Source: Microthyrium microscopicum (taxonomy: Eukaryota; Ascomycota; Dothideomycetes; Microthyriales; Microthyriaceae). From it: a stretch of 64,000 bases of DNA. A program made the translations under genes and the position numbers. Positions 1 to 64,000 of this stretch are shown piece by piece (position 1 is the stretch's first letter; the number at the start of each line of letters is the position of its first letter). The stretch spans positions 3,059,744-3,123,743 of the forward strand of contig MU004230.1 in assembly GCA_010405405.1 (NCBI GenBank), read 5' to 3'. Under the pieces are notes generated by a model. It did no database searches. It saw only the letters and a list, made by a program, of their open reading frames with translations, and was not told where the DNA came from.

Positions 1-1993
1 CTTGTGTGAACTTGATTGTGAAGGATTCGACTCCCGGATCTCCTTTCCAGAAGATTTGCAGCGAGTAAGATCCAGATTTCGCCGACGTGATAGTATCCGT
101 GACGTTTTGCATAAAGATCCTACCCTTCAGCTGCAGTCTCGGTCTTCCTCTCTTGTCGACGAGCTGCTTGCCAAGCACTTTATTTTTCTGCTTGCTTGAA
201 TTCATTTCCTTGCAACATAACAAAATCATTTCAAAGAGATACATTTTGTACTTGTAAAACGTTAGTACATGCACGTTCAACTCCAAGTAGAGTAGCTTAC
301 CTCTCGTTCCTGCTCCTTTGGATTAGAGCTGTCTCCTTTAATGACTTGATATGTGCCGTGGAGTAGCAGGTCGCGAAAGCTTTGCAGTTGGTGTCCTTTC
401 CAATCTTCCACTCGTTCATTGAGCTCTTGCATTGCTTGCGTTCGTTCTTGTCTGTCAATCGCAGCATTGGTGGCTTGAAGTACAGAATTCGCGGCTTCGA
501 TACCGGCTTCGATGTCCTTCTGTCTGATTGGATCCAAGTCGCCTTTATCCCGGAGTTCCCTCAAAAGCAGTGGATATTTCGACAAGCGTTGAAAAGGCTT
601 TAACAAGAAGGCGGCTAGAACAGTCGAATCGCTGGTGAATTGATGTAGTTCGGGAGGACCACCAATGTCCCTTAATTTGTCGAATTCTCTGAGCGCGACT
701 TTTTCGCATTTATTTTGGTTGGCGATGTATTGTTCGTAGACCTTGAAAGCATCCTTGTAGAGCACAAAAAGACTGCCCCAGTTCTGTTGCTCTTCGGGGA
801 CTATGTTTGTCTGCTCAACTCGAATCAAGAAGCGACGCTGAAAATCCAGGAGGGCATTGAGGTTGAAGAATATATCGTGAATAGCATCACCGCTAATGAC
901 GCCCTTTTCCTCCACCAGCTTCTTGAAATCGTGGAGCAATTCCAAATGTTGCACATAGGTTCTTTCTGTTGCTACAAGCTCGGCAACAATATGCTGACGC
1001 TTGGTTTTCTTCACCCCAGAGACATCACCTGCTTCGTTTTGACCAAAGCTAGGATCCAGTACCCCTTTTGAAACCAGTATATCCAGGACTTGATTGAGCA
1101 CTCGAGTCACCTAAAAGGAGATTATGTCAGCGACCAACTAGAAACATTTTATGCGTCATGTTTACCTTGACGAATCCGGTGGTATCATCACCGTACAAAT
1201 CGCGAATTTGGAAGCATTCCTTGATTTTTAGGTCATTGACGCAGGCCTGTATGAACTTGTATGTGGTGTCTTTCCGCCTATTTGCTTCGGTTTTTGTCAT
1301 ATTTTCCTCCAAAAGTACTCTTGGCCCCGTAGCATTGTATAAATCAATCAATGGATATCCTCGTCGAAAAAGCCGCCAGACAAGAGTAACGGGATCCGCA
1401 TCTCCTCCAGCTTCAACTTCTTCCTCGCGCAACATGTTATCGAAACCCTGCAGACCCCTTAACCGCTGACACAGAGTCGTACATATTTGAAAAAGCGAGC
1501 CCTCCTTGTCGCCACGTTTATTTAGTACACTCTCTTGAGGAGCCAGAGGGTTTCCGAGGTTTGAAGGCGTGGGTGTAGGGAGCGGAGGCGGGTTGAAAAG
1601 GGTTGACTGTGTTGTCGCTCCGGTGGAGTCGCTGCTGCGGAGGGAGCTCGGTTGGGAGTATGAGCTGGTATGAGTGTTGGACTGGTGTGAATTGGACATG
1701 TATGCGGTAAAGCGGCCTGGGGCGGCGGGGATAGAGGGATGAGTCGAAGTGCGAGACAGTTGGTAGGAGGAAACAACCTCCATAATAGAGGCGGTGGAGG
1801 CTCGAGGAGGGCCGAGGGGGGTGGTGGCGGTTACACAACTCTGGCGATGGAATGTAGAGTGGTTGTGGAAAGTCTGGGTTGTTGTGGGGTTGTTGATAGG
1901 AACCGAGCAGAATCTGTTCTTCCCTTGAGGTTGATGGAGATGGGGAGAGAGTTGTGGATGGGCTTTGACAAGAGTCTGTCGGAACAAGTCCAC
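1..1993 (-). CDS. cdc24: Cdc24, Rho-type guanine nucleotide exchange factor for Cdc42 (3' end outside window)
   Basis: Cdc24 activates the GTPase Cdc42 at sites of polarised growth. Exons on the minus strand are 1993-1166, 1110-301 and 250-<1; introns of 55 and 50 bp, the second with a CTAAC branch point. The N-terminal part is low-complexity (Ser/Thr/Pro). It is followed by the CDC24 calponin-like domain (about residues 155-280, with PVTLVWRLFRRG and RDLYGDDTTGFVKV). Then comes the DH catalytic domain (starts near IVAELVATERTYVQHLELL; core LLKPFQRLSKYPLLL), then the PH domain (YKMYLFEMILLCCKEMN, and FWKGDPGVESF at the window edge). The C-terminal PB1 domain expected in this family would lie beyond the window. 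The start is uncertain: ATG 1993 is the longest choice, ATG 1783 (MEVVSSYQ) is an alternative. The DH-PH order and the CH-like domain distinguish it from Rom2/Bud3-type GEFs. Confidence 0.95.
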
Positions 1994-2050
1994 GGACGGG
2001 AGAAAGCACTGAAGCAGGCAGTGTGCTAGAGTGCTAAGGGTGCTCTAGTC

Positions 2051-2077
2051 GGGCTGCTGGGCTGCTGGGCTGCTGGC
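2051..2077. repeat. Tandem repeat of 8-bp unit GGGCTGCT, about 3.4 copies
   Basis: The unit is repeated back to back with no mismatch. It lies about 60 bp upstream of the longest possible Cdc24 start, so it is in its promoter or 5' UTR. Confidence 0.9.
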
Positions 2078-2115
2078 TTGGTCGGGGGTTCTCTGAGGGG
2101 GGTGGAGGGATGCTT

Positions 2116-2134
2116 GCTTTGCTTTGCTTTGCTT
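2116..2134. repeat. Simple repeat (GCTTT), 3.8 copies
   Basis: A short perfect pentanucleotide repeat upstream of cdc24. It gives a purine-rich AAAGC tract on the cdc24 sense strand. Confidence 0.85.
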
Positions 2135-4701
2135 CCTTTGGTTTGGTTAGGGACCGCCCAGTGGTTTGCATCAACTCTGAAACTGGAAAAGGGGGCCCAA
2201 GCGTTTACGAAGAAGCCTCTCGCACTGCAACTTTTCCCATCATACATGATCCATCCCCACGCTGCCTTCGCATAATTAATTCTGCTTTTATAATATACAT
2301 CGCCGCTCGCTATACAATCTACAACCAGCTCCTGCTCCATTCTCTTGACTTGGCGTTGCTGGCAGCATGCCAACATAACACCCACCAAATCTGCTTCCCG
2401 GAAGCGAGGTTGGGGATATTGCGGATCGCGTCTCCCTCTCAAACCACATCAAAGCAGGGCAGAGTGACAGAGTCTGGCAGGAGTCGGGCAATTGGACGAG
2501 TCGACAACTCTCCAAACCAGGGCCGCGCGCTACTCATTGCACTTCTGACCATGACTGCAGCTTTCACGCTCTATCATCACTTTTCCAAGGCTTCAAGTAT
2601 TGCTCACACGCTCTCTTGCTCGAGCCGCCCTCACCAACAATCGACAAATCAGTCGAGCATTGGACGTTGAGTGCAGCACAAACAGAACCAACCAGTTGCC
2701 CTCCCTTGGCTTCCAGAACATGCGTGGATTGCAGCACCATGCACCACTCAACAGCGACAGAACATTTAAAGCGCCAACCACCGCGTCCTGTTGGGCACAC
2801 AAAGTCGACCGGCGCTTCACCAAATGTCGGAGACTTGTCTGTATCTCTCCCTCTTATTATTGGCCGCCGTTTTCTTGTGCATCGACATCAAATGTATTAA
2901 CCCAAGAAGCCCAGAAAATCTCGGTCACGTGAGGGTCCATTTCCTTTTTGAGAAGTGTTATCAACTTATCGCGCATCAATCTCACAGAGCGCTTTTCGCC
3001 GTGTCATTTTCTTTAGGCTGTGAAACCCGCTCCTTGTTGGGCCTGAGTGGACCTTCAGTCCTTCACACGCCCAACTAAACTTGTACAGTTTTTGCAGACA
3101 AATGTTTATCAAAAGTGAAAGTGCCCCCCATGCAACATTGCAAATTGGGCTTGATGGCCACATCCTTGGTCTAAAACACGCCACCTCTCCTATTTCCATT
3201 TTGTCCAATGATGCAAGGCTGAACTTCTTGCTTACAATTCCTGGGCGATCTTTAAAGGCTCGGTCGCCATTGGGGTTTGTTGAACACCATGAAGATCATC
3301 GAATATCCCAGAAAACCCGAACATGTTCGCGGGTGATGGTACCGTCCCTGCGGTTCTCGGTCCGCCGTCGTTTGCAAGTGTCGCTCAACCAAAGCTTTTA
3401 CGAAGACCCAGGTTCAGCGCAATCCCACCTCAGAAGCTGGAAATGAAACGGGTCGTCGCACATCTTAATTTCAGTATTTAAGGCTGGCGGCGGCGCGATG
3501 GTGTTCAGCTGGGCAGCAAAACCTACCCTGATAATTTCTCTATCCCACGGAACATCTGTTTGGTAAGAATAAGAAAGATACCAAGAGGGATAGTAAATGG
3601 AAAGAATAACCGACCCAAGAACTGTAGGATGATATAATAGCAAGGGTGGAATAGCTGCTATCAAAAGACTGATATAGACGTCGGTGAAAATCACCACGTC
3701 TATTTTCTCTATTATTTTCGTTCTGACCTCTTGAAGATAGATGGTTTTTATAGTCTCAAGATACTCGTGTCAAAGATCAGATGCTCTAATCTCAATTCTC
3801 CTTCAAATTGCAAGAATTCAGATCTCTGATTCTGGGAGCTACATACGATTCCCATCATCATCGATACGATATACTCTACCATCCATATTGAAAACTCTTG
3901 ATTTTTGGCAGGGCAATGGGTCAAGCGACTTCAAGAAACTCAAGGATATCGGGTTCATCATTCGAAGTACTCCATATGCTAGCCGTCTTGATTTCAGGCA
4001 AACTGATACAGTATCTGATATCCATTGTTACCATCCACCTATAACATGACCCTGTTCATAGCGTGTTTGAGTGCTACCAGGTATCAAGCGAGCAATATGT
4101 TCTGGAAGGCCGAGCAGTATTTGGTACTTTGGTGGTTCCCATGCACGACCATGGGCTGTCTTACCTATCGTATTCAAATAGTCAGAGTACAAGAAGGTAG
4201 TGAAGTTCTGGATGACTGTAAGAGGTAGTTTGAAAATGTACCGGTAGTTCTTCATGATTGGGTCCCATCAATGCGACTATAGATTTTGGATCTTTACACT
4301 GGATTAATTTGCAGAAATCCATTACTACCGGTATGCTCGCCTAGTCAGTGGTAAAGTGTTGAAAAGTAGATAGAAAGCTGGATAATTGGTTGTTGCAGGT
4401 GGTGACTGAGACGTTGGCTAACAAAAGGGAAGGCTCCAGAGTCAGTCCAGACTTTTGGCTCCTTGCAGCAACACCTTGACTTGCCTCAACACAACCACTT
4501 CCACGCCTACTCTAACCATACCACTATTCCACTCCTAATACTTTAATCTCCTCCTCCATCTCCTGCTCCCAACTGTGCCTGGTGATCTGACAATACTGCA
4601 GCCAGACTTGCTTTCTATCCATCCCTACCTTTGTAATCTGTGCTGTGCGCTTCTTGTGCTGCACATCCTCATCCCTTACAACGTCTCTCCTCGCCACTAT
4701 C

Positions 4702-7475
4702 ATGACCTGGCTAAATGATGAGGGCTTCTCGGAGGAAACCCGCATGGCAGAAGACGCTCTAGACAATGAAGTTGGCCCTTCAGCATCTCAGATACCTGAC
4801 TGGGTAGCCCGTCTACCCGCAAGACAAAAGAGTGGTAAGTTTACTTGTTCCCTCTATGCCAACCCCACAATCTTCGTCTTCATCAGCCTTTGCTAATCAG
4901 CCATCCACTCCCAGAACTCGCCTATGCCATCCTCCGAAGCCTTCCAACATCCAATATCGCTTTGATTGTTGACAAACTCAATCCACTCCTTCATATCGAC
5001 CCCATCCTCCACCTTCCGGCTGAAATCACTCAGGAGATCTTCGCTTACCTTGATCTCCCTTCTCTCGTCACCGCAACTGTTCTATCGAGATCATGGCGTC
5101 TCCAAGCACTAGATCCACAATTATGGAAACACTTGTTCGCATCGGAGGGTTGGAAGGCAGACTACAAGCGCGTGTGGGATTTTGAAGAAGGACAACGGCA
5201 GCGCGACCAAGAGAAGCAACGCGAACGCAAGTCACGCGCACGGCCTGCGGATGCCGTTTCCGATACCGAGTGCAAGTCCCCTAAGAAGAGAGCTCGCGAA
5301 CAAAGCCAGTTTCAACGAGATGATGAAGATTCGGCCATGCTGGAAGTAAATGCAGCCAGTCCAGCTCGATGGGCGGAGCAACATGGCACGGTTGAGGCCG
5401 ATGATGTCGACATGGAAGACCTAGTTCCAGGCTCAACGCGACTAGACGATGAAGATCAAGCTCAACAAGCACAATTGTCCCTATTCAATTCTCGGCGAAA
5501 TACGACTCGTCCACAGCCCATATATCCGCCAATAAAGTCAACACTATTGACCACAGAATTTAGCTCATCTGCCCAGATAAACTGGCAATATCTATACAAG
5601 CAAAAGCGTAGACTGGAGGAGAACTGGAAAGCCGCACGATTCACAAATTTCACATTACCCCATCCTAGTCATCCCCACGAGGCTCATGCGGAGTGTATTT
5701 ACACCATCCAGTACGTGGGAAAGCACTTGGTCAGCGGTAGTCGAGATCGAACAATTCGCATCTGGGATCTGGACACTCAGCGTCTGATATTACCACCGCT
5801 ACGTGGACATGAAGCCTCTGTTCTTTGTCTTCAATTTGATATGCGACCATCAGAAGACGTGATAATATCAGGGGGAAGCGACTGTCACATCATCGTGTGG
5901 CAATTCTCTACCGGCAAGATGTTGAAGAAGATCGAACGCGCACATCACGAATCTGTGTTGAATCTGAGATTCGACAGCCAATATCTAATCACATGTTCCA
6001 AGGACCGGACTATCAAAGTTTGGAATCGCCATTCACTCTTACCGGATGATGAGGCATACCCGGCCAAAGGATCATCATCTTCTGCTCGATGGCCCTCTTA
6101 CATTATCGATATTTCTGACGAAATGGCTCGAACTGGTTTACGGATTCAACCGCTTGCTGAATATTCCTTGTTGATGACCCTTAACGGACACTCTGCTGCA
6201 GTAAACGCAATTCAAGTGTTGGACAACACCATTGTGTCAGCATCAGGTGATAGACACATCAAAGTCTGGAACATCAAAACTGGCATGTGTACCAAGACAA
6301 TATACGGTCATCAAAAAGGCATCGCTTGTGTACAATTCGATGGCCGTCGGATTGTTAGCGGTAGTAGTGATGAAACCGTCCGCATATTTGATGCAGTCAC
6401 AGCGGCGGAAGTTGCATGCTTGAGAGGCCATGCTGAGCTTGTTCGTACTGTACAAGCTCGTTTTGGCGATGTTATGAGCGACGTCAAGAAGGAAGAAGCA
6501 GAGGCGCGAGCATTGGACCAGAAGTTCTTCAAGGCTTCCGCATCCAACCCGGAGCAAGCCAAGCTTTCGCGAGAACAGTGGCGCGCTCGAAATGCCGGTA
6601 GCAGTGATGTTAATGATGTATTTGCATATGGTGCAAAACTCCCACCTGGGGGAGGCGGAAGCAAATGGGCTCGGATTGTCTCTGGTAGCTACGACGAAAC
6701 TATCATTATCTGGACTAGAAATCCCAAGGGCAAGTGGATACCTCTACATCAACTCACGCAATGGGAAGCAATTCTCCGAGCTGGTGGTCAACCCCGATAC
6801 ATCCCACAGCCTGGTCAATTTCCTCCAGCACAACACATTGCGAATGGTGAAGTTCGACGAAGAGCTCAGCGTACTCATCATAACAATCATCGACAGCAGC
6901 CGCAGCAGCAGCAACAGCCACAAGCCGCCCAAGGTCGTAATGGTCGTACACAGCAACGTACAGCACATCTCACACAGAACCACGCCTCTAACGCACAGTC
7001 AGCCGCATCGCCAAGCTCCATGCAAGCTCAACATAGTACATCTGTGACCCCAGACCCTCCCACTGCAAGCGCAAGCAGTGCAGCTGCTGTGATGCTGCGG
7101 AACGACAATGCCGCCTCTAGACCGCAACCATCTCCTCCTCAAGCTACTGCCCAACCCATTCCCCATCGTCCCGTCCAACCAGGACAGCAAGCTCAGGCAG
7201 GAGCCACGACAACTCAAGCTCCCACCGCTCCCGCCTCAAACTCTAGACATACACAAGCGCAAGCGGCTTTGGCGACCCAGTCAGCAAATGCACAAGCACA
7301 AGCCACAGCTGGCGCGCAAGCAGGCCCTCATCACGGACAACGCATCTACAAGCTTCAGTTTTGCAGCCGGCGACTGCTCTGCTGTAGTGTAGAGCCGATT
7401 ATCGTCGGTTGGGATTTCTGCTGTGGTGACCGAGACTTGGAGATAGCATCGGAGTTTTTCAGCGAAGAGTCGTAA
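4702..7475 (+). CDS. F-box/WD40 protein, SCF ubiquitin-ligase substrate receptor (FWD-1-like)
   Basis: This should be the adaptor that brings phosphorylated substrates to an SCF (Skp1-Cullin-F-box) ubiquitin ligase. Exons are 4702-4834 and 4915-7475 (897 aa); the 80-bp intron splits codon 45. The F-box is at about residues 77-120 (LPAEITQEIFAYLDLPSL). An acidic, Lys/Arg-rich linker follows, then WD40 blades ending in IRIWDL, IIVWQF, IKVWNR, IKVWNI, VRIFDA and IIIWTR. A Gln/Ala/Ser-rich insertion (about residues 690-850, poly-Gln near 703) precedes one last blade (IVGWDF) at the C-terminus, so the seventh blade is far from the other six in sequence. The layout recalls Neurospora FWD-1, which targets the clock protein FRQ, but other F-box/WD40 families (Met30, Cdc4, Pof1) exist, so the ortholog assignment is an inference. 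The gene is convergent with the gene ending at 7734. Confidence 0.92.
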
Positions 7476-7733
7476 TCTGGGAGTAAAGCATGGTGATATT
7501 CTGCTGACATTTCAGTTGATAGCATAGCGCATATTGGCATGTCTTGCCGGGGAAATACTCGTCGTACACATGGCTGTTATGTACCTACTACATTCCTCAA
7601 ATAATATTTATTATTCCAAATTACTCCTGTCGTCTACGAGAAACACGTCGTAAGTGGTCTAATCATTGCATTTGTATATCCTTAAGTCAGTGAGCTGTTG
7701 ACCTTCCATCCAAGCTTAGTATCGCTCTATCAT

Positions 7734-9538
7734 CTAGCCCAGCCTGACTTTCTTATACATCCGAAGACACTCCTGCATATCACTAACAACCGTAGTCCCA
7801 GCCTCACCACCCATCCGATCCCCAATCAACCCCAAAAACAACGCCGCATAGCAAAACTCCTTCTTCCTCCCCTTCAACCCATCAAACTGCGCTCTCGTCA
7901 TCCCCCCATTCTCCATCCACCCCTTCCACTCCCCCAACATCTGTCCCAACCGCCCCGCCACCTCCTCACTAACCACGCATTCCCACAAACACCTCTCCAC
8001 AACCTCCTGCACCGTCTCCCCTTCCCCAACCACTCCCTCACCACTCAACCACGCCCTACACGCCTCCGTAACTACCCCACTCCCCATGCGTACACTGCCC
8101 AACGCTTCCACGCACTCTGCCTCCTCCGCGCGCGCCTTCTCTACCTGCGCGCGCTGAGCTTCGAAACTGCGCTCTCGTTGCTCGCGCATCATTCGGTCCA
8201 GTGATGCTTTCTGCCGCTGGTCCGGCGGCAGACGGCTTTCGGCCATGAGAGCTTGGAGGTGGGTATCGCGGCGCTGGTCTTCTGCTAGCCGTTCGAGTTG
8301 CGCGGTGGTCGCGCTGGAGGTGCGCCAGGTGGGGGCGGAGGATTCGGGGAGGAGGGAGAGGAGGACGAGGATGCCGGCGGGGATGGTGGGTGTTGTGGAG
8401 AGGGTGGTTATTTCGGGCGGTGGAGTGAATGACTGGAAGGGAGATGCGTTAGTATTGTATGGTTGGTTGTTGTGAGATGGGGGGAATAGTTACCCAGAGA
8501 CCGCCGTCAGGACGGAGGGCGGTGATGGCGCTGGCGAAGAAGGGGGCGAGGGGGGAGGGTGGCATTAGGTGGTGGGCTTTGTAGGGGTGTTGGGTGGGTT
8601 CGATTAGGATTGTGGAGAGGCCGTCGGTTGAGAGTCGGAGACGGATTGATTGGGCTTCTTTGGGGAGTTGGGATAGTGTGGACATGTATGAGTAGCGGGA
8701 TATGCGGGAGTGGTGGGTGTGGATGGAGGATATGGAGAGTTTGAGATGCGCGTGTCGTTGGTGTTTGGGTTTGTCGGTGAGTTTCGCTTCGTCTTTGGAT
8801 TCGGCCTTCTCATCGACAGTGTCTTTGATGGGAAGAAGGCCCAGTGTTGTTCCCTCTTCAGGGGCGCAGAGTCGAGACCAGTATGGTGGTAGATCGCTTA
8901 CGCTTCGATGGTCCCAATCTCCCTGCCAGTCTAGCACGAGAGCGAGTTTGCCATCGCTGTCTTCGCTTGTCGTTGTGCGAACAACGGCGTCTGCTGTTTG
9001 TGGTGATTTGAGAAGTACAGTGCCCGCCGGTGTCCATAGGCCAGCGGCTCTCAGGTCACAAAAGCCTCCAGAGTCTGGTACGGCTCCTCGGTCGAGAAGA
9101 AAAGCCACAAGTTCTTCAAAGTCAATCTCAGCCGCGGGTTGCTCTAGCTCATCGTGATATTGGAGCCTGTAGCTTTTGGTACCAATAGGCATCTCGCGCC
9201 AGTGAAAAGTAGTCCATGAACCACCTTTCAACTCGCTATCGAGCTCGTTGATACTGAAGTAGTTGGAGTCGAAGCGATCCAGTGGCGTTAGCGATAGGCG
9301 AGGTATTTCAATTTCGATGATTCCCGAGAGCATAGACGATCGTGTAAGAGCAGCGACATGGTTTCTCAATAGTATTTTTCTGATATCGCTCAATGTGACC
9401 ACGGATTTATAGAATGTGTAGAGAGACGGAAGGACCTGGAATTGTTAGCTGCTTCGTCTTTTTGGATTCGAGATTTCTTACACCAATGACTGCCAATGGT
9501 ATACCCACATAAGTTATTATATCGACAGCTGAAGGCAT
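7734..9538 (-). CDS. Conserved fungal membrane protein of unknown function
   Basis: Exons are 9538-9482, 9435-8494 and 8432-7734 (565 aa); all junctions are phase 0. The tiny first exon codes for only 19 residues. It runs straight into exon 2 to make a hydrophobic N-terminal segment (ITYVGIPLAVIG then VLPSLYTFYKS), probably a membrane anchor. The middle contains a soluble region with conserved-looking IEIEIPR and LTPLDRFD motifs. A second hydrophobic stretch (GILVLLSLLP) opens exon 3 and is followed by a Glu/Arg-rich helical tail. I recognise the N-terminal pattern as one found widely in filamentous ascomycetes, always as a hypothetical protein; I know of no function. The first ATG that allows the membrane segment is 9538. 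Confidence 0.85.
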
Positions 9539-12500
9539 GTTTACAGCTTTTTTATCCCCTGGATTTAGGTACCTGGAAATGGTAGACTTCACCCACCAAT
9601 GATAAGGTGAGCGCACCGCAATTCCAAGCTCTTTCAATTGATTACCCTAGGATCACTCGCATTTTTGAAATATCATTATACTGATTAGACTCAGAACAAT
9701 GTTTTGGAAGCCGCCGTTGCTTGTTACTTCTCTCAGTTTGTTCTCTTCTTTCCTTCTTTTACCCCTGAATTGTGACCCGTGCCCAAAAACGCCACAACAG
9801 ATATCTCAACCTCAACTGATTATTTCACGATGATTTCAACTCCTCCGCTCTCCAAACTGCGACCATATCATTTTCGTTAGCTTACGCATTGTTAATAATT
9901 ACCATGGACAATCAGACACTAATCATAGAGTATGATAATTCCGCATATCGCGAGGAACTGCCATACATAAGGTACCTACCTACCCAGCTTCCAATGCACG
10001 AGCATCTATAGGTCTTCAGCGAACCCATCGACAGTACGCCACTGGCCGCCTGGAGCATCAATTCATACCCTGTATGTCATATAGGTGCAGTCTCAGCTAA
10101 TTAAGTTCGGATATTGCTGGTATTACAGTTAGTAGGTACGGGCAGTGAACTTTTGACAATGCAAAATTGATGCTAATCGATGAGTTCTTTCCAGGATGGT
10201 TGAGAACAGCCACCTATTGGCTGATTAAAGTTCACGCGATGCGTTTACTCCGCATTTTCGCGGATGTATATCCATTCATTAATGACCCATATATTGCGTC
10301 AATTCAATCACAGTGTGCATTCCAGGATTTTGGATCCTCCAAATGAAGAATTGCAAGACTCCATTGGACAAGTTGGCGCCAAGATACCCAGGAACGTCTA
10401 AGCGTGAAGGAATGGGATTTGATGTCTAGGATGAGAACCCTCAACAGAAGATATCCAGGATCAAAGTGGATGCATTGGCCGTGAGGAGCAAAGCAATGTG
10501 CTCTTAAGAGAGGCCGTCTCTGCTACTTCATATCCTCTTTGTTCACTTCCTTTTCAAAGGTTCTCATTCATACCTCACCTGCCAGAATGCCATTGCTCAT
10601 GTCTCAGCTCGGAATTGCCGCCGCTTGTATGAAACTCTGTCCGAATGGGGCTAAACCTTCCAACCAAAGCCCTGGTTGATATTCACACCATCGCGCAAAA
10701 ACCTGACTGAGTTTCGGCTCCGGCCCGAAGTTAGCTCTGTTCCATGGGCTACGATCTTGCGCAATCTCACCAACTCCTAGAGTGGGAAGTGGGAACAGAT
10801 CGGAAAAGAGCCGGGAGGCAGTCTACTCTTGATCCAATTCGTTTTGTTCTATTTTACCCAAATGCCAAGGACAACTCTGGATTTGTATGCTTCAAATTTG
10901 AGGTCTTCAGGACTACGGTTGGTTACGATACTGAATGGCGGGCCTTAATCGAGACTTTTACGAATGCGAAGCAAAGTGTTCATGGGAATCCCGACCAACA
11001 GGGTATATGCTCTCTGAAAACAATTTCCAAGGAACTCCCGGTTGAAAGAATCAGGGTTCAGTCAAACACAGAATGGAAATACGAAGTCTTCGCGTATTGA
11101 TGCTCCCTTATGTTCCACGGTGCGTCAGATTAGGATGAATCGTCGGGAGAAAACAAAACAACACTAGATAAGGTTGGTAATGGATACCGACTTTCTCCTT
11201 TGATGGTTGATGGAGTATCAGAGCGTCCAATACTCACACGGCCGGTACCCAATTAGGTACTGCATATACATCGGCCTTCCACTCCTTCACTGCGACTTCA
11301 TGAAGCCACATGGGATTTCCGAACTCTTCTTCAAACTTGACACGATACGCCGAGCTGATTATGTGGAGAAAAAGCGCCCCAGCTGAGACATGATGATGAG
11401 ACCAGCGTTCTCCGATATCAACCTTGCTAACGGATTAGGTAGGTCAGGACAACTCGCCTATCCGAAGCTAAAAGTGACAGGTTTGATGGGACATCTCACG
11501 TCCATTGACGCCAAGAACCGCGCGGAAGCCATAATAGTTCTTGATCACTTGGCCTGTCAAGCTATAAGCACCGTTATTAGCCAGATACCTAAACAATCAA
11601 CGCCAACCGGAACTCGGGGGCTTTAAGCCTCAACAAGCCTTGACTACGACTTGGCTGTACCAAAAAAGGCTACCAATTGGATGTCACGGCTCATGTGCGT
11701 TGTTTCATGTCATGGCGTAAGATTTAGACTGGTATACTCATAAGGTAGGTGGTATTATGAATTACCTGCGGTCTCATTCGCCTTCCTTGCGGACAGGTAA
11801 GTTGACGCCATGTTTTCTCTTTCATGGTCTCGCACGGGGGTATACGGAATCGAGATAATAATACTTAATATAAGCAACTATAGGACACTGTTACTAAACT
11901 TGACTAGCTTCCGTCAATACTTGACTGAGACCACAGGCCAAGGCCTTGACCCCATCAATGCATAGCTCGCGTGGCAAGGCCTCAAGTCGCATTTGAACGT
12001 TTCAGATAAACAACAAACATGATTTGCACATCAGAGCCGCACGCTAACGTAGACCTGGTAGTTCTCAGCGATAGGTAGCGATCTTCCCCATGATCCTTGG
12101 AATCAGGGCCCATCCGCTAATGACGCAAGGCAGGTTTTGACACTACCAGGACACTACCTGTCTGTCGTTAGGATATGGTACCTTTGATTATACATGGCGC
12201 CCTGTACGGGGCGCTACATATTTATTGACTACACACATACTACTTACTGTTTAGGGCCTGGAATTCTGCAAAACCATTCCATTGGCTGCCCGCGCTCTGG
12301 TATTCTGCGGTTCACTATTTCAAGGGGCAGTCTATGCGGCCGAATGCAGTGTCTAAGTGTGACATGAGAACAGAGATGTCGAAGGTAGACCCAGCTGTCC
12401 GATGGCAAACGCTGGTCGCTATTTCGAGTAGCGAGCAACATCCTCAATTAACGATTGCGGTTGTGCAGGCACGGCGACTACCCTTATTCCAAACTTCAAA

Positions 12501-13581
12501 GATATGGAACTGTCCTCGACCATGTGGTTTCGCTTCTCCTGGCCTCTCCATGCTAATACATTGAGCGGAAGGGCGGACCAACAATCCGTCAAAGTTGAAT
12601 CCTTCTTACCGAGCCGAAGTAAGGCCCAGCTGGAGTACGCTTGGGGTACATGTTGATCGTCGTTAACTCTGCAATACACGTGTCTGTCAATCCTTCAGTA
12701 TAGATGCATCCAGGGCGGTGGTACATTGGGTCACTTCTGAGCCCGAGCTCATTGCACTTAGTCCTTGGGGAAGTTTTGAGAATTACCCTACTTCTATTCA
12801 ATATTCTAGAATCAATCATCCTGCCAATTACATACAGCGCCGAGGTCCTTTGTTTCCATCACTATGGCACGCGGTAGCTGATTTTCGCTAATCTTCTGCC
12901 TATTATGATCCACGCAATCCAGGATCATTTACTCATGATGAGCATATAGTACTCCCGCATAGTATGCATGTCATCCGGCTGCCTGTCGTTCAACTATGGG
13001 CCTGTCTATTGGCAAAACTGGTCTTATCTTTTTGATATGTACTCCACATCTTGTTGTGTTACTGAGCTACTTTTCGAGCCCTCAATGTGACTTGCGTATC
13101 GGTGAGATGCCTACGGCCAATTTTTAAGTTGGTCAGATCACTTTGACATTACCACATACATATACATATTCATACACAAATGCTTTACCCCGTCATATTA
13201 CCTCGCAGAACTTTCGATTTGGGGGGTTTCGACTGTGCACGGGTCCCTCACCTTGACAACCCCTACGATGGGTACAAATACGATGACACTCACCCTGGCT
13301 GCCACGAGCCATCCGCTGAAATACAGTCCATGGAACCGTGGTAACGGAGTTGTGCCTCAGAAATGATTGCTCATCTGCTTGCAGTACACTCGGATACAAA
13401 TGTAATCTTTAAGAAAGATCACATCCCGTTTCATGAGTCTGGTACTCTCTATACATACACACCCTCTCTATCGTTTCTTGTCGTCAGTCTACTCACTACC
13501 CTATATCTCTCATTCGCTAATACCTTCAATTGAATCCTTCTGGCCTCTATACACCTATCTCATACCTGACCTCACAGCATC
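9539..13581. other. Gene-poor stretch
   Basis: About 4 kb with only one doubtful open frame (10744-11100, listed). Base composition is ordinary, with no RIP look, no long repeat and no terminal repeats that I can see. GGTAGGT/TAGGTA-like short motifs recur (near 9970, 10135, 11435 and 11745). There could be further tiny multi-exon genes like the one at 13582 that eye inspection misses. Confidence 0.5.
10744..11100 (+). CDS. Doubtful hypothetical protein (118 aa)
   Basis: This is an open frame with ATG in a plain context, ending at TGA 11098-11100. Its second half (from about residue 30) has balanced amino-acid use with aromatic/hydrophobic alternation (RFVLFYP, GFVCFKFEVF, TEWRALIETF), which reads like a folded domain. 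The first 28 residues look less natural. I recognise no family. It could be a real small gene, the last exon of a larger decayed gene, or chance. Confidence 0.3.
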   Translation: MGYDLAQSHQLLEWEVGTDRKRAGRQSTLDPIRFVLFYPNAKDNSGFVCFKFEVFRTTVGYDTEWRALIETFTNAKQSVHGNPDQQGICSLKTISKELPVERIRVQSNTEWKYEVFAY

Positions 13582-13906
13582 ATGTGCGATTACACACAAG
13601 TCGAGTACGCCTGTGGCCATTTAAGGTACACTGTCAAGGCGTGGTGCGTAAAATATCAAGAAACCCACAAGCGTTGTCCAGCAAATGTTATTGCAATGTA
13701 AGTACCTGCAACCTCCTACAATACATTTCAACGCTGACACAGTAATAGAGAATACAGGCTAGACGAAAAGTGTGGTGAGTCTGACACCGTTTCGTCTTCC
13801 AAGACGCTACAGATTCATGACACAAAAGCTTACCAAAACCAAAGGTGATTGTCGCGATACAGCTTCATGTAGAGGTCCATCATGCACTTCTTCGACTTCC
13901 AGGTAA
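13582..13906 (+). CDS. Tiny three-exon cysteine-rich protein (67 aa), unknown function
   Basis: Exons are 13582-13697, 13749-13774 and 13845-13906; the middle exon is only 26 bp. Phases are 2 and 1, with GTAAGT and GTGAGT donors and TAG/AAG acceptors. The product has no signal peptide. Cys and His sit in pairs typical of a small metal-binding fold: CDYTQVEYACGH, KAWCVKY, THKRCPANV, EKCGDCR. I recall small fungal hypothetical proteins with the same order of YACGH..WC..Y..HKRCP..EKCGDC, which is why I trust the splice model. Stop is TAA 13904-13906. A further 3' exon is possible, because the last codons (AGGTAA) also form a donor. It stands alone in a gene-poor stretch. Function unknown; a zinc ribbon-like role is only an inference. 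Confidence 0.65.
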
Positions 13907-15883
13907 ACGGACTCCCTGTGCCTCGCATTTGCGCGCATTGCAAAAAAACGATTATTGGCTTCTTGCTTTTCTTCGCATCGCACGCTTGCTGGCACTATAA
14001 AGAAGGGCTATATGAGAGTCATGTTTGGGGGGATTACAGCGTATGGGACGCCCTCATTTCTCAGAAGCACCTGCACTTTCACACCACATCCTTCGTGTTA
14101 CTTTTTGATATATTTTCAGCGTTGGACAAGTCATACTAACGTATTACCTTAGATATGCCCGAATGTACAAGAGGTACTGAAATCCACCTTGTCACATGAA
14201 AGCCGCTACCCTTGTTACGCAACGATCGGGTTTGTGTCACCATCCATGGAGCAGCGCTACCATGCGAATCATCTATATTTTCCGTAATGTCGACAGCGCG
14301 GGTCCGCAAGCTCTTCCCTTCTTCTTTTCTTCTTCATTGGTACTTAGCATTGGCAAGGACGTCAGGGCGCACAAAAAACAAAGGCATCTCGGTATTTTAG
14401 AGGACTGGACTATTTTGAGGTTCAGAAACGTTTTTTTGTTTTGTGAAACATTGGGATATCCTGCTTCGTGGGGAAACAGGCCACTTGCATGGAATATGGC
14501 GTTGTCAAAATCTTGACATCTTTTACTTCTGATGGGACTGAGATTATCGCTTACCATTCTTAGACCGGAAGGTTACAAGCGTTGTACATAGGTCACTTTG
14601 GCTATGGCCACGGCATACGCGAGATGAATCAATGAAAGCTCGTGATAATTGAATAGATCAACATGAATGATGCATGTCAAAGTGAGGTACAACCTAGACC
14701 TGGCTAGATTGACTTGTAAATATTTCGGAATTACCTGCGCCCTGTCTCAGGCCGCGCGCGTTTGTATCAGTACCCGCTTTATGACCTATACGGGGTTGGT
14801 ACTGGACCAAATCGGTCGCTGTCCACGTTTACACAAGTCTTGGTATCGTTTGAACGCATCTGATTCGCGGCTTAAGTTCCTAATCTGTCGACATATCCGC
14901 CTCGCAAGGCTGTATGTACCTGTAGGCAATTCTTCATTGGCATAAGTTATGACCAAAGCTTCGCTTCGCTATCAAGAACAAGGAATAAAAATATGAATTG
15001 CAGCCATACGCTTTACCGAACAACGTGCCGAGCGAAGACTGTAGAATAAAGTGAAGCCAATCATTTGCATAGTTTGTTATTCGAAAGCAATAAGGTTAGA
15101 TGTGCAATCTAGGTTTTATATATCACGAAACCCAGTCCTATATCCTGCCCCATCTCCATGCGGCAAAAGTAACCATTCACGCTAGCCCTTTCGCACCTAC
15201 TATTATTACCAAAAGAAGTTTCTAGTTGCCATCATGTGTACTGATTCAAAAGCTCTCTTGTTTGTGATATGCCTTAGATGATAGATGAAAACTTCAGGAC
15301 GGAACATTTTCTTGAAACTACCTTGTACGGTTCAGAAATCTCTCAATCAACTCTTTCATAACACATTTAGCTAAAGTTGAGATCTTACAATACAATATGA
15401 GGTCATTTAATCATGAGTTGTCATGTCCGATATCCCTCTCACATGCAAACCCCCTGAGACATGGACCCTTGTGCCCACGAGGCTCAACGTCAGCGCTCGT
15501 ACAGTTCATAGATAAATCGCCTTGCTGGGTTTAGTCTTAATTAGTCAATCGATCCTGTGGTATCCCGATGCCATGGTATGGGTGCGGGTCGAAGACGAGG
15601 CCGGCTAACCTTCTAGAATAATGGCGCAAGATGATCGTTTAGATTGTGCTCCTGTGGATCATATTTGCCAAAGCCTAGTAATATTATACCAGATCCATTC
15701 TAAGACTATGAAATGGTTAGACGACCACACCATCATTTGCAGACGTATAAGCAAGACACTGATAAGAACTGAAATGTATTTGGATATCATGTTTGTTATA
15801 CCAGAATCATTGGTCAAGCGGCCCCCATAACCTGTAGCGAAACCCCCAATCTGCACCGAAAAGCGCTTCCAGGTCCCGCCAAA
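13907..15883. other. Gene-poor stretch
   Basis: About 2 kb downstream of the tiny cysteine-rich gene and next to the 3' end of the Hsp70-like gene. Several open frames of 60-106 codons exist, but none has convincing protein character, a family motif or joinable splice sites. I see no repeats. Confidence 0.5.
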
Positions 15884-18269
15884 TTACCGAGCCCGTCCAA
15901 TGTCAGGCTGAGTGGAAGCTGCTGACCGTAAAGGTAGGCTAATCACGGACGGGCTTTGAAGCTCCATCTTGACATTCTTTTCCACGATTCTTTTTCCTTG
16001 ATAGATTACGGCAAATTCTAGCGCCGATCCCACCACATTCATTTCTAGAGAGAACTCAATCCGTTTGTATGGCCTATCTTGGGTATCCTTGAGTGTCGGA
16101 AAGTTCGTAGGGTCGAGAAGCTCCTTAATTTGACACAGTGATTTGACGTCCGATGTTCTCCGGGTGGGAGCGTCTGGCAGGTCGCAAGTGTATATTGTGA
16201 GACGGAAGGCTAATTTTCCTTGGTCATTGAACTCTGTCAAAAGATGCTCTTGAATCCATGGCTTCAACACATGGTGGTCTGAGTTTATCTCGTCGCCCTG
16301 AATGACTGTCAGATATCGGTCACTATATCGCACGTGAAAGGCAAGACTTACCTTGTGAAGATACCATTGCATCTGATTTCGTGCTCGGAAGTGCCCATCG
16401 TAAGGGGACTTCCACTTGTCTTCTTCGCGGTGCACACCGTCGACAAAATCTGAATTGAATCTGATACCATATGATAATCTTGATATGCGACTATCAACTT
16501 GGATTCCCGGAAGGTTTGACAAAGTCAGAGCTCTGTGAACTGCACCACGACAAATAGCTGTCCATGGTTTTGCTCCACTGGATTTGTAGACTTCGATATC
16601 TCGTCCTTTATTTTCTGCCTTGAGAAGCTTGAACAGATATTGACAGCTTCCCAAGCCACCGACGAGAACAACAGCCTGATATTGATTAGTAGACGACAGG
16701 AATGTCCACTCAGAGCAGACTTACCTTTGGCCATTTCTTCTCTTTTTCATAAATCTGCCGTATTTGGTCATTCACCAAAGCTCTTATTTGAGATGTGACA
16801 TTCTCAAAGATTTCCTGAACATGGCCCCTAAGTACTGTTTAGTAGTGACCAAGGAATCACGAGAAGAGCTTACCTCGACAAACGCAAATATGGCTCCCGA
16901 CCTTGAGAACATTCGTAAGGCAACGTCACACTCCATGTCCTCTCTGAACCATCGAATCCTCGCTTGATACCATTCTCCCATTCCGTGTTCATCATCTTCT
17001 TAATGCTAGCAGCGTTGATGTTATCCCATGTCTCTTCACCGACCATTTGCTGCATCAATTCCACAAAATCTTGATCGATGAAAACAGCGCCACATAGTTT
17101 TCCTGGAGTAAAATTAGTTGATGCCATGCTAGGTGTGATTGTATGGAGCATTGTACCTTTTCCTTCAACACACTCTTTGAGTTGCATTGGACTAGCTCCA
17201 TGAACCTTATAACTAATCAAATCCTTAAAAATGTCAATAAAAGGTTGGGTATTTGCAGGATTAATGAGGACTTACCACAGTACCACCTCCAGCATCGCAA
17301 ACCACAAAGCAGTCCCCAGCATTGAAATTCGGTCTTGCCTTCATGTCCTCGAACGTAGCCAGAGCAGCAGCTTCAGGCTCAGAGACAAACGCTAAAGTGG
17401 TTTCACCCGCCAATCTGGGCTCAAGCATACCAGCAAGCTCAGCAGCCTGTCTCATCTTGCGGATAGCGCTCAATGTCCAGACTGCCGGCACGGTAATTAC
17501 TACACGAAACGCAGTCCCTTCAACGGCACTTTCTCCCATATCTTGCTCAATGGCGGCAATTGTGTGCTTCCACAGGAATCTGAGGTAATCTGCAACTGCT
17601 TGTGTTGCCGTCCTGCCCACTTTTCTGAGCAGTTCTCGTGCGCGCTTTACTTGTGCAGAGTTCTTGGTGTTCGTCTCCATATCCTCATCATCCAGCAATA
17701 ATAGTTTGAACCATTTCACGGCCTCCTTATCTGAGGGAATGCCATATCCCCAGGTGACATCTGCCGCGTCTGGAGCGGTCGGCGCATTGGCATCTCGTGC
17801 ATTGTAATGGATTTCAGTTGGCGCTTTCTCTTTGTCACTATTCATATACTCATATGATTCCCAGTTTGTGACAGTTTTGATATCATCTGGAGCTTCCGAT
17901 AGTGCCCATGCTACCCCAGAATATCTAATCGTTGTTAGCTGTGTTTTTATTACTCTTGATCCGCAGCACTCACGTTGTCCCGAAGTCGATGCCAATGGCA
18001 ACGAGCGCTTCTGGTTCCTCATCAGTCACCCCTGGAGCAGGAGTTTGATATACGCCTGGCGGAGGTCCTGGAGGTGCCATGTATGGCATATTTTGGGGAG
18101 ATACTGGAGACGCAGGGTTTCCAAGCGGTGGAGGTACTGTAGCTACCGAATTGAAGCTTCTAATGCGCCTGGGTTGATTTCCGGTGCTACTCAGTCGACG
18201 ATGGCCGAGCAACGGGGGTGGTGGTGTTGTATCTCCCGGTTTACGGTCACGAATCTTGTTCAGCACCAT
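15884..18269 (-). CDS. Divergent Hsp70-family ATPase (HSPA12-like), seven exons
   Basis: Exons on the minus strand are 18269-17974, 17924-17276, 17223-17157, 17102-16874, 16827-16725, 16675-16352 and 16297-15884 (693 aa, all phases agree). A Pro-rich N-terminal leader of about 90 residues comes first. It is followed by the actin/Hsp70 ATPase fold: phosphate-1 loop GIDFGTTYSGVAW, VPAVW, SEPEAAAL, phosphate-2 DAGGGTVDL and adenosine motif VVLVGGLGSC. The peptide-binding domain of classical Hsp70 is replaced by a shorter C-terminal region, and there is no EEVD tail. HSPA12-type proteins are multiplied in fungi and of unknown role. The two 54-bp introns (17103-17156 and 16298-16351) are multiples of three without stops, so retention would keep the frame. 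The gene is divergent from the GTPase at 19202 across 932 bp. Confidence 0.9.
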
Positions 18270-19201
18270 TGAAGCTTGGGGAGGATGTTTGCAGCCTTGT
18301 TATTTGATAGCACGGATACTCGCAGGTGGTGGACAGCTGATTTGGGTTATTGGGATGAGATATGAGGTCTTCAGGAGAACTGGTGGGAGCTTGCTCCTTG
18401 GTTTTCAGGAGTTCATCTAGAGATTCGGAGAATGATGTATTCTCGACTACCAGTTCAAAGCTCTCGGCATAAAAACAAAGAGGCTTAGCAAAGCTCCCTC
18501 GAGCGCAGTCTGGTCGTTCTCTTGTTGAGCCTCAGCCTGACCAGTCGTGCCAATCCGATGGCCAAAGTTGGCCGGCCTCGAACATGCAGCTCCGCACTGC
18601 CGTCGACCTCTTGAGTCTTCGGCATCGCTGGGCATCCAGAACTAGATTGGTCTGAAAATACAACGCCCCTTAGTTGCTCTCACAATCGATAAACAGTGGG
18701 GCGTTGATGCATGAAACAAGACTAAAACCATCCGTCTGGAGCTTCGAAACCCTGCCGGCATTAGTCATCTTTCCTGCGCCTTGTTCACCATGGATTCGCG
18801 CCGGTTTTCTGGTAATTCTACACCATTAGGGAGAATATGAAGAGGCCTCAAGCGCCTACTCATTAGTCTCGCCGATATCCTCTTTGGTCAAACTGCAACC
18901 ACCATCCAATGAGGGTCACGAAATCATCTCCATTGCACACATGCCGACCTTTGAAGGGGCTGTGCAGGCAAACCGGCCTCAAGATGCCTAACTCTAGTGC
19001 ATGACAGCATCTTTCACAATCCGGGCTGAGTTATAGATGCAGGCAGGATAAGAGATAAATCAATAGATCGCGGTAAACCGGTTGTAAAAATGTGAACGCC
19101 CGGCGTCCAGAAGGCAGACACATTCATCCAGTCCCCAACGAACACCCAAGAGCTCCCTATCTATTTCTGACTTTGATTGCTTTAAGCATAGAAAAGTGAC
19201 A
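18270..19201. other. Divergent promoter region between the Hsp70-like and GTPase genes
   Basis: This 932-bp stretch sits between two start codons facing away from each other and contains no supported exon. A shared promoter would allow joint control, but no specific motif stands out to me. Confidence 0.55.
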
Positions 19202-20246
19202 ATGCAGGTCGCAAGCGACAATGATGAGCCTTATAACATGATCCTGCTCCTTGGACTCACGGGATCAGGAAAATCATTCTTCATCAACAAGTTGGCCAAG
19301 GACGCTGTGATTGAAGGCCCAGGATTGAAGTCAGGCAAGTCGGATACTGAAGACAGAAAAGAATCGTTGCTAATACCCTGCAGAAACGCAGCGATGCAAA
19401 GTCGTGCGCATGAAAGTGGGCAATCAATATGTCGCCATCGTCGACACGCCTGGCTTTGACGACACCAAACGGACAGATGCAGAGATCTTGGAGGAAATTG
19501 TGCAATTCTTGGTTTTCCAATACACGCTTGGAATTCCGCTCAAAGGAATCATATATATGCACAGAATCATCGATGTCAAGATGCAAGGAACCTCGCAGAG
19601 ATACTTCGAAATGTTCCGCAGGATTTGTGGAGAGAAGAATTTTCCTAATGTTGTGCTACTTACCACTATGTGGGATCAACTGAAAGACGAGGGCGTCGGT
19701 TTGCGCCGAGATCAAGAACTTCGTGACGATTTCTGGAACAAGATGGAGGAGATGGGTTCACAGATCCGCAGTTTTGACGGCAGTGAAGCCATGGCCGAAG
19801 CTATCATCTGCCGCTTGATGCGCAAGAAGAGTATCGTACTCGACATCCAACGGGAATTGGTTGATCAAGACATGGCTCTAGATCAGACAAACGCGGGAAA
19901 GTTGCTGCTTCCCCGGCTGGAGGATCGTATGAGGGAGACCGCAGTCACTCTTAGAACTTTGGATGCCGATATTTCTAGTTCCCATAACTCGAGAGATGTG
20001 GCTCGAAGGAGCCAGTTACTCCAGCAGCGCGCGGAGGTTTCTGAACGAAGGGAAAGGGATGTACGAAGTCGCGATCGTTTAAAATCCAAGCCGGCCAGAG
20101 AACTAGCCCCGCAAATTGAGCAAGCGAAAAATGCCCGTCTAGAGAAATGGAGGAATCGCGTTCAGATCTTTGCGGCATTACTTGGATTAGCCATAACTGC
20201 AACGGTGCAATTGATCTTACCTCTGGCCGGCGTTGCGATAACTTGA
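19202..20246 (+). CDS. P-loop GTPase of the AIG1/septin-like type with C-terminal membrane tail
   Basis: Exons are 19202-19334 and 19384-20246 (331 aa). The intron uses a GC donor (CAG|GCAAGT) and TGCAG acceptor. No GT donor in the vicinity gives the right phase, and the join yields an unbroken G domain. Motifs: Walker A GLTGSGKS (residues 18-25), G3 DTPGF, and a TTMWD stretch where the base-specificity motif normally lies, so the usual N/TKxD is replaced. After the G domain come a long Arg/Glu-rich helical stretch, likely coiled coil, and a last hydrophobic segment (FAALLGLAITATVQLILPLA) fit to be a tail anchor. Similar fungal GTPases resemble GIMAP/AIG1 proteins of animals and plants; the role in fungi is not established. 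Confidence 0.85.
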
Positions 20247-20689
20247 TCGTGTAAACTACATAGTACTGTCGGTGGGCAATGCTACCTAGGAATACAAACC
20301 GAACTTCATCACAATTACCGTTTATGGATGGAAGAACTTTTCCTAGCCAACTAAAATTCTATATAATTATTCGTGAGGCCTGCACATCGAAGTAAGAAAG
20401 GGCTCATCAACCGCTCCAAGGTTCCAAATTCAGCGCGGTGCAGATGTAAACTTCCACTTCGCTCAGGGAGGGCGGCAAGCCAAGAACATCAGGCTGAGTA
20501 CTCTAGCAAGTAGGCTGAGTATATAAAAGCATATATTCCGCGGCTTTAGAGGGAACCTCTCTATATGCACCAGGCTACTGACACAGCCTAATGAGAAGTA
20601 CACTCTCTAATAAATTCCAAACCCCCGCCCCGAATTCCAGGTCTCTGGCATGTCGACTAGCTTAGATCTTCTGCTCCTCCAAAGTTGAC
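20247..20689. other. Intergenic, promoter of the coiled-coil gene
   Basis: This stretch contains a TATA box (listed) and a direct repeat of AGGCTGAGTA at about 20491-20520, the second copy abutting the TATA box. Nothing coding is seen. Confidence 0.6.
20520..20529 (+). promoter_or_regulatory. TATA box (TATATAAAAG)
   Basis: A strong TATA match 161 bp upstream of the ATG at 20690. Clear TATA boxes are commoner in regulated or stress genes than in housekeeping genes in fungi, which fits an inducible gene (inference). Confidence 0.6.
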
Positions 20690-22121
20690 ATGCCACTGAT
20701 CAAGTCGAAGAAACATGATAGCAAGAGCATGGGAACCAAAAAAAGTGAAAAAGACCTCAAAAATCATCATGACGTTCCAGTGACCTCGGCTGAACCTGTC
20801 GAGGCTGGTTCCAGAACCGATCCAGCAAGTGAACCATTCAGCCCAGAGAGGCAAGAAACTGAGCCTATGACCGAGAGCTCCAAAGAGAGAGCGGATGAAG
20901 ACCTAGAAGAAAAGCCAGAACTCGTCCCGAAGGATCCTGCAAGAGACTCTTCGCATGCTCCGATAGATAGAACAAGCTTTGGACTCGGACCAAGGACTGG
21001 TACAGGCCAATCTTCAATCATTAATGAGCAAGTTAATCTTGAGCATGATCACCAACAACTACTTGCCCTTCATCAACAAGCTTTGGACGAGAAGCGTGGC
21101 CAAGAAGACTTGGTGGAGCACTACAAAAATCAATATCAACAACAAGTGGAACGGAACAAGCAATTAGAGCAGTCCTGGAAGAAAGCCACGAACGAACTAC
21201 GCAAGTTCAGACAACAAGGACCAGTACACAAAGTTGATGACGACTTCCTCAAAGGACTTTGGACGAGCATACGATATGACTGTCGAAATTGGGCGTCAAC
21301 TTATTGCCTGGGTGGCCAGCGAGTCGTTGTCACAGAGGAAAAAGTGACCAAACTCTTCAGTGCTTTTACTCCCGAGTTCATGAAATACTTGAGATCAGCA
21401 CGGCTACGATCATCTTTGATTGAAAGCTTCCTGATACATGAGCTCTTGTTTAAAGTTCTCACCCGCACACTTGGTCCTGGTCTGCTATGGGCCGGCCGCC
21501 ATGGGCAAGCGCTCAAATCTCTACAAACATATCTCGAGCCAGGTATATAACTCGATTGTTAGCCAAGCACTCCGATGCTGACTTATTCTAGCGCGAGATA
21601 TAATAGACACACCGAGCTTACTTGTAGACAAAACATTAAAACCAGCAGATGTCCAAGAGTATCATGCCTGGCGAGCAAAAACCGCCATGCTCCTGTCCGA
21701 GAAAGTGTCTGCAGAGAGCGTCAGCCAGCGCATAAAAGAAGTCGTCAACAGCCTCTCCGATGACCTCGGAGACTTTGTAGTAAACAAGAAGCCTACCCAT
21801 AAAGACGACCTTACCTCTATCGTCAAAAAGGCTGTGGAACTCGATCAAGAAATTCAAAAGTCCAAAGCCATCTTCGCATTTCAGTCACTGTATAACCCAA
21901 AGTCAGGGGAAAGCTATGGCTTCTATTTCAATACTCAGCTGATGGAGTCTGAGTCTTCTTATGGAGAAGCTACAACGGACATGATTGTCGAGCTGGTGGT
22001 AGCTCCGTGTTTTCATAAGATCGGAACAGGAGATGGCCAAGGTTATGACCAAACGTCGATGTTGGCGAAAGCTTCAGTAGTTTGTGCGGAAAGCAGGAAG
22101 AAAGCGGAGCGGATGCAATAA
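20690..22121 (+). CDS. Charged coiled-coil protein of unknown function
   Basis: Exons are 20690-21542 and 21592-22121 (460 aa); the 49-bp intron splits a codon (phase 1). The N-terminal 110 residues are hydrophilic, rich in Lys, Ser, Glu and Pro and probably disordered. About residues 115-180 form a Gln/Glu/Lys-rich coiled coil (LLALHQQALDEKRGQEDLVE). The C-terminal half is a helical globular domain (DDDFLKGLWTSIRYDCRNWA; LWAGRHGQALKSLQTYLE). No signal peptide or membrane segment is present. I do not recognise a named family, although fungal proteins of this build are common as hypothetical proteins. It follows the GTPase gene by 443 bp on the same strand; whether they work together is unknown. 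Confidence 0.8.
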
Positions 22122-22757
22122 AGCCTTCTTTTCTTTCTCGTGATGTTAATGAGACAATGTCCAACCACCTCTTCCAGGTGGAAGACGCGGTAAGGTTCCA
22201 AACTACATTGACTGTATCTGCTTCATCGTAGCAAGGTATGCATCCGAGTCGAGCTTACAAGACGTATACAATTTGAGAAGCCAAAAATGTTACAGTGATA
22301 ACTTGATTCCCATTATTCCGCATGCCAATTTGTTATTCAATTTTCTTCCATTGCGCCAGCCATAAAGTTGAATTTTGTACGATAAGCCGCTACTCTAAAA
22401 GATACTCTCAGAGCTCCCAAAAAATAAAGATTAATGGTGTTGTGGTCATATTCAATGCACGAATTTGAATGGGCAGTCATGGCCTAGGAAAAGAGCCCTT
22501 TTGCCGTTCCACAAGGGGGAACCTCAACTCCACCACAAATACACAATCCACCACGATTGCGCTATCAGTGCCGACAACTCCTATGCAGTCTTCTTACCGC
22601 GTCTTTATCGCGATATCAGCTATGTCTCCTCTAATTTGCACCTGACGAAAGGCCAAAGACTATCCGCCGGGCAGTTCCCGAAATCCGTAAATCTCGCACG
22701 AGCCGATTACCTCAACCTCCATTGACCTCCACGGTACCTCCACACCTGCCACTGGTC
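22122..22757. other. Intergenic, promoter/leader of the OMA1 gene
   Basis: 636 bp with no supported gene. The last 150 bp run open in the OMA1 frame from a TTG at 22722, but the first ATG is 22758. Confidence 0.6.
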
Positions 22758-24017
22758 ATGGTCCTCATGGAGCGTTTCTCCCAGCTAGCCTACCGTGGCA
22801 TATCTGCCGGCAGTTCAAATTTCCCTCACGTATCTCGTTCCTCGACGCGCGCCTTCCATCTACAAACTCCTGTAAAATTCAGCTTCCGACCGCGATGTTC
22901 TGAGCAGCAGTTCGTCCGATTGCCCACGCGGCCAGAGCCGCGCCCACGCAAGCCGCCTAAACAGCGATTTCGCCGGCTGCTCGCCTGGGCAAGTAGACCA
23001 AACTTCTACTATGAAGCTGGAGGTGTGGCGTTGATACTCGGAGGGGCTTATGTGTACAATCTGGAGACAATTCCCATCAGTGGAAGAAAACGCTTCAACA
23101 TCGTAAGCCCCGAAAAAGAGCGAGCGGTTGCGGACCAGATATACAATGCGTTAGTGGAGCAATATAAAGATGTTTTCCTTCCCGTGGATCATCCGCAGGT
23201 CATCCGCGTGAGGCGCGTTCTGGCACATCTCATGAATGGATTAAAAAAGATGGAAGAGGAAGGCGATGTGACGCAAGGTGGTCAGAAAGACGCCGTTACT
23301 GCTGGAAGTGCTCCTTGGAGTAAGGAAGAAGGTTTGGATGGTTGGACAATACATGTCATTGATTCTCCTATAACGAATGCTTTTGTCTTGGCTGGGTAAG
23401 CACTTTGATGGTGAAAAAATCGCTATGCTGGAGGCGTGCTAACCAACAACTAGAAACAAGGTATTCTTTTTCACGAAGATTCTAGAAGTATGCGAAAACG
23501 ATGCTCAAGTTGCCACGGTACTTTCTCATGAGATGTCACATGCTTTGTGTCACCATACATCAGAAAATATGAGTAGGAAAAGAATCTTCTGGACAGTGCT
23601 GGTCCTCTTTTCCGTCCTTATAGGCGACTTCACATTGACTAGTGCGTTTGCAATGAACTTGCTTTGGCAAATGCCAAAGGGAAGAGAACAAGAGTCTGAA
23701 GCCGACCAGATTGGGCTTCAAATCATGGCTGCAAGCTGTTATGATCCAGAAGAGTCTCTCAGATTTTGGAATAGGATGAAACGTGAATCAGGGGTTCAAA
23801 GAACAGTTCCACTCTTCCTCTCGACCCATCCAGATGATGCCACAAGAATACGACAACTAGAAGGATGGTAAGTGCACATATCCTGATTTGTGTGGCTTCA
23901 ACTCACTAGCTGCTTAGGATGGAAAAAGCACACAAGAGATATAATGCAGCAGGTTGTTCCCGCACTGGATCATTGCTACAACTGTTTCGAGATACATCCG
24001 GCCCGACTATAATTTGA
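22758..24017 (+). CDS. oma1: OMA1, mitochondrial inner-membrane metalloprotease (peptidase M48)
   Basis: OMA1 is a stress-activated zinc protease of the mitochondrial inner membrane that cleaves membrane proteins when the membrane potential fails. Exons are 22758-23395, 23454-23867 and 23918-24017 (383 aa). The first 75 residues are Arg/Ser-rich without acidic residues, a good mitochondrial presequence. A hydrophobic segment follows (GGVALILGGAYVYNL). The catalytic motif HEMSH (HExxH) comes next, and a second hydrophobic stretch (FWTVLVLFSVLIGDF) lies after it. The third zinc ligand is in ESEADQIGLQIM, and the LSTHPDDATRIRQLEGW block is typical of M48C. ATG 22758 is followed closely by ATG 22767, either of which could serve. 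Its size is close to that of yeast Oma1 (about 345 aa). Confidence 0.95.
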
Positions 24018-26369
24018 ATCATTATACACTGCAGTAACTGTCATTCACTGGTATACACTCTGAGAAGATTCCCAACAAGAAGATCAATACGCGATAGAGA
24101 GATGCAATGTCTACTCGATGGTCGCTGGCAAGAACATAGTTCTGATATCTTGACATCTGCACTGATCCGACTTTTTGGAGAAAACCTATGAGTTCAGCCT
24201 GTCACTTTGTCTGCAATATTATAGAGCTGCAGGCTATGGAATACTTGGCGAACGCCATCAGTAGACATTTTTAGATGTGGAGAATAACGAGGCTGGGATT
24301 TTCCAGAAGTTTGACGCGGTCACAACTTGCTGCATCCTCATATACTCCGTTCTGCATTGGCGTGCATATTTGGCTGTCTCCCCGCCGAATCCGTCTGGAG
24401 GCCACACCAATCTTCTCAACCAGACGACTTCAAATTTAACTTCACTCGAGTCCTCATTTTTCAACCTCGACGACTTAATCCACGCGCATAACAGTACGTA
24501 TCGGAAGCAAACCCGCATTCCGCCGCCTCTTCGTGTTTGAGAATTCTTCCTTCTCCAGAATTGCAGAATCGGCGGTTATGCTGATCTAGATAACGTCTAC
24601 CCCCATGCAAGACTAATCGACACATCTTCAATTCAATATGGTTGGCGCGATATGTACTAATCCATGGAATCTATGCATATCTTTGTCATGACATTAGACT
24701 TTACTGATGGAATCAACTACATACATCTAATGCTGGAGGCCTTGCATTCAATATCTCACTTCTGGTCACCATGGTCTTGTGTGCACAGCACTTGCAGAAC
24801 GTCAGCTCTCGACAGTGGTAGATCCGTTCGTCAACCACCTCATGCAATGATGCAACCACCAACCTTTCCTTACACAAACTATGGTTGAAACATCGGCCCA
24901 TATCCCCCAACGCTAGGAGTCCACTTGTGGCCTCTCAACGGCACGGATCTCTCTCCACGGTTTCTCGACCTCTACTTCCACCCGTTTGCAGTGTAAAGCT
25001 GTGCTGTTCGCCACAATCTGTGCGACCAAGCAACGCAGGTACGAGGGAACGTTTGCCTATTCCATGACCAGGACGTAGGGAGAAGGCTGCAAAACCGGCC
25101 TGTTCGGTCGAGCATCCCCCTACTTTAGTGCGGGAAAGGTCATCTCCTCCGTCCTCGTGAAGGAAGCAAGCTCTACCTGGCAGCTTGAAAAAGGACGTTT
25201 GCACAGAGCCATCGGAGCTGAGCCGCTGCTTCCGCCCATGCAACTTTGTTGGCTGTGTAACACTCTTTTAAGCAGCAGATGAGGAACGACTAGAAAGGTG
25301 TTTTGTGCTATCAACGGCTAGATTGTGTTCTTCGGCTATCTGGTGTCTAATATGGGGTAAAGACTCTTCTAGTAGATTGTAACGGGATGACTAGATGAGT
25401 TCAACGGATAACTACAGTAGTTGAATACCAGAGTACTATTTGAGCCAAAGTTCGTCGTGTTTTTATGTAAATACCCGCCAAAGCCAAATCATTCTCGGAT
25501 ATTTTGAGAGCTGCAGTGTAATACAAGGCTGGATTCAAGTTCATGAGCCCGATTCCATGCTAGGGGATCCTTGTGCTCCTCAGCTCTGCAGTGTGGATCA
25601 ACCACAGGATGCACATCACACTTCCGTAATGTAAGTTCTCAACTTTGATACTTCCATTTACGACCTATTTTACTGAACCCGTTAACGAGCCGACGGGAAG
25701 GATGCAATAATTGGTATTGACTGGAAGTTGCAGTACACAGTCGGCAGTCATGAGCATCAACAACAACATTCATTTTCATGGGTTGTGGGAAATTTTATAG
25801 AGCATCAAAAGCAAAGAGTGCAAAACTGCTCTCATTGTTGCTCAGAGCCCTGGTGGCTTTCCTGCGTCTGCAACATGTGAGGCGTTTAAACCCCCCGTAC
25901 ACCATTGTTGCCACGCAGCTTGGATACCCAGTCCCAGCCTTGCCAGTGCCGTAAGGCTTTGTTTGGTAGCGTGCTTCCCGCGGTAAACGGATGTCTTGCA
26001 AGGGACGGCAAGATGGAAGGCGTTCATCAATCTGATCTGTCATGAGAGACCGATTCGTTTACGATTTCGTTGAAGTCCTAGCAATGCCAGATCATCACTA
26101 TATAGATCTATCTTCTGTGCTCACTGGGGTGGCCTCTGGTTGTTTTGCTTTCTTCCTTCACCTGTGAACTTGAGGATATCTTGATATCTTCTCCCGTTTT
26201 CGTCACACTTCAAAAATTCAACAAGGCTCAAAACTGGTGTTGACATCTATCAGTGTTTCTTGTTTTGACCTTCACTTTACCCTTTCCTTGCTGCGTACAG
26301 CTATCGTTTAATTCTTTGAATCCTTTTCGCTCATACCAACCACGAGTCATTCATTCTAAAAGTATCATC
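24018..26369. other. Intergenic, 2.35 kb
   Basis: Between OMA1 and the next plus-strand gene. Open frames of 60-100 codons occur on both strands (for example 24277-24540 and 25795-26043), but none has family motifs or convincing composition. The part from about 26100 is probably the promoter and 5' leader of the gene at 26370. Confidence 0.5.
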
Positions 26370-27311
26370 ATGGGACACAAATTGGAGAGAACGTCTTCAA
26401 AAAACCGGATGGCATTGGACTATATCGCGCCAACAACAGAACTGGAGCCAGTTATTCTACCCACGGCTTCAAATTTACCCCCCTTACAACTAAATCCTCC
26501 CAAGAGCACATTACAGACTCTTCCAAGTATCGCAGAGCTTGATAGATGTCTGATCCAGGACAAACAAAAATCTAGAACACTTGAATCTCAGAGACTGCTT
26601 CCCACGCCAATCAACACATCATGTTTCAGTTCGACTGGATATCCCACCCCGTCCAACCCATACTACCACCAGTTAGTAGGCACGACCCCTTCGCCTACTG
26701 ATGCATACTCTATCTCAACTCGCTCTGACAGCCGAAGTGTTTCTCCCGGCAGACGCCACCAAAAGTATAGTCGTTCGAGGTCACCACCAACTCCTCGACG
26801 AACCACCCGTGAAGATCGACATGCTTATGATCTGGAGGAGCAATTTGCCATGGCCTATATGAGAATCATGTCGAGCACCACCAACAGCCGCTGGTCTGAA
26901 GTAGTCGAACACTGCTGGCCTTCGCTTTTCCCTCCTGGCCAGAAGCGTCGACCGTCCGCTCCAACTCCCAATGGCACTGGAGTTCCAAGCACCTACACTC
27001 CTCGTAGTGCAAGTGCTCTTCAATGTCGGTACTATCGAGTACGAGAAGGGGCCAAGATGGGCCCAGTACGCAAAGGCCGCCGTGCAGGTGCAGGCAATGA
27101 CGAGCTCACTGGACTGCGAAATATGGAAGTCGAGCTTGTCCAAGCCTGGCTCAAGTCCATCGGTCCTGCGGAACTGGCTAAGAACAACTTGACACCCCGG
27201 GCAAACGAGCAGAACGAGGAGTATGCAGAGAGAGCCAGGGAAGCATACCGCCGGAATGACCCCTTTGCAAAGACTCTTCGGTCTTTCCCTCAGCTTCGAC
27301 AGCTTCCTTAG
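26370..27311 (+). CDS. Proline/serine-rich conserved hypothetical protein
   Basis: A single exon of 313 aa with ATG in good context (ATCATCATGG). The N-terminal half is disordered: Pro, Ser and Thr with an Arg/Ser cluster (SPGRRHQKYSRSRSPPTPRR). The C-terminal half is likely folded and should be the conserved part: DLEEQFAMAYMRIMSS, VVEHCWPSLFPPGQKRR, ALQCRYYRVREGAKMGPV and MEVELVQAWLKSIGPAEL. There is no signal peptide, membrane segment or enzyme motif. I do not recognise the family. The basic, SR-like linker could suggest nuclear localisation, but that is only a guess. Confidence 0.75.
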   Translation: MGHKLERTSSKNRMALDYIAPTTELEPVILPTASNLPPLQLNPPKSTLQTLPSIAELDRCLIQDKQKSRTLESQRLLPTPINTSCFSSTGYPTPSNPYYHQLVGTTPSPTDAYSISTRSDSRSVSPGRRHQKYSRSRSPPTPRRTTREDRHAYDLEEQFAMAYMRIMSSTTNSRWSEVVEHCWPSLFPPGQKRRPSAPTPNGTGVPSTYTPRSASALQCRYYRVREGAKMGPVRKGRRAGAGNDELTGLRNMEVELVQAWLKSIGPAELAKNNLTPRANEQNEEYAERAREAYRRNDPFAKTLRSFPQLRQLP

Positions 27312-27816
27312 ACTCTCCAAAATCTCTTCAACAGACAATATCTACATCCACCGACCCTTTTATCACTTCAACTAGACCTCATTTCGGTTTGTGCATGGCG
27401 TATGGCGAACTGTCTTCTCCTCACGGAGAGAGATACCGACCCGGATACCTAAAAATCCTTTCCGGTAGTGGCTTTTGTTTCGATCTCATGTATGACTTAT
27501 GGCCCTGATATGTGTGGCAAGACTGTATTTCTTTCTTTGCCGAAACCTTTTAATGCTCTTCGCCTGCTGGTAGTTTGACCGCGGCTTGCTCTATTCCCCC
27601 CATGACAGTAGCTTAGCATCCGGTGGTTGTCTCATCAGACTCGTTTTTTCTTGTCGCTGTTCGCCCGCATGTAACTTTTCCGGTTGTATATTCCGGTATT
27701 TTTGTATCACTAGTCAGAGACATGCAACAGACAAGCTCACAGCCTTTGTTAACAAAGGCAGAGAAATTAAACGTTAATAGTGTCCAAAAAACCTGTCTTC
27801 ACATCGTTTGTGACGT
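27312..27816. other. Intergenic, shared 3' region
   Basis: 505 bp between two convergent genes, presumably both 3' UTRs. No gene seen. Confidence 0.6.
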
Positions 27817-28622
27817 TCATCGATAACTCGCGGCCTGAAAGTGATCATCGTAGTCCGCCACGTACTCGTCGTCTTCACGCTCATATTCGTCCCCACTGTT
27901 GAAATCGTCGTCCTCATCATCTGGATAGTCGGCCCCATAATAGTCCTCCGCATTCGAGTCCTCATCGTCCGAGTGCACAGCTTCATCGTCCGAGCCATCC
28001 CATAGCTCCTCCAGCCATCCGTCATCCGCCTCGGCCACCGTCAGCGTGCCTACCGCCTCTGGACCACTAACATTCGTCGCCAGCGCAAATCCCGTCTCCG
28101 GCGCACGCACAAACACGTCATATACGAATTCGTTATCGACATCCATCACATCACTATCCTCCGCGATCGCAAATGTCCGCTTACTTTCAGCGCTCGTCTG
28201 CACCACAACATGCCGCCGCGCTGGCACATTAACTACAGGTGTGCTTACGGGTCGCGATTGGCGTAATGAGAGAGGATCGCGCACTTCGTCGCCTTCTGCG
28301 CTACCGAGGATGGCTGGGATGCCATCGTCGCCAATGACGAGGCCTTGTGCATTGGTACGGACGTGAGCGGCTGGAGGAGGTTGTGGAGGGGTAGGAGGGA
28401 GTGATGCGATGGGTGCGGCGGTGAGGTCGCGCTTGAAGATGAATTGATTGTTCTGGGTTTGGCGAGCGCGTTTAATGGAGGTCGAGGCAAGGACTGTGAC
28501 AGTTAGTGGTGCAGGATATAAGAGGGTGATGGGAGCGGACATAGTGCGTCGATGGGTTCGTCGTCGCGCTTGCGCTTTACGTGTATTACGCGTTGATTAT
28601 TTTCGGGATTTAAGGACTCCAT
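27817..28622 (-). CDS. iwr1: Iwr1, RNA polymerase II nuclear import adaptor
   Basis: Iwr1 binds assembled RNA polymerase II in the cytoplasm and supplies its nuclear localisation signal. Exons are 28622-28541 and 28493-27817 (252 aa). The 47-bp intron has an unusual GTCCGC donor but a good CTAAC branch point and CAG acceptor. I chose this model over starting at ATG 28542 because the short first exon gives VIHVKRKRDDEPIDAL, the basic N-terminal signature of the family that carries the nuclear signal. The C-terminal Asp/Glu/Tyr-rich region (EDSNAEDYYGADYPDDEDDD) matches the conserved Iwr1 domain. The middle is variable, as is usual. Confidence 0.85.
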
Positions 28623-28939
28623 TTTGAAATTGGAGGGTGCGGTGAGAGTTGTGAAAAGATTGGGGAAGCTGAGAAGAGGGAAGATGGTGGTTGCAGTAGA
28701 AGTTGAGGTGGGTCATCCCAACCTGATTCAACGAAAATTATATCAGGACTAATGCGTCAGGCCACCGGTCATCTCGTGGTACATGATTTATAGAGGAAAT
28801 TAGTTCTTAAATATTATAGAATACAATGTAAATTTGCATTTGGTAGTAAAATATGTGGGTATATAAACGTGCAATGTCTCAGAGCCAACAATCATAACGC
28901 CAGCCAGCCATGCAAGTGTTCAATACGCAAGCTAAAACC
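28623..28939. other. Intergenic between iwr1 start and transporter 3' end
   Basis: 317 bp, probably the iwr1 promoter and the 3' UTR of the transporter. No motif worth naming. Confidence 0.5.
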
Positions 28940-30365
28940 TTATGCCAACAAAAAGCTCAGTATGCTTCCGGCGGTAAGACCACCAACTAGCATAAGTGTC
29001 ATAAATGCTCCAGTAGCCTCTCGTTCTGCTACGTCCACATACTCAACAGCTCCCATCATACACATCGTTCCCATAAACCCGTTCGTAACTCCATAAGTTA
29101 TCTGAACAAGAAAATAGAACCAGTCGGATGATATAACAGCCCCTTTTCCATCGGTGTTACAGAGGTAATACAAGGGGATCAAGAGAATCCTTGCCAAAGC
29201 CAAAGTCAGTACTAGATGCGGCCTGTGGGTAATTCGAAGGGATGGTACTGCGCTGATAACCCTGCCAATGAGATCGCCAGAATTCCAGATCAGGAAAGCA
29301 AGTGGGATGAAAGATGTGGGTTCAAGAATACGTGGAATGTTGTCGGGTGAGTGTACAGATTGAATGCGCTGTGTGAAAACAGGGAAGAACATGGCGATTG
29401 CAAACGTGATGAAAACAGAGGTCGATAGGAAGAAAGTTTTGCGATAAAGTAGAGCGAGTGATACTCTTTTCTTCGGAGGTCGTGCTGTGTCCTCCGTCGA
29501 GGCGTTTAGTAAAGCCGAATTTGAAAGTCTAGAACGATCGCGGATCAAAAGGAGGGAAAAGGCGAGAAGCGTGATTATTGATATGCCGCTAGCAGTGAGG
29601 AAATACACCGTGGCCGATTTGGAAGCTTCGTGAACTGCCTCTTCTGTGGAATTGACCTTGGGAACCGACAGCACGGAGATAATCTGGACGATGCAGGGTA
29701 GTACACCTGCAATTGCTTGTCCAGTCATGTTTCCTTGGGCATATTCTTCGCGTCCATATCCAGCCATGAATGCAAATATTCCATTCTGTAATAGTCCGGT
29801 TGCCGTACTAGATACCAGGATCACACACATGAGGAACCAAAAATATCTTAGCTGAGAAACTCCAAGGAAAGCTAGGGTCGAAAGAGCCAGAAGTGTGAAG
29901 ATTCCGATATTGATTAACAGCCCTATTATGATACGTCTAGGATAGGATGCGTTCGCTTGCATATTCGCCAATACAATCATGGACACTAGGTTTGCAACCG
30001 TCGAGACGGTCAGCTCGGCGGACTGAAAGTTAGCAAGTAACCATTCATTGCCTTGGAATCGCGATTGAAAGTATGGGCCAGCCGCGAGAAACATATTCCT
30101 ACCAAAGTGTTAGATCTCGACGTGCAGAGAAAGGTAAATAAACTTACCACGCCCATAGCATCGCCACACCTAGAAGCATAAACACGACATAGTCAACCCA
30201 TGAAAATGGTGTAACAACCACCTCCCGCTCATCTTGAATCTGTGAATTGAGAAGACCATCATCGCCATCACCCTGCATCAACGCATCTCCCTCATGGTCC
30301 GCTGTTTCGTCTAGTGGATCATATGCCACCTTTGGCGACCGAAAGAGGTCCTTTATTCGTTCCAT
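28940..30365 (-). CDS. Equilibrative nucleoside transporter (ENT/SLC29, Fun26-like)
   Basis: This should move nucleosides across a membrane; the yeast homologue Fun26 sits in the vacuole. Exons are 30365-30148 and 30098-28940 (458 aa); the junction rebuilds MLWAWNMFLAAGPYF, the first membrane helix of ENT proteins. An acidic, hydrophilic N-terminus of about 55 residues precedes it. Around ten further hydrophobic helices follow, including GLLQNGIFAFMAGYG, and FLIWNSGDLIGRV near the C-terminal half, both hallmark ENT motifs. A hydrophilic cytoplasmic loop (DRSRLSNSALLN...RPPKKR) separates helices 6 and 7 as expected. The first ATG giving a normal N-terminus is 30365; longer in-frame extensions lack an ATG. 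Confidence 0.93.
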
Positions 30366-31094
30366 GCTGATGGTATCAGGCAGGCGGCTTTGGGAAGGGA
30401 AAGGCAACCGCGGAGGCTAAACACAGATACGTAAGGCTACTGAAAGGTTATAAGAAGACAAGGAGCAGGTACGAGGAAAGACATCGTCTTAAATCATGTT
30501 CCGGCAGTACAACGGCCTCTCGATGACACTGACAAGGCGCGTGATAGTGGGTCTCTGAGAGGTTGTCGGATGTGGTCTTGGAGATCATGGGGCTCGTGAG
30601 ATTGAAGACAGGGGGCTGAGGTGTCACTGGAGCTAAGCCTTAAAAAGAGCTTGGCAAGGCTGAGTGCAAGGCTGTATTCCAATTCATCTACTCTAACGTT
30701 AAGTACAGGATACAAGGACCCTCTTGCTCAGATCGAAGTAAGTACTTTTGAATCGAGGCTAAGAAGAGAAACAGAGAACGCAAGAGTCAGCAATAAAGGT
30801 TTCCGGCATTGCGGCAGTGTAGCGAGCCGTCGCTTAGAGTTAGGAACTTGTTCCGGAAGAGACGGACAGGTAGATGAAATCTACCTGAGCTTAGTGTGAG
30901 TGGCATCGACTACTCAGTTCAGTAGGATAACACCGCATGCTGTTCAAATAGACATGTGCTCAGTCAATAGTATAGGAGAGCAACATAGGCATCAATTGTT
31001 CATTATGGTAGCCACAAATATATGTTATAACTTGATCAATCAAGACCAAAATAATTACTTTGCTGAAATTACTTAGTAGTGACATCACCACAAC
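30366..31094. other. Intergenic, 729 bp
   Basis: Transporter promoter on one side and monooxygenase 3' UTR on the other. No exon, repeat or motif that I can support. Confidence 0.5.
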
Positions 31095-31920
31095 TCATCC
31101 ATGCCAAACAGGAGGACCTGGTATCTCATACTTCGTCGCCTTACTTGTATATATGTCAATCTTCTGCTCGTCAGCAAACTTCCTCGGATTCAAATTAGAA
31201 CCCAATTGAACTCACCTTGATTCCTGGATGGCTCATATTAGCATAACCCGGAATACTAACCAAGTATTCCATCCCCGGCTTCCCACCACCACTCCCACTC
31301 ACGTTCAACTGCGCACACTCCGCATAAAACTGCGGCGCATTCCCCGTATGAATTGCAATAATCTCATGCCTCACCAAATAGTTCCCCGCCGCAACCTTCG
31401 GCACCTTAACCGTCCACTTCTTCTCGCTCGGAATCTTCGCCTGGCCCCAATTCTTGCCGCTCAACGGCGGGCCAAGCATGCCCACCTGGTCAATCTTGAA
31501 CCATCCTCTGCTGGAGCCATCACATTTGTCAAAGGGCCCATTGCAGGCGTACAGCCAGACCATGACGGGGCCTTGGTAGTGTGGCCAGTAGTCCCATTTG
31601 GCGACGATGGTGGAGCCGGGCGAAACGGGCGCTGATAACGGTGCGGAAGTGCCGCCGTGGCAGCGCGTTCTGGGGTCGGCAATGTCTTTGCTAGGCTCGT
31701 AGTTGTTCCATTGGCGTTGGATGGTGGGTGGCGAGGCGGCGGGTTGGAATCCTTTGTAGCTAAAGAGGATAATGGTGAGTATGGAGTTTGTGCGGCTATT
31801 GAGATTGACTTACCCGGGGTATTCTTTGCCGTCTATCGTGTAGGCAACTATTGCGCCGTGAGCGATGACTTGCGATACCACAAGCGCCAAGAGCACAGAG
31901 AGCAATGCTTGGAGACCCAT
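31095..31920 (-). CDS. AA9 lytic polysaccharide monooxygenase (secreted)
   Basis: This is a copper enzyme that oxidatively cuts cellulose or related plant glucans outside the cell. Exons are 31920-31814, 31759-31216 and 31160-31095 (238 aa). A 20-residue signal peptide (LLSVLLALVVSQVIA) ends exactly before the copper-binding His21 (HGAIVAYTIDG). The second copper His is probably in WPHYQGPVMVW. HEIIAIHTG and QFYAECAQL give the conserved His/Gln/Tyr of the active site. Cys residues 69 and 108 and the one in AECAQL fit the family disulfides. The third exon supplies the standard end (KYEIPGPPVWHG). Reading through the second intron instead would end in VSSIGF and lose this tail. There is no carbohydrate-binding module. 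It marks a plant-biomass-degrading or plant-associated lifestyle. Confidence 0.95.
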
Positions 31921-33819
31921 GCTGGTAGTTGCAAAGTCGGATTTTCTATTCTAGATACAGAAGCATGAGTCTTTTGGCATAAGACCTCAGAACGATCACG
32001 TTATGCTGAAATATCAATTGCATATGGCTAAAGCTCTAGTGTTTTTCGACAAATAGTCCGTGTCCTCATGGTGCAGATTGAATTCATATATATTAACTCA
32101 GAACCAAATCTGGGGAAACTTGATGAGTAAGAAGAGCCCGGACGTAGGTTGCCAATGGAGCCATTAAGAAATCTGAAGGAACATGGTCAAATAATCATAG
32201 AGTAAGTGATGGAAGTGGTAAATATACCAGCAAGCTCCACACATATCTCCTAGGGATGATGAAAAGATGACAAGTTCGGATTGATTTCTTTCGGTCTAAG
32301 AATTCAAGCGAAGCTCTGGCAGAAGTATGAAGATATGTCAGGCGACAGTCTCAATAGCTTTATGTGAAGGACCTATTGGCCTCACCTTCCGCGCCCATTG
32401 TACAAAGGTAGTCACTGCAGTCCCGAAGCGCAAACCAGCTAAACGTATTTGCTAGATTGGATCCCACAAATGCGAAAGATATAAGCGCATCGTATTTAAG
32501 TAATGAAATTTTAAACCTTATTTCCGTTTGATGGTGTAAATGAGCAGTCATGGCCCAGTGAGCACTTAAGCGGTGAGCCAGAATAAAAAAGAACATACCG
32601 TACAACGCGCACTACCCAAAATCTGCGTAATTATCGCCTTAGCCATCACTTATATTCGTATTCTGGCCAGGAGTAACCAATTTTATGCATGTCTTCATGC
32701 TGAAGATAAAATTAGTCAGGTAAAGATAGCATGTAGTTTTTGGAAACTGCACTCTGGAGGGACCATGTGTTACCGCAGTCTTAGCAGGCTCATGAAGAAC
32801 TCCGAAGATCTGATTCAGTATATCGCAACGCAAGAGCAGCTTCGCGCATTTTGGTTCATGGCCTGGCCTCTGCGTGTTGCACCAGATCGAGTTAACCTAC
32901 GACCAGCATCCATTCAGTGAAGCCGTGATCCAAACAAGATGCTGAGAATGTCTTATATGTTTGTTGTACAACGGCTGTCTTTGGATGTGAACCTTGCAGT
33001 TGATGTTGGGGTCTCTAGGGTTGTTCGAGAGATCAGTTCCTCCTGGAGTAGTTGAGCCCCCATCTCACTGCTTACTGGGAGCCTCAAGGGTGTACGGTGA
33101 CCAATTTTGATACTTGATTGGGTAATTGAGATGTTTTTATGAAACAAAAGATGGGGACCTGGGACATGCAAGGGGTTGGGCAATTCAGGGGTACAGAGCT
33201 AGAGTCGCAGCTTAGGCGCGGTCTTGACCAATCAAGTCTTAAAGGTGACGGTGAGATCAACACCCATCCCAGAATGCTCAACGACTCGTCTTTAAAGAAA
33301 AAGGAATCGTTCCCACAGCGCGTCCTTTTCACTACTCTTCACGAAAGGGGCAAATTCAACCTCTGCAATGAAGGACAGGGCTAATCACCTCGCATCCAGT
33401 AATTCCCTTGCTGTACCTGCAGCTGCGCACACCTGCGTCGGAGAACGCCAGTCTGACGAAGCTCACAGAGTGCCCATCAGGAGGTTTGTTCAATTACCAT
33501 TTATTCTATCATGTCCTGTGCTTGGCTTTCGTTTGCTTCCTTTCTTCACCTCCAACTCTACGGATCAGCTGCTGGACAGATCGCATAGGCAGGGCCTTCA
33601 TCGTGATTGCATTGATTGCACCTTAACATTCTCTTGAAAGACACTCATTCCTGTCACTCCTTTGTTCCCTTACTTCCCGGACACTCCTTGAGAATCACTT
33701 ACAAAGACTTTGTCTGTATTCTGTACAGCATTTCATATAAAAAGCTTGCTATACAAAAGTCTTGGCTCTACAACCATTCCCCCAGATCAAGCCCCAAAAC
33801 ATTACGCCACCTAAGAAAC
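31921..33819. other. Intergenic, 1.9 kb between divergent secreted-protein genes
   Basis: The stretch separates the monooxygenase start (minus) from the secreted glycoprotein start (plus). Open frames of 60-115 codons occur but have no convincing start or composition. A TATA-like box near the 3' end is listed separately. Confidence 0.5.
33735..33744 (+). promoter_or_regulatory. TATA-like box (ATATAAAAAG)
   Basis: Placed 86 bp upstream of the ATG at 33820, a normal distance for a short fungal 5' UTR. No other candidate is closer. Confidence 0.5.
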
Positions 33820-35085
33820 ATGTTGTTTACAAGCTTTCTTGCTACTGGCTTGGCTCTTAGTAGTCTTGCTAATGCACTCCCGGCAGTTCTTGATCAACGA
33901 GACGACACGCATCAAGCGCCACATCTCGACGTTCCACACATTCACAACAAGAACACCAACCATTCTCAGGCAGACGGTAGTTGTCATTCTCGACACCATA
34001 ATGGTACTGCTCTTCAAAGCGGCCATGCTCTCCACAACGGCACTACGATCCACAATGGTACCGCTCTTCACAACGGTACTAGCGTTCATGGACACCATAA
34101 TGGGACTACTCCAAGCTCCGTCTCTGGCGCTCAATTCTCCTTGGCTGTGCCATCTACACTCTCTACCCAAGTTCAAGGTAGAACTCCGTTGTCTGCCTAC
34201 ACTTCCAACGGCGTTCTGATCATCCAAACCGTTGTTACTGTAACCCCCTCAGCAGCTGCCGTTGAGACATCCGCTGCCGTCGCGGCGACCACTGCTCCAG
34301 CTGTTGAACCCGCTGCCACAAGCGCTCCAGCAGCTCCGGCTTCCAGTGCGACTCCAGCTCCCATGGTTGCCTCCGTTGCTGCTCCGGTGCCAGTGCCTTC
34401 AGTTGTCGCTCCAGCTCCAGTAGTTTCTTCAGCTGCTCCTGTAGCCTCAGTGGCTCCAGCACCTTCTGCAGCCGCTCCAGTGTCTTCCGCGGCTCCAGTA
34501 GCTCCAGCTGCACCAGCCGCCGTAGCGAGCCCAGCTCCTGCTGCTGGCGCTGGTGGTCTAACAGCCGCACAGCTCCTCATTGCGATGCCAGGCTCTAGCA
34601 CCTGCTCGGGCAAACCGACCGGCTGCCTCACAAACACCATCGCAGCTCCTCTGCTCGCTTCGGGGTTTAGCAAGTACGGACTCAACAGCAAAGGTGCTCA
34701 AGCAGCTGCCCTCGCCATCATCTCCTTTGAGTCCAACGACATGGAGTACGATACCAATCTTGTCAACACCGGTACACAAGGAACTTTCAACCAGATGACC
34801 GCAAAATTTATCACTTTGTATGCCAATGCACTCTATGGAAGCTCTGCGAAATCGGCTGTGGCCGATCAGATTGCTCAGATCAATGATAACAAGGCAGATT
34901 CGCTCGGTTCTGCGGCCTGGTACATGTCTACCCAGTGTCCTGATACTGTCAAGTCGTTTGCTTCCGCTTCTGGCTCCGCTGCAGATGCTGTCTATAGCAC
35001 ATACATCACCAGTTGTGTTGGAACTACCATGACTGATGGCCGTATGGCGGCTTGGACTAAGGCCAAGACTGCTCTCGGTGTCTAG
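33820..35085 (+). CDS. Secreted glycoprotein with His-Asn-Gly-Thr repeats and lysozyme-like C-terminal domain
   Basis: A single exon of 421 aa. The signal peptide is at residues 1-19 (LFTSFLATGLALSSLANA). A His-rich segment (residues 31-96) carries five Asn-Gly-Thr sequons, each preceded by His, plus one Asn-His-Ser. A long Ala/Pro/Val/Ser low-complexity linker (about 150-245) follows and should be O-glycosylated. The last 170 residues form a folded domain (YGLNSKGAQAAALAIISFE; GTQGTFNQMTAKFITLYANAL; two or more Cys). I relate it to fungal secreted proteins with a lysozyme-like fold, in which the Glu of ISFESN would match the catalytic residue; this is recall, not a search. No GPI signal is present. 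A cell-wall or plant-interface role is an inference. Confidence 0.85.
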   Translation: MLFTSFLATGLALSSLANALPAVLDQRDDTHQAPHLDVPHIHNKNTNHSQADGSCHSRHHNGTALQSGHALHNGTTIHNGTALHNGTSVHGHHNGTTPSSVSGAQFSLAVPSTLSTQVQGRTPLSAYTSNGVLIIQTVVTVTPSAAAVETSAAVAATTAPAVEPAATSAPAAPASSATPAPMVASVAAPVPVPSVVAPAPVVSSAAPVASVAPAPSAAAPVSSAAPVAPAAPAAVASPAPAAGAGGLTAAQLLIAMPGSSTCSGKPTGCLTNTIAAPLLASGFSKYGLNSKGAQAAALAIISFESNDMEYDTNLVNTGTQGTFNQMTAKFITLYANALYGSSAKSAVADQIAQINDNKADSLGSAAWYMSTQCPDTVKSFASASGSAADAVYSTYITSCVGTTMTDGRMAAWTKAKTALGV

Positions 35086-35451
35086 ATTAGGGATATCCTT
35101 GTTATACTTCACTTCATGTCATACTTGTCTACTTAAATGCATACGGTGTATCAAACAAATACATCAACTTTTGATCAAGAATCTTCTCTCTTACAACGTG
35201 AACCTCCTCGTCGCTACTTGCTTGACTAGTTTTTCTTCACTGCTAAGACCGTGTAGGTAGATATTCGAATGTGACATTCAGCTGTTACAGCCTTGTCATG
35301 TGATTCAGCCTTACGCCGTCCAGTGTGCCAGTCGTGCTCACTAGGCAAACGATGATGAGCTTTACTTAGATATTGCATTTTGTTTAGTATGGATACAATC
35401 TAGAAAAGACATCTAACCAAAAAGTAAAAGAATTATCCTGTAGACAACCAT
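35086..35451. other. Shared 3' region of two convergent genes
   Basis: 366 bp, presumably the 3' UTRs of the secreted glycoprotein and the thiolase. Nothing else seen. Confidence 0.6.
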
Positions 35452-36891
35452 CTACTCAGCCACCCAAACAGCGGCCATACCCATACCAGTTCCGACACAC
35501 ATACTCGTGACACCAATAGATTTGCCAGTTCGCTTAAGCTCGTAGAGTAATGTGGATACTTGACGAGCACCAGTCATACCGAGTGGATGACCGAAAGCAA
35601 TGGCACCACCCTTGGGGTTGATCTTCTCATAGTCCAGTCCAAGCTCATTAGCACACCACAAGCACTGAGAGGCGAAAGCCTCGTTGATCTCAAAGATATC
35701 AACAGCGTTCTTATCGATGCCAGCCTTCTGTAGAGCCACTGGAATAGCCTTCCAGGGTCCAATTCCCATAAGTAGTGGTGGCACACCGACGATCGAGGCA
35801 GTTACGTACTTGCCCAAGATCTTTTGGCCGAGCTTTTCGGCTGTTGAACGCTTCATGAGAAGAACAGCAGCGGCACCGTCAGAAATTTGGGAAGCGTTAC
35901 CACCGTGGATGGAACCGTCTTTGGCGAAGGCCGGTCGGATCTTGCCGAGAGATTCGGCGGTGACACCTTTGCGCACTCCATCATCTTCGCGGACGGTGAT
36001 GGTCTTTTCTTCTCCCGACTTGGGGTCAGCCCACTTCACTTCGAGAGGGGCGATCTCCTGGTCGAAGAGACCGGCTTTTTGAGCAGCTTCTGCCTTTTGG
36101 AATGACTTGGCGGCGAAGGCATCCTGTGCGGCACGGCTGATGCCACGGTCCTTGGCCATGTTTTCGGATAGGACACCCATGGGGACTTTGCAGTTGGCGG
36201 CTTCTGTGAACTCTTCAAGCTTGTCGGAGAACTCTGAAACGGCACCTGGTCTGCTTGAATGTTAGTAGCTCTCTTCATCTTTGATTTTTTGGACATTCGA
36301 AATAATAGATGAATGAACTAGCAAGCTGAGCATGCTATCACATGCCAATCATGCATTCTGACAATGGGTTCAACTTACCCATATTGAGTGGTCATGCTTT
36401 CAACACCAGCACCAATACCAATATCAATCATGCCGGCCTTGATAGCATTGGCAATATCGACACATGCCTGGAGACCTGAAGAACATTGTCTGTTCAAGCT
36501 CTTGACTGCTGTATCAGCGGGGAAGCCAGCGGCGAGGGCAGCAGCTCGGAATTCGGTAGCACCACCACCTGGAGCAAGAACCGTGCCAACAGCGATATCT
36601 TCGACGAGGGAAGGATCGATTGCGGAGCGCTGGATAAGAGCCTTGAAGGCACCGAGGAGGAGGTCAGCGGCGAATGTGTCTTTGAAGCCACCCTTTCCGC
36701 CCTTGGTGATGGGAGTTCGGAGCGCGCATGTTACGACAATCTACAGAATGCAATTAGTCTCATTTTTCTAAATGCCACACATATTCTTCCTCTGCACTTA
36801 CATCGTCGGGGTTCTTTTGTTCGAGCTTGGCCTTGCCGCCGACACCGACTTGCGATGTCAGAGCTTGTAGTCTTTCTCGTGCTGAAGACAT
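35452..36891 (-). CDS. Peroxisomal 3-ketoacyl-CoA thiolase
   Basis: This catalyses the last step of fatty-acid beta-oxidation, splitting 3-ketoacyl-CoA with CoA to acetyl-CoA and a shortened acyl-CoA. Exons are 36891-36802, 36740-36379 and 36250-35452 (416 aa). The N-terminus (MSSARERLQALTSQV) has RLQALTSQ, close to the PTS2 peroxisomal signal (R-L-x5-H/Q-L/A), as in yeast Pot1; the last PTS2 position is Val, a slight deviation. The active-site Cys is in NRQCSSGLQ. The other conserved blocks are GVESMTTQYG, INEAFASQ, GHPLGMTGARQ and CVGTGMG. There is no mitochondrial-type leader and no PTS1 tail. It is divergent from the Trm732 gene across 774 bp. Confidence 0.95.
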
Positions 36892-37049
36892 TGTGATTGT
36901 GTGATGTTTTGGGGAGGGAGGTGATGAAGAGAGTTTGGCAAGAGATATTCGAGAGAGAGAAAACTACAAAATAGATACTACCGACAGATTAAAAAGCTCA
37001 AGGTGGTGTAAATGCCCTCGTTGCGCGCGTGAATGATGTTAATGGCTGG

Positions 37050-37055
37050 CCGAGG
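37050..37055. promoter_or_regulatory. CCGAGG motif, candidate FarA/FarB site
   Basis: CCGAGG/CCTCGG is the known core bound by the Zn2Cys6 fatty-acid regulators FarA/FarB of Aspergillus. It lies 159 bp upstream of the thiolase ATG, beside an inverted CCAAT box. A six-base match alone is weak, but the gene is a classical target. Confidence 0.5.
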
Positions 37056-37380
37056 CATTCCTGATTGGGCATAGCGCTGAGCGGCAAGCTACCAAAGTGG
37101 CTAAATTCACATGCCAGAACTTTTTGATCGTTGCACTTTTGCAGCTGCTTTGATCAACTGACAGCTCTTATTTTATCGTTTGCAGTACAGCTGTGATTGT
37201 TTCTGAGCCAGTTCGTAACGTCACCAGTACATTTTTGTAAACAATAGCAGGCAACTGTCACATGGGTGCCGCAGTACATTCCAATTGATCTTCATACTTC
37301 AAAGCTAGGATCATGTGCGAGCGCATTATAAATGTTGAGAAATCTTTAAATCTATACTTTGACTATGGGTGTATAGACTC

Positions 37381-37386
37381 CCGAGG
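37381..37386. promoter_or_regulatory. Second CCGAGG motif
   Basis: The same six-base core, 490 bp upstream of the thiolase ATG and 280 bp upstream of the Trm732 ATG, so it could act on either gene or neither. Confidence 0.4.
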
Positions 37387-37641
37387 TCAATATCAAATCT
37401 GATAGCTCCAGGGTTTTCTCGCACGTACTAAGACATTCTTTATGTATCATCTTCCTTCTGATAGATCTGATCTGATGGCGTTTCTACACACGTGGCGAAC
37501 TAAAACATCTCCGATCGATAAGATCAAGATCCGATAAATCAACTTCATCGCGTGTACTTGCCGGTTTAATTTCTTCCATCAACACAACATCGATATCAAA
37601 ATCTTTGAGAACACGCCTGTTGCTCACGCAAAATACAAACA

Positions 37642-37710
37642 TGATAAGAGCGTGGGAAAGAGGTCATGGAACGCGATACAACCATTTTCACCGAGCAAGA
37701 GCTTCGTGAT
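37642..37710 (+). promoter_or_regulatory. Upstream open reading frame overlapping the Trm732 start
   Basis: An ATG 24 bp before the Trm732 ATG opens a 22-codon frame that ends inside the gene in another frame. If transcripts start upstream of 37642, ribosomes using it would bypass the main start. The transcript start is not known. Confidence 0.45.
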
Positions 37711-40700
37711 ATCGTGAAGACCTTCAGCGTCCCTGCAAATAAATCGCCGTCATGGAACGAAAATATTCTAGCTTCACTTCTCAAGGCTATTCGAACGGCT
37801 TCCTCGCCAGATGTTAATGGCAATCAGGCCGCTGTCGGCATTAGTGCTGTATCCGCGATACTCCAATCCCAGAAAGAAAATCCCGCCTTGAGAAGTGCTC
37901 TATGGGAGAACCAACTTTGGGTTTCGAGTCTCAACATATATGTCTTAAAATTAGACTCCGTCAAGGGTAAATCTTTGCGTCACTTATTAGGAGTTCTATT
38001 GGATCTACTCCGGATAAGCGACCTGCCCCAAGATACCAAATCTGCACTTCTTCAAGACATCACCAGACCTTTACTAGGTGGCTCTGCTCGGACCAGAGTC
38101 AAAGCCTCTCTGAGCATTTTGAATGCATTTCTTCTGAAAGAAATCATCTCTATACCTGAGCTTTTGGGTTGCTTTCAATCATTTCGGGAGGATGATGATA
38201 TGGAATCAGACCAGCTTGCAGATTATAGACGTTTCTTTGCTGTACTTTTCAGGCTGGTCTCCTTTGATGATCTTGCTCCAGTTGCTGGAAACTTCTCTGC
38301 GACTTGTTGGAGAATTTTGCGCAGTGATCCGCTATTCCTTGATGCAGCAAAATCAAAGTATGCTGACGAAAGGATATCGATGGTCTGGATTGAGCCATTG
38401 TTATCAAGTATCCAAAGTTCTGGTGAGGGTCTGATGCCATTCAAACACCACATGTTTCCAGAAATGTTGACGATAGACATCAATGAACTGTATTTCATGT
38501 TAGAGTTGCTAGGTGCTCGTGAGCTTCTATCACGCAAGCCGAGTGCCTCTCAAAGCAATGGGAAGGTTGATGATGAAACGCGACGAGCGGTTGTGCTAGC
38601 GGCCTTACAAGTTGGCAAAGAGCATGGAATGATAGTTGAAGGCGGTTCGTATTTCAAATACCTACTACGATTGATATAACTAAACTTCTCACAGATTCAT
38701 CTATTGGCGAGAACTTTTGTTTGAAAGATAGAAATATCTACATTTCTTCCAAAAGCCTAAAGCATCTTGGACTCCACCTAGAGTCCGCTGCTAGACTGTC
38801 AGGTTTATCTCTGATTGCATCGTCTCCATCCACAATTAAGCCAATTTCAGGCGATGCTTTGGCTACACTCCGGCAAATTATCCCATTCATCTTCTCTGAG
38901 AATGATGCAGGAGCTCGTGATGATCTGCTGAGCACTATTTCCAAGCTCGTGGCTCGCTTCAATGCCATTCTATTCCATTATGAAGGGAAAATCGCTAAAT
39001 CATTGAAGAAGTCCGGAAATCCCAAGGATTCCAGTTCATTTACTGAGGCCAATCTGGTTGTTGAGAGCCACACCAAATTTATTGGTTGGTTCGCGAAGCT
39101 GATCATAACCGAGCTACGACCTGAAGCGCGCTACCCGAGACTCATCTTCTCCCTTAAGTGTCTGAGCTTATTTCTAAAGTTGGGTCTGAGATGGGAAACG
39201 ATGTTTCCAGAGACAGTCAGGTCATCCCCTAGTTGGGCTGTTGAGAGTTCAACACGGACTCTGTGCCGAAAATTGGCTGACCTGTTAATGAATCCGTTCG
39301 AGGATATAAGGTCTCTCTCTGCTTCATTGTTAGAAAAAGTTCTCCTGGGGCATGGCCAAGGATTCCTTGATCATCACGATGAGCTACAGTCTGCCCTCGG
39401 AAGAGCAGAATTGAAAATGCTCCGAAGCGGAAGAGCAGATCATGCAGATGGCTTCGCACGTCTTTCCCTGATTCTTTTCAAAGTACCATCTACGAAGACA
39501 ACGACAAGCGCTCCCTCGACCTCTTTGATTGATACAAAGCTTGAATGCATCAGTCAATTGGTCCAGAGTCTCGACCAAGCACTCCAAACCGCGGGAAGAA
39601 ATATGGGTGAAGCCATCGCCCATCAGCCGCTACATGGTCTATTGCTGACCCTAAAGTTAGTTACGAAAATTTCGAAATGAATAGTCAATACTGATCAAGC
39701 TCTGTAGATACACGCTTGAAGATTCTCAATTGTATACTGAAGCAATTAGGAGTTCAGAATCCACAGCTCGATCTTTTGGAGATCTTCAAGCTACTATTGT
39801 TCAGACTTTGGAGCGAGTTTGGGTTACTGTTAGAGATGTGCTTTGTAATGACGCTCCTGAAGGTCACGTTCCCATGGACATTGACGTAGAAGAGCTTAGC
39901 CTCACTACTAAGGATATCCTCAGTTACTCTTGGCGAGCACTGAAAGAGGCCAGGTAAGTGCTCTATTCTGACTAGAATCAGCAATGCTAATCATACCAGT
40001 GGCGTAATACGAACACTCGTATTGAAGGCATCTATCTCAAAAGCAGGAACAACACCTGGGTGCCTCCTGGAGAATGATTTCGACAAACTAACACAACTTA
40101 CTTTCGATGCTCTTACCCAGCTTAGACACCGAGGTGCCTTTTCAGCCGTAGCGTTGGCATTTGCGGCATGCTGTGAGAGAAACTCACGAGAATCTCGATT
40201 GACTACATTAGGCAAGCTCTATGATGTATGTTATAACACTCTCTTCAGCAACCCGAACTAACCCTTTGAGTTTAGCAAACACTCACTTGCCTTCGTCAGA
40301 GTGGGAGTACCATCACAAGACGATCTGCAGGCATACCGCCATTGATGGTTGGCATACTATCCGTCGATGTCGACGGCTCCCTGCTCAAGCGAGCCATCCA
40401 TGATCTTCAGTCCACTGCAAAGAGCGAAGCAATTGATCTATCCGAAGGGGGTTCTCTTCCTCAAGTCCATGCTTTGAACTGTTTGAAAGCCATCTTCACC
40501 ACTTCAAACCTGGCTGGGGTTTCAGAGGTCTATATCCCAGAAGCAATTGACCTGGCTGGACAATGTGTAAATTCCAAGATCTGGGCCATTCGAAATTGTG
40601 GGCTTATGCTATTCAAGTCGATTATTGATCGATTGCTTGGAAGCACGGAGTCACAGAACTGGTCTGACTACGATCACCGAAACATCTCTCGAATTTCTTG

Positions 40701-42651
40701 GAGCAAATACCCTGCCCTCCAGACGACAGTATTTCAGCTGCTTCAAACGCAATTCAGCTCAGATCAGGGGCAGGAAAGTGGCCTTGAAAGTGTGTTTTTA
40801 GCACTCAAGATTATCCAGCGAATACCTCCCCCGATCGTTCTGGTGGAGAAGATTAGAAACGTTGTACTTCCATACTGCGACAGCACGCATTGGCATGTCA
40901 GAGATATGGCGGCCAGAACTTTGTCAACTCTGACGACCGAGCAGGATGTTCGAGTGCAAGTCTTCGACTTGCTCACTGAATGCAGTACCAATTCGCAGAA
41001 TCTGTTACATGGAAGACTCTTGTGTATTCTTTACACATTAAAGAGGTGTGCCGCACTCGACAAATCAAGCTTTGGTACAATCCATGTCGAAATCCTCTTA
41101 CTTCTTCAAGGTTCTGAGAAAACCCTGCTGCACCGACTCTTGATCGATAATCGGTGCCCATTCACCCAGAATGCCTATCTGGAGCTTTTCAATTTCCTTC
41201 TTTCCTTCAACCTCATCAATCGATTGAACAGATTGGATCTGAAAGGTTTTCAAGACGAGCGGACAACGAAGTTTCTTGATTTCATAATTTCAAATTCAAA
41301 TGGAAACCCAATCCTACAAAAGTCGGCTTTCATTTACCGTCTTCTCACAGACGAGGTTCAAAGCATCCACTCCGCTGCTCTTATCAATCTTGCGCAAACG
41401 GATGCTAACGCTGCCACCTGGGTACTGTTGTATGTACAAGACTTACTCGAATGGCTCCCTTCGACAAGTTTACAAGTGATTGAAGAGGCTAGCATAAGCA
41501 TACAACAAAACTGCACAGAAAATGAACTTCTACAGACAGCTGAGGCCACTCTCAGCTTGATGTTAGATCTGGATCAGGCAGATTCGGGCGAACTACCTCA
41601 ATCAAATTTTCGACCTGATGCAAACTTTTGGGTTTGGGCAGCATCAGATCTCCCTCCTTCCCGCATGGAGACAAGCATTTTACTGTGGGCTCGAACATTC
41701 TGTAAGCAAAACCATACTAGATCCGATCATATATGGCTATCACTACAGCGCATTCGGTCTGCAACACATGAAGAGTCGGTAAGTTCCATCAATATCTTGA
41801 GTCCAAGTTCCCAACCCATGCTTGAATTCTACAATGCTCCAAACTAACACACGCAGGCACCTGAAATTCGACTAAATGCAACAAAGGCCTTAGAATATCT
41901 CTATCCTCTTGTTCGAAGCGAAAATAAGCCCAGACAGAAGCTTCTCATTCTCCTCTACGACTGCCTTAATGATGATGACGAGGAGATTAGGGATTGCGCC
42001 GCTCTAATTGCCGCCAAGGTCGCCAAATCCGCCACTCCAGTTGTCCCATTAGCGGCAAATTTTCAGCTGGCAGCGACACTGGCTCGCGAGTTCCCAAGAG
42101 GATTGTCTCTAGGCCGCGCTGCAATTGGCAGAATGCTAGATGTGAAGTTTGACTCCAACCATGAAATACAACCTTCAGCGGCAAGTCGTTACTCTGCAGT
42201 GGCTGTCGAATCAATGGATCTTTTCGCCGTAGAAAAGCAAAATCTCTACGTTGATGCAATACGAGAGAGCGATATCTGGAAAGCCGTTTTGAAAAGAATG
42301 CTTCTTCGGCGAGCTCCTATCGAGAAGCTGTTTGATTGGACCATAGAAGGCTTGCAGTTGGTCAATTCTCATAAACATGATCATGGCTGGATCACCTGGG
42401 CATCCAAGCCAGATGTGTTTACATTCGTTTGGCAGCTAGTGAATGCGACTGAAGTACTTCTTCAACTCTGCCTGAATCTCCGATGGATGCAAAGGGAAAA
42501 TATGCGATTGAGACTATTGGAGGAAATAATGAAGCTGGACAAGACTGTAGATCATCCAGACACTCGACAAAAGATTGGTCTGGTGCTTGAAAAGCATGTT
42601 ATTAGACGACTGAAGCTGGTAGAAAGCGTTAACGTAGCTCAGATATCATAA
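37666..42651 (+). CDS. Trm732/THADA-family protein (DUF2428), partner of tRNA methylase Trm7
   Basis: Yeast Trm732 helps Trm7 methylate the ribose of tRNA position 32 in the anticodon loop. Exons are 37666-38644, 38695-39655, 39708-39953, 40000-40225, 40300-41778 and 41857-42651 (1561 aa); every junction keeps phase, and the first donor is GTTCGT. The product is an all-helical, armadillo/HEAT-like scaffold. The conserved DUF2428 core spans exons 3-5: ALTQLRHRGAFSAVA, ITRRSAGIPPLMVGIL, LPQVHALNCLKAIF and WAIRNCGLMLFKSIIDRLLG. RRSAG(I/L)P and RNCGLMLF are its best signatures. The length fits fungal Trm732 (1400-1700 aa). No targeting signal is seen. An upstream open frame overlaps the start. 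Confidence 0.93.
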
Positions 42652-42880
42652 CAGTATGGAATAGTAGGCAAAACTAGCTACTCAAAGTCTAGCGCTCTTC
42701 CTGATGGAACACATACGAATTGAAAGTAATCAATCAGCTTACATGGATCGCCCAGATTCGCTTTGCTAATTACTGGCCACTCGGTTTTAGCTGTTTCAGC
42801 ATAAAAGCGTCGCTCGAACGGCAGACTGTGCTAGTCAGTCAGCAATGTCAAAAACTTGATTTCTCATATTCAAATCACTA

Positions 42881-42894
42881 CTCTCTCTCTCTCT
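42881..42894. repeat. Microsatellite (CT)7
   Basis: A perfect dinucleotide run in the region between the Trm732 3' end and the UBX gene. Confidence 0.95.
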
Positions 42895-42937
42895 AAAGGG
42901 GCAGCAGAATTCTACCGTGATTGTGAAGATGCCCCAA

Positions 42938-42952
42938 ACTGACTGACTGACT
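42938..42952. repeat. Microsatellite (ACTG), 3.75 copies
   Basis: A perfect tetranucleotide run 43 bp after the CT run. Confidence 0.9.
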
Positions 42953-43927
42953 CATCAAGTGTTCGACTGTTTCTTGCCCACCACACAAAAAATAGAGACA
43001 AAAAAAAAACAACAATCGCTAAGATTGTCGGAAAAAACCTCATCGCTAGATAATCCCACTTCTCTAACTCGTTTATTTCTGGCCACTATTGTGAGGATTG
43101 AACCTGCCCCCATCCGCTCTGTTTGGCCTACGCGATTCCAACGAGACTCGCGCCCTCCCATTGAGATGGAAGGGCGCCGTGCCACTGGTTTCCCGTTCGC
43201 ACAGCAGCCAACCGCGTTTCCCAATCAGGCTAGACGTTTGCAGGTTCACCCGAAGATTCTGGGAATGAATCATTGCAACTTCTCCCAATAGTTAAGATCG
43301 AATCGCAGAGAATTTGAATATATACCTAATACTCGGTTCCCACGCGCAACATGATTGTTCTATGTCAATTTGAACTTATTAGAAATCGCAGAACTAATTT
43401 ATGATGAATATGAGCCATGCCAAAACCAGGCACAACCTCCACTTTGTCCTTGCAATAAATTCGACCAACTTACTCCGGTCAATATCTAACGGGCTCGTTC
43501 ACTTGAGTATAATGTCAGAGCCTCTTAGCTCCAAGTATGATGTGGTTTTCGACTCTTGTCCAAGTACAATTTTTATATATAAATCCGCTAATACATGGTA
43601 ACGCTTATTACCCATTCACTGCCCGTAAAGTAGGTTGAATCTAAGTGTTTGTCTGTACAACAACAAGGAATCGAGTACTTCATTCCACCTACCGCTCTGC
43701 AATGTGTCTACCAGGCTTGAGTTCGAAGCGTGCTGCTAAAATACGGTACATAATCGATGGATGGTCGTTAGGTTCCAGCCTTCTCGTCAGCCTAATGGAT
43801 GTGTCTTACATAATCAGTACCCACCAATCCCAGAGCAAGGCCGCCGACAGAGCTCCGCAGCGCCATTCATCTGCTGCAGCTTTCATCATCTTACCGCTAG
43901 CTAATATCATCTATTAAACGCTACACT

Positions 43928-45434
43928 ATGTTTCATACCGGAGGTCTCCAGAGTGGCATAGGTCTAGCACTACAAACATCCAAAGAAGTCGCGGTCTTCG
44001 CTTGTGGTATGTATCGGCTGGTCAGCCCTCAAAGCTTGAATGTGTCTAACATGAAGTAGCTTCTAACGAAGACCCAACATACCCAGCAAGCCAACAATGG
44101 GAGGATGTGGCATTTTCGCATACTAAAGTTTGTACTTGACTTCATACTTCTCTGTCTTGACTGACGATTTCGCCAGGTTGCGGAATACCTGGCTTCTAAT
44201 GCAGTACTTTTGAAGATTCAACAAGGCTCTCTTGAATTCACACAGTTCCAAGCATTCGTACCTAGCGTAACCTGTCCAAGTGTTATATTAATCAGGTATG
44301 AATGTGTCCAGCCATAAACCGGAGCTATTCTAACCAAGTATGACTAGAAATGGCCAAGTTACACGAACGTTCAACGATCCACAGGAGTTGATCCAAGAAG
44401 CAGAGTCGCCATCAGCCGCTCCAAATCCCACACCCACTACATCATCAAATAGCCAGAATACATCAAGTCCTCCACCACCCCAGCCAGGAGCACGACCAAT
44501 ACCCCCTTCTGCCATCGCACAAGCCGCTACACCCGCCGCACCCCAACCTCTACCAGCATCAGTACCACCCTCATCGAACCGATCCCCTCCACCCCCGCAA
44601 ACCACTTCCCCCCAACAACCGCCTACCCGCTCCCAGCCCACTCAAGACTGGGCCGCCCAACAACGCGCCCGAAACCTCAAAGCCCGCGAAGAACGCGACC
44701 GCATCCTCGCACAAATCGAGCGCGATAAGAAGGCGCGCGCCGCCGCCGCTGCCGAGCGCAAAAGACTCGCCTCTGGTGATCAGACATCTCCAAATACAAC
44801 ATCTTCTAGCACTACGGGGCCATCCAGAGCATTACGAGGATCATCAGCACATATTCAAACACGATTACTATCTGGCCGGACAATTCGGTCATCTCTGCCA
44901 GCTACTGCTTCGATATCTAAAGATTTACGACCTAGTATTGACGAGGCACTAGCTGCGGACGATGAGGGCCGCGTGCCGGCGTATAAGTTGGCGGTGATTG
45001 GGATTCCGCCACAGACAGCAAGGGAGATTGCGCTAGGTGAGGAGGGGCAGACTGTGGCGGATCTGGGATTGATGCCGAGCGCGACGATAGTAGTCGTTAG
45101 AGTCGCGGGAGCGGTGGATGCATATGCGGGTGCTGGATCAGGGATTGTTGGTACAGTGCTTGGTGTGCCAGGAAGACTAATCGGTGGCGCTTTTGGAGTT
45201 GTTGGTGCTGTAGGTGGTGCAGTAACGGGAGCTTTAGGTTCAGTCTTGGGGGTCGCTGGCGCGGCCTCCGGACCTACGAGGAACACGGAAAGTCCGGATG
45301 GAGGGGAGCAGCAGAATCAGAGGGGAGTGAATATAGGGACTGTGGGCGCCATGAGAGCGGATAGTGAGCGGGAGGAACGGCAGTTGTATAATGGGAATCA
45401 GTCTAATGTTCAGGATAACAACGAGGACAAATAG
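43928..45434 (+). CDS. UBX-domain protein with thioredoxin-like N-terminus (UBXN4-like), Cdc48/p97 cofactor
   Basis: UBX proteins bind the AAA ATPase Cdc48 and guide it to substrates, often in ER-associated degradation. Exons are 43928-44006, 44060-44127, 44177-44295 and 44348-45434 (450 aa). The N-terminus (KEVAVFACASNEDPTYPASQ; CPSVILIRNGQVTRTF) is the thioredoxin-like part seen in UBXN4/UBXD2. A Pro-rich linker, then a basic coiled coil (LKAREERDRILAQIERDKKAR), precede the UBX domain (about residues 255-345: IQTRLLSGRTIRSSLPA; VADLGLMPSATIVVVRV). A Gly/Ala/Val-rich hydrophobic stretch near the C-terminus may be a membrane hairpin, as in erasin. The last intron has two in-frame acceptors, AG at 44338 or 44347; I chose the second because it gives ILIRNGQ. 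Confidence 0.85.
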
Positions 45435-45655
45435 ATGTTCGGCATGATTTGCAGACAGCTCCCCTTTTGGATCTATTTAATGGCTAGCTATACTGCTTTG
45501 TGCTGTTAAGGTATCTCATTCACTCTTCGCCCCGTGAACATCTAGTCTATCAAAAGCAACGCAATGGTATATCTTAACACCCCCAAGCATCCAGCCGTAT
45601 CCAATACCCCTTGTCATGATCCAACCGCGACTACCCGGTCATGCTCGCAGACAGG

Positions 45656-46876
45656 TTATATCTCAGCCTTGCCAAGCAAATCGGCAAGCTCATCAACCTT
45701 TTTGTCCTTGTCCGCCGCCACAGGCGCAGCCTCAGCAGCATCTGCCCGTCTAAGCTCAGAATCATCCACCTCCTCCTCTTCCACAGTTCCATCATCCTCA
45801 TCAGACTCATCGAAGCTCTCTTGGTCGATCTCTTCTTCTATTCCCCAGTTCTCGTCACCTTCCTCCACACCAGCCGCCTCTCGTCGCTCATCCAGTATCT
45901 CTCGGATTTTTGTGACGCTAATGTTATCCTCGTCGAAGTTGTTGCCTGTAAGTTCGATCTTACGTAGCGCCGGCAAGCTCAACTCGAGAATATCAGCTAG
46001 CAACTTGATGCCATTTTCATCTGCCCTAGCGTACGCAAACTTGAACACTTCCAACTTGTTGTTCTGACCAGCGCCCAGCGCCTCAGTGATTGCCGCAAAG
46101 CCTCGTGTTCCCAAGAAGCAGTCGTTCAGACTTAGCTCTTTCAGCTCTGGCCAGGTAGGCAATGCGTTTGCGAGTGCCTTGCTACCCTTCGTCGTGAAAG
46201 TGTTGTCTTCGAGATCTAGTACCTCCAGACCCTTGACGTGCTTGAGTCCGTTGATGAGTTGCATAATTCCTCCGATTCGGATGCCGTTCTGTGTCATCCG
46301 CACGCTCTTGATGCTTGTGTTTGCGCGGAACGCTTGTTCCCATCCTTCCATTCCGCCGGCCTCTAGTCGGTTGCGCCCACATACGATGCTTTCTAGTGCC
46401 GGAGCGCCTGATTCTTTCTTACGTTCTGCTAGCTTTGCGAGTGCTTTGCCGATTTCGGTGCCAGCGATTGGCCCCATGCCGTTGTTGTTGAGGTAGAGAT
46501 GTACGAGTGGAGTGTGAGAGGCGAGGAAGGGTAGGATTGGTTTGATAGTGCTGAGGCCAAAGGCATTATCGTTGATGTTTACGGTGTGTAAGTTGGGTAG
46601 AGTGAGTAGTGCTTGGAGCAGCGAATCGATCGCTTTTGGGATTTCGTCTACGGTACGTGTACCGAATACCGAGTCGAGGCCAGCGTATTGCAGAGTTTTC
46701 TTGGTCTTGAGAACTTCGGCGAGTGCAGCAGCAGCCTCGACGCCAATTGTGTTGTCAAAGAATCGAATTTCGGTGACCTCGTTGTTTGCGGCAAGCGCAT
46801 CGAGATGCGGTTGGATATCAGCGACGGAGTTGAAGCGCAGGTTTTGGCCTTCGAGGGAGAAAATATTGGGTGCCAT
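45656..46876 (-). CDS. rna1: Ran GTPase-activating protein (RanGAP, Rna1)
   Basis: RanGAP stimulates GTP hydrolysis by Ran in the cytoplasm and so sets the direction of nuclear transport. A single exon of 406 aa. Eleven or so leucine-rich repeats of the RNI type (LHTVNINDNAFGLSTI, LVHLYLNNNGMG, LEVLDLEDNTFTTKG, LKELSLNDCFLGTRG, LRKIELTGNNFDED) fill residues 1-330. The catalytic Arg of fission-yeast Rna1 (TGR before DEIP) matches FGTRTVDEIP here. The C-terminal tail is highly acidic (EEEIDQESFDESDEDDG), also a family mark. The SUMO-binding C-terminal domain of animal RanGAP1 is absent, as in other fungi. It is convergent with the UBX gene (221-bp gap). Confidence 0.97.
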   Translation of the reverse strand: MAPNIFSLEGQNLRFNSVADIQPHLDALAANNEVTEIRFFDNTIGVEAAAALAEVLKTKKTLQYAGLDSVFGTRTVDEIPKAIDSLLQALLTLPNLHTVNINDNAFGLSTIKPILPFLASHTPLVHLYLNNNGMGPIAGTEIGKALAKLAERKKESGAPALESIVCGRNRLEAGGMEGWEQAFRANTSIKSVRMTQNGIRIGGIMQLINGLKHVKGLEVLDLEDNTFTTKGSKALANALPTWPELKELSLNDCFLGTRGFAAITEALGAGQNNKLEVFKFAYARADENGIKLLADILELSLPALRKIELTGNNFDEDNISVTKIREILDERREAAGVEEGDENWGIEEEIDQESFDESDEDDGTVEEEEVDDSELRRADAAEAAPVAADKDKKVDELADLLGKAEI

Positions 46877-47813
46877 TCTGACTTGTAGCAGGGAGTTTCA
46901 AGCGCAAATGTGAGATTGTAGTGGGTGTATATAGAGAGTTGAATGTTGGGTTTGTGATGGAAGAAGCAGCAGCAGTGGGGCGTCAAAGAGAGAAAGTGAC
47001 AACAAGGGGATGCCATCCGAAATTCCACGCTAAGGCAAAAAAGCGACAGGGGGGCGTAGCAACGGAAAGTACACTGGGGCAAACCACCACGCTATTTATC
47101 TTCATTGCCGTCCATTCCATTGTTCGCAACATTGAAGCATATGTTATATTTAAAAATATGCTAGAATTCAAGTTCTCTTTTGGAAGAAAGCAAAAGGCCA
47201 AGTAATTACCATATGCCATCTTCATGTAGCTCAACTTCAATGTTGTTCAAAAACATAAACTTTAGTGGTATACTTATATGCTCTACAGTAAATTTTCAAG
47301 CTTGACCTTTTATATATAGATAGTACCCACTAGTAGGTAAAAAAGAAACAATTATGGTTCTTGTACTTAAGATCTCAACGAAAGACTAAATAGAATTCAC
47401 ATTGGACTCTTCGGAATGCATATGCAGCTTCACGTCGATACAATATGAGTTCCGCATGCGAGATTTCAATAGCAAACCCTATGCAGAAGTACACTTCTCC
47501 AAAAAGTTTCAATACTGCTGCTTGTTTCCGTCCCAAGGTTTGAACGAAACTAGCACGCCTCGTCCCGCAATTCCTACATGAATCATTGGAAGCTTTTGAT
47601 GCTTGTTTCGCTTGGCCAACTACCAGCCTTAATAAGCAACTCTGCCGAGCACCAACAAGTTGAGCCAAGGACTTTTAGAAGCTGATGAAAGTATGATTGT
47701 GAAAAGACTAATACCTATTCCCAGATCAAGTGTCTATATACATGTGTGATGATACATATTTTTGGCAATATGATGCCCCCGAACTCCGTGCTGATGCTAC
47801 TCCATGATATGAT
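46877..47813. other. Intergenic, 937 bp
   Basis: Promoter of the RanGAP gene (minus) next to the 3' end of the secreted-protein gene. A 97-codon minus-strand frame at 47375-47668 lacks an ATG start, and I reject it. Confidence 0.5.
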
Positions 47814-48572
47814 CTAGATCTCGCCAATAGCAATAAGAGTCATACCCAGCTTTGGCTCTTCCGTGACTTCCTCTGCTGGTGTGGCACGCTTCTCGACGGC
47901 GGCAGCTCCGGCAGGTCTGGCTCCATTGGCGGCGCTGTTAATTGGGATGTTTGCGCCGGGGCTGATGACGATTCCAACACCGGCTTCTTTCGTGCCAAGT
48001 TGGATCTTTGGCTGGTTCTTGATAGCATCGCGGGCATAAGCAAGTGCCTCCCGGAAGCCGTCAATATCGCGCTTAATGCGGCGGGCGCCTGGGCTCTGTG
48101 CGGAAGTTTCATCACGCTTGACCATGTTGGGGAATTTCTTGAGTGGGTTGAAACCGCCGCCAATCTTTTGGCTGATATACTCTGGAGGAGCAAGGTTTGT
48201 TGGTGCTGTGACCACTTCGGCCACGGCGGGTGCTGGTGTTGCTGGTGCTGGAGCTGCTGGGGCAGGAGAGACAAGTGGGCTTCCGACTGCTGGTGCTGGA
48301 GCTGGTGCTGGAGCGGCGGGAACAGGACTCATGGAGGCGGCAGTACCGGCAGTACCAGCTGGGGGAGCACTGCCTGGGGCAACGGCACCATTCTGGGCTC
48401 CAGATGCAAGAGTTTGTAGGATTTCGCTGGCTCGTTCTGGTGTACCTCCGAAAGAAATCTCACCATCACCGACTACCAATGCGGGTGAGTAGGCGCCAAG
48501 GTTGATGTTGAGGGGAAGGGCAGATGCTACAAGAGCAGTCGCAAGAGCGACGAGGACGTGTTGAGGCAACAT
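47814..48572 (-). CDS. Small secreted Ala/Pro-rich protein with dibasic processing sites
   Basis: A single exon of 252 aa. The signal peptide is residues 1-18 or so (VLVALATALVASALP). An Ala/Pro-rich low-complexity block spans about 60-120. There are three Lys-Arg pairs at 152-153, 167-168 and 228-229, each followed by an acidic or small residue, as at Kex2 processing sites. Between the pairs lies a short amphipathic region (DIDGFREALAYARDAIKNQ). The very end (KLGMTLIAIGEI) looks like a conserved short C-terminal block. No Cys at all, no GPI signal, no enzyme motif. It might be a pro-protein cut into peptides or a cell-wall protein; neither is shown. The family is not recognised. Confidence 0.75.
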   Translation of the reverse strand: MLPQHVLVALATALVASALPLNINLGAYSPALVVGDGEISFGGTPERASEILQTLASGAQNGAVAPGSAPPAGTAGTAASMSPVPAAPAPAPAPAVGSPLVSPAPAAPAPATPAPAVAEVVTAPTNLAPPEYISQKIGGGFNPLKKFPNMVKRDETSAQSPGARRIKRDIDGFREALAYARDAIKNQPKIQLGTKEAGVGIVISPGANIPINSAANGARPAGAAAVEKRATPAEEVTEEPKLGMTLIAIGEI

Positions 48573-50126
48573 TTTGATGTGAATGAAGGGTATATGAGTA
48601 TTATGGGTATCAAGCTGTGAAAAAAAGACAAGAGGTAGAACTATCGACTAGCGACAAGAGGGAAAGTGAGCGAAGACGTGGAAGAGGTAATCGATGTGAG
48701 AATAGTGAATAGGAATGAGGCTGCTAAAGAAGCTTCTGTACTATTCTGCTGGATGAACTTGGAAAGCTTGAGTGGTTGGATGATAAGCAATGCCAACAGT
48801 GCCAACGGCCTCGGGACTTTATATTGATTTGGCAACCTGCAATGCATCTCGAAATGTCGGTCGCTCCTCATTGAAGGATTGAGCGAAACCAACACGAAGC
48901 GCTGCCAAGTGGTAGAAGTGAAAAGATCGGGGCAGTCTATGGTTGAGGCAAGACACTTGCCCGTGGCCAAGCATGTTGGCTAGTGTTGCGAATAGGTAAT
49001 ATGGAGCAGCCTCGAAGCTCCACAAGTGGGACTAAGAAAAGTTAGGCCAGAAAACAGTACTTGGCCGCAACTCACAAGTTACAGGACAAGGCGAAACAAA
49101 GTTGATGTACAAGTAGGATTCCAGATCTGCCCGTCCCTGTTTCAACTCCTCTGGAGGAGTTACACGGGGGGTGGCTTAATGGACTTGGCCATAGCAACCC
49201 ACGATCTTAGTAGTGTTGAATTCTAAGAAAGCCAGGAAGTCCTAGATGTCCAGTTGATGTCGCTTCGCATGGAAAGCCTGGAGAAGCAATTCTGGTCCGC
49301 ATGCCACATTGCTTGGTGTTTAACTGCTCACGCTGTTCTGAAACTGCTTGAAGGCAAACCAGCTACGGCATGGATCACGTGTGTTCCATGCAAATCGGAC
49401 AGTACAAACTGCATTCAGTTTACATAACGCAAATAGTTTATCTGCAAGTTCAAGATTCAAGTCTTCATCGAAGGTTGATGACATTGGAAAGTAGCTTTTG
49501 GAGTTGGAGTTTACTGGGTGTGAGGGTTGCAGACATTTGACGGAGCTTCTCTTACGAAAGGCTATTTTAGGATAGATCCACTTGCAGATTGGCCTGTTTA
49601 TGGCCCCGATCTCCAAATGTGAGAGAGAGTAGGCTTTTCGCGCAGACACGCCCTTGGCAGGAGGTGAGCGAGGTGACAATGCGGGTGCTTAATATGGGAT
49701 GCGAAGCTCTTGGAGACAAGCACTTGTGAAGGCCAAGTTCAGCACTTACGGGAGGTGTTTGAAGTCTCTGGACATGACTTGTCAGTTCGCAGATCCAAGC
49801 CTGCTATTGTGACAACCAATCATTTCAATGGCCATCCCGGTAGCCTGTAGAGCGCTTCCAAACTGAACTGCAGATTAATGTATATTTGGGATTGTTGTTG
49901 TTTCTGATCATCTCGGAAGTCGGGAGAGCATCTGAAGCTCAAGGGAGGTGATTGATCAAGAGTCCGTGCTCGCATGCTCGAGATCGATCATCAAGCAAGT
50001 GAATGACCATATTCATATTGATAGGTTATGGCCTGAGATGCTGTTGGAGTACAACACATTTCAGCCCCTTGAAGAAACTATTGTTGAGTTGAGAGTTAAG
50101 ACGAAAGTTCACGAAACGAAAGCTCA
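48573..50126. other. Intergenic, 1.55 kb up to the transposon
   Basis: Promoter of the secreted-protein gene, then sequence of normal composition right up to the transposon edge. Open frames at 49320-49679 (minus) and 49948-50145 (plus, ending inside the transposon) have no family signature. The original intergenic space here ran on without a break to 55425 before the insertion. Confidence 0.5.
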
Positions 50127-50134
50127 ACCAGTTC
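50127..50134. repeat. Left target-site duplication (ACCAGTTC)
   Basis: Eight bases directly before the left inverted repeat. They match the eight after the right one except for one C-to-T change. Confidence 0.85.
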
Positions 50135-50150
50135 CAGTGTTGTAATGAAT
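50135..50150 (+). repeat. Left terminal inverted repeat (CAGTGTTGTAATGAAT)
   Basis: Sixteen bases identical to the reverse complement of 55401-55416. Confidence 0.93.
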
Positions 50151-50169
50151 AGCTAAATAATCCAATTCT

Positions 50170-50184
50170 GAATACGCCACTATT
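50170..50184 (+). repeat. Subterminal direct repeat GAATACGCCACTATT, left copy
   Basis: A 15-bp word 35 bp inside the left end. It recurs in the same orientation near the right end, each copy followed within 12 bp by AGCGC. Subterminal motifs in hAT elements can be transposase-binding sites. Confidence 0.8.
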
Positions 50185-53100
50185 CTAAATAGCGCCTTAG
50201 CATATTCTAAATACGTAGTATAAATATATTTATGAATATTATAATAGAAATACATAATTAATTATATTACTTAGCTAAAAAACGATAGAAATTAGTAGCT
50301 AGTTCTTTAATTAACTATCTACTATAGAATAAAGAAGCCTAAATAGCTAAGTAGCTTAGAAACTAAGCGACTAATTAGCTAATAATTAGATATATAGAGT
50401 ATTATTATTATTAAGAAGAGTAAAAAGATTAGAGTACGTAATAATAACTAAGTAGCGATTAGCTACGTAGTTATTAGCTATAGAAGTAATCTATCCCTAA
50501 ACTTACTTACTAAATAGAATAAAATAAACCTAATTATCTAATTAGCTAGTAAACTTATAGGCTATAGCCTTATCTTACTAAATATAATAGTAATATACGT
50601 TATCCTAATAACTAAGAAGAACCTTATATTTAGTAAAGCGTTAGCTATGAACTATCTTAGAATAGATATAGTCTAATCCTTATAATATATTAGAAATTAT
50701 TAGCTAAAGAGTAAGTAGAACAAATAAGTTAAACTTCTTAGCTAAAGATAATAATAAGAAGGCCCTTAATATAAGAAGGACATTAGCTAAAGATATCCTA
50801 TAGTCTAATAGAGTTAACTTAAATAAGGATATTCTAATAAAGAGTATTAGCAAACTAGCGTAAGATAGCTTAGATAGTTAGCTAAGTAGCTAATTAACTA
50901 AATTAAAGTATATATTTATTAGCTAACTTATATTAGTTAGGTAATAAGCATAATCTAAGAAAGCGTACTAAATATTATCCTAATTAAATTAAAGACACTT
51001 AGCTAGTTATTAATAGTAACTAATAGTAATAGTCTAAGTAGTATTAGTTAAGAAGTTAAGTTAGCTATAGTTAGTAATAGCAAATAATAAAGAATTAGTT
51101 AAGTAATATTAGGTAGCTACGTAAATAAGAGCATAAGAGGAAATATTAAAAGGGTCTATAATAATAATTAATCTTTTATAGAGAACTATGTAGATAATTA
51201 GATAAGAAAAGTTAAAGTTATAGAATAGAAAAAGATAAAGCATTTTAGAATTTCTAAAAAGTTAAGGGTTAGTAGGGTTAAATACTTAAACTATATTTCT
51301 TAGCAAAACTTAAATAATATTTAGCTAAAACTTATAATACTAAAATAATTTATCTTTTAATTATTCTATAAATAATTAGCTACTTATTTACTCTATAAAT
51401 TCTACTCTTATTATTTACTTATCTAATAAGCCTAAAGATAAAGCGTAATTTAAGCCCCTTAGCTAAATAGCTAACCCTAAAGTATAAGCAATAACTATAT
51501 TATATCTACGTTAATTATCTAATTAGCTATTATTATGTTTACTTTCTTATATTAGTTAATATTATTATTAATATTTACTATGCTAATATTATAATCTTAA
51601 ATAATTAACTCTCTATAAATAAAGATTAGAAGACTTAGAATATTAAATACGTTAACTAATAAGCTAACGTAGTTAAGACGCACTAGTTTAATAAACTTTC
51701 TTAGGAAGAGTTTAATAGCTAGTTTAGTACCTAGGAGTTACTTAACTTAGCTACTTAGCTAACCTAAAAAGAAAAAGAAGAAATTAATTCTATAGATAAT
51801 AAAGATAATAATTATAATAATAATAATAATAACTAATTAGCCAATTAGCTAACGAAGGAGGACCTTATATTTATTTAAGCATACTTAGATAATAACTTAT
51901 TAGCTAAGGAGCTTATTAAGGATAATAGCAAAGAGGAGATAAGCAATAAAGACTTTATTATAGGCTTAGACGATAAAAAGAAAAAGGATATAGAGGAGAA
52001 AGAAGATAATAGTAATAATAAGGAGGATCTCTAGTTATTATTAACTAATAATAATAAGTAGTTTAAGATAATAGATATTAAGTTAGGTAACTTAATATAG
52101 CTAGCGTTAGCTAAAGATTATTCTATAATAAATTTAGAATAATAACTCTTTTAAAATTCTTTTTATTCTAAACTACCTAGCTTGTTTAATCGTCTAATTA
52201 TAGTCTTTTATAAAATTACTTAACCTATAAAACCTTATCTTTAAAGTAATCCTATTAATATTCTTATTCTTATACGAAACGTTAATATACTTTAAGCTAA
52301 AGTATATATTCTCTCTTAACTTAATATTTATTCTTATCTTTAATCTATAAATAAAAGTCTTTATCCTACTATTAAACTAGACCTAAAAAGAAAGGATTCT
52401 TTATTAGCTAACTATTATTGTCTTCTATAATCTTTTTAATCTTATAAAAGAACTTTTAGGCTTTCTCTTTATTATCTAAAATATAAAGAGGTATTATTTA
52501 AAGATACTCTCTATATTCCTAACTCTAATTACTAAGCTATTTTAAATTATTATTATATAATAGCTTTAGCTAAGGTAATAGCTAAGTTTATAAAAGAAAA
52601 GGACTCTTAAATTATATAAGGGTAGAAGTAATAAGTTAATCTTCTTTACGTAGTTTTATAAAAGATATTATTATAACCTATAAATAATAAATCTTTAGTT
52701 AATTAGTAGGATAAAAGTTATAGCCTAGTAAAGATATTAATTCTCTTTATTATTTAGTTATATAGAAATATACTTAATAAAGCTATATCCTTTATATAAG
52801 CACAAACTAGCTTAATCTATTTAGGATTTAGTAAATAATAAAGTAGGCAATAAATATAAAGACTACTAAAAAGCTTATTATAGTTTTGCTTAAGAGTAAG
52901 TAGTATTATATAAAAATAAGGATCTACTTATAACCTAATAGTAGAAACTCTAGGAAATATTATTAGCTAAAGAGTAGAATAAATAAAGAAAAGTTATATT
53001 TATTATAAGATCTAAAGATTAAAAATTAAGAGAATATAATTTTACGCTAAAGAAATAAAGCTATAAATATAGCTACTATAACCTTATATCTTAGCCTTAT

Positions 53101-55344
53101 ACTTATCCTCCTTCTTAGTTAATTATCTAGCTATCTCTTATTAATACTAATATTTTAATCTTTCTAAAGCTTTAATAATATCTTCTATAAGTCTAGCTCT
53201 ACTCTAAATAATTATTTAATAAGATATTAAGAATACTTACTCTAGTTCTATACTTATAATAGAAATTATAAATAAGCTAATTATAAGCTTTAAAAGTATT
53301 AGCTATTATATTTAAATATAATCTTATAGCTACTATTATAATATAGTAATTAGTAACTTACTAAATCCTACTATAAGTAGCTCTTTAAGATATATATTTA
53401 ACTTATTATTAGCTAATACTATTAAAAAACTAGATTCTAAGAATACTTAGTTTTAATCTATTATAGTTTACTTTTCTTATTTCCTCTTCTTTATATAATA
53501 AAGCGCTTATTTAGAAATTATTATCATCTAAGTACTTAGACTAATATCTTTCTTCTATTTAGTCTAGATTAGTTAGATCTTCTTAACCTATACGTTTATA
53601 GATTAGTATTAAAACCTACTAAGATTTTAAAGGTAGGTTATCTAATATCCTAGATAGAGAAGAGTTATAAAAATATAAAGAGGATATATCTAAATAATAT
53701 CCTACTACTTATTCTATATATCTATATAAGTATTAATACGCTATAGTATATTCTTTTTATAAGTAATAAGTTATTTCTAATAAAGTTAGATTATACGATT
53801 AGCTAATAATAAGAAGTAAAAATAAACCTTTTTAGATATATACTTATTCTTCTAAGCATTAATTAATATTTTTAAAGCCTATAAAAAGAGAATTATAATT
53901 AAGATATTATAATTATAGCCTTTATTCTAAAGTATAAGTTCTTAAAAGATTTCTAAGAATTTTAAAATAATTTAAAGAAAGTCCTATTTATTAGGATTAA
54001 GCTAGTTATCTAATAAGTCTAGCTATCTCTTAATATAAAAATTAATACTAAATTCTAATCGTAAAGCATAGAAGATTATAAGATACTAACTATTCTACCT
54101 TATTTAATTATTTAAAAAAACTATTCTACTAATATTCTTAATAAATATTTTTTATCTCTTAGATAAAGCTTAAATATAAATAATAATATTATAAACCTTC
54201 CTTATAATACCTATAGATTAAAATTATTCTACTTATATTTAAAGTGCTTTAAGAATTAGTTCTTTATAATCTAAAGAAGTATCTTATTTATTATATGTAG
54301 CTAGTTCCTTTACTATTATTCTAGTAAATAAGAAACCTTCTATAATTAGATTTAAGATATACCTAAGATATCTTATATATTAAACTATAGAATTCTAAGC
54401 AATAAGGATTAGCTAAGTAGCTAACTAAGTATAAACTACTATATAAAGAGTATTATTAGTAGTAGCATTATCTCTTATAATATAGCCTAGTTAAGAAAAA
54501 ATCTAATAGGTATCTAAGATTAGCTAAAGAGCTATAAATTAATTCTAACTACTATAACTAATAATACGTTAAAGACTTAATAAGGCTTATTCTTAATAGT
54601 TTCCTTAGACGAAGTAAGCTATAATACTAAGAAGTAGATAATTATTTAGTAATATCTAAATATCTAAAGTAAGATATATAAAAGATTAACTTTAGTATAA
54701 AGCTTTAGTTATTTTAGCTTAAGCTAATAGCTATTATAAAATAATATATAATTAGAAGGTTTAGCAACATCTAGGAAGAAACTCTATCATTTCTAAATTT
54801 AAAAGAACTAGAAGATATTAAAATTCTAGAGATTTAATAATAAAAATTAGTAAAGAATATTAGATAATAAATTAACAAATTACTTCTTAAATAATATCTT
54901 TATTAAGCTTAGGTAGCTAAGATCTAATTATTTCTTATTACTATTATTAAATAATTATTAGTATAATATTTAAATTAATCTTATAAGCTAACTTAAGATA
55001 TAGTTAAAGATTTATAGTAATAGAATAAGAGTAACTATAATTTAGAGCTTTATAATATTATAATCTATAATCTCTCCTTAGAGTCTTTACTAGTTTGTTA
55101 GAATTTATATATTAAAAGTATATAGTAAGGTTCCTTATCTAATCTTAAGTAGCTTCTTTATTTTAGATTAAAAGATTAGAAAAAGAGATATTACTAAGGT
55201 CTACTTTAACTTTAAAGAAGGTCTTATATATAATAAAAGTAATAATATTTAAGTAAGTAGTATAGGCTAGTTAGCTAATAAGGAGTACTAAGACTATATA
55301 AATAATTTATTAGCGTATTTATTACTAATATTTATTAATATTTA

Positions 55345-55359
55345 GAATACGCCACTATT
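55345..55359 (+). repeat. Subterminal direct repeat GAATACGCCACTATT, right copy
   Basis: Identical to 50170-50184 in sequence and orientation, 57 bp inside the right end. Confidence 0.8.
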
Positions 55360-55400
55360 TAGCGCTATTCTCTATTTATTTATATTTAGAATACTATTCA

Positions 55401-55416
55401 ATTCATTACAACACTG
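55401..55416 (-). repeat. Right terminal inverted repeat
   Basis: Reverse complement of 50135-50150, ending ...CACTG at the element border. Confidence 0.93.
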
Positions 55417-55424
55417 ACTAGTTC
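55417..55424. repeat. Right target-site duplication (ACTAGTTC)
   Basis: It differs from the left copy only at base 3, where C followed by A has become T, the exact change that RIP makes. Confidence 0.85.
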
Positions 55425-55457
55425 CAAGATGGGCGAGGGGGGTAAGGTCACGTGCCT

Positions 55458-55497
55458 ACGCGTTTGAATTTCCCAGCTCCACGCGTTCGCAACGCGT
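55458..55497. promoter_or_regulatory. Cluster of three ACGCGT (MCB) boxes
   Basis: ACGCGT stands at 55458-55463, 55481-55486 and 55492-55497, that is 62-101 bp upstream of the ATG at 55559, with spacings of 23 and 11 bp (about two turns and one turn of the helix). A CACGTG palindrome lies just before (55449-55454). ACGCGT is the known binding site of MBF (Mbp1/Swi6), which switches on DNA replication and repair genes at G1/S in fungi. Confidence 0.75.
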
Positions 55498-55558
55498 CAT
55501 TCTACCTCACTCCGATCCTATCTTGCTTCCCTTATTCCAAAGCCATCAATGAAGTTAG

Positions 55559-57493
55559 ATGGAGTCAAGTCAGGCCGCTGTGCTGGAGTTCTCGTGCCAA
55601 TTCACTCGACAAGTCAGACAGAAGCAGAAGAAATGGGCTGATGGCAAGCTGAAGTTTCATTGCTTCAACAAGAAGATTGTTGTACGAGACGACAACGGTT
55701 CAATATTAGGAGGATGCCACCGATTAGATGGGATCGTTGAAGGAGATGAGGTATCCTTGGACAATGGACTTTTAGTTGAGGTTGGTGTCTTCATCAACGC
55801 CACCCAGACCAACCTCGCACCACTCTTTGACCGAAATACTCAACGATCTCAACATCCGGCGCAAAATCAGACTCCAAGGGCATCCGTTATTGCCTCTCCT
55901 TTACCGCCTACTCGAGTCGGAAACACCAACTCAGAGTTTGGTCGGCCTCGCCCATCCCCAGCCACTAAACCAAAGCACAAGTCATTGAGTGCTCTACTAA
56001 ATTCCACCGGACCTATTGGAAAAGCCCGGCCGCAAGTTTCTCCCTTCGAAGAACGAAATGTTACAGCGGAGGAAGAAGATTTTGAGGAAGACGAGCAGAG
56101 AAATCCTCCGGTGAAGAGAAGACGCATCGAACCCCCTTCGCGGAAAGAGGCATGGACTGTCACAGCGTTGAGCCGGCCAAGTACCTCTACGAAGCCCAAA
56201 GACACGATACATCCACCAACGAGACCTAAGAAGACCACCCTTGCTAAAAAGGCAAAACCAAAGCCCAGATCGCCTGGTCAGACGACTCTACGAAGACAGA
56301 CTATGATCGATCTCACAACTCCTTCTCCAAACGAACATGAGCCTTTGCAAAGCAGAGTCCCTACTCGAAACAAGGCTAGCGAGAGCGGACCTTCCATCAG
56401 ACAAAGTTTGAGTGAACGCATTGGAGTTGGAGAGACTATTGTGCGCTCATCGTCACCGCCGGTCCGGGCCTCCAATACTGTTGTGCATGTCGACGAGTCC
56501 TTAGACATCATTGACGATGATGCTGCATCAGCGGCCTATGAGTTGGCCGAAGCTGAAAAGATACCTGGTGCTAGAAGCGATGCATCTAGGCCTTTTGCTT
56601 CTCGCAACAATGGCTCTCGAATTGCAGCATCTCCAGATTTTCCATCAGGAGGTGCTCAAAATCGCGAAGAGCGGCGCAAAAAGTCCTTGAAACTTGTCTC
56701 CAATAAAAACAAGAGATCTCGTTTACTTTGTATGCAATCAGAAAATAAAGAAAACACCTCCGACCAGCAAGAAGACGAAATTGAGGAGCCACCTTCTGAA
56801 GCGGTACAACATAGGCCACGACAAGCTTCTGGAGGTCGAAGTCGAAATAACCAGGAACACCAGATAACTCCAGTACGACGGTCTATCGGAGCGCGGGGAG
56901 GACCGAAATCACCAGTCATTGTGGTTGATGAGGATGACTATGATAGTATTGATGATTTTCTTGCGACTTCCTCTCCTGCAAAACCGAACCCTAGAAGAAC
57001 GGCCGCCCCTATCGTTGCACCTTTAGGTCAGACGATTGTGCTGCCTGCTGGACCATCTGAAGCACCGGCCCAAGCATCTCCACTTCGTAGCTCACTACGG
57101 CGCATACAATCAGAGTCTGACGCAGCGAGTAGTAGGAATGCTCAAGGCGTGAGGCCTGTCGATCAACAAGGCCCGGTGGGTGCTGGAAATACCCTGGCTG
57201 CTGCGGTTGGTGTAGCGAGGACAACTATGGCGGCTCCTCGTACATCCAATCTTCAAGATCGCCAGAATCGTCTCAATTTACAACGGGGAAGAACATCGCT
57301 CACTCGCGCACAAACCCACGCTGCGGCCATAACGCCTTTCCGCCCGCCAATGCCACCAGTCGTGGAGCCAGAGCCCACACCGCTAGATTCGGGTCCATGG
57401 AGCCGCGAAGCTTTTGATTTGTTTGACTGGAGACCGCCGGATTGGGAAGCGAGGATGGCCGGAGTTCCCTCAACAGTTGGAATGGTTGACTGA
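55559..57493 (+). CDS. Mte1/Dbl2/ZGRF1-family protein (DUF2439), regulator of DNA repair by homologous recombination
   Basis: Yeast Mte1 and fission-yeast Dbl2 bind the FANCM-type helicase Mph1/Fml1 and steer recombination at broken forks and telomeres. A single exon of 644 aa. The DUF2439 domain fills residues 7-80 (VLEFSCQFTRQVRQKQKKW; WADGKLKFHCFNKKIVV; ILGGCHRLDGIVEGDEVSLD). The rest is long, basic and disordered with many SP/TP sites (KRRRIEPPSRK; TTLRRQTMIDLTTPSP). It ends in a short conserved-looking block (PWSREAFDLFDWRPPDW) of the type used to dock a partner. There is no helicase domain, so it is the fungal short form rather than full vertebrate ZGRF1. Its promoter is squeezed to 142 bp by the transposon upstream. 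It is convergent with the Trm5 gene (64-bp gap). Confidence 0.85.
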   Translation: MESSQAAVLEFSCQFTRQVRQKQKKWADGKLKFHCFNKKIVVRDDNGSILGGCHRLDGIVEGDEVSLDNGLLVEVGVFINATQTNLAPLFDRNTQRSQHPAQNQTPRASVIASPLPPTRVGNTNSEFGRPRPSPATKPKHKSLSALLNSTGPIGKARPQVSPFEERNVTAEEEDFEEDEQRNPPVKRRRIEPPSRKEAWTVTALSRPSTSTKPKDTIHPPTRPKKTTLAKKAKPKPRSPGQTTLRRQTMIDLTTPSPNEHEPLQSRVPTRNKASESGPSIRQSLSERIGVGETIVRSSSPPVRASNTVVHVDESLDIIDDDAASAAYELAEAEKIPGARSDASRPFASRNNGSRIAASPDFPSGGAQNREERRKKSLKLVSNKNKRSRLLCMQSENKENTSDQQEDEIEEPPSEAVQHRPRQASGGRSRNNQEHQITPVRRSIGARGGPKSPVIVVDEDDYDSIDDFLATSSPAKPNPRRTAAPIVAPLGQTIVLPAGPSEAPAQASPLRSSLRRIQSESDAASSRNAQGVRPVDQQGPVGAGNTLAAAVGVARTTMAAPRTSNLQDRQNRLNLQRGRTSLTRAQTHAAAITPFRPPMPPVVEPEPTPLDSGPWSREAFDLFDWRPPDWEARMAGVPSTVGMVD

Positions 57494-57557
57494 TGCGATG
57501 ATATATGAATGAGACACGATACATTACATTATGCATACATAACCTCTACAATGAGAA

Positions 57558-58956
57558 TTATTCAACCACCCTGTGCGCAACCTCCTCTGGTAGTATGAAA
57601 CTTGCACAGAACATGCGCTTTTTCGGAGCTACATCTCTTACATCAATTACTTCTACTTCGCCTTCTTTGCTGCCATCACCAGGCTTGAACGAGAAGTTGA
57701 GATGCTGTGATATCTCTTCGCATATTTTCTCTCCTTCTGCTTTGTTGTCATCTGATTTTGTATTGAAGCAGTACACGTGGATCTTAGGCAATGGAGTTCC
57801 TTTTGAAATGTTTGCCCCGGAATATAGACCTACGAACGAAGGTAGAAACGTCAATGCTGTGGCCGGAAGGTTCATCAGAAAATGTGAGAACGTTTTCGGC
57901 TGAGTCATCCTCGTTTCTTGGAAAGGTTGCGGTTTAGATCTCGACTGTTTCTTGCGAAGCACTACTTCGCGATCTGTCTTGTACAACTCTGCCGTTGCTC
58001 TTCGAATAAACTTGTGACCATCTTCATTGAACGGTAGCACGAAGTCGGCGACTTTGTTCCTGGCAATGCCATCCTTCAGTGCCGCATAACTCTCTGGGTT
58101 CAAGTCATTCGCCCATACAAAACATTTTTTCTTTCCGGCTGGTATAGCGAATGGACCAATTCCCCCCATCACGTCACATATTGCATCGCCTTCTTTAAAG
58201 AGGTTGACATGTCGCTCGTGTTCCGTGTTCAGTCTCGAATTCCAGTAAACTTTAGCATAGTTGAATAGAAATATGCAATCTTGTTCTTTCACCGTGACAT
58301 TCATATCATCTGGTCCAGAAAGTACTTCGTATGAAAAGGTTCGGTATACGGATGCTTGACCGACGTCGTCTACCTTGTTGATGATGGTTGTGATGGTGGG
58401 ATTCTTGTCCTGTAATACTGTAGCTATCATTTGTTTGTATGGGAGATATTCATCTGGTAGATTCATGTGACCGACATGTCCTACTTGCTGAAAAGCAGCG
58501 GTTAATCCGTCGAGAGCGTCTTCGGGTAGAATGGCATTCATGATTTCTCGGTAGGTCCAGTGGTCGTAGTCGATCTGTAGATCATAGGGGATGAGACTTA
58601 TTTGCTCGGTATTGACTAGTTGGCTCATGGTGTTTCCCCATGTTGAGTTGTCTGTCTATACGTGAGCTAATATTAGGTATATTACAATATTGACTCATAC
58701 CATTGTGTTTAAGGTCTGGACGTAGTAGAATGCATTTATTTCCAGATGCTTTTTTGGAAGGTTCTGGATCGGGTCGAATGCTACTGATTCGCTCTATGCC
58801 TAATATGTCCCCGCTTTTGGAGAGTTCGTTTCGTAATTTTGATAATTGATTATTTTGGAAGACTCGAGCTGCGGATATGGGTATCGTCTTTTTGAAAAAG
58901 CTTCTATCAAGCGTGCGCATAGCGCGATTTATAGGAGGTCGCATGTCTAGAGACAT
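57558..58956 (-). CDS. trm5: Trm5, tRNA (guanine-37-N1)-methyltransferase
   Basis: Trm5 places m1G37 next to the anticodon, in cytosol and mitochondria, preventing frameshifts. Exons are 58956-58701 and 58651-57558 (449 aa); the 49-bp intron is phase 1. N-terminal part: RTLDRSFFKKTIPISAARV. Core: YDHWTYREIMNAILP, VGHVGHMNLPDEYLPYK and INKVDDVG. SAM-binding region: DVMGGIGPFAIPAGKK and WANDLNPESY. NLPATALTFL is the catalytic NPxY-like block of class I TrmD-independent m1G37 enzymes, followed by CFNTKSDD. ATG 58956 (MSLDMRPP) gives a basic N-terminus that could serve mitochondrial import; ATG 58944 is a second start that could give the other form. It is divergent from the kinesin gene. Confidence 0.95.
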
Positions 58957-59473
58957 TTCGACTTGAACCTTCAGGGAAAATTGCTGGAATTTGGTAATGA
59001 AGTGGACATGGCGACTCACGACTCCCAGCCGAGATGAAAGAACAAAAACGAGGACTTCCTGTTTGGGAAACTTCCCTGCGACGTGGTGGACCCTGAAAAA
59101 AGGCGCCACCGTGGCGTCACTCCCCTCGCCCCAGGTGGATCTGTCAACAGTCCAGCAGGAACCAACGCGTCCTGTCACAAAGTCGTTGGTGTCCAAGAGG
59201 GCTGCAATACCTGGTTAATATCGACCACTTTAAGCTGCTCTGACATCTGTACCTTGCCATCTATCAGAAACCAGAGCGCGTTTTCATCCCAAAGAATCCT
59301 GAACGCGCCCGGCCGTGCGAGCTGTCAATTCAGTCATAGTTCGCCAGCTCCCTGATATGGCTAACTAGGCCACCGAGTCTTGCCCATTTCTACACCGCCG
59401 AACCTACTTTCGCAGCAGCCATATCGCACCCTATTAAAACCACGTATCTCATATCCCCCGGACATCTCCAACC
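58957..59473. other. Divergent promoter between Trm5 and kinesin-3
   Basis: 517 bp between the two ATGs. One ACGCGT lies at 59165-59170. No exon seen. Confidence 0.6.
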
Positions 59474-62400
59474 ATGGCGAGTTCGGGAGGAAACATCAAG
59501 GTCGTTGTGCGGGTGCGCCCGTTCAACAGTAGAGGTAGGCGGAGGCTCCGCGCATCGCGTGCAGCGCATGCTAGAGGATACGGATAGCTGACGGAGTACT
59601 AGAAATCGATCGCAATGCAAAATGTATTGTTCAGATGAAAAACAACCAGACCGTCCTTGTCCCACCTACCGGTGCCGATTCTCGAACGAAGAACGCCAAG
59701 GCCGTGTTGGATGGAACCAAGACCTTTGCCTTTGATAGGAGTTACTGGTCTTTTGACAAGAAGGATGATAACTATGCCGGACAGGATAGTCTGTTTGACG
59801 ATCTGGGCAAGCCGCTGCTTGATAATGCATTCAAAGGTTACAACAATTGTATCTTTGCGTATGGGCAGACAGGTTCCGGAAAATCATACTCCATGATGGG
59901 ATATGGACAAGAATACGGAGTTATTCCTAGAATTTGCAGGGACATGTTCGACCGGATAGAAGAGAAGCAGGACAAGAACTTGGGCTGCACTGTTGAGGTG
60001 TCGTATCTTGAAATCTACAATGAACGGGTTCGCGACCTTCTGAACCCTGCAACGAAAGGAAATCTCCGAGTTCGCGAACATCCGTCGACGGGTCCTTACG
60101 TGGAAGATTTAGCAAAATTAGTTGTGAGATCTTTCGCTGAGATCGAAAACTTGATGGATGAGGGAAACAAAGCAAGAACTGTTGCTGCGACAAACATGAA
60201 CGAGACATCGAGTCGATCGCATGCCGTGTTCACCATTACCCTAACACAGAAGCGACACGACGTGGAGACACGAATGGATACCGAAAAGGTTGCAAAAATC
60301 AGTTTGGTCGATTTGGCAGGTTCTGAAAGAGCTACATCCACAGGCGCAACCGGTGCGCGGCTGAAAGAAGGTGCAGAAATCAATAGATCACTCTCCACAC
60401 TTGGTCGTGTCATCGCAGCGTTGGCGGATCTGTCAGTTGGGAAGAAAAAGTCAAAATCTGCTCAAGTACCATACAGAGATTCCGTCTTGACGTGGTTATT
60501 AAAGGACTCGCTCGGAGGAAACAGTTTGACGGCAATGATAGCGGCTATATCACCCGCTGATATCAACTTTGACGAAACTTTATCAACACTCCGATACGCT
60601 GACTCGGCGAAACGTATCAAGAATCACGCTGTTGTCAATGAAGATCCAAATGCTCGTATTATTCGCGAACTGAAAGAAGAACTGGCAGAACTCCGCTCAA
60701 AACTTACCGGTGGTGCAATGTCTGGTCCAATCGAAGAACAATACCCCGAAGGTACGCCACTGGAGCAGCAGATTGTTTCCATTACGCAAAGCGATGGAAC
60801 AATCAAGAAAGTGTCCAAGGCAGAAATTGCAGAGCAGCTAGATCAGTCGGAAAAGCTGTACAATGATCTCAATCAAACATGGGAACAAAAGCTTCAAAAA
60901 ACAGAGGAGATCCAAAAAGAACGCGAAGCAGCTCTAGAAGAACTGGGAATCACCATCGAGAAAGGCTCTGTAGGAGTTTCCACTCCGAAGAAAATGCCAC
61001 ATCTTGTCAATTTGAGTGATGACCCTCTTTTGGCCGAATGCTTGGTGTACAATATCAAACCAGGATCGACAACTGTGGGTAGCATTGACGCCGACTCTAC
61101 CGTTGCAGAAATCCGCTTGAACGGGTCAAAGATCTTGATGGATCATTGCACTTTCGAAAACGTGGATGAAGTTGTCACCGTTGTTCCAAAAGATGGTGCT
61201 GCTGTCATGGTCAACGGTGTGCGCGTTGACAAACCCAAACGACTACGAAGTGGTTATCGCATCATTCTTGGCGACTTTCACATCTTTCGATTCAATCATC
61301 CCCAAGAAGCGAGAGCCGAACGGGCGGAGCAAGGGAGCTTGCTGCGGCATTCCATCAATGCTAGTGACCTACCAACTCCCACTCGACCTAGGCATGAACG
61401 ACATGGTAGTACCATTAGCATGCTAGGTTCCGAAGGAGCGGATAGTCCAAGACCTGGCTCACCCGTTAGGAAAGGGGCTGAAGATTGGTCATTTGCGCGT
61501 CGAGAAGCTGTGAGTAACGTCATTGGGTCGGAGCAGAAAATATCTGCCTTGAACGATGATGAGCTCGATATGCTTTTTGAAGATCTTCAGAGAGTTCGAG
61601 CCGGACGCCGTACGAACAAGCATGAAAGCCGAATCTTCGATGCGGAAGACGACACTGATTCCAATACTTCATACCCAATCCGGGAGAAGTATGCATCCAA
61701 TGGAACAATCGACAACTTTTCACTCGATACCATCCTCACTGTTCCATCTACTCCTCAGGCGGGCGGGGAAGAGGACCAACGGTTGCGCCTTGTCCGCGAA
61801 GACATGCAGGATAAGCTCGACAAGCAAAAAGAAGAATATCAAGCCAAGCTCACGCAAGCGGAAGAGGCTCAAGTTGAGGTCGAAGTCATCAAAGCGGAGA
61901 AGGAAAAGATGGAAGAGAGCTTGTTGCATATTAAGGAGGAGATGCAGAAACAACTTCAGATACAAAAAGATACCTTTGAGCGGCAAATCAAGCAGCTCAG
62001 GGCACCAGCAACTCCTCAATCTGATGGTAAAATGCCAAAAGCCCAGGAAAACCTTGCAAAATGGGTGATTGAGCGATGGAGACAGAAACGACACGTCAGC
62101 ATGGCTGAGAAAGTTCTTCAAATTGCTTCTCTTCTCAAAGAAGCCCAAGTGCTCAGTCATGAGATGGACAAACAAGTTACTTTTCAATTCTGCGTAATCG
62201 ATGCAGGTCATGTGTTTGGATCTTCATACGACCTGGTCCTCAATGGAGTCTCATTAGAAGACGACGAAGATCTTGAAATGGCAGCCAAGCCGTGTATTGG
62301 CGTAAGAGTGATCGATTATAAGAATTTGGTGGTTCACCTTTGGTCCTTGCGAAAATTGAGAACAAGGATTCGCCAGATGCGACAATTGTATCAGTACATC

Positions 62401-64000
62401 GACGCACCGGAATATTCCCAGCACTTCAACCTCGAAAACCCATTTTCTGAAACCTGCTTACCGCAATACTCTCGAGTTGGCGATGTCAATGTACCGCTTG
62501 CTGCTGTCTTTGAATCTCGAGTCCAAGACTTCTCCCTTGATGTTGTATCTCCTTACACCTCGAACGTTATAGGAATCGTTCGTCTGTCTTTAGAACCATC
62601 AATGGCCATGGCACCTTCCTCTACCCTCAAGTTCAATGTCGTCATGCGCGATTTCATTGGATTTGCTGAGCGTGAAGGTACAGAGGTTCATGCGCAATTG
62701 TTTGTTCCTGGCATATCAGACGAAGGTGGTGCAACTACCACTTCCTTGATCAAGGATTTCGACGAAGGGCCTGTTCGATTTGAAAGTGTTCATAGTATGA
62801 GCTTGCCGATCGACAGCCCCCGAGGCTCCATGCTACGCGTATCTATATTCGCCAAAGTTACCTCTATGCATCTGGACAAATTGCTCAGCTGGGACGACAT
62901 GAGAGACTCTGCTAAGCATTCACAACTAAAGAAGAAGAAGAAATCTAGGATCAATGAGTCGGAATATTTTTCTGAACAACGACATGATGTCTTTTCACGA
63001 GTGCAGTTTCACGAAATCTCGGAATTTGGAGATTATCAACCTGTTGAGGTGGTGCAACTCACGGCTATGGATGGCGGCGCTTTCCAGCTTCATCAAGGCC
63101 TACAACGTCGCATTGTGATAAGCCTGACGCATAGCTCTGGCAAGGAATTCCAATGGAAGGACATTACAACACTTCGTATGGGCCGTATAAATCTACTGGA
63201 TCAAGCTGGCAAAGCATCAGATATTGATACACCTCAACCTGATGTGCCCTTGAAAGTCGTATCGCCACCAGCAGTGCGGGAGAACGCGGATGGGACCAAC
63301 AATGTCACAATCATTTGTCAATGGGACTCGAGTATTCACGCGTCGCCTCTTCTGGATCGAGCAACGGCTGAACGGCATCGCATCCAGGGTACGCTTTCCT
63401 GGAACGTGATGTGCGCAAATTTACAGAACCCCCTTTCCTTCTCTCTGGATGTTGTTGTCCAAATAAGATCTCGTTCTTATTCCTTACAAAATTCGATGCT
63501 TCAATCACTGCTCGGCACACAACGCATTGTTCATTCCATTGTTGGAAATTTCATTGTCTCCGTTCAACCCACCTCAGCCAAGCGCGCCACGGACCTATGG
63601 CGAATGAACACTCAGCATGACTACGTCAAAGGCGAGGAAGCCTTGTATGGATGGACTCCACGCGGCATCTCACTTGTTCAGGATTTTATCAAAGCACAAA
63701 AACAAATGCAGCGTGTTGTTGAGGTTGAGACAGCTCGTAGTGTTCTAAGTCTCGACTCACTCACCCTAGACACCACCAACGGTGCTCCTGAAGCAGACGA
63801 GCCCTTGACATCTGGTCAAATTGCGCTCCTACAAAAATCCGTGGAGCTTTGGATCAAGCGACCAGAAGGCACTGATCTTGTTCTTTCAAAGGAAAATATT
63901 GAACCACCTGAACAAGGAGTGGCGTTTGCTACTCCCACCGATCCCACTTCACAACCGCGATTAGCAGGCTCTGTTCGCTTCCTCCCTAAGAACCCATCAC
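59474..64000 (+). CDS. Kinesin-3 motor, Unc104/KIF1A class (3' end outside window)
   Basis: A plus-end-directed microtubule motor that in moulds carries early endosomes and vesicles. Exons are 59474-59534 and 59603 to beyond 64000; 1486 residues lie in the window, all in one open frame. The N-terminal motor (KVVVRVRPFNSRE) has P-loop GQTGSGKS, switch I NETSSRSHAVF, switch II DLAGSERA and the neck EDPNARIIRELKEEL. Next is an FHA domain (about residues 510-590: VGSIDADSTVAEIRLNG; MVNGVRVDKPKRLRSGYRI). Coiled coils follow (EDMQDKLDKQKEEYQAKL), then the KIF1B/DUF3694-type stalk domains (IERWRQKRHVSMAEK; IGIVRLSLEPSM). The C-terminal PH domain that binds membrane lipid in this class would lie past the edge. 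The full length is expected to be about 1650-1750 aa. Complete motor, FHA and order of domains exclude kinesin-1. Confidence 0.97.

Follow-up and report, generated by a model that had tools for sequence, protein, structure and literature searches.

The feature under study is an A+T-rich block of 5,282 bp, located at positions 50135-55416 of the window (the whole 64,000-nucleotide stretch of DNA that was analysed). Its G+C content is 21.3%, against 47.8% for the window outside it. As the sequence-only reading had described, the block is bounded by perfect 16-bp terminal inverted repeats, which can be read directly in the sequence and give both ends a CAGNG-type start (CAGTGTTGTAATGAAT). The 8-bp flanking duplication described in the same reading was also found; it is present at 7/8 bases rather than perfect as had been implied, and the single mismatch between ACCAGTTC and ACTAGTTC is a C>T change at CpA, which is of RIP type. 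The features of the locus are as follows.

50127-50134: left copy of the 8-bp target duplication, ACCAGTTC, 7/8 bases matching the right copy
50135-55416: whole element, RIP-mutated and non-autonomous by the present reading (from an indel-free second copy of equal length and the RIP indices)
50135-50150, plus strand: left terminal inverted repeat, CAGTGTTGTAATGAAT, 16 bp (sequence read and genome search)
50135-50234: left rim with fading RIP, strongest in the outer 44 bp, where 7 CpA/TpG remain per long copy
51636-52235, plus strand: sole coding-like stretch, about 200 codons (codon model and three-base periodicity)
55317-55416: right rim with fading RIP; 5 CpA/TpG remain per long copy in the outer 18 bp
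55401-55416, minus strand: right terminal inverted repeat, the reverse complement of CAGTGTTGTAATGAAT, 16 bp
55417-55424: right copy of the 8-bp target duplication, ACTAGTTC (sequence read)

Across the window there are seven perfect 16-bp inverted match pairs no more than 20 kb apart (overlapping pairs counted separately), and one of the seven has flanks matching at 7/8 bases or better. About 140 bp separate the right end of the element from the beginning of an open frame (55559-57493) with a ZGRF1-like N-terminal domain. Within the element, at about 53289-53426, lies a 138-bp imperfect palindrome, which is present in both long copies described below. No RNA family matched anywhere across 45000-60000.

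A search for other copies, which the sequence-only reading had proposed, revealed five more elements with such ends. The exact 16-mer occurs seven times in the 36.9-Mb, 20-contig genome and its backwards control not at all. With up to 2 mismatches, 40 places were found against 12 for the backwards control, and a RIP-tolerant end pattern gave 26 against 22, in each case among the places listed; since the control counts come close, these looser matches mean little alone. With the window copy, six elements could be bounded in the genome, the other five being:

C1:498023-503304: second long copy, 5,282 bp, duplication GCGACGTG perfect
C2:1513621-1513900: un-RIPed MITE, 280 bp, duplication ATTAGTTC perfect
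C6:2086565-2086844: un-RIPed MITE, 280 bp, duplication ATCACCAG perfect
C14:229576-229959: short family member, 384 bp, duplication ATACATAC perfect
C12:1375599-1376784: family member, 1,186 bp, duplication 5/8, two of the three mismatches being of RIP type

The 8-bp duplications are thus perfect in 4/6 members, 7/8 in the window copy and 5/8 in the 1,186-bp member. The latter looks like a relative of the 384-bp element carrying a nested insert with perfect 29-bp inverted repeats. The second long copy is without the first C of its end. A DNA search with the element returned 15 matches, namely itself, its family relatives, the palindrome in both long copies and three short matches elsewhere. 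Three other A+T-rich loci matching near element positions 4793-4872 were judged to be chance resemblances between RIPed A+T-rich sequences; the element's frames, with stops read as X, gave no protein match at E up to 1 to these three loci or to the hAT loci, and neither did a reversed control. The 16-mer was not found on either strand in a literature search, and its 12-letter outer part appeared only in six papers, all unrelated by title.

The assignment to the hAT type, which had been made from the ends, was borne out by the 8-bp duplications, the CAGNG ends and the likeness to hAT-domain elements of the same genome. In two other hAT families, one end was set by the limit of homology between copies and the partner ends were located by pattern search, which returned 14 places in one search (control, 12) and 8 in another (control, 0). 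Six elements of these families were bounded:

C4:1947963-1970045 and C18:112824-136599: PF05699 match inside each
C2:1488850-1496394 and C13:786057-793529: PF05699 match inside each
C6:2032489-2054550 and C5:513146-514268: no PF05699 match inside

Their 8-bp duplications are perfect in five of the six and 7/8 in the sixth; PF05699 is matched inside four of these elements. The ends of the two families, CAGTRTTGGCATCY and CAGGGTTGTGATT, start like CAGTGTTGTAAT: by eye, the first 8/8 bases are shared in the un-RIPed form of one end and 10 of the first 12 in the other, and beyond these opening bases the ends of the present family differ from both. CAGNG ends have been reported for fungal hAT elements (PMC3441728). 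Because hAT-domain elements of this genome have related CAGNG ends and 8-bp duplications, the sequence comparison makes hAT-type ends a well supported assignment for the 5,282-bp element.

RIP acts on repeated DNA during the sexual cycle, and the element is repeated in the genome in the form of its second full-length copy. The RIP predicted by the sequence-only reading was evident in both indices: TpA/ApT is 1.55 inside the element and 0.68 outside, and (CpA+TpG)/(ApC+GpT) is 0.15 inside and 1.32 outside, with both 5-kb flanks resembling the remaining window in composition. The two long copies align without gaps and are identical at 4,865/5,282 bases, and 413 of their 417 differences are transitions. 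The window copy has 210 private RIP-type changes and the C1 copy 203; therefore, both copies were RIPed at least partly after separating. Of the sites that one copy has altered or that both have kept, 74% of CpA, 65% of CpG, 32% of CpC and 23% of CpT are changed. Only 38 and 36 interior CpA/TpG remain in the two long copies, 7 of them common to both. Overall, G>A changes outnumber C>T changes in the window copy, 141 to 69. Tracts of RIP on one strand were considered and rejected, as C>T and G>A runs are no fewer than expected by chance (z 0.68 and 0.48).

Within the family, RIP differs with length. Given in the same order, the two indices are 0.86/1.18 and 0.84/1.21 in the 280-bp copies, 1.38/0.61 in the 384-bp member, 1.59/0.11 in the 1,186-bp member, and 1.55/0.15 and 1.54/0.15 in the 5,282-bp copies. 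The minimum length for RIP has been given as about 400 bp (PMC6710886), and shortness may explain the clean 280-bp copies. In Neurospora, however, 220 bp sufficed for RIP between closely placed repeats (PMC4858203), so shortness need not be the reason that the 280-bp copies are unmutated, and recency is an alternative.

A genome search for the hAT domain gave 17 PF05699 matches, all over the cut-off, and none of them lies in either long copy. When the window copy was read through in six frames, no Pfam family was matched at E up to 10 except for one chance hit (E 3.4); the C1 copy was covered for hAT by the PF05699 genome search and a home-made profile. As a control, the same read-through of two RIPed hAT loci recovered PF05699 at 62.3 and 37 bits, whereas the first of these loci read out of frame yielded no match. 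The home-made profile was built on RIPed hAT loci, 15 of the 17 found, leaving out L068 and L069, and all 12 frames of the two long copies scored below zero with it. Of the loci left out, L069 scored 103.3 bits and L068, which is another kind of hAT, scored -1.3; the profile would therefore miss a distant hAT too.

That no frame of 60 codons survives, as had been stated, is right to within a codon, the longest stop-to-stop stretch being 60 codons. In eight RIPed hAT genes stops make up 2.4-4.8% of codons. A codon model based on 12 hAT loci in six families gave scores of 14.7 to 27.6 per 100 codons when tested on one member per left-out family; having been trained on hAT genes alone, it could miss other kinds of gene. 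Applied to the long copies, it gives a clearly positive score only for windows at about 1501-2100 on the plus strand; weakly coding signals elsewhere reach 2.2 (window copy) and 1.5-1.6 (both copies). Three-base periodicity peaks at 1351-1950, where the window copy reaches 45.2 and 50.9 and the C1 copy 44.9 and 42.4, the simulated maximum being 27.5. No hAT similarity was found for this coding-like stretch; outside the two long copies, it gave a single weak match in the genome (E 0.10) and another in PDB (E 0.73). Taken most simply, the element is non-autonomous and may retain part of one gene.

It had also been proposed that readable ends are exceptional in a RIPed element. This was not borne out here, as eight hAT ends show RIP fading over their outer 50-100 bp. 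These ends, from three families and with 2 kb of interior each, were profiled by the measure (CpA+TpG)/(CpA+TpG+TpA). From the tip inwards, the CpA/TpG share falls from 0.614 (outer 25 bp) to 0.341 (25-50 bp), 0.137 (50-100 bp) and 0.026-0.040 (beyond 100 bp); the window sequence to the two sides of the element has values of 0.751 and 0.787. CpA/TpG are likewise retained in the outermost 25 bp of another eight ends, of which only 39-46 bp are known. The ends examined are not independent, and most were picked or found by patterns favouring unmutated ends; the four ends taken from homology limits (C4, C18, C2 and C13) show the same rise, such a limit being seen in only two hAT families. Beside this fading, the ends of two shorter members are RIPed: one end each of the 384-bp and 1,186-bp elements has lost every CpA and TpG within its repeat to RIP. 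Elsewhere, the ToxhAT ends in P. nodorum are reported to be enriched in RIP mutations (PMC6737239). These cases, together with the lost first C of the C1 copy, speak against a general rule. In Neurospora test constructs RIP mutations tend toward the repeat centre (PMC4858203), so an edge effect is a natural explanation of the fading. A broader proposal can be offered only tentatively and is itself rather unlikely: RIP would spare the outer 50-100 bp of DNA transposons since homology is needed on both sides, so that it kills the transposase and leaves a copy that can still be moved in trans. Autonomous elements would then become trans-mobilised ones, and a first round of RIP could have preceded the movement of the two 5,282-bp copies.

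How the element arose can be weighed between several explanations. That the ends are chance inverted repeats in A+T-rich sequence, with no transposon at all, might be suggested by the 198 imperfect inverted pairs of at least 18 nt within the block; it has a negligible probability, being ruled out by a second copy elsewhere with the same ends and length and a perfect duplication, and by the four shorter elements with such ends. KDZ/Zisupton and P-type elements also give 8-bp duplications, which alone are therefore no proof of hAT, and the interior is without a hAT domain, as would be expected if the element belonged to one of these superfamilies and its transposase were invisible to the searches. 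This is very improbable given that the ends share their opening bases with hAT-domain-bearing elements. The KDZ transposase (PF18758) gave no match in the genome or in the window copy read-through, a weak argument because 14 control genomes gave none either; P-element families were covered through the Pfam scan of the window copy read-through.

A more serious alternative is a formerly autonomous hAT whose own transposase gene was RIPed beyond recognition, as the sequence-only reading had supposed. The ends and duplications are of hAT type, the length is close to the figure of roughly 5 kb cited as typical for hAT elements (PMC6710886), there is a coding-like stretch of about 200 codons, and no other source of a matching transposase was found. 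This explanation is nevertheless doubtful, as Pfam and the home-made profile recognise similarly RIPed hAT transposases in this genome and not this element. Moreover, the best 150-codon window of either long copy contains 8 stops, against 1-4 in the eight RIPed hAT genes. The explanation that we consider likely is instead a long non-autonomous element with hAT-type ends, moved in trans and then RIPed. Non-autonomous hAT elements and hAT MITEs lack a transposase but have matching ends and 8-bp duplications, and the 280- and 384-bp relatives found here are alike in this respect; 5,282 bp is long for such an element. Counted against a long non-autonomous element are the lack of a transposase source with these ends, the existence of the coding-like stretch and the two weakly coding places. 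No autonomous partner carrying the complete end turned up: in the ≤2-mismatch and RIP-tolerant lists, both of which are lower bounds, no place was near a PF05699 match (nearest about 14 kb), in an assembly that may be incomplete.

Under the trans-mobilised, non-autonomous reading, a hAT transposase made elsewhere would recognise the CAGTGTTGTAATGAAT ends and insert the element by cut-and-paste at an 8-bp staggered target; of this, the ends, the duplications and the family are observed. Both 5.3-kb copies were then RIPed to a similar extent, with nearly all CpA and many CpG and CpT converted, and the private transitions place at least part of this after their separation. The ends are still readable because RIP faded in the outer 50-100 bp, presumably through an edge effect of homology recognition, and the 280-bp relatives may have stayed unmutated through shortness or recency. 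The element is thus real, well bounded, hAT-ended and RIPed, and it probably lacks its own transposase.

RIPed hAT elements of a comparable kind, their ends still readable, have already been published. In Pseudocercospora fijiensis, a RIPed hAT with a histone H3-like sequence is described as having hAT ends, 8-bp duplications and RIP inside, and 99 complete elements keep recognisable 20-bp ends with extra sequence between them, as here (PMC6710886). According to the same report, it differs in being about 9.5 kb long and present in many copies, in that a DUF659 domain is still found and in having captured a histone gene, whereas the present element is 5,282 bp long with two long copies, and no transposase domain or captured gene was found in it. 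ToxhAT of wheat-infecting fungi is likewise reported to be hAT-like: its inverted ends enclose additional sequence, and in some hosts the unit has undergone RIP. It differs in its size of 14.3 kb and its 74-bp ends (PMC6737239). VdHAT1 of Verticillium dahliae, with Crypt1, Drifter, Tfo1 and Restless, is reported to have CAGNG ends, and VdHAT1 an 8-bp duplication, both like the present element. VdHAT1 differs in being 3,164 bp long with 22-bp ends and in having been found through its transposase domain (PMC3441728).

The find is sound and fairly ordinary, a relic with a RIP-scrambled interior and surviving ends. Its family offers, in one genome, members of 280, 384, 1,186 and 5,282 bp in which RIP damage is absent at 280 bp, partial at 384 bp and nearly saturated from 1,186 bp upwards. 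It could thereby serve as a natural series for the length dependence of RIP, although six elements are few. The fading of RIP towards repeat edges is a further measurement that it contributes. Furthermore, RIP alone seems not to hide a hAT transposase in this genome, which suggests that a RIPed element without one may never have had one.

Retention of CpA and TpG was followed inwards from eight hAT ends, comprising both ends of the window element (50135-55416), both ends of its second long copy (C1:498023-503304) and one end each from elements on contigs C4, C18, C2 and C13. It was 0.614 in the outer 25 bp and fell to about 0.03 past 100 bp. The private RIP-type changes of the two long copies were also separated by strand. 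The C1 copy carries 111 C>T and 92 G>A changes, and the window copy carries 69 C>T versus 141 G>A. The changes in the window copy are unbalanced between strands, yet long one-strand runs are absent from both copies. A 1,186-bp relative of MITE-like kind (C12:1375599-1376784, L035) appears to hold a nested insert, which is bounded by perfect 29-bp inverted repeats at element positions 15-43 and 786-814.

Three spans in the genome, whose ends were located in L066, L067, L073, L074, L077 and L078, have hAT-type ends and a size well above the hAT norm:

C4:1947963-1970045, hAT-ended span of 22,083 bp, perfect 8-bp duplication
C18:112824-136599, hAT-ended span of 23,776 bp, perfect 8-bp duplication
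C6:2032489-2054550, hAT-ended span of 22,062 bp, perfect 8-bp duplication

Among the matches listed, RVT_1 is present within the C18 and C6 spans, and nested retroelements may therefore explain part of their size; none of the listed RVT_1 matches falls within the C4 span.

Two loci with hAT-domain matches stand apart:

C9:558218-558415, hAT dimerisation domain (L068), surrounding DNA 41.8% G+C
C5:84502-84654, hAT match (L069)

In contrast to the remaining hAT loci, L068 shows few signs of RIP, and it was not matched by the profile made from other hAT loci. L069 is apparently a hAT element with a retroelement inserted into it, since the reading upstream of its hAT match resembles, by eye, a Copia-type retroelement and an RVT_2 match lies nearby (C5:85930-86643).

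Beside the window element lies an open frame:

55559-57493, open frame whose N-terminal domain is ZGRF1-like, starting about 140 bp past the element

The window element may lie within the promoter region of this frame.
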